DNA of 21,104 nucleotides from a virus: the IMG/VR virus record IMGVR_UViG_3300020162_000752, positions 1 to 21,104 of that record; one strand, given 5' to 3'. The notes beneath the pieces were generated by a model. It had not been told where the DNA came from and searched no databases. It saw nothing but the letters and a program-made list of their open reading frames with translations. The translations under genes and the position numbers were made by a program. This document shows, in pieces, positions 1 through 21,104 of the stretch; the stretch's first letter is position 1, and every line of letters starts with the position of its first letter.

Positions 1-778
1 CAGCGCTTCTGTCACACGACAACATTGTTAAAACAGCGTTGTCTGCAGGACTGGAAGCAAGGGCAGGATGAATAGACAATGAAGCAGCACCACCGGTTAC
101 AGTTGGTACAGCCAGCACAGTGTATACTTTTTGAACACCAGCAATAGAGAAGGTATCACCAATCTGTGGTGTACCAGTTAAGCCATCGACGTTCAGTGTT
201 GAACCTGTCTGAGAACCACCATTCACCAGCACAGTGCCGTATGAAGGCTTAGATATTTTAGTATGCGTGGTGCCATCGGTCGAGTAAATGTCAGCATTAC
301 GATAGGACAACACTGTATCGTTCCACGCTACAACACCTTTGATTGTGCCAGTGTGAGTTGTAAAAGTGACGGCTGCTTTATCGGCTGGGCTAGAAGCCAT
401 CGAAGTAGTCAGCGTCAATGTCGCTTCTTTGTTTGTGCTGCTAAACGAAACACCGCTTGTGGCAATGGTGTATGTACCTGTCACACCCGCAATGGTCAAT
501 GTTGATCCATCACTGGGAGCAGTGTAGATGTTAGAGATGACAAGGGTTGTACCAGTTTGTCCAGATCCCTGCACCTTTGGTTCACCGTAAGCGGGAACAA
601 ACGAGCTTGAATACTTGCTAAAACCTTCAATGCGTTTATAGCCACCATCGGTAGATGGCTCAAAGTTCTTCAACAGACGAGCGCTACCGGGAGCTTGTGT
701 ACCGTGCTGAAGCGGTGACAAGTTGGAGATGAGTCCACCACGGAACTCAAACGGATATGTTTGTAGTCCGTCAGCCAT
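1..778 (-). CDS. Large tail/virion protein, N-terminal part (runs off left end)
   Basis: The reading frame starts at the ATG at 778 and stays open to base 1, so at least 259 residues are present and the C-terminus is missing. The N-terminus (about residues 11-50, with FRGGLISNLSPLQ and LKNFEPSTDGGYKRIEGF) is of a type I associate with large podovirus tail proteins coded next to the head-tail adaptor; this is from memory, not a search. The rest is Thr/Ser/Gly-rich and beta-like. It contains two similar modules, each with a G-S-T-L start and an A-S-S-P-A-D-x-A end. The start overlaps the stop of the upstream adaptor gene (TAATG), which suggests coupled translation. A tail tubular B-like or tail-stabilising role is inferred from position only. 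Confidence 0.75.
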   Translation of the reverse strand, partial: MADGLQTYPFEFRGGLISNLSPLQHGTQAPGSARLLKNFEPSTDGGYKRIEGFSKYSSSFVPAYGEPKVQGSGQTGTTLVISNIYTAPSDGSTLTIAGVTGTYTIATSGVSFSSTNKEATLTLTTSMASSPADKAAVTFTTHTGTIKGVVAWNDTVLSYRNADIYSTDGTTHTKISKPSYGTVLVNGGSQTGSTLNVDGLTGTPQIGDTFSIAGVQKVYTVLAVPTVTGGAASLSIHPALASSPADNAVLTMLSCDRSA

Positions 779-1506
779 TAGCGCACCCGATCACCGAAAG
801 CAGAACTACCGCTACCAACTTGGTTAATAGCAGTGCCTCGCATGTATGTATAACGATTGACCAAGATTGTTCGCATACGTTTCAAGCCTTCTTCAAACTT
901 GCTCTTGGCAAGGTTGGCTGCTTGTTCATTGCTACGGAACATGTATGCGTGATACATCGCACCATCAATGATGACATGACGGAATCGTTCTGGAACAGTT
1001 GGTACGTCTGTGGAACTAGAGAGATCGCTCGGAACACTGTAGTATTCGTAAACGATTTCATATGCCTGATCAGGAGGTGGAGTCACACCCCATTCTAAGT
1101 TGGTTGCTTGGAACACAGAAGTGGGAACCTTGCGCTTAGAAGTGTTGTCGCCATATTCCTGAGCAACTGCATTTTCCAAATAGTCTTCGTAAGCAACAAC
1201 GCCCAGCTTGACAGTGGCATTACCGAAAGTGGTGCTTTCCTTGATGCGGAAAGTATCGAAGTCAATCGACCCTGCATCGGCTGGGAAAGCATAACGAGTT
1301 GTACCTGCTGTTAAAGTGTCTTCAGCAAGTTCATGATTGAAGGGCCATTCATAGTGTGTCTGGTTAATGTCACGAATGGAAGAGTTTACACTATCTTTGA
1401 TCTGAGAATAAAAACCTTTGGCTGTGGAGAAATTACCCGATGTAAGTTCTACTTCGTTGAGGCGACGATTCACTTCATTAACAAGACTGATGTAGTCGTA
1501 TGCCAT
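778..1506 (-). CDS. Head-tail adaptor / tail tubular A-like protein
   Basis: This 242-aa protein has a helical N-terminus (residues 1-50, with LVNEVNRRLNEVEL) followed by HYEWPFNHE and then a beta-rich stretch (TLTAGTTRYAFPAD, about 64-77). This layout is typical of podovirus head-tail connector proteins (P22 gp4 / T7 gp11 type), which attach to the portal ring and carry the tail. Position supports this: it lies just after the capsid genes and its stop codon overlaps the start of the next tail gene. A GGAA-type ribosome binding site precedes the ATG. A terminator lies just upstream (1525-1562), so expression needs read-through or an unseen promoter. Confidence 0.75.
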   Translation of the reverse strand: MAYDYISLVNEVNRRLNEVELTSGNFSTAKGFYSQIKDSVNSSIRDINQTHYEWPFNHELAEDTLTAGTTRYAFPADAGSIDFDTFRIKESTTFGNATVKLGVVAYEDYLENAVAQEYGDNTSKRKVPTSVFQATNLEWGVTPPPDQAYEIVYEYYSVPSDLSSSTDVPTVPERFRHVIIDGAMYHAYMFRSNEQAANLAKSKFEEGLKRMRTILVNRYTYMRGTAINQVGSGSSAFGDRVR

Positions 1507-1524
1507 GATGGTTCCTGTATATTT

Positions 1525-1562
1525 AAAACAACAAAAGGGAGAGCCTCGCGAAAGACCCTCCC
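1525..1562 (-). terminator. Intrinsic terminator behind the 135-aa virion gene
   Basis: On the minus strand GGGAGGGTCT (1562-1553) pairs with AGGCTCTCCC (1546-1537) over 10 bp, two of them G-U, around a 6-base loop. It is followed by TTTTGTTGTTTT. GC-rich stem plus U-tract is the classic intrinsic terminator form. It sits between the stop of the 135-aa gene and the start of the adaptor gene. Confidence 0.85.
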
Positions 1563-1572
1563 TCTTAGGTCA

Positions 1573-1588
1573 GCCTAAAAGATTAGGC
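1573..1588 (-). other. Small hairpin over the stop codon of the 135-aa gene
   Basis: GCCTAA and TTAGGC form a perfect 6-bp inverted repeat with a 4-base loop. The left arm on the minus strand contains the TAA stop. It lies 10 bases before the terminator hairpin and may add to the 3' structure of the transcript. Confidence 0.5.
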
Positions 1589-1990
1589 CAATTGGTCGCG
1601 GTCTACGTCAGTAGCAGCTTCAACGCTCTTAGAGCAGTCAACCACCACAGCCCACACACGGCCAGTGATAACACCGGGAGTACCAGAGATGGTAGTGACA
1701 ACGTCGATGGTGTCAGCAGCAGCGATAAAGCCGGGAGTAACGCCACCTTTGTTGGTGTTAGCAGCAGTGTTGTCAAAGTTCAAGTCGTTAGCAAACACAG
1801 TGGTGCCATCGGTAACGTCCAAGGTGTAGGTTGTAACGTCAGGAACAACAGTGAAGTTTTGAAAACCAGCAGCCAACACAGTAGTGCCAGCAGGAACAGA
1901 GATACCAACAGTAGTGCCAGAGGAAGCAGCCAAGCTTACGACCTTCTCTACGAGAATGGGAGCGTAACGTGCAGATTGAGAGATAGCCAT
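1583..1990 (-). CDS. Small beta-rich virion protein, probable capsid decoration protein
   Basis: This 135-aa protein is rich in Val, Thr, Ala and Gly. It has alternating hydrophobic stretches and almost no charged residues until the C-terminus, as expected for a compact beta-sandwich structural protein. It directly follows the major capsid gene, where many phages code a head decoration or head-stabilising protein. No family motif is certain, so the role is inferred from position and composition. A good Shine-Dalgarno (AAAGGAAA) precedes the ATG. The gene lies between two strong terminators (2021-2050 and 1525-1562), so it may be expressed by partial read-through from the capsid gene. Confidence 0.8.
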   Translation of the reverse strand: MAISQSARYAPILVEKVVSLAASSGTTVGISVPAGTTVLAAGFQNFTVVPDVTTYTLDVTDGTTVFANDLNFDNTAANTNKGGVTPGFIAAADTIDVVTTISGTPGVITGRVWAVVVDCSKSVEAATDVDRDQLA

Positions 1991-2020
1991 TTTAAATTTC
2001 CTTTATTGAGGTGTGTGATT

Positions 2021-2050
2021 TAAAAACGGGGAAGCCTTTTGAGCCTCCCC
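2021..2050 (-). terminator. Intrinsic terminator directly behind the major capsid gene
   Basis: On the minus strand GGGGAGGCT (2050-2042) pairs with GGCTTCCCC (2036-2028) over 9 bp, two of them G-U, with loop CAAAA. GTTTTTAAA follows. The stem begins 7 bases after the MCP stop codon. It would end most MCP transcripts. Confidence 0.85.
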
Positions 2051-2057
2051 TGTTTCA

Positions 2058-3128
2058 TCAGGCCACGTTATACTTTGCAGTAACGATGGCTTCTGGACGC
2101 AAGATCTTACGACCGTACAAGTGCATACCGCGAACGATGTCAGCGAAGCTGTCGGGATCACGATAAGACTCAGTCTTGTTGATCTGCTGAGCAGTTGCAA
2201 CAGCAGCGTCTTGACCGCCAACGATCACACCGAAGTTGGTGTTCTGGTTAGCTGTACCGGAAGTGCCGGGGCCAGTGCCGATCTTAGGCAGGTTGTTCGA
2301 CACATACACACGGAAGCCGTGCAAGTTGTTGATAACCAAACCGTTTTGCAAACCGGAACCACCGAAGTCACCATTCAACAAACGGCTGTCTTCGTCTTTC
2401 AACATTTCGATGAACACTGGGTCAACGACCAACCAACGACCTTGGCTGTCAACGAATTGCTGGTCCAACAAACGACCCATACGAGCGATCACCATCAAAG
2501 GCGAAGCGGTAGCAGTGGGCAATGCGGTTGCACCGGGCAAGCGAGGAGCCAAAGGAATGGAGTGGTCACCAGCAGAAGAAGTGGTGATGTTGCTGAAGCT
2601 CGACTTGATCAGCTTCATGCTAGACAACAGTTCGTCAGAACCAGCGGTGGCAACAGCTTTAGTACCGGGGAAAGAGGTACGAGCGGTGTCAGCGGCGGCA
2701 TGCAGAGCGGACTGAGTGTAACCGGACAAATAGCCCAGCACGTCTTGGTCATACTGGTCACGCAAGCGATAGGCGGCGCGGTCAGTAGCCATTTGCATGA
2801 AGTTCACATGCGAGTGAGCAGCTTCAATGTCGTCGATCTTGAAAGCAAAGAAGTTTGCTTGATCAACAACCAGAGTGAAGTCCTCGTCGTCCAGATCTTG
2901 AGCAGTGATTTGAGTGCCACGCTTGTAAGCTTGCACAGAAACTTCTGGCTCTTTGATGATCTTAACGCTGTCGCCCATCTGAGCGATCTCACCGAAGTAA
3001 TCGTTGTTGGTGATGTCTTCAACCACCGACGATTTGCGGAAAGCGAGTTGTACTTTTTTGCTGTAGATTACAGCGCTGAAATTACCATTGGGCAGGTTAC
3101 CGTGACCTACTGCTGAGGGAAAAGCCAT
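2058..3128 (-). CDS. Major capsid protein
   Basis: This 356-aa protein is the main shell subunit of the phage head. The N-terminal part (FSAVIYSKKVQLAFRK, ITNNDYFGEI, DSVKIIKEPEVSVQAYKRG, then DLDDEDFTLVVDQANFFAFKIDDIEAAHSHVN in segments) resembles podovirus HK97-fold coat proteins as I remember them. The central spine-helix region has TDRAAYRLRDQYDQDVLGYL. Length and position between scaffold and decoration/adaptor genes also fit. GGAG lies 8 bases before the ATG. The gene has its own promoter (3442-3471), a leader of about 300 bases with a strong hairpin, and its own terminator (2021-2050). This suggests a dedicated high-output transcription unit. Confidence 0.93.
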   Translation of the reverse strand: MAFPSAVGHGNLPNGNFSAVIYSKKVQLAFRKSSVVEDITNNDYFGEIAQMGDSVKIIKEPEVSVQAYKRGTQITAQDLDDEDFTLVVDQANFFAFKIDDIEAAHSHVNFMQMATDRAAYRLRDQYDQDVLGYLSGYTQSALHAAADTARTSFPGTKAVATAGSDELLSSMKLIKSSFSNITTSSAGDHSIPLAPRLPGATALPTATASPLMVIARMGRLLDQQFVDSQGRWLVVDPVFIEMLKDEDSRLLNGDFGGSGLQNGLVINNLHGFRVYVSNNLPKIGTGPGTSGTANQNTNFGVIVGGQDAAVATAQQINKTESYRDPDSFADIVRGMHLYGRKILRPEAIVTAKYNVA

Positions 3129-3441
3129 TTTAAAATCTCCTATAGATATATTGGCATATAATTAAATACACTCAACACAACTACAGAGGCTGACTTTATC
3201 AGGTACATTAGTCTTCCGAAGTGCCCAACGGAAGGCAATGGGCTAATAAAACATCAGGTATATCTGACAGTTTATTGTTTTGTGTTACTGATGACGATGA
3301 CAATGCACCGTCTTATTTCACCATTGTTCTGGACTAGCATTGGTTGGATGTTGCAAGCATCGGCAATACTCAAAGAAACAATGGCAATCTAAACAAGAAC
3401 AACAAGACAAGTAATATAAGTCGTTGTTGTTCTTGTTAAAA
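3129..3441 (-). promoter_or_regulatory. Long 5' leader of the major capsid mRNA
   Basis: There is no gene here. If transcription starts about 7 bases after the -10 box, near 3435, the MCP message has an untranslated leader of roughly 300 bases. Its first bases form the large hairpin at 3392-3437. Further in, CTTCCG/CGGAAG and GCCCA/TGGGC (3213-3243) are short, partly competing inverted repeats. ATCAGGTA occurs twice. A role in mRNA stability or translation control is inferred. Confidence 0.5.
3392..3437 (-). repeat. 14-bp perfect inverted repeat at the 5' end of the capsid mRNA
   Basis: AACAAGAACAACAA (3392-3405) and TTGTTGTTCTTGTT (3424-3437) are exact reverse complements. GAC/GTC extend the stem past one unpaired base. 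The loop is about 12-18 bases of AT-rich sequence. There is no U-tract on the minus strand, so it is not a standard terminator. It begins almost at the predicted start site of the MCP transcript, as with 5' stem-loops that protect mRNA from RNase E. Confidence 0.75.
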
Positions 3442-3471
3442 GTTATACCAGACTTTTTCTGTCCGTGTCAA
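3442..3471 (-). promoter_or_regulatory. Sigma-70-type promoter of the major capsid gene
   Basis: On the minus strand TTGACA (3471-3466) is followed by an 18-bp spacer and TATAAC (3447-3442). The -35 box is a perfect consensus and the -10 box matches 5 of 6 bases. The ten bases ACAGTTGACA are identical to the extended -35 element of early promoters P1-P3 on the other strand, and the spacing is the same. It lies 3 bases after the scaffold stop codon. Confidence 0.8.
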
Positions 3472-3474
3472 CTG

Positions 3475-4347
3475 TTATCGTGCGTTGCCGCTCAGATCGT
3501 ATACAAACTTACCAGATGCCATAGCTTTGTTGATGGCTTCTTCGTTAGCTTCATACTGTCGGCTAGACATTTTAGCCACCTGTGACTCGTACACTACACC
3601 TTCAGTATCTTGTCCGCTTGGAGCAGATCTCTCTGAACGAGTACGGATTCCCTGTGCAGCAGAAGTATCTTCCTTCTTCGCTTTCGCTTTGCCGATATTG
3701 CGATCAACCTTATAAAGATCAATGGCACGAGCAGCAGCACGAGCGTCTGTATCATTCTCGTATAAAGCCTGTTGCACCCACTTAGGTTGCTCTTCTGCCC
3801 AGTTATGGAAGTCATCTGTATCACGGATAGTGTCAAAGTCTGGATGAATCTTCATCAATTCCAACTCTGCCTTCTCACGTGCGGTTAGCTTCTCTTGTTC
3901 ATCCAATGCCTTAAAGCGCTCTTCAATTGAAGCAGTTTGCTCTTTAGCTTTCTTAATGGCGATTGTCTCTACAATCTTTGCCACATCGGGATAAGTCTGT
4001 GCCCACTTAGCCAAATCGTCTTCACTTGTTGGAAGCTTGATTTGTTTCTCGGTAGACTGAGTTAGCTGTGTACGCAGTTCATCAATCTGTTTCTGCAGGG
4101 CCAATTGTTGTTGCTGTGAATGACGACGAAGGTCACCATAGCGTTTCTTAAAACTCTTCTCTTCTGCTGACAAATCACTATCGTCGTCAACATTTTCTTC
4201 AGAAGCTGCAGGTTTCTCTTCTTTTTTATCAATGAGTTGTTTCAACTCTTCTTCTTCACGTTCAATACGTTCGCGGTTCGCATTGCGTTTACCAAATGGT
4301 GCAAGCGCAGTTGGTTGCGACTTTTGTTCCAAGACTACTTCAGTCAT
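3475..4347 (-). CDS. Capsid scaffolding protein
   Basis: This 290-aa protein is highly charged (Glu, Lys, Gln) and mostly helical. It has likely coiled-coil segments at about residues 23-50 and 75-105, the latter containing a QQQQ run. A central part has YPDVAKIVETIA, HPDFDTIRDTDDFHNWAEEQP and a stretch leading to AIDLYKVD; I recall these as typical of scaffold proteins of marine and freshwater podoviruses. Scaffolds guide coat assembly and leave before DNA packaging. Placement just before the capsid gene fits. The ribosome binding site is AAAAGGT before the ATG. The capsid promoter begins directly after the stop. Confidence 0.85.
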   Translation of the reverse strand: MTEVVLEQKSQPTALAPFGKRNANRERIEREEEELKQLIDKKEEKPAASEENVDDDSDLSAEEKSFKKRYGDLRRHSQQQQLALQKQIDELRTQLTQSTEKQIKLPTSEDDLAKWAQTYPDVAKIVETIAIKKAKEQTASIEERFKALDEQEKLTAREKAELELMKIHPDFDTIRDTDDFHNWAEEQPKWVQQALYENDTDARAAARAIDLYKVDRNIGKAKAKKEDTSAAQGIRTRSERSAPSGQDTEGVVYESQVAKMSSRQYEANEEAINKAMASGKFVYDLSGNAR

Positions 4348-4473
4348 ATTTACCTTTTAAGTTGGGGCTGCACTGTAGGAGACAACTGTCTCGGAGTCAG
4401 GTAGCCAATGATGGTGGGTATTGTTAAGTACCAGTCTGCCCACCACAGACTCTGGTATTCATAGTGTACTACA
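4348..4473 (-). promoter_or_regulatory. Leader between the 464-aa and scaffold genes with two small inverted repeats
   Basis: This gap of 126 bases holds GAGACAACTGTCTC (4379-4392, 6-bp arms) and AGTCTG/CAGACT (4433-4451, 7-base loop). There is no U-tract, so no clear terminator, and I see no convincing promoter. The repeats may be mRNA processing or protein binding sites. Confidence 0.35.
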
Positions 4474-5868
4474 TTACTTACGAGAAGCTAAGCCTTTTTG
4501 TTTTGCAATCTTCGACTTTGGATTCTTACGGGTAATAAAGCCACCACGATAATCTCCAGTGGTATCGCTAGTGCTAGTGTCGCTAGTGCTGGGGCCAGTA
4601 TCGGTAGTAGTAGTAGTATCAGTAGTGCTGGGGCTAGTGTCGGTAGTGTTGTTACTAGCAGCAGCATCGCTCATTGCATCCATTGAGTTGATACCTTCAG
4701 TGCTACCAACACCAACACCAGAAGCAGCACCAGCGCCAGTTGTACCGTAACCACTACCACCAGTATCGGCAGCGGCAGCGGCTCGGGCAGAGGCAGCATC
4801 GCTCTCTGCGTCCATTGCGTTGATACCAGTTGTACTACCAACACCAATACCAACAGCAGAGCCAGCACCAGTTGTGCCGTAAGTTTGACCAAATCCGTCA
4901 TTCATTGCTCGCGTTGTACCTTCTACTCCACGTGTAGTCTTTGATGCTTCGGTTGCTTCTTTGAAAATATTGTTTGCAGTTCGGAACTGTTCAATCGGAT
5001 TCTTCGGTACGTCCAATATCTGATTAAGTCCCGGAATAACAAACCCAAGAACACTGCCAATCAAACCGTTGTTTGCCTTACCGTATGCTTCTTTATACGA
5101 AGCCCCTTCGGGAGTATTCATAAAGTCGAAGGTGGCTTCTTGTTCTTTGGTCAATCCTGTATTACCGCTATCACTACCAGTGTTGCCAGAACCAGCCCCG
5201 CCCTGTGCAGGAGTTGTTGGTTGTGTAGCATCGGTAGGAGGAGTAGTGGTATCAATTGTCTTCTTAACTTTGTAGCCTTCTGGTACAGACAACTGAGGAA
5301 CACCATCAATGAATGGAATATAGATGGTTTGACCAGCGTCATTAACCATTGCCACCATTTCAAAACCTTTAAGAGGTGCGTCAGCATACTGAGTTGTTGT
5401 ACCCGAAGCAGCCAAGTCGTTTGTTGCTTGTTGGTTTTGACCACTGATCTGAGCAGACGTTGGTGCAACATAACCACCAGCAGCATACTCTTTCTCTTCG
5501 CCTTCGTCTTCACCAAGGATAGAATCAATCTCGGACGAGAAAATTTCATCATCCATTTCGTCTTCACCGCTGTGCAGGGCTTCAGCATCAGGAACAGAGT
5601 CGGCGTTACCCATCTGACCAATCTCTTCCATCCTCTTCAAACCCATCTTGGCTTTGTCACGAAGCTTCATCAGTGTTTCCAAACCAATGTAGCGAACCAC
5701 ATCGGCAGAGAAAACAACCTCGCCTTCGCTGAGCTTTGCATCAATGTCGTCCCTTACTTCTTCTTTCATTGCACCGGGCGGCACTTCGTTACCAGATACT
5801 GGATCAACAGTACCACCCTCTTGCATGACACCGCCTTCAGCGAACAGTTTGTTCATATCAGTTTGCAT
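4474..5868 (-). CDS. Virion-associated low-complexity protein with tandem repeat
   Basis: This is a 464-aa protein. The N-terminus has FAEGG, then VDPVSGNEVPPGAMKEEVRDD, LSEGEVVFSADVVRYIG and a helical segment. I have seen this N-terminal pattern in proteins coded between portal and scaffold genes of many podoviruses; the role is unknown. Residues 100-130 are strongly acidic. Residues 208-240 are Thr/Pro/Gly-rich. Residues 330-361 and 374-405 are two copies of one motif (YGTTGAG, then GVGST, GIN, MDA, SDAA). Then comes a Thr/Ser/Asp run (406-438) and a basic tail (KNPKSKIAKQKG). The start overlaps the upstream 70-aa gene by 11 bp. It may be an internal or minor virion protein. Confidence 0.8.
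   Translation of the reverse strand: MQTDMNKLFAEGGVMQEGGTVDPVSGNEVPPGAMKEEVRDDIDAKLSEGEVVFSADVVRYIGLETLMKLRDKAKMGLKRMEEIGQMGNADSVPDAEALHSGEDEMDDEIFSSEIDSILGEDEGEEKEYAAGGYVAPTSAQISGQNQQATNDLAASGTTTQYADAPLKGFEMVAMVNDAGQTIYIPFIDGVPQLSVPEGYKVKKTIDTTTPPTDATQPTTPAQGGAGSGNTGSDSGNTGLTKEQEATFDFMNTPEGASYKEAYGKANNGLIGSVLGFVIPGLNQILDVPKNPIEQFRTANNIFKEATEASKTTRGVEGTTRAMNDGFGQTYGTTGAGSAVGIGVGSTTGINAMDAESDAASARAAAAADTGGSGYGTTGAGAASGVGVGSTEGINSMDAMSDAAASNNTTDTSPSTTDTTTTTDTGPSTSDTSTSDTTGDYRGGFITRKNPKSKIAKQKGLASRK
4668..4880 (-). repeat. Imperfect DNA repeat inside the 464-aa gene
   Basis: Two similar units, about 4668-4749 and 4797-4880, code the repeated Gly-rich motif of the protein. Next to them (4565-4660) is a stretch of repeated GTAGTAG/GCTAGTG-like triplets coding Thr/Ser/Asp. 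Such repeats can change copy number by slippage or recombination. Confidence 0.7.
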
Positions 5869-6070
5869 GATTGATTTCTTCTTTCAAATACTTAAGCTGG
5901 CGCAATGCAGCAATGGCACCCTGTGCCTTAAACATCTCATGTAATTCGGTAGCTTGCTCAAGCTTTCGTTGTTGTTGCTCAATGTCATAGTCGAGCTTCT
6001 CAACAAAAGCGTCCCACAGATGAGGGCTATTGAGCATTCCTTTAAGCTTAGGAAGAAAAGGTTTGCTCAT
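5858..6070 (-). CDS. Small helical protein between portal and 464-aa gene
   Basis: This 70-aa protein is almost entirely helical and charged (YDIEQQQRKLEQATELHEMFKAQG, in segments), with an amphipathic coiled-coil pattern at about 26-65. I do not recognise a family. Its start lies 3 bases after the portal stop, and its end overlaps the next gene by 11 bp, so it is translated as part of a coupled set. A short coiled-coil protein here could help portal or scaffold assembly, but that is a guess. Confidence 0.75.
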   Translation of the reverse strand: MSKPFLPKLKGMLNSPHLWDAFVEKLDYDIEQQQRKLEQATELHEMFKAQGAIAALRQLKYLKEEINHAN

Positions 6071-6073
6071 TTT

Positions 6074-8140
6074 TTAAGCACCCATTGGTGGTTGAGGAGC
6101 AGCACTAAAGCCTTGTTCACCCGGCATAGGGGCAGCACCAACACCAATGTTGCCAGCACCGCCACCAGTCATATCAGCTACACCAGCGCCCGGTACAGGT
6201 GGAGCACCAGCAGCAGGAGCGCCAGCAGACGCAGCAGATGGCCCCATCAACGCAGCCTGACGAGCAGCTTCATCCATATTGTTAGTAACTTTGTCCTGAT
6301 CCAGATCCATCGACTTAGCAATTTCACGGATGATGTAAGGCATCTTGGCAAACGGCATCAACGCAGGGTTGCTAACGATTTGCAAGAACTGCATCAAACG
6401 CTGACTACGCACTTCAGTAGCCATCAAGCTTTCTGTACCACGTGCATTGACTTCCAGATCGCCACGGATGGACGGATCAAAATCAAACTGCATGTTGAAG
6501 TTGAAGAAGGCTTTACCGAGAGGAGCAAGCAAGTAGTCGTCAACGTTCTTGATAACGGTCTTGATAGAACCACCAGCAGCATTCATCAGCATAGAGATGC
6601 CAGAAGCTGTACGACCAACACCACTCACACCAGTTTGACCGTGAGCAAACGATGGCATACCAGTCGATTCATCAGCAAGCTGACGGGCCTTGTCAAACAA
6701 CTGCATGTTCTCTTGAGACACGTTAGGAAACTTAGTACCGAACAAGCTTTGACCGGGAGCACCGCCTTGACGACGAAACACTTTGCCGGGATAGACAGAC
6801 ATATCTTGACCGGGGACAAGGTTGGTTTCATCAACTTCAAAGACAAGGTTGCCCGACAACACAGCGTTGTCCACAGCCATACGCATGAAGCCGTTCATCA
6901 ATGTTTGTGTGTCGTCCATGTTCTCACCAACACCAACACCAGCCAAGCTGTATGGGTTGAGTTCGTATGGAACAGCATAGTAAGGAATCTTTGAAGGCTT
7001 GAAAGGATTCAACACCAGTCGAATAATTTTGCCATTGCAATACCAAATGTTTGCCTGAAGTTCATCACCATCTTGAAACTCTTCTGGAATTTCAATTTCG
7101 TTTTCCTCAAGCAATTTAATATCGACGTTGCCCCAATACTCCAACACTTCAAAGCGCTCGACAGCAAAGTTGGGAGCGTAGTCACGCAAGTCATCTTCCC
7201 AATACTTTTTAACATAGCCTTCGCCTTGTTCAATAAGCTGGTCAATAACGTTCTTACGGAAATGAGGACGGCGCTTCAGAGCACGAAGCTGTGTGCGCGA
7301 CATCTTGTGTCGCTCAATAATATACTGGCACTCTTCTGTGTTGTTTGCGTCAGGGTCCCAATAGAAGTTCCAGATAGAAACATGTGACGCTTCTGGTACA
7401 GTTTTAATTGTTGGCTTGTATTCACCGTCTTCTGTCCAGTTTGGGTATTCTTTGTTGATTGCAAACGGACCCTTCATCACACCTGTGCCAAACAGTGCCA
7501 TCTCAAATGCGGAAGCACGGAGATGTTTACTTGCACCGCTCTCATCAAGCTGGTCATGGATTTTCTTTTCCATCTTCTTGGCAGCAACCATAGCGGGACT
7601 GAACGTCACAGCGCTTGGTGTAGTGCCGGGACCATCTTTCAAACCGGGAATGTCTTTCAGGTCACCCTTCAAAGCACCAAGCATTTCTTCAAGCTTGTCC
7701 AAGTCAAAGTCATTACCGATAGAAGCAGCACCTTCTTCACCAAACGGAATAGATGCAGGAGCGCCTTTAGGATCGAAATGAACAGACTCTGCCACACCTT
7801 CAGGCAACACAGATGGATCAATACTCAAAGGGAATTTGTTGTTAGAAAACAACACATCTGTGATTTGACCATACGCAGCCAGCGTCTTAGTCTTTGTCAC
7901 CTTCACAAATACACGGCTCTTTTCAGTCTCAGTAAACTTAATATCAGGACCATAGATGCCACGATAGTTGCGATAGGCACGAAGCCATCTTTCTTCATCG
8001 GTACGACGAGATTCTTCAGATTTGACGTAGCGTTTTTCAATGAAGCTGATCAAATCACCAGCGGCAAAGTTGTCCTCATCCTTCGGAGAGTCATCAAGAG
8101 CCAGTGTTTTATCGTTGGATGGTTTGTCAATAAGTGCCAT
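6074..8140 (-). CDS. Portal protein
   Basis: This 688-aa protein is the ring at the capsid vertex through which DNA is packaged and ejected. Typical podovirus portal features are visible. These include an N-terminal helical part (SEESRRTDEERWLRAYRNYRG), VTKTKTLAAYGQITDVLF, the region HVSIWNFYWDPDANNTEECQYI (in segments) and PYYAVPYELNPYSLAGVGVGENMDDTQ. RTASGISMLMNAAGGSIKT and the following helix (FFNFNMQFD) also fit. The C-terminal 50 residues are Ala/Gly/Pro-rich. Length is within the range for large podovirus portals. It lies directly after large terminase, the usual order. GGAAC lies before the ATG. Confidence 0.93.
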   Translation of the reverse strand: MALIDKPSNDKTLALDDSPKDEDNFAAGDLISFIEKRYVKSEESRRTDEERWLRAYRNYRGIYGPDIKFTETEKSRVFVKVTKTKTLAAYGQITDVLFSNNKFPLSIDPSVLPEGVAESVHFDPKGAPASIPFGEEGAASIGNDFDLDKLEEMLGALKGDLKDIPGLKDGPGTTPSAVTFSPAMVAAKKMEKKIHDQLDESGASKHLRASAFEMALFGTGVMKGPFAINKEYPNWTEDGEYKPTIKTVPEASHVSIWNFYWDPDANNTEECQYIIERHKMSRTQLRALKRRPHFRKNVIDQLIEQGEGYVKKYWEDDLRDYAPNFAVERFEVLEYWGNVDIKLLEENEIEIPEEFQDGDELQANIWYCNGKIIRLVLNPFKPSKIPYYAVPYELNPYSLAGVGVGENMDDTQTLMNGFMRMAVDNAVLSGNLVFEVDETNLVPGQDMSVYPGKVFRRQGGAPGQSLFGTKFPNVSQENMQLFDKARQLADESTGMPSFAHGQTGVSGVGRTASGISMLMNAAGGSIKTVIKNVDDYLLAPLGKAFFNFNMQFDFDPSIRGDLEVNARGTESLMATEVRSQRLMQFLQIVSNPALMPFAKMPYIIREIAKSMDLDQDKVTNNMDEAARQAALMGPSAASAGAPAAGAPPVPGAGVADMTGGGAGNIGVGAAPMPGEQGFSAAPQPPMGA

Positions 8141-8181
8141 AAGTGTTCCAAATTATGAAGAAAGGTATAACATGTAGCGAT

Positions 8182-9768
8182 TTAATAACCAAATACTTCA
8201 TCTGCTACGACCTTACCTGTCCTCTGTGACATAGGATCGAAGTCAAAAAGACCGCTACGTGGGCGTGACATTACGCCATAACGCAACGCATCATAGGTGT
8301 GATCGTTGCTTACTTTAGTATTGATGTCTTCCAAATTGGTCTTATCGATAGGCAATGTAGGAAGATCGGCAATGATTTGTGTACAGGTATTGAAAAATAC
8401 AATGCGTGGCTGCTCTGTATAGGTATCAATCTGCAGACGACGATGTATTTCGTTCTTACCAGCGATGCGACTACCAGCAGAACGGTCAGCAGGTCGCCAA
8501 CGACAACCCTTCATTATCATCCGCTCAGCAATAGACGGTCCTGTATCGCCACGTTTGTGCCAGCATGAGCTATCCAGCACCCCATAACGAATCTTTTCCC
8601 CGTCTTCAGCCTGCATAACCATGACAGCAAGGTCTTCTGCCAGCACTTTGCTGACATAAAGCTCCCTATACACCACCAAACTATCATCTGGAGCCACAGC
8701 AAACCACAATACAGCGCTGAAGCTACCATATCCGTAGTCACAAGCCCTGAATCTGGGCCAACTACTAGGGATTGTGTAGGGTTCTACAACGTGAATAGCC
8801 CTATTGAACTCAGAAAACGCTGCACCCTCTGCAATATCCCAGTTGCCTTCAAGCAATTGCTTACGTTGGTGCTCTGGTAGAGACAACAACATGGTTTCGT
8901 AGTCACCAGACTCAGCCAAATAGGGGTTGTCTGCCAGTTTAGCCGAGATGAACTTGCGTTTGAACAGCGGCTGTCCCTCTTTGCTGTGCCCTTTAGGGTA
9001 TGTCAGCATGTCACCTGTCTCAACATCGGTAGCCCAGAAGCTTTTACCGGGTGCTGCAGGCACAATGAACATCTTTCTAACCCATTGATGACCGGGACCA
9101 CCGGGGTTGGTGGTGGCTCTCATGAACACAGGCAGATCTGGCGCTGCTGTACGCAGACGAGAACGCATATAGTTGTACGCAAATGGGGTAGGCCACTGTG
9201 TTAGCTCGTCCCAAGCGATGTAGGAGAACGACAAACCCTGATAACGCATGACATCTTCGTCACGGTCAAGGTAGGACATCCACAACTTACCCCCACTTGG
9301 ATGCTGCCATTGCATCTTTCGCTCACTCCACTTGATGCCGGGGTAGATTTTTGGATACATCTCCTGCGATTTCCAAATCAGTTCTCGCAATTCCTCTGTA
9401 GTGTGTCGAAGAATTAGTCCAGAAAACTGTGGGTGTGCAATGTAACGCAGAGGATCTGCAAGAATGGCATAGCTTTTACCGCCACCCGCAGCACCACCAT
9501 ACAACACTTCTCGTTCTGAAGCAGCTAGGAAGTTTGTTTGTGGGCCGGGGTTGGGTCTAAATATGACGTTGTCCCGCACAGGCTCAACAACTTCAATCGG
9601 ACTTGGCTGTGAAGTGTTGTCTAAGTTGGACGAATCGATCACTATCGAAGAAGCTTCCGTCTTTTGTTCCGAGTCTTTCTTCGTACTCTTGCGCTTTCTT
9701 AAGGGCTTTTTCGTACCCTTCGGCAAGCTTTCGATAAGTAGAGGATTTCCTTTTGTGGGACTGTTCAT
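8182..9768 (-). CDS. Terminase large subunit (packaging ATPase and nuclease)
   Basis: This 528-aa protein cuts concatemeric DNA and drives it into the prohead through the portal. The ATPase domain has Walker A GGAAGGGKS (91-99), Walker B YIAWDE (183-188) and coupling motif ATTNPGG (218-224). The RNase H-like nuclease domain has likely metal-binding acids in ACDYGYG (D344), VLDSS (D399) and DHTYDALRYG (D489, D493). The first 66 residues are Lys/Ser-rich, look unlike the conserved domain, and lie in DNA that also codes the end of the upstream gene. The ribosome site before the ATG at 9768 is weak, so the true start could be later, for example a GTG near residue 64. Family assignment is firm; the start is not. 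Confidence 0.95.
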   Translation of the reverse strand: MNSPTKGNPLLIESLPKGTKKPLRKRKSTKKDSEQKTEASSIVIDSSNLDNTSQPSPIEVVEPVRDNVIFRPNPGPQTNFLAASEREVLYGGAAGGGKSYAILADPLRYIAHPQFSGLILRHTTEELRELIWKSQEMYPKIYPGIKWSERKMQWQHPSGGKLWMSYLDRDEDVMRYQGLSFSYIAWDELTQWPTPFAYNYMRSRLRTAAPDLPVFMRATTNPGGPGHQWVRKMFIVPAAPGKSFWATDVETGDMLTYPKGHSKEGQPLFKRKFISAKLADNPYLAESGDYETMLLSLPEHQRKQLLEGNWDIAEGAAFSEFNRAIHVVEPYTIPSSWPRFRACDYGYGSFSAVLWFAVAPDDSLVVYRELYVSKVLAEDLAVMVMQAEDGEKIRYGVLDSSCWHKRGDTGPSIAERMIMKGCRWRPADRSAGSRIAGKNEIHRRLQIDTYTEQPRIVFFNTCTQIIADLPTLPIDKTNLEDINTKVSNDHTYDALRYGVMSRPRSGLFDFDPMSQRTGKVVADEVFGY

Positions 9769-10054
9769 TCTTTATACGTTTCAATAAACCAACATGACTA
9801 ATCTCTCTACCAGTTACATTGGTGAGCCATGCTGCCACTTGCCTAGAGCTATACTGCTTTAAATACTTCTTAGCTTTTTCCAAAGCATCTAGCTCAAGCG
9901 CTACAGGTTGCAACCATCCATCGTCTTCACTGTCTACAACATAACCAAATGGAACGGTGCGGGACAGTCTTGGTATCTTAACATACTCCTCTTTTGATGT
10001 AGGCTGTGGTAGTACAAAAACACCTAAGCCAAAATCAAAGGTATCCTCACTCAT
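9593..10054 (-). CDS. Terminase-linked HTH-like protein
   Basis: This 153-aa protein is drawn from the ATG at 10054 (MSEDTFDF); an upstream in-frame start at 10102 lies inside the previous gene and is less likely. The segment DALEKAKKYLKQYSSRQVAAWLTNVTGREISHVGLLKRI (in parts, about 72-110) looks like a DNA-binding helix-turn-helix with a recognition helix ISHVGLLKRI. It is followed by a Lys-rich helical tail. I recall proteins of this kind next to large terminase in other podoviruses, but not a proven function. It overlaps the start of the upstream terminase-small candidate's stop by 8 bp and overlaps the large terminase frame by 176 bp. It may be a second packaging-recognition protein. Confidence 0.8.
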   Translation of the reverse strand: MSEDTFDFGLGVFVLPQPTSKEEYVKIPRLSRTVPFGYVVDSEDDGWLQPVALELDALEKAKKYLKQYSSRQVAAWLTNVTGREISHVGLLKRIKNEQSHKRKSSTYRKLAEGYEKALKKAQEYEERLGTKDGSFFDSDRFVQLRQHFTAKSD

Positions 10055-10415
10055 CCACAGTTTCCTTAGCAGGCAACACCATAATGCCACCAGTGCTTTC
10101 AACTTGCACCTTCTCAGTTTTTACCAAACCAGCACGGTCGAGCAAGTCTTTAGCAGCAGACATCTTCTCTTTCAATCCGAGTTCTGTAGGATCGTCAATG
10201 GCACCAATCATAGCCACTGCAGCCTTTGGTGCTGCCATAGCAATGTAAAGCTGTGTAGCTTCAATGATTTCTTCTTTGAGATAGTTGGTCAGGCTTCGTC
10301 GGCTATAGCCTTCAGAGAAACCTGCCATACGCATGGCGTGACTGATGTTGCCGCCAGCTTCAGCGAACAACACCTCAAGGAAACGCTTATGTTGATCTGT
10401 AAGTTCTTTTGCCAT
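10047..10415 (-). CDS. Terminase small subunit (probable)
   Basis: This 122-aa protein has an N-terminal segment LTDQHKRFLEVLFAEAGGNI, then SHAMRMAGFSEGYSRRSL and a helix LKEEIIEAT. This order is typical of phage small terminases, which use an HTH to bind the packaging site and oligomerise to feed the large subunit. The central Ala-rich helices (MAAPKAAVAMIGAID, EKMSAAKDLLDRAGL) also resemble this family. It lies two genes before large terminase. The start has only a weak ribosome site, 11 bases after the previous stop, so translation may be coupled. The neighbour at 9593-10054 is the competing candidate. Confidence 0.8.
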   Translation of the reverse strand: MAKELTDQHKRFLEVLFAEAGGNISHAMRMAGFSEGYSRRSLTNYLKEEIIEATQLYIAMAAPKAAVAMIGAIDDPTELGLKEKMSAAKDLLDRAGLVKTEKVQVESTGGIMVLPAKETVDE

Positions 10416-10426
10416 ATGTCATTTCG

Positions 10427-10759
10427 TTATACAACTACTGAGTAATCTTCTTCTGTTCGGATTGTGACGGTGACAGCACTGTTATCACTAGCTAGTCCTC
10501 TGAAGCTGTCACCAGCCTGCAGAAAGAAACCGTCTGTGATTTGTACAATACCATTTGCAACAAGTGGTGTTTTCTCTGCAATGGTGTAATATGTTGAAGA
10601 AGTAACATCATACCAATCTAGTGAAAACGTAACAGGAAATGACAACATATTTGTAATAACAACGCTTGTAATTTGTGCGCTGTATCTAGAAGGAACAACA
10701 TAAACATCACTGTTTGTTGTTGTTAGCTCTTTACCAATTGTTCTGTTTTTTGTTGTCAT
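10427..10759 (-). CDS. Small beta-rich virion protein
   Basis: This 110-aa protein is drawn from the ATG at 10759 because that ATG forms an ATGA overlap with the stop of the 419-aa gene. An earlier in-frame start at 10777 has no such support. The sequence (MTTKNRTIGKELTTTNSDVY, ITSVVITNMLSFPVTFSLDWYD, and an end rich in Val and Thr) shows alternating beta strands. I recall similar small proteins paired with the larger protein coded just upstream. Both are probably structural, perhaps tail or head appendage parts. Function is not established from sequence. Confidence 0.8.
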   Translation of the reverse strand: MTTKNRTIGKELTTTNSDVYVVPSRYSAQITSVVITNMLSFPVTFSLDWYDVTSSTYYTIAEKTPLVANGIVQITDGFFLQAGDSFRGLASDNSAVTVTIRTEEDYSVVV

Positions 10760-12015
10760 CTTGAAATTTCTTCCCAATCAATTGAAGCATGAACTTGATC
10801 ACCGTTACTTGATCCTGAACAAACAAGACTGATCTCGTAAGGGGTAGATGTTAAAAAATTGCGTTCAAGCTGAGCAGCAAACAAAGCTTCTTTAAGAATA
10901 TCGATAGTGCTAGAGCCTTGATTGGACCCTTGGAAGTACCCAGAAGCCAACACCCTACCTGTACCTGCAGTGAAAGAAGTACCTGTGATGTTATATTCTA
11001 CTGACGAGTTTGCACCAGCACTAACCCAAGTACCAGCGTTGGTAGTGCCCTGAGCAATAATTTTCCATTTGTAATTGGCGTTGTTTGTGATACCAAGTAT
11101 TGATACTGCGGTCATGATGACAATGCCGTCCAACCTAGCAGACTTCAATCGAATTGACACAATGGGATAGTCAGTACCTGCTGTAGTTAATGTATGAGGG
11201 GCAGTAATGGCTGTACCAATCGATAGCTGTGATCCACGAAGTTCATAACCGCCTTCAGAAATAACAGTTGAGCAAACTTGCTTGAGTGTACTAGAAACTC
11301 CAGTGGTTGCATTGTTTGTCATTTCATATCGCAACGGCAACGAAGCTGTTGTGATGTATGTTGTAGTGATGATGTTGGCGTGATGAAAACTATGTACTGG
11401 AACAAATACACCATCAATGACAAATCCTGTTCTAACTGTTCCAAGTCCAAGCCATTCAATGTCCATGTACAAGATTTGAGCCTTAGTAGCATCCAGCGTA
11501 ATACCAGAACGACCTGTACCATCAAGCTTGTCTTGATTCCAATTGGTCTGAGCTATACGAGTATTTACAACAGAACCAGACACGCTACTGCGCTCAACCA
11601 TGTACAAAGTTGTACCATCTCGCTCAAAGTAGATGCCATTTGCTGCACCGAAATAACCAATACGCTGTCTTAAGTTTGCATTGGCTGTACCAAAAACAAA
11701 CGTGGACATAACCAACAAACTCTTTCCCGGTTGGTATGCAAACACTTTAATGGTTTCACGAACAATTTGATCACCACTTGCAGATCCAACCGTTAGATTG
11801 ACCAAGCCTTCGTTTGCATTGAAAGTTGCGGCTGCTGTGCCAGTGATGGAATCCACCCAAAGGTTGTTATCGGTGAATCGATGCGATGAGTCAAACAGCG
11901 TCAATGGGCTACTGATGCGTAGTCTTCCAAATGCATCGACGTTTGTACCACCAATGCTAACAGTGTTGCCACTACTAGCAATGTGTACAAGTTCTGGATA
12001 GCTGGTAATACTCAT
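10756..12015 (-). CDS. Beta-rich virion structural protein
   Basis: This is a 419-aa protein. Near the N-terminus is NVDAFGRLRISSPLTLFDS (about 25-43), followed by beta-rich sequence with IGYFGAANGIYFERDGTTLY, SGSVVNTRIAQ and WNQDKLDGTGRSGITLD. I know this pattern from phage structural proteins of unclear role that often sit outside the main tail block. No transmembrane segment is seen. The start overlaps the upstream 55-aa gene (ATGA) and the end overlaps the 110-aa gene (ATGA), so the three are likely translated together. A receptor-facing or capsid-surface role is possible but unproven. Confidence 0.82.
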   Translation of the reverse strand: MSITSYPELVHIASSGNTVSIGGTNVDAFGRLRISSPLTLFDSSHRFTDNNLWVDSITGTAAATFNANEGLVNLTVGSASGDQIVRETIKVFAYQPGKSLLVMSTFVFGTANANLRQRIGYFGAANGIYFERDGTTLYMVERSSVSGSVVNTRIAQTNWNQDKLDGTGRSGITLDATKAQILYMDIEWLGLGTVRTGFVIDGVFVPVHSFHHANIITTTYITTASLPLRYEMTNNATTGVSSTLKQVCSTVISEGGYELRGSQLSIGTAITAPHTLTTAGTDYPIVSIRLKSARLDGIVIMTAVSILGITNNANYKWKIIAQGTTNAGTWVSAGANSSVEYNITGTSFTAGTGRVLASGYFQGSNQGSSTIDILKEALFAAQLERNFLTSTPYEISLVCSGSSNGDQVHASIDWEEISR

Positions 12016-12179
12016 TTCTTTTTAGGCTTCACTTTAGCCTCAGACAAAGCAATTGCTATAGCCTGCTTAGGACTCTTCACCACTTTACCACCTTTGCCAC
12101 TGTGCAGAGAGCCTTCTTTGAACTCTCCCATCACCTTAGCAACTTTGGCTGTTTGCTTCTTAGTCTGTTTAGTAGCCAT
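12012..12179 (-). CDS. DUF6496-like small basic protein
   Basis: This 55-aa frame reads MATKQTKKQTAKVAKVMGEF, then KEGSLHSGKGGKVVKSPKQA and IAIALSEAKVKPKKK. The core VMGEFKxGxLHSGKGGxVVKSxKQAIAIALSEA is the signature I associate with DUF6496, found in many phages and bacteria. It is strongly basic (Lys-rich), so nucleic acid binding is plausible. The stop forms an ATGA overlap with the 419-aa gene. AAGGG lies about 12 bases before the ATG. It is short and easily missed by length cutoffs. Confidence 0.85.
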   Translation of the reverse strand: MATKQTKKQTAKVAKVMGEFKEGSLHSGKGGKVVKSPKQAIAIALSEAKVKPKKK

Positions 12180-12180
12180 G

Positions 12181-12474
12181 TCAGCATTTACCCTTTTTTA
12201 CCATACCACCTTTGTTCATCTTCTTCATAGGAGCAATGACAATGGCAACACCAGCTTTACCTGCTGGTTTCTTAGCTTTGTTGGTAGCAGCCATCTTAGC
12301 CTTAACATCACCACCCTTAGCCAACTTCATACCTGTAGCTTTCTCCACAGATTTGGCTTCAATGTCGTTAGCCTTCTTGTCAGCCATATCACGAACTTCT
12401 TGAGGCAATGTCTTGTCCATTGCTTGTTTGCGAAGTTCTGTAACCTTTTGTGCGTCTGTCTTAGCCGTAGCCAT
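12181..12474 (-). CDS. Small Lys/Ala-rich protein with KGG motifs
   Basis: This 97-aa protein is drawn from the ATG at 12474, which has the ribosome site AAAGGAAAC; the upstream ATG at 12504 lacks one. It begins with a helical charged part (TELRKQAMDKTLPQEVRDMA) and ends with a Lys/Ala/Gly-rich part including LAKGG, MNKGGMVKKG and a final Cys. Similar KGG tails occur in small proteins of aquatic phages. Highly basic, it could bind DNA. It lies one base from the next gene. Function unknown. Confidence 0.75.
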   Translation of the reverse strand: MATAKTDAQKVTELRKQAMDKTLPQEVRDMADKKANDIEAKSVEKATGMKLAKGGDVKAKMAATNKAKKPAGKAGVAIVIAPMKKMNKGGMVKKGKC

Positions 12475-12507
12475 AATGTTTCCTTTGAAAATAAACGAGG
12501 CCACGCC

Positions 12508-12708
12508 TCAAACAATACTGCCGCTCTTGTCTACACAACGAGTTGCAACAGCCTCAATAGCTTTGTCATCCCACAAAGCCATCAACTCTTTTACCTGTAC
12601 AAGCGCTGCAGCTTCACAGCTTTGCTTGTCCTTATACACCACATACGGGTGCTGCTCCAACATCATACACGCTTGTGCAACGCAGAACAAAAACTGAACT
12701 ATGTACAT
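12508..12708 (-). CDS. Small possibly exported protein
   Basis: This 66-aa frame has a hydrophobic N-terminus (MYIVQFLFCVAQACMM), then HPYVVYKDKQSCEAAALVQV and ends TRCVDKSGSIV. Four Cys residues and the hydrophobic start suggest export or membrane contact. The ribosome site is weak. It fits the spacing between its neighbours (21 bases after the 84-aa gene, 33 bases before the next). I do not recognise the family; it could be an accessory lysis or superinfection protein, but nothing proves this. Confidence 0.55.
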   Translation of the reverse strand: MYIVQFLFCVAQACMMLEQHPYVVYKDKQSCEAAALVQVKELMALWDDKAIEAVATRCVDKSGSIV

Positions 12709-12729
12709 AGGTATAACATCTTTAGTGTT

Positions 12730-12984
12730 TTACCACTTAATTTTATCAGCCCAATAAGCAGCACTCATCTTACCCTTTGCAATGTTCTGAGCATGACGAG
12801 CTTTGAAGGCTTCGTTGCGCTTGCTACCATCGGGAGAGCCTTTAACACCCTGCTGTCCAAACCGAATGAGCTTCACCTTATCACCATCCTTTGCCAACAC
12901 AACATGACTCTTTGTTGGATGATCGGGTGTCGCTTTAGGCTTGTTGTAGCCACTGAACTCTTCACTGCCTCTTTTGATTGCCAT
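12730..12984 (-). CDS. Small basic phage protein (DUF5872-like)
   Basis: This 84-aa protein is drawn from the ATG at 12984 with GGAG 11 bases upstream. Conserved-looking motifs are HPTKSHVVLAKDGDKVKLIR, FGQQGVKGSPDG and FKARHAQNIAKGKMSAAYWA ending DKIKW. I associate these with a family of small phage/bacterial proteins (DUF5872), a label from memory. It is strongly basic. The ribosome site lies in the last codons of the upstream 99-aa gene, so the two are coupled. Function unknown. Confidence 0.82.
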   Translation of the reverse strand: MAIKRGSEEFSGYNKPKATPDHPTKSHVVLAKDGDKVKLIRFGQQGVKGSPDGSKRNEAFKARHAQNIAKGKMSAAYWADKIKW

Positions 12985-12986
12985 TG

Positions 12987-13286
12987 TTAATATCTCCAAC
13001 TGTTACGCCTGTCGCGCCACCCATTAGCCTTCATCGCTTCTTCAACGCTGTCTAACGGGAAATAGAACCCTGTTTCTTTCTCAACAGAAGCTCTAACATA
13101 AAACACATCTGAATGAGGAACATAGACGTTGTCCAAACTTCCTCTGTGCAAAGCTATATAGATCTTTGCAGCATAGCTGTACGGTGGACTGTTCAGAAGA
13201 CCTTTAGTCTCTACTTGATCTCTAGTGAGCAACAGACTCTTTTGGTTTAACAAAAAATCTATCACTGAAGTTTTACTTTGTTTCAT
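12987..13286 (-). CDS. Hypothetical protein, first gene of the minus-strand block
   Basis: This 99-aa protein is mixed alpha/beta with an N-terminal SVIDFLLNQKSLLLTRDQVE and ends EEAMKANGWRDRRNSWRY. I do not recognise a family. It is the most upstream gene of the minus-strand block, so it should be the first translated from the block's leftward promoter. The ribosome site is poor (AGAG about 8 bases before the ATG). A DNA-contacting role is possible given the C-terminal Arg/Trp cluster, but this is a guess. Confidence 0.65.
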   Translation of the reverse strand: MKQSKTSVIDFLLNQKSLLLTRDQVETKGLLNSPPYSYAAKIYIALHRGSLDNVYVPHSDVFYVRASVEKETGFYFPLDSVEEAMKANGWRDRRNSWRY

Positions 13287-13409
13287 TGCTTATGCTCTAT
13301 ATAGAACAGTACAGGCTGTCTACTGTAACGACTGCTGACTGGCTGTACCGTAGTATATCGCTAAAGAACAACAAAAGAAACAAACGAAAGAAAACAAATA
13401 GTTGATTTC

Positions 13410-13709
13410 TTCACAGTCGATTTTGTGCTGATGGGGCTTTATAGATCTGTATAGTCTGTGTGTATTGTTTGATACAGACTATAAGAAAGTATGTATGTAC
13501 AAAACTATATGTCTTGTATCACTATGTGTTACTACATCACGATACAGTCTATATAGCCCCCTGCCCCTATGCCCCCAAGTTTTACACTCTTCAAAAATCT
13601 TGTCAAGCGATATTTTTGCATGGTGTTGTTATGAAGCAACAAAGGTAATGCTATTGGTTTCATTACTTGGTTGAGTAGGTTGTGGTGTGAGATTTTCACA
13701 GTCGATTTT
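13410..13709 (+). repeat. Pair of 15-base direct repeats
   Basis: TTCACAGTCGATTTT occurs exactly at 13410-13424 and 13695-13709. Each copy is preceded by GATTT-like sequence and followed by G/C-TG, so the similarity extends slightly. They lie 285 bp apart in the gene-free region, as binding sites or origin repeats might. Confidence 0.7.
13450..13483. repeat. 9-bp inverted repeat in the control region
   Basis: TATAGTCTG (13450-13458) and CAGACTATA (13475-13483) are exact reverse complements separated by 16 bases. No U-tract follows on either strand, so it is more likely a protein site or mRNA hairpin than a terminator. Confidence 0.55.
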
Positions 13710-13982
13710 CTGCAGCGGTATAGGCTGCTTTGTCTGGAACGCTTTAATGGTCCTGTAGGGGGTGGTAGGGTGGTGGAGCTGTGTAGCCCTTAGCCGGAGA
13801 TGTTAACGCTTTGTAGAGGCTGTATAGCCCCTGTGTGGGCACGATTGAGCTGGGTAGGTGGTGCAAATTGTGTTGTGGTTAACAGCTCTATTTTACCCTT
13901 CTGTGGGCTTCAGGGTATACAACTAGCGCCCTACCCCCTACTGGCCCACGCCCCCGCCCAGCCCTGCGTCAGCCGCGCAGCC

Positions 13983-13998
13983 GCATACAAAGGTATGC
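13983..13998. repeat. Hairpin GCATAC-AAAG-GTATGC in the GC-rich stretch
   Basis: A perfect 6-bp stem with a 4-base loop, flanked by GCGC on both sides (13973-13976 and 14005-14008 approximately), which can extend the pairing past an internal loop. It lies in the most GC-rich part of the control region. Confidence 0.45.
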
Positions 13999-14119
13999 AT
14001 CGCAGCGCAGGATGTACAGCATATACTCACGCGATTTAACCCGTATATGTAGATCTTCAATGAAATCAATGACTTAGAAGACATAAGAAACTGATCAAGA
14101 ATCGGTGGTCAACTTGTTG

Positions 14120-14160
14120 AACGGGTCAGAAAACAGTGATTTTAATGACTAACGGGTCAG
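14120..14160 (+). repeat. AACGGGTCAG direct repeats
   Basis: AACGGGTCAG occurs at 14120-14129 and 14151-14160. The second is directly preceded by AATGACT (14144-14150), a heptamer also found at 14068-14074 and 14247-14253. The arrangement is iteron-like but short. Confidence 0.5.
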
Positions 14161-14245
14161 TAACGAAGGTCGGTATACCAACACCAACTACGTTGACCTG
14201 TCCAACACCACAACCAACAATACCCCTACAACGCAGTCAAGTATT

Positions 14246-14262
14246 CAATGACTACGTCATTG
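14246..14262. promoter_or_regulatory. 17-bp palindrome upstream of P1, possible operator
   Basis: CAATGAC-TAC-GTCATTG has perfect 7-bp arms and a 3-bp centre. It ends 22 bp before the P1 -35 box, a position where an activator or repressor dimer could act. ACTACGTCAT within it recurs at 16325-16334 in the P4 leader. Confidence 0.5.
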
Positions 14263-14270
14263 TTTAGCGG

Positions 14271-14314
14271 CAAAGACCCTACAGTTGACAAGGCTTTTTG
14301 AAGGTCGATATAAT
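14271..14314 (+). promoter_or_regulatory. Promoter P1
   Basis: TTGACA (14285-14290), 18-bp spacer, TATAAT (14309-14314): a perfect sigma-70 consensus apart from the 18-bp spacing. CAAAGACCCT (14271-14280) can pair with AGGCTTTTTG (14291-14300), one mismatch and one G-U, leaving ACAGTTGACA as the loop. The predicted transcript starts near 14321 with a 7-bp hairpin GACAGCA-ACGG-TGCTGTC (14323-14340). It drives the 55-aa gene and probably the 109-aa gene. Confidence 0.88.
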
Positions 14315-14361
14315 TGAGGCCAGACAGCAACGGTGCTGTCGCAACTTACCAAAGGTAAACA

Positions 14362-14529
14362 ATGCAAATCGATCAAATTATCGTCGCTCTTCAAAACGCA
14401 AAATTGCTTGAAGCAGCAAAGCTGCAGTGTGGCAATGTAGACAACATGTCTATGTTGGTTGCTGTAGCAACAGGAAAGGTTGCAACATACAATGAATTGT
14501 ATGAACTGTATCGCCAACTGATGGCCTGA
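14362..14529 (+). CDS. Small helical early protein
   Basis: This 55-aa frame (MQIDQIIVALQNAKLLEAAK and so on, ending ELYRQLMA) is the first gene behind P1. It is mostly helical and mildly acidic, with no motif I recognise. The ribosome site GGT lies in a mini-hairpin TTACC-AAA-GGTAA directly before the ATG, as in the next three genes, which supports real translation. Position right after the strongest-looking promoter suggests an early host-takeover or regulatory protein, but this is inference. It is short enough to be missed by length cutoffs. Confidence 0.8.
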   Translation: MQIDQIIVALQNAKLLEAAKLQCGNVDNMSMLVAVATGKVATYNELYELYRQLMA

Positions 14530-14537
14530 CAAACTGT

Positions 14538-14561
14538 GCTGTCCCCCTTTAGGGGGATGGC
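14538..14561 (+). other. Strong hairpin between the first two early genes
   Basis: GCTGTCCCCC and GGGGGATGGC form a 10-bp stem (two G-U pairs) with loop TTTA. No U-tract follows, so it is not a standard terminator. It takes the place that the 5'-end hairpin has behind the promoters, so it may be a processing or mRNA-stabilising element. Confidence 0.6.
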
Positions 14562-14591
14562 AACTTCACAACATTACCGAAGGTAAACAAC

Positions 14592-14921
14592 ATGTTCACA
14601 ATCAACGAAATCACAAATGCCGAAGGCAATATCGGCTGGGCCATCATCAAGGACAAAACATCCATCGTGAAGGAATTCACCAGCATTGAAGCGGCCTGTG
14701 CATACTTGGATGCTGTCGAAGACGGCGAAGCAAAACCAGTGGCTCTCAAAAACGTCAAGCCCGGTGACTTCGTCAAACGGAAAGCGGACAGCAAAGCTGT
14801 TTATATCAAAGGTGCATACGACAGAACGACAAAGTCGTTTGAGTTGGTCGATGTCGAAGACATCAATCGGGTCGTGTACATCAAGGCAAGCAAGCTTGTA
14901 TATGTAGGCTTCACATATTGA
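14592..14921 (+). CDS. Conserved-type phage early protein, unknown function
   Basis: This is a 109-aa protein. The N-terminal half (MFTINEITNAEGNIGWAI, KEFTSIEAACAYLDAVEDGE) looks like a small alpha/beta unit. The C-terminal half, from VKPGDFVKRK through AVYIKGAYDR, FELVDVEDINR, YIKASKLVYVGFTY, resembles a short beta-barrel-like domain I have seen in phage early proteins without a known role. The start has the same TTACC-GAA-GGTAA ribosome hairpin as its neighbours. Promoter P2 begins ten bases after the stop. Confidence 0.8.
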   Translation: MFTINEITNAEGNIGWAIIKDKTSIVKEFTSIEAACAYLDAVEDGEAKPVALKNVKPGDFVKRKADSKAVYIKGAYDRTTKSFELVDVEDINRVVYIKASKLVYVGFTY

Positions 14922-14930
14922 AGCGGAGCT

Positions 14931-14977
14931 TTGGAAAGACCCCACAGTTGACAGGGGTTTTCCAAGGTCGATATAAT
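14931..14977 (+). promoter_or_regulatory. Promoter P2
   Basis: TTGACA (14948-14953), 18-bp spacer, TATAAT (14972-14977). TTGGAAAGACCCC (14931-14943) pairs with GGGGTTTTCCAA (14954-14965) with one bulged G, leaving ACAGTTGACA as the loop. The hairpin plus internal T-run may also act as a terminator for the upstream gene. A 5'-end hairpin GCAGC/GCTGC (14986-15001) follows. Confidence 0.88.
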
Positions 14978-15024
14978 TGAGGCCAGCAGCGATTTTGCTG
15001 CGATACTTACCGAAGGTAAACAAC

Positions 15025-15249
15025 ATGTTTCTGATCATTTCCCTCACGTCAGCCGCTATTGCTTTGTACATGATGCAAGACGAAATTGCCTTGTTGCTCA
15101 AAAAAGCCTTTGGCTTTTGTGTCAACGGTGAAGGGTTTACCAAAAAGCATTACACTTTCACCCGAAGCGAAGCTTTGACATGGGTGGCATGCTATGACAA
15201 TGCAACCATCACACAACGTGGCAACTTCGTTGCATCGAAGTCGGTTTAA
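15025..15249 (+). CDS. Small early protein with N-terminal membrane segment
   Basis: This 74-aa protein is drawn from the ATG at 15025, which has the TTACC-GAA-GGTAA ribosome hairpin; the in-frame start at 14977 lies inside promoter P2. Residues 1-17 (MFLIISLTSAAIALYMM) are hydrophobic, a likely membrane anchor or signal. The remainder has LTWVACYDNATITQRGNFVA near the end. I do not recognise a family. It may alter the host envelope early in infection, an inference from the membrane segment and promoter only. P3 overlaps its stop codon. Confidence 0.75.
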   Translation: MFLIISLTSAAIALYMMQDEIALLLKKAFGFCVNGEGFTKKHYTFTRSEALTWVACYDNATITQRGNFVASKSV

Positions 15250-15289
15250 TCCCCTACAGTTGACAGGGATAATCCGAAGTCGATATAAT
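15241..15289 (+). promoter_or_regulatory. Promoter P3
   Basis: TTGACA (15260-15265), 18-bp spacer, TATAAT (15284-15289). ATCCC and TCGG (from 15240) can pair with GGGAT and CCGA (to 15276) with small bulges, again placing ACAGTTGAC in the loop. A 5'-end hairpin GCAGC-AATTTC-GCTGT (15299-15314) follows. The upstream gene's stop codon lies in the left arm. Confidence 0.86.
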
Positions 15290-15337
15290 TGAGGCCATGC
15301 AGCAATTTCGCTGTGTCACTTACCGAAGGTAAACATC

Positions 15338-16093
15338 ATGTTCAAGTCAAAAAATCTGTTGTCTGTGTCAAGCGATGCCAAAACCGTGAAGGGTGAAACC
15401 TTAGGTTTCATGACAGGCATCCTGTATCTTGCACCATTCAAGTCCACGAAGTGGAACACATGTAGCATGGCCGCTATTGCACAATGTGGCGAAGCATGCT
15501 TGTACACTGCAGGACGTGGGGCATTTTCGTCGGTGGCACAGGGTCGAATCAACAAAACCGTATGGTTTTTTGAAGAGCGAAACACTTTCATGCAACAGCT
15601 TGCAAAGAACATTCGTTCTTTAATTGTCAAGGCAAAAAACGCCGCTCAAACCCTGTTGATTCGTTTGAACGGTACAAGTGACATTCGCTGGGAAACCGTA
15701 GGTTTTACTGACGTTGACGGTACTGTTTATGCAAGCATCTTCGATGCTTTCCCTGATGTTCAGTTCTACGACTATACGAAGGATGCCAACCGCAAAGGTT
15801 TACCTTTGAATTATGATCTGACATTCTCGTATAGCGGTGTTGTTGGCTTTCAGCCATTCGTCAACAAAGCCATTGAAAATGGCATGCGAGTCGCTGTTGT
15901 TTTCCGTACAGTTGCATCGATTCCCGCATCGTTCAAGGGTATGACAGTTGTGAGCGGTGATGACAGCGATGTGCGACACATTGACCCGAAGGGTGTTGTT
16001 GTTGCACTGTATGCCAAAGGCAAAGCAAAGCATGACATGACAGGGTTTGTCGTCGATACACCTAAGCCTGTGTTTGTGTTGCAAGCCGCATGA
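15338..16093 (+). CDS. GP88-family phage protein
   Basis: This 251-aa protein has a Cys cluster at C42, C50 and C54 (TCSMAAIAQCGEACLYTAGR). RLNGTSDIRWE (109-119), FPDVQFYDYTKD (138-149) and a C-terminal DVRHIDPKGVVVALYAKGK also match the pattern I remember for the mycobacteriophage gene-88 family (GP88). The biochemical role is unknown; the conserved Cys and acidic motifs suggest metal binding. It is the only gene behind P3 and has the TTACC-GAA-GGTAA ribosome hairpin. A UUCG-type hairpin and P4 follow the stop codon, so it is probably a separate transcription unit. Confidence 0.88.
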   Translation: MFKSKNLLSVSSDAKTVKGETLGFMTGILYLAPFKSTKWNTCSMAAIAQCGEACLYTAGRGAFSSVAQGRINKTVWFFEERNTFMQQLAKNIRSLIVKAKNAAQTLLIRLNGTSDIRWETVGFTDVDGTVYASIFDAFPDVQFYDYTKDANRKGLPLNYDLTFSYSGVVGFQPFVNKAIENGMRVAVVFRTVASIPASFKGMTVVSGDDSDVRHIDPKGVVVALYAKGKAKHDMTGFVVDTPKPVFVLQAA

Positions 16094-16099
16094 GACAAT

Positions 16100-16119
16100 G
16101 CTTCCCCTTCGGGGGAGGC
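16100..16119 (+). terminator. UUCG hairpin behind the GP88-like gene, probable terminator
   Basis: GCTTCCCC and GGGGAGGC form an 8-bp stem (one G-U) closed by the very stable TTCG tetraloop. Only TTTG follows, so termination may be partial. The next inverted repeat (P4) begins at once and carries a TTTTT run that may add to termination. Confidence 0.65.
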
Positions 16120-16168
16120 TTTGCAAAGACCCTACAGTTTGACAGGGTTTTTGCAAAGTCCGCATAAT
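16120..16168 (+). promoter_or_regulatory. Promoter P4
   Basis: TTGACA (16139-16144), 18-bp spacer, CATAAT (16163-16168). TTTGCAAAGACCCT (16120-16133) pairs with AGGGTTTTTGCAAA (16144-16157) over 14 bp with one G-U, the longest stem of the set; the loop is ACAGTTTGAC, with one T more than P1-P3 before TTGACA. A 5'-end hairpin GACG-CATCGC-CGTC (16179-16192) follows. Confidence 0.85.
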
Positions 16169-16195
16169 TGAAAGCATCGACGCATCGCCGTCCAA

Positions 16196-16428
16196 ATTGT
16201 TCTTTAAAAAACCAGCGTGGTGTCAGTATGGCATGTGACAGATGCCTGAAATAGACCAGCGTGATTGTAAGCACGTAACATCTTACACTGCTCATAGCAC
16301 ATGAGGATGATAATGTGCATAGGAACTACGTCATGGCATTGGGGTCGGTGCAGATAATGACGTGGCTTTCATAAGCCTTGTGGCACTGGGTCACAGGGTT
16401 TATATCAAGCCTTCCTAAAGGAAACACA
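16196..16428 (+). promoter_or_regulatory. Long structured leader with boxA-like element
   Basis: No gene is seen between P4 and 16429. The leader begins with ATTGTTCTTTAAAAA (16196-16210), close to the boxA element of bacterial rRNA leaders that binds NusB-NusE and resists termination. ACCAGCGTG occurs twice (16211, 16255). Hairpins are GGCAT/ATGCC (16230-16246), TGTAAG/CTTACA (16266-16287), CTCAT/ATGAG (16291-16305) and ACGTCAT/ATGACGT (16328-16363). Such a leader may allow read-through along the following 3.6 kb of small genes, or may be a small RNA. Confidence 0.5.
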
Positions 16429-16617
16429 ATGACCGATATGACAATCGTTGAAAACGAAGATGGCACATACACTCGAAAGTGGAAATGTGCATGTCACCAA
16501 ATCATCGAAGTGCAATCATGTGATGGTGGCTACGACATTGTATGTGAATGTGACCGATATTTCAATTGCTTCGGTCAGCAACTGCAAACCCCCCATTATG
16601 GGTACGATGACTATTAA
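16429..16617 (+). CDS. Small Cys-rich, zinc-ribbon-like protein
   Basis: This 62-aa protein is drawn from the ATG at 16429, preceded by TTCC-TAAA-GGAA; the earlier in-frame start at 16378 has no ribosome site. Two CxC pairs (C20/C22 and C39/C41) with C31 and C47 between and after them could bind zinc. The N-terminus IVENEDGTYTRKWKC and the spacing resemble zinc-ribbon proteins. DNA or protein binding is plausible, but the family is not certain. It is the first gene behind the P4 leader. Confidence 0.78.
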   Translation: MTDMTIVENEDGTYTRKWKCACHQIIEVQSCDGGYDIVCECDRYFNCFGQQLQTPHYGYDDY

Positions 16618-16635
16618 TTCCTGAAAGGAAACAAC

Positions 16636-17022
16636 ATGAAAGTATTCGTCTACTTCAATCTGCATCGCAAATGCTTTAGCATTAAAGCACTTGAGGGTGC
16701 CAACAAAGGTCGTGTCGTGGCACATCGTAATGATGTGTTGTTGTTCGATGGAACATTCAAGGTGTCCGAAGCAGGTCGTCAACGTGTTCTGAAAGAACAA
16801 CGCAAGAACGTTCATGCTGGTGTCGTTGGACATTGGGACGAGACAGGCACTGACCTGATCACCATTGACCGTGTCACCACCATCGGCACACCCATCACCT
16901 ACAACCCATACAAGTATGACAGCTTCGTCCACTTGTACGGTGAGCATCCCATCAAGACAGGTCGTCTTGTGGCACTGACTGTAAACGAGAACAAACGTTC
17001 TCACATCAACGTCTGGAATTGA
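16636..17022 (+). CDS. Conserved-type phage protein, unknown function
   Basis: This is a 128-aa protein. KVFVYFNLHRKCFSIKALEG, NKGRVVAHRNDVLL, FKVSEAGRQRVLKEQRKNVH and AGVVG are strings I recall from a widespread family of phage hypothetical proteins; no biochemical role is known to me. The ribosome site is the mini-hairpin TTCC-TGAAA-GGAA. The gap to the previous gene is 18 bases, and the next gene starts 1 base after the stop, so it is part of the P4 operon. Confidence 0.83.
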   Translation: MKVFVYFNLHRKCFSIKALEGANKGRVVAHRNDVLLFDGTFKVSEAGRQRVLKEQRKNVHAGVVGHWDETGTDLITIDRVTTIGTPITYNPYKYDSFVHLYGEHPIKTGRLVALTVNENKRSHINVWN

Positions 17023-17023
17023 T

Positions 17024-17197
17024 ATGACAAACCAACAGATCTGCGATAGGTATGACAACTGTCCCAACCTCACCCTTGAACAACTGTCACGAGAGACAGG
17101 GCAGACAGTGGAAGCGTTGAAGAAAATACTTTCTTCACCACCGCAAGCCCCTGTGCAATATGGCCGTCAGCGTTACAGCTATGCGGCATATCGTTGA
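17024..17197 (+). CDS. Small HTH-like protein
   Basis: This 57-aa frame starts with ATG one base after the previous stop, with GGA within the upstream coding end. MTNQQICDRYDNCPNLTLEQ is followed by LSRETGQTVEALKKILSS, which reads like a helix-turn-helix (LTLEQLSRETGQTVEALKK), and then a Tyr/Arg-rich tail (YGRQRYSYAAYR). A small DNA-binding regulator is possible. It is too short for common length cutoffs but the spacing supports it. Confidence 0.7.
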   Translation: MTNQQICDRYDNCPNLTLEQLSRETGQTVEALKKILSSPPQAPVQYGRQRYSYAAYR

Positions 17198-17214
17198 AGT
17201 TTTGACAGTGCTTT

Positions 17215-17273
17215 GTAACACTATTGTTTCACAGTAGTGTTACTGACTCACTGTCGAGTCGTCCTGTATAGGA
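17215..17273 (+). promoter_or_regulatory. Three successive hairpins before the 58-aa gene
   Basis: GTAACACTA/TAGTGTTAC (17215-17243, 9-bp perfect stem, 11-base loop), GACTC/GAGTC (17245-17260) and TCCT-GTAT-AGGA (17262-17273, holding the ribosome site) follow each other. A TTGACA lies at 17202-17207, but no -10 box is seen at 16-18 bp, so a promoter is doubtful. There is no U-tract after the first stem. This may be an mRNA processing or translation-control element. Confidence 0.55.
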
Positions 17274-17279
17274 AACATC

Positions 17280-17456
17280 ATGCGTTTAATCACCAAGAAA
17301 AACGGCATCGAAATCTGGGCACAGTTTGACCAGACAGCACAGGTATATGAGTTGTTCTTCGACAACGAAGGGCAGACATACACAGGCTGGGCTGTCGATT
17401 CCATCAAAGATGCACAGGCTGCATCGGTTTACATCATCCAAGAACAACTTTCCTGA
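17280..17456 (+). CDS. Small hypothetical protein
   Basis: This 58-aa frame reads MRLITKKNGIEIWAQFDQTA, then QVYELFFDNEGQTYTGWAVD and SIKDAQAASVYIIQEQLS. It looks like a small beta-alpha fold and I do not recognise a family. The ribosome site AGGAAAC sits in the TCCT-GTAT-AGGA mini-hairpin. Eleven bases separate it from the next gene, whose own ribosome hairpin overlaps this stop codon. It is unlisted by usual length cutoffs. Confidence 0.75.
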   Translation: MRLITKKNGIEIWAQFDQTAQVYELFFDNEGQTYTGWAVDSIKDAQAASVYIIQEQLS

Positions 17457-17467
17457 AAGGAACTATC

Positions 17468-17854
17468 ATGGGCTTAGACATGTATGCATTCACCGTCCCT
17501 GCTGAATGGGCAGGTGACACTAGCACAGACTACACACCTGATGCTGACAGAAAAACAACAGAACTTTATTACTGGCGCAAATTCAATGCTTTGCATGGCT
17601 GGATGGAAGATCTCTATCGTGCAAAATACGGTGCTAAAGCAAGCTTTAATTGTGCCACCGTTCGTCTTGATCTGAAAGATCTTGACCGACTTGAGATGGA
17701 CACAGGCAACAATAAGCTGGTGCCCGTTAACGGGTTCTTCTTCGGTGAGCAGGCAGTGTATCCCGAAGATCTCGAAAGCGTTGCCGACTTCATTGCTAAA
17801 GCAAGAGAGGCACTGGCTGATGGCAAGGCTGTGTTCTACGACTCATGGTGGTGA
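17468..17854 (+). CDS. Conserved-type phage protein (MGLDMYAF family)
   Basis: This is a 128-aa protein. MGLDMYAFTVPAEW at the start, then LYYWRKFNALHGWMEDLYR, SFNCATVRLDLKDLDRLE and NGFFFG are strings I remember from a common family of small phage and prophage proteins without known activity. It ends with ADGKAVFYDSWW. The conserved Trp, His and Cys could form an active or metal site, but that is not established. The ribosome site is TTCC-TGAAA-GGAA. The next gene begins 2 bases after the stop. Confidence 0.85.
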   Translation: MGLDMYAFTVPAEWAGDTSTDYTPDADRKTTELYYWRKFNALHGWMEDLYRAKYGAKASFNCATVRLDLKDLDRLEMDTGNNKLVPVNGFFFGEQAVYPEDLESVADFIAKAREALADGKAVFYDSWW

Positions 17855-17856
17855 CT

Positions 17857-18021
17857 ATGGATACATACCGCAAGACACACAAAGAATTCTTCTTTGCTTG
17901 TGCTTATCTGCGACACTTCTATGGCCTGTCCACAGTGTGTCTTGAGAAGATCGACAAGTGGTTGACCGAGGATGAAATCGCTGACTTTACAGTGGCTTAC
18001 ATGGGTGGAGGTGAACTATGA
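17857..18021 (+). CDS. Small hypothetical protein
   Basis: This 54-aa frame reads MDTYRKTHKEFFFACAYLRH, then FYGLSTVCLEKIDKWLTEDE and IADFTVAYMGGGEL. It is helical and mildly acidic. GGTGGTG overlaps the end of the previous gene as a weak ribosome site, and its stop overlaps the next ATG (ATGA). The overlap chain supports a real gene. No family recognised; it is short enough to be missed. Confidence 0.72.
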   Translation: MDTYRKTHKEFFFACAYLRHFYGLSTVCLEKIDKWLTEDEIADFTVAYMGGGEL

Positions 18022-18284
18022 CAATCGTTGCAGAGCGTTCCATTAACAATGGAACACAGGAAATCCATCGTTTCGATAACGGTTATGGTGCAAGCAAAGT
18101 GATGCACGATTTCAGTTATGGTGGTAATCGCAATTTGTGGGAGATTGCTGTCATCAAATTCACTGGCGATGGTGCATGGGATTGGCGCATAACCTATGAC
18201 ACACCTATTACCACTGACGTGATAGGACACCTGACATACTCCGAAGCACAGGATGTGTTGCAACAAATCAAGGAACTAACATGA
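18018..18284 (+). CDS. Conserved-type phage protein, unknown function
   Basis: This 88-aa protein has FDNGYGASKVMHDFSYGG, LWEIAVIKFTGDG, ITYDTPITTDVIGHL and a final helix VLQQIKEL. I recall this pattern from small phage proteins of unknown function. GGAGGTGA before the ATG is a very strong ribosome site, although it lies in the previous gene. Both ends have ATGA overlaps, so translation is coupled with both neighbours. Confidence 0.83.
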   Translation: MTIVAERSINNGTQEIHRFDNGYGASKVMHDFSYGGNRNLWEIAVIKFTGDGAWDWRITYDTPITTDVIGHLTYSEAQDVLQQIKELT

Positions 18285-18553
18285 GCAAAACATTCACCAT
18301 CACAATGTACACAGACCCCGGTCATGGCTGGGGCAAAGTCAAGCGAGAGGTGTTGGTCAACCTCGGCATTGCCGACAAGATTACACGATACAGCTACCAA
18401 CGTGGCGACTATGCCTACCTTGAGGAAGACTGCGACCTGACCACCCTGTGCATGGCTCTTACAGAGCGTGACACTCGGGTCAAGTTTGTCGAGAAGCACA
18501 GCAACCGAGACAGTCGTATTCGTGGCTATGAAAGATACAGCTATGGCTTCTAA
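18281..18553 (+). CDS. Conserved-type phage protein, unknown function
   Basis: This 90-aa protein has YTDPGHGWGKVKREVLVNLG, IADKITRYSYQRGDYAYLEE and DCDLTTLCMAL, ending IRGYERYSYGF. The GHGW and YLEED(C)D motifs are typical of a small family seen in many phages; its function is unknown to me. AAGGA lies before the ATG, and the start overlaps the previous stop (ATGA). It overlaps the next small gene by about 11 bp. Confidence 0.85.
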   Translation: MSKTFTITMYTDPGHGWGKVKREVLVNLGIADKITRYSYQRGDYAYLEEDCDLTTLCMALTERDTRVKFVEKHSNRDSRIRGYERYSYGF

Positions 18554-18650
18554 CGTATGGCCGTTCCCGCCATTCCCTAATCCGCTTGACCGACCCAACG
18601 GTAAACTGCCACCGTTCAACCCCAACAACCATGAGGATGCACCACTATGA
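18543..18650 (+). CDS. Tiny Pro-rich protein
   Basis: This 35-aa frame reads MASNVWPFPPFPNPLDRPNG and KLPPFNPNNHEDAPL. Nearly a third of residues are Pro, so it is likely unfolded or a binding peptide. The start could instead be the ATG at 18528 (five residues earlier). The stop overlaps the next gene's ATG (ATGA), in line with the surrounding gene chain. Function unknown, and a non-coding spacer with a chance frame is the alternative. Confidence 0.6.
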   Translation: MASNVWPFPPFPNPLDRPNGKLPPFNPNNHEDAPL

Positions 18651-18991
18651 AAAAGAAACAACCCACTATTGCAGATGTGTTGCACTGCGCTGCTGACAAC
18701 TGCTTAGTTGCACACTCACGGTATGAATCTGCTAACGAAAAGTATTCATGTTGTGCTGTCAGTGATGCTGTCTTTCAGCTGACAGGTGAGTGTAGCAAGG
18801 AGACAAGTGAGCTTTCTATCCGTATCCTTGAAGGTCTAAACAACATGGGATGCAACACAGGTAGTTTTCGCCTGTTTACAAAGTATGGCGACAACCCAGA
18901 AGAATTCTTTGAAGTCAATCACAAAGTGCAAGGCATGCGTTACATGTGGCTCAAGTGGGCGGCACTGATGGCAGAAGAACAGGGTGTATGA
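18647..18991 (+). CDS. Conserved-type phage protein, unknown function
   Basis: This is a 114-aa protein. TIADVLHCAADNCL at the N-terminus, YSCCAVSDAVFQL, and a C-terminal QGMRYMWLKWAALMAEEQ fit a helical phage family I have seen without assigned role. Six Cys residues are present. GAGGA lies 12 bases upstream of the ATG. It overlaps its upstream neighbour by 4 bp (ATGA), and the hydrolase gene starts 1 base after its stop. Confidence 0.8.
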   Translation: MKKKQPTIADVLHCAADNCLVAHSRYESANEKYSCCAVSDAVFQLTGECSKETSELSIRILEGLNNMGCNTGSFRLFTKYGDNPEEFFEVNHKVQGMRYMWLKWAALMAEEQGV

Positions 18992-18992
18992 C

Positions 18993-19457
18993 ATGACCCG
19001 ACACATCCCCATCGCTGTGTTCTGTTGTGCGTTGCTGTTGTCTACAGCATCATGTGAACATCAACCTGTGCCATCAACTACAGCCAGCGCTGATTGGTGG
19101 TGCATGTTGAAGAACATCTATCACGAAGCAGGCGGTGAGGGTGTTAAGGGCATGCAAGCTGTGGCACTGGTCACCCTGAACAGGGCTAAGCAGAAAGGCA
19201 AGACAGTGTGTGAGGTGGTGTTTGCACCTAAGCAATTTAGCTGGGCTAACACTGAGAAGGGACGCAACAAACCCTTAAGGGGCAACCTCAACAATGCATA
19301 CGATGTAGCTACACAGGCTATGGCTGGTAAGCTACACGACTTTACAGGTGGTGCCACCCACTACCATACGACAGCAGTTAAACCAGTGTGGCGCACTGCA
19401 CTGAACAAACTTGTTGTTATAAACAACCACATTTTTTATAAGGAAAAAACAAAATGA
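18993..19457 (+). CDS. SleB-type cell wall hydrolase with signal sequence (probable endolysin)
   Basis: This is a 154-aa protein. Residues 1-21 (MTRHIPIAVFCCALLLSTAS then C) form a signal peptide or a lipoprotein signal with a weak lipobox TASC. The mature part has IYHEAGGEGVKGMQAVALVT (catalytic Glu likely E45), LNRAKQKGKTVCEVVFAPKQ, FSW and GATHYHTT, the pattern of the SleB/hydrolase-2 family that cuts peptidoglycan. It is probably the phage endolysin, exported or membrane-held rather than holin-dependent; a role in DNA entry is the alternative. The ATG at 18993 with AGGG upstream is preferred over GTG at 18984. Its stop overlaps the next ATG. No holin is seen beside it. Confidence 0.88.
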   Translation: MTRHIPIAVFCCALLLSTASCEHQPVPSTTASADWWCMLKNIYHEAGGEGVKGMQAVALVTLNRAKQKGKTVCEVVFAPKQFSWANTEKGRNKPLRGNLNNAYDVATQAMAGKLHDFTGGATHYHTTAVKPVWRTALNKLVVINNHIFYKEKTK

Positions 19458-19654
19458 CTGACGAAACAACACCAACCCGTAGCCGTGGCCGACCTGCTTA
19501 TGCAGAGAAGGCACCCCGTGAACTGCGTGATGACTTCGCCCTTGAGATAATGAAGGGTGTGCTTGCAAGCGGTGCCGCCATCGAAGATCCTGCCGCACTG
19601 TCTCGCCATTGCTACAAGATTGCTGATGCATTATGCAAGGTGCGTGGTGAATGA
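19454..19654 (+). CDS. Small basic protein with AT-hook-like RGRP
   Basis: This is a 66-aa protein. TRSRGRPAYAEK near the start contains RGRP, the core of an AT-hook that binds the minor groove. The rest is helical (FALEIMKGVLASGAA, CYKIADALCKV). AAGGAAAA precedes the ATG, which overlaps the hydrolase stop (ATGA). A DNA-binding or packaging accessory role is possible; no family is certain. Confidence 0.75.
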   Translation: MTDETTPTRSRGRPAYAEKAPRELRDDFALEIMKGVLASGAAIEDPAALSRHCYKIADALCKVRGE

Positions 19655-19850
19655 CATAGCCTACTGTGTAGGCAAAGCACACGGCATGAGAGGTCAAGCC
19701 AACCATGCCAACATCTTCTCACCCATTGGATGCACAGAGTATCTTCGATACAACAAAGGCTACACCGATGGTGTGCTAGAAACAAAGAAGGACATTGAAC
19801 ATGATCAGCGAAATAGACATTCAAGACTACGAACAGCTACCCATCCGTGA
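19647..19850 (+). CDS. Small protein, probable GTG start
   Basis: This 67-aa frame is drawn from GTG at 19647, with AAGG six bases upstream; GTG at 19644 is the alternative. NIFSPIGCTEYLRYNKGYTD and GV after it resemble a recurring phage motif of type Y..GY.DG. It ends in a basic tail (QRNRHSRLRTATHP) that overlaps the next gene by 50 bp in another frame. The start overlaps the previous stop by 8 bp. Function unknown. Confidence 0.6.
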   Translation: MNDIAYCVGKAHGMRGQANHANIFSPIGCTEYLRYNKGYTDGVLETKKDIEHDQRNRHSRLRTATHP

Positions 19851-20037
19851 GTTGTACAAAGTCAGACCCCGCTCCTACATCAAGCTACCTTGGATGGAAG
19901 GTGTCGATGATGATGTGTTGTTTTTTGACCACATCGATGGGATGTACAGCTATTGCCTGAACATGCAGAACGAAGTTGTACACATTCAAGCATGGGCTGA
20001 GGTGATACCGCTTGTGCAGAAAGCAAAGCCCGACTAA
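19801..20037 (+). CDS. Small hypothetical protein
   Basis: This 78-aa protein is drawn from the ATG at 19801 with AAGGA nine bases upstream; a TTG two codons earlier is less likely. MISEIDIQDYEQLPIRELYK, VRPRSYIKLPWMEGVDDDVL, FFDHIDGMYSYCLN and so on look like a small acidic beta-rich fold. I do not recognise a family. It is the last gene before P5. Confidence 0.75.
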   Translation: MISEIDIQDYEQLPIRELYKVRPRSYIKLPWMEGVDDDVLFFDHIDGMYSYCLNMQNEVVHIQAWAEVIPLVQKAKPD

Positions 20038-20046
20038 CTTGTAGGG

Positions 20047-20093
20047 TTTTCTGGATGGTTTATTTGACAAGCCATCTGGAAAGCCTTTACACT
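20047..20093 (+). promoter_or_regulatory. Promoter P5
   Basis: TTGACA (20064-20069), 18-bp spacer, TACACT (20088-20093, 4 of 6). TTTTCTGGATGG (20047-20058) pairs with CCATCTGGAAAG (20072-20083) over 12 bp including three G-U, with TTGACA in the 13-base loop. The stem sequence is unrelated to P1-P4. A 5'-end hairpin GGCA-ATCA-TGCC (20107-20118) and a ribosome hairpin CCT-ACTT-AGG (20120-20129) follow. Its -10 box is weaker than P1-P3. Confidence 0.7.
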
Positions 20094-20138
20094 GAAGGCC
20101 CAACTCGGCAATCATGCCACCTACTTAGGAAACACATC

Positions 20139-20978
20139 ATGGCAAATCACGTCATCTTCTCTCGCAACATCGACAACTCCGCTCTGACAATGGAACAGAT
20201 CCGGCATCGTGCTCCTGCTGCCTTCAGCGTCACCAAGGCAGAGCGTTTGACAGATCGTTATGTGTCCCTGAACACAAGCGATGTGTTGCCCATCATGGCA
20301 GACTACGGCTATGCCCCAACACAGGCCGCACAAAAGCGTAGCCGTAAGGGTATCCCTGATCACGCCGCTCACATGTTGGCATTCAGCCGCACCAATGACA
20401 TCGCTGAAGCTGGTGACATTCGTCCCGAGATCATCATGTACAACTCTCACGATGGTAGCGGTAGTGTGAAGCTGTTTGCTGGTGCATTCCGTTTCATCTG
20501 CTCCAATGGCATCGTGGCTGGCGATGGCTTTCAGTCTCGCATCTACCACAGCAAAGCGTTGAATGGCTTTGAAGAAATGCTTCGCAACACTGTGGCTACA
20601 CTGCCTGACTTGATGGCTCGCATTGACAAGATGCGTGGTGTGTCGTTGTCCACTGGTGATGTACATGACATGGCTATTGCTGGTGTTGCTACCCGTTGGG
20701 GTGACTACACAGGTCAAACCCGTGGTGCTTATGCTGTGGCACAGACAGTCAAGGATGTGATGAATGTACGCCGCAATGGTGACGAAGGCTACGATGCTTG
20801 GACTGTGTTCAACCGCATTCAGGAAGGTGTGATTCGTGGCAATGCAATGATTCGCTCCATCACTGAGACACATCCCGAAGGTGTGATGCGTAAGGCTCGA
20901 CCAGTGTCTTCCATCAAGGAAGCTGTGCGTATCAACACAGAACTGTGGAATATTGCAGACGAGTTTGTAACAGCGTAA
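20139..20978 (+). CDS. DUF932-family protein
   Basis: This is a 279-aa protein. NSHDGSGSVKLFAGAFRFIC and SNGIVAGDG (about 102-130) are the hallmark of DUF932 proteins, common in phages and plasmids and of unproven function, sometimes placed near replication or recombination genes. The ATG at 20139 is chosen because AGGAAAC precedes it; an upstream start at 20055 would place the N-terminus inside promoter P5. It is the only visible gene behind P5. A weak terminator-like site follows. Confidence 0.9.
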   Translation: MANHVIFSRNIDNSALTMEQIRHRAPAAFSVTKAERLTDRYVSLNTSDVLPIMADYGYAPTQAAQKRSRKGIPDHAAHMLAFSRTNDIAEAGDIRPEIIMYNSHDGSGSVKLFAGAFRFICSNGIVAGDGFQSRIYHSKALNGFEEMLRNTVATLPDLMARIDKMRGVSLSTGDVHDMAIAGVATRWGDYTGQTRGAYAVAQTVKDVMNVRRNGDEGYDAWTVFNRIQEGVIRGNAMIRSITETHPEGVMRKARPVSSIKEAVRINTELWNIADEFVTA

Positions 20979-20992
20979 ATGCTGATGACCTT

Positions 20993-21010
20993 AACCGCTA
21001 TGGGGTTTTT
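20993..21010 (+). terminator. Weak terminator-like site behind the DUF932 gene
   Basis: AACC (20993-20996) and GGTT (21004-21007) form a 4-bp stem with a 7-base loop, and the T-run continues to 21010. The stem is short, so it may only slow RNA polymerase. Confidence 0.3.
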
Positions 21011-21104
21011 CTTGTTAGACAATCGGTCGCATCAAGGGGCGTAGTCCTTGGGTGTTCTTACACGGTAGCTACCAAAATGCTACGCTGGATAACGTAACCA
21101 GCAA

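Follow-up and report, generated by a model that had tools for sequence, protein, structure and literature searches.

In the podovirus T7, long RNase III hairpins stand between the small genes of the early region, and in mycobacteriophage L5 a stoperator site overlaps a -35 region. A literature search on overlapping promoters and terminators in phages gave, as the closest match to the present case, the extended start-associated sequences (ESAS) of cluster K mycobacteriophages; a terminator-like stem-loop is noted upstream of one copy of these (PMC3203893, PMC11373665). In this study, five promoter modules (P1 to P5, all on the + strand) were analysed in a 21,104-nt stretch of viral DNA, here called the window, and were compared with their homologues in relatives (about 45 promoter clusters); these relatives are HMO-2011-type phages from freshwater. 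A megablast of the window against known phages gave no match; the gp88-like protein, searched in genomes for a host, gave distant matches only (31-42% identity); and no modules of the P1-P5 type were found in the scanned stretches of the isolates HMO-2011, MW202701 and DC31. On balance, we favour the reading that two independent signals lie on the same bases, namely a promoter with a dyad centred on its -35 box and an RNA hairpin of the upstream transcript.

Early promoters and the dyad around the -35 box

Within the window, TTGACA starts at positions 14285, 14948, 15260, 16139 and 20064. At each of these sites a spacer of 18 nt leads to a -10 box, TATAAT in P1-P3, CATAAT in P4 and TACACT in P5, which confirms the five promoters listed in the preliminary description. 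P1 to P5 agree with the sigma-70-type consensus (TTGACA, 16-18 bp, TATAAT) at 12, 12, 12, 11 and 10 of 12 positions, and the exact pattern TTGACA-N16-19-TATAAT was found three times against 0.01 expected. We infer that P1-P5 are strong sigma-70-type promoters of early genes.

P1-P4 and most relatives share a dyad conserved in sequence, AAWARCCCY-ACAS-TTGACA-RGG-N-TWTT, with the -35 box at its centre and high information at AA-W-A-R-CCC and RGG-N-T-W-TT. Of 133 distinct TTGACA sites followed by a -10 box, 82 have CCY...GG flanks, compared with 16 of the 1926 sites that lack a -10 box. P1 (14272-14314) is the first promoter after a divergent intergenic region; its dyad, AAAGACCCTACAGTTGACAAGGCTTTT, is centred on the -35 box at 14285-14290 (-10 box TATAAT, 14309-14314) and scores 14/14 at a place where a convincing upstream gene and a stable hairpin are both absent. 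P5 lacks the CCC/GGG core and differs from P1-P4 in sequence class.

The preliminary description held that the arms beside the -35 box change and stay complementary. This does not apply to the inner CCC/GGG arms, whose sequence is the same in almost every cluster, and covariation at the free positions of the dyad was absent across the 45 clusters (positions -11/+6, for example, form a Watson-Crick pair in 21 of 45). Because these positions do not covary, the dyad looks like a DNA site that is read by a protein. One of the readings first offered, a protein site, is likely for the inner dyad, where the sequence itself is conserved and does not covary; it does not suit the covarying outer arms described below. 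The dyad AAWARCCCY/RGGNTWTT, symmetric about the -35 box, would most likely be the site of a dimeric regulator, and this candidate would probably act as a repressor by covering the -35 box. A search of the small early proteins for the regulator gene found none, with weak HTH-like or regulator matches only. Together with CCC/GGG, the AAWA/TWTT flanks are also similar to a minimal bidirectional terminator. Between the -35 and -10 boxes, a GGG/CCC spacer hairpin that shares its GGG with the dyad beats swapped controls (z -4.9). The dyad defines a portable motif for early promoters in a phage group that is widespread and, for the most part, uncultured.

Hairpins at the gene junctions

The 54 nt around each -35 box were folded and compared with 500 dinucleotide shuffles. 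P2, P4 and P5 were clearly more stable than the shuffles (z -3.7, -6.4 and -6.7, with 2, 0 and 0 shuffles at least as stable), P3 modestly so (z -2.2; 12 shuffles), and P1 not at all (z +0.2; 258 shuffles). Thus, the module without a stem is P1 and not P3, whose stem had been taken for the weakest and proved longer and imperfect (about 15234-15284).

P2 (14930-14977) combines the dyad with a long hairpin, TTTGGAAAGACCCC/GGGGTTTTCCAA (14930-14965), which carries the -35 box (14948-14953) in its loop; a stop codon lies 26 nt before, and the -10 box is at 14972-14977. In P3 (15234-15289; -35 box 15260-15265, -10 box 15284-15289), the dyad is accompanied by the imperfect stem ATCGAAGTCGGTTTAATCCC/GGGATAATCCGAAGTCGAT, which is stabler on the - strand, has no G-T pairs and contains the stop codon TAA (15247-15249) in its 5' arm. 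A GC-rich hairpin, GCTTCCCC-TTC-GGGGGAGGC (16100-16119, + strand), is found upstream of P4, directly 3' of the gp88-like gene, and is kept in relatives. P4 itself (16117-16168) has a 17-bp hairpin, GGCTTTGCAAAGACCCT/AGGGTTTTTGCAAAGTCC (16117-16161), with the -35 box (16139-16144) spanning the loop and the start of the 3' arm, and the -10 box CATAAT at 16163-16168. P5 (20040-20093) is a long RNA hairpin (20040-20091) that begins 2 nt past a stop codon and holds the -35 box (20064-20069) in its loop, with the -10 box TACACT at 20088-20093.

Long outer arms belong to a minority of modules, those located 25-49 nt past the preceding stop codon, and to P5. Strong arms were found in 16 of 17 modules at this distance versus 3 of 33 within 22 nt of the stop codon. 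The long-arm modules occupy few orthologous positions (P2-type, P4-type and P5), so that the counts are not independent. Among 17 of them, partly picked for strong arms, compensatory changes occur in 7 of 16 pairs, and covariation is 0.346 versus at most 0.112 for slid pairings. The P5 orthologues are 100% paired, with compensatory changes in 5 of 22 pairs. Changes that keep the pairing in orthologues, as expected of a selected RNA hairpin, are therefore present in the P2 and P4 types and in P5, and to this extent the claim of changing yet complementary arms stands. It fails for the family as a whole, where the own arms of the 45 clusters pair no better than swapped arms (z -1.0). Selection for structure is supported for P2/P4-type modules and P5, and a functional link of the hairpin to the -35 box is not.

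The + strand was stabler than the - strand in all 26 long-arm modules tabulated, and under strand-neutral scoring these modules contain 65 G-T versus 19 A-C juxtapositions on the + strand. At P5, the folding energy is -26.2 kcal/mol on the + strand and -12.6 kcal/mol on the - strand. From this sequence evidence, the long outer arms most likely act as RNA of the upstream gene's transcript.

Hairpin and -35 box are also lost independently. Among the P5 orthologues, L173, L181, L187, L190, L193, L195 and L202 have the hairpin without TTGACA, and L177, L178 and L183 have TTGACA without the hairpin. In the relatives that lack TTGACA downstream of the gp88-like gene, folding persists in 18 of 34 (z < -2). 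In most of the homologous promoters, TTGACA and a TATAAT-like box persist beside outer arms that are not complementary, a result that the preliminary description had itself named as contrary to its proposal. The two signals evolve separately, which argues for a compact overlap of signals and not for a promoter that works by folding. Given this independent loss and the + strand bias, the hairpin is most likely a 3'-end structure of the upstream transcript and no element of promoter recognition. The suggestion that the end of one unit is fused with the promoter of the next is supported. Where the stop codon and the -35 box are 25-49 nt apart, and likewise at P5, the sequence that flanks the box would be lengthened into a hairpin that forms or protects the 3' end of the upstream transcript, as a terminator or an RNase III-type processing site. 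The -35 box would lie in the loop because no other part of a hairpin is free of the need for complementarity, and this placement would allow one unit's end and the next unit's start to be superimposed in the compact genome of a phage. The asymmetry of G-U and A-C, together with the loss of one element alone, offers a clean way to separate an RNA signal from a DNA dyad.

Termination, processing and other readings

The hairpins may be RNase III-type processing or stability elements of a read-through early mRNA, acting without termination as in the T7 early region, which is a less probable alternative. Stems of 17-22 pairs, arms that pass any T-run and the absence of a canonical terminator pattern agree with it; a scan for intrinsic terminators at P1-P5 found none, with a loop limit of 8 nt that excludes the 10-nt loops. 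The 3' arms of P2 and P4 run beyond the T-run almost up to the -10 box, and since such arms are not needed for termination there, processing or stabilisation is favoured over simple termination. The T-runs first ascribed to terminators at P1, P2 and P4 do not directly follow a stem. Such T-runs are found only at P5 orthologues such as L187-L196, where GGGG/CCCC-type stems followed by ATTTTG or TTTTTG appear terminator-like by eye; these speak against processing alone, as does the terminator-like hairpin CAAGCCCTATTGACTAGGGTTTG 3' of the gp88-like gene of MW202701.

It is unlikely that the entire inverted repeat, inner and outer arms together, is one protein-binding operator with hairpin potential as a by-product. 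The inner dyad is indeed conserved in sequence and tied to promoters, and the similar ESAS element has been read as a possible regulator site (PMC11373665). However, the outer arms vary between modules and covary, the excess of G-T over A-C on the + strand is unexpected for a double-stranded DNA dyad, and P5 forms a strong hairpin without the core dyad.

Far less probable still is a structure-dependent promoter, in which RNA polymerase would meet the -35 box in a cruciform or single-stranded hairpin, as with the N4 virion RNA polymerase or single-strand promoters. The -35 box does occupy the loop or its edge in P2-P5, and the P2, P4 and P5 hairpins are stable with DNA parameters too, but P1 folds no better than shuffles there either, P5 reaches only -8.8 kcal/mol as DNA versus -26.2 as RNA, and the stem is absent from most homologous promoters, so that the hairpin is not kept wherever the promoter is kept. 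Cruciform or single-stranded DNA forms are disfavoured because the long stems are rich in G-T relative to A-C on the + strand and weaker on the - strand; promoter recognition through them is rejected on strand asymmetry and separability. Chance complementarity around a conserved promoter, which does describe P1 and the outer arms of most relatives, can be dismissed for P2, P4 and P5, since these beat shuffles and show compensatory changes.

A conserved, structured leader RNA is expected from P4 at 16199-16388 (+ strand), with a boxA-like GTTCTTTAAAAA, a closed stem, a hairpin, an H-type pseudoknot and a final GGGGTC-loop stem. Compensatory changes occur in 25 of 33 pairs (23 sequences); neither Rfam covariance models nor blastn against plasmids and phages gave a match. 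This strongly covarying RNA, absent from Rfam, could be a phage antitermination element. The early region might, speculatively, follow a terminator/antiterminator scheme: junction hairpins overlapping the promoters would terminate or process the transcripts, one gene each, of P1-P3, the new boxA-plus-pseudoknot leader of P4 would modify host RNA polymerase for read-through of hairpins further on, P5 among them, and all early promoters would be under a phage regulator that acts through the dyad at the -35 box.

Comparison with known phage systems

The modules resemble ESAS, which recur between genes as units of 46-47 bp with sigma-type -35 and -10 hexamers at a distance of 17-18 bp (PMC3203893, PMC11373665); both contain an imperfect inverted repeat conserved in sequence, are scattered before individual genes and include a suspected regulator site. 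ESAS, however, have 17-bp imperfect inverted repeats and a promoter near the start-associated sequence GGGATAGGAGCCC, whereas the half sites here are 8-9 bp (AAWARCCCY/RGGNTWTT), the start-site sequence is TTACCGAAGGTAA, and hosts and phage group differ. Some modules here extend into long RNA hairpins whose arms covary and whose loop holds the -35 box, a feature not reported for ESAS in the text consulted. The modules work like ESAS but are not members. The stoperator, too, is a site that occurs many times over in the short early intergenic regions of L5-like mycobacteriophages (PMC9283540); those sites are asymmetric, whereas the dyad here is symmetric and nearly always within a promoter. Compared with an intrinsic terminator that overlaps the next promoter, the hairpin similarly comes right after the stop codon, with some T-runs and the promoter immediately downstream, but here the loop encloses the -35 box and the 3' arm extends across the spacer of the promoter. 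The long early hairpins are like the RNase III hairpins of T7, but here they coincide with host-type promoters; the case illustrates how one stretch of bases can serve both a promoter and an RNA hairpin.

A conserved dyad on the -35 box of most early promoters

All five early promoters on the + strand (P1 to P5, with TTGACA at 14285, 14948, 15260, 16139 and 20064) possess the TTGACA box and 18-nt spacer that the preliminary description assigned to them. Their hairpins differ in strength. Compared with dinucleotide shuffles, the modules (promoter plus flanking arms) of P2, P4 and P5 fold far above chance and that of P3 modestly so, while P1 is no better than shuffles; the weakest stem is thus that of P1, not of P3 as proposed. 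The predicted P1, P2 and P3 transcripts have short stem-loops at their 5' ends: GACAGCAacggTGCTGTC, GCAGCgattttGCTGC and GCAGCaatttcGCTGT (14320-14345, 14984-15000 and 15297-15315).

Relatives were taken from IMG/VR through their portal, gp88 and DUF932 proteins. The collected sequences contain 135 different TTGACA sites accompanied by a -10 box. Of these, 79 have CCY on the upstream side and GG on the downstream side, and they group into 46 clusters of homologous promoters; one with a different context was dropped, and 45 entered the later cluster tests. The CC/GG pair goes with promoters: it is found at 82/133 TTGACA sites with a -10 box versus 16/1926 without one. The dyad consensus is AAWARCCCY-ACAS-TTGACA-RGG-N-TWTT, in which the invariance of the CC/GG letters stems partly from their use in picking clusters, and the conservation of AAWA, ACA and TWTT does not. 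The free positions -11 and +6 are each about equally A or T and are paired in just 21 of 45 clusters; the covariation expected of a stem was not seen at these positions in the 45 clusters. The preceding gene often ends within the dyad, its stop codon (TAA or TAG) forming part of a half site, e.g., AATAACCCC and AATAGCCC. Judging from its sequence pattern, we read this dyad as a putative protein-read DNA site.

Other small dyads were observed. In L198, L199, L200, L205, L208 and other relatives, the GGG past the -35 box pairs instead with a CCC just 5' of the -10 box, e.g., AAGGGCATTAGTTTGCCCTT; this spacer pairing is stronger in native than in swapped sequences (z -4.9), and may be an additional half site or else an alternative dyad. 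More distant relatives carry a different dyad, CCACAGGTA...TACCTGTGG, across the -35 to -10 region of consensus promoters (L143 position 2790 and L133 position 581, both on the - strand). Ribosome-binding sites also lie within small inverted repeats: TTACCgaaGGTAA precedes four early genes (14346-14358, 14574-14586, 15007-15019 and 15320-15332), and TTCCTgaaAGGAA lies just 5' of two other starts, 16636 and 17468. Of random early-region 34-mers, 38% have a stem of at least 4 with this geometry; the significance of these stems is therefore unproven beyond sequence repetition.

Long hairpins, probably of the upstream transcript

Across the 45 clusters, own arms paired no better overall than swapped arms (z -1.0); the long stems are therefore not a family-wide property and are confined to a minority of modules. 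Strong arms occur in 16 of 17 modules lying 25-49 nt past a stop codon versus 3 of 33 within 22 nt, but the former mainly represent two orthologous positions (P2-type and P4-type) and are not independent. At these positions (17 sequences, 16 pairs), both sides changed with pairing retained in 7 pairs, and covariation was 0.346, above both the shuffles (0.153) and the slid controls (no more than 0.112). The P5 arms are GGATGGTTT/AAGCCATCTGG in the window and GAACAACTT/AAGTTGTTTGG in L170; among P5 orthologues, 5 of 22 pairs are compensatory and all cells are paired. Hence the proposal that the arms differ yet remain complementary holds for the P2-/P4-type and P5 orthologues, but not for the whole family or the inner dyad.

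Under strand-neutral scoring, non-Watson-Crick pairs in the long stems comprise 65 G-T versus 19 A-C on the + strand, and the + strand fold is the stabler in 26/26 long-arm modules tabulated (P5 gives -26.2 kcal/mol for + strand RNA, -12.6 for - strand RNA and -8.8 for DNA). P3 is an exception, with zero G-T pairs and a stabler - strand. This bias indicates that the selected molecule at P2, P4 and P5 is RNA from upstream, since the promoter's own transcript begins downstream of the -10 box.

Hairpin and promoter are separable. P5 orthologues retain the hairpin with TTGACA replaced by TTGCAA (L173, L181), TCGACA (L202), TTGTGT (L187), TTGCAC (L190, L193) or TTTACA (L195). In L177, L178 and L183, TTGACA and the -10 box are kept and the hairpin is lost (z -0.9 to -0.1), a pattern named beforehand as refuting selection for the combined structure. 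Downstream of the gp88-like gene, 18 of the 34 relatives that lack TTGACA still reach a folding z below -2; their arms are often AAAGCCC/GGGCTTT around a short loop. At window 20024-20050, AAAGCCC-GACTAACTTGTA-GGGTTTT has half sites like those of the conserved dyad but no -35 box; it overlaps the stop codon 5' of P5 and competes for GGG with the P5 hairpin.

The simplest account is overprinting, in which the next gene's promoter would share bases with the 3'-end hairpin of the preceding gene; the -35 box would lie in the loop, as this part is free of pairing constraint. In the upstream transcript, the hairpin may terminate, be cut or protect RNA. The suggested fusion of an upstream terminator with a promoter survives in part: bases are shared, L187-L196 follow the P5 hairpin with a terminator-like ATTTTG or TTTTTG, and podovirus MW202701 has a terminator-like hairpin 3' of its gp88-like gene. 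However, a pattern scan (loops up to 8 nt) found no intrinsic terminators at P1-P5, and at P2 and P4 the T-run inside the stem and the 3' arm extending up to the -10 box argue against simple intrinsic termination.

The predicted P4 leader RNA

A structured leader RNA lies between the gp88-like and gp82-like genes (16199-16388, + strand), the expected 5' part of the P4 transcript. Its 5' end, GTTCTTTAAAAA, resembles boxA of rRNA operons (TGCTCTTTAACA in E. coli). In an alignment of 23 relatives, 33 pairs make up 6 helices, among them an H-type pseudoknot. The same aligned sequences served to draw the structure by eye; compensatory changes in 25 of 33 pairs (covariation 0.703 versus at most 0.152 in slid controls) are independent support for it. 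The covariance model gave one match per source in 53 of 79 sources searched, including 7 members outside the training set (L087, L204-L208 and L213; E 1e-5 to 1e-3), and none in HMO-2011 or MW202701; Rfam yielded zero matches. Its boxA and position suggest a possible processive antitermination element, and this RNA may merit separate study.

The phage and the nearest known element

The window, a complete virus record of 21,104 bases, is probably a fragment. Its structural genes (terminase, portal and major head protein) lie on the - strand, and from 14.3 kb onwards the + strand carries small early genes. Their products include a DUF932 protein, a cell-wall hydrolase and homologues of mycobacteriophage L5 gp88 and gp82. 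With a terminase that shares 81% identity with its counterpart in MW202701 and 69% with that of Puniceispirillum phage HMO-2011, the phage is HMO-2011-type; the 65% identity of the gp88-like protein with a protein of Limnohabitans phage DC31 weakly hints at a betaproteobacterial host. Promoters and terminators go unmentioned in a paper on HMO-2011-type phages (PMC9038755). The nearest known element is the ESAS found in cluster K mycobacteriophages. This 46-47-bp module combines SigA-like hexamers, spaced by 17-18 bp, with an imperfect inverted repeat to which a regulator is suspected to bind (PMC11373665; PMC3203893). Since the window modules differ from ESAS in sequence and repeat length, they work like ESAS and are not members of that family.
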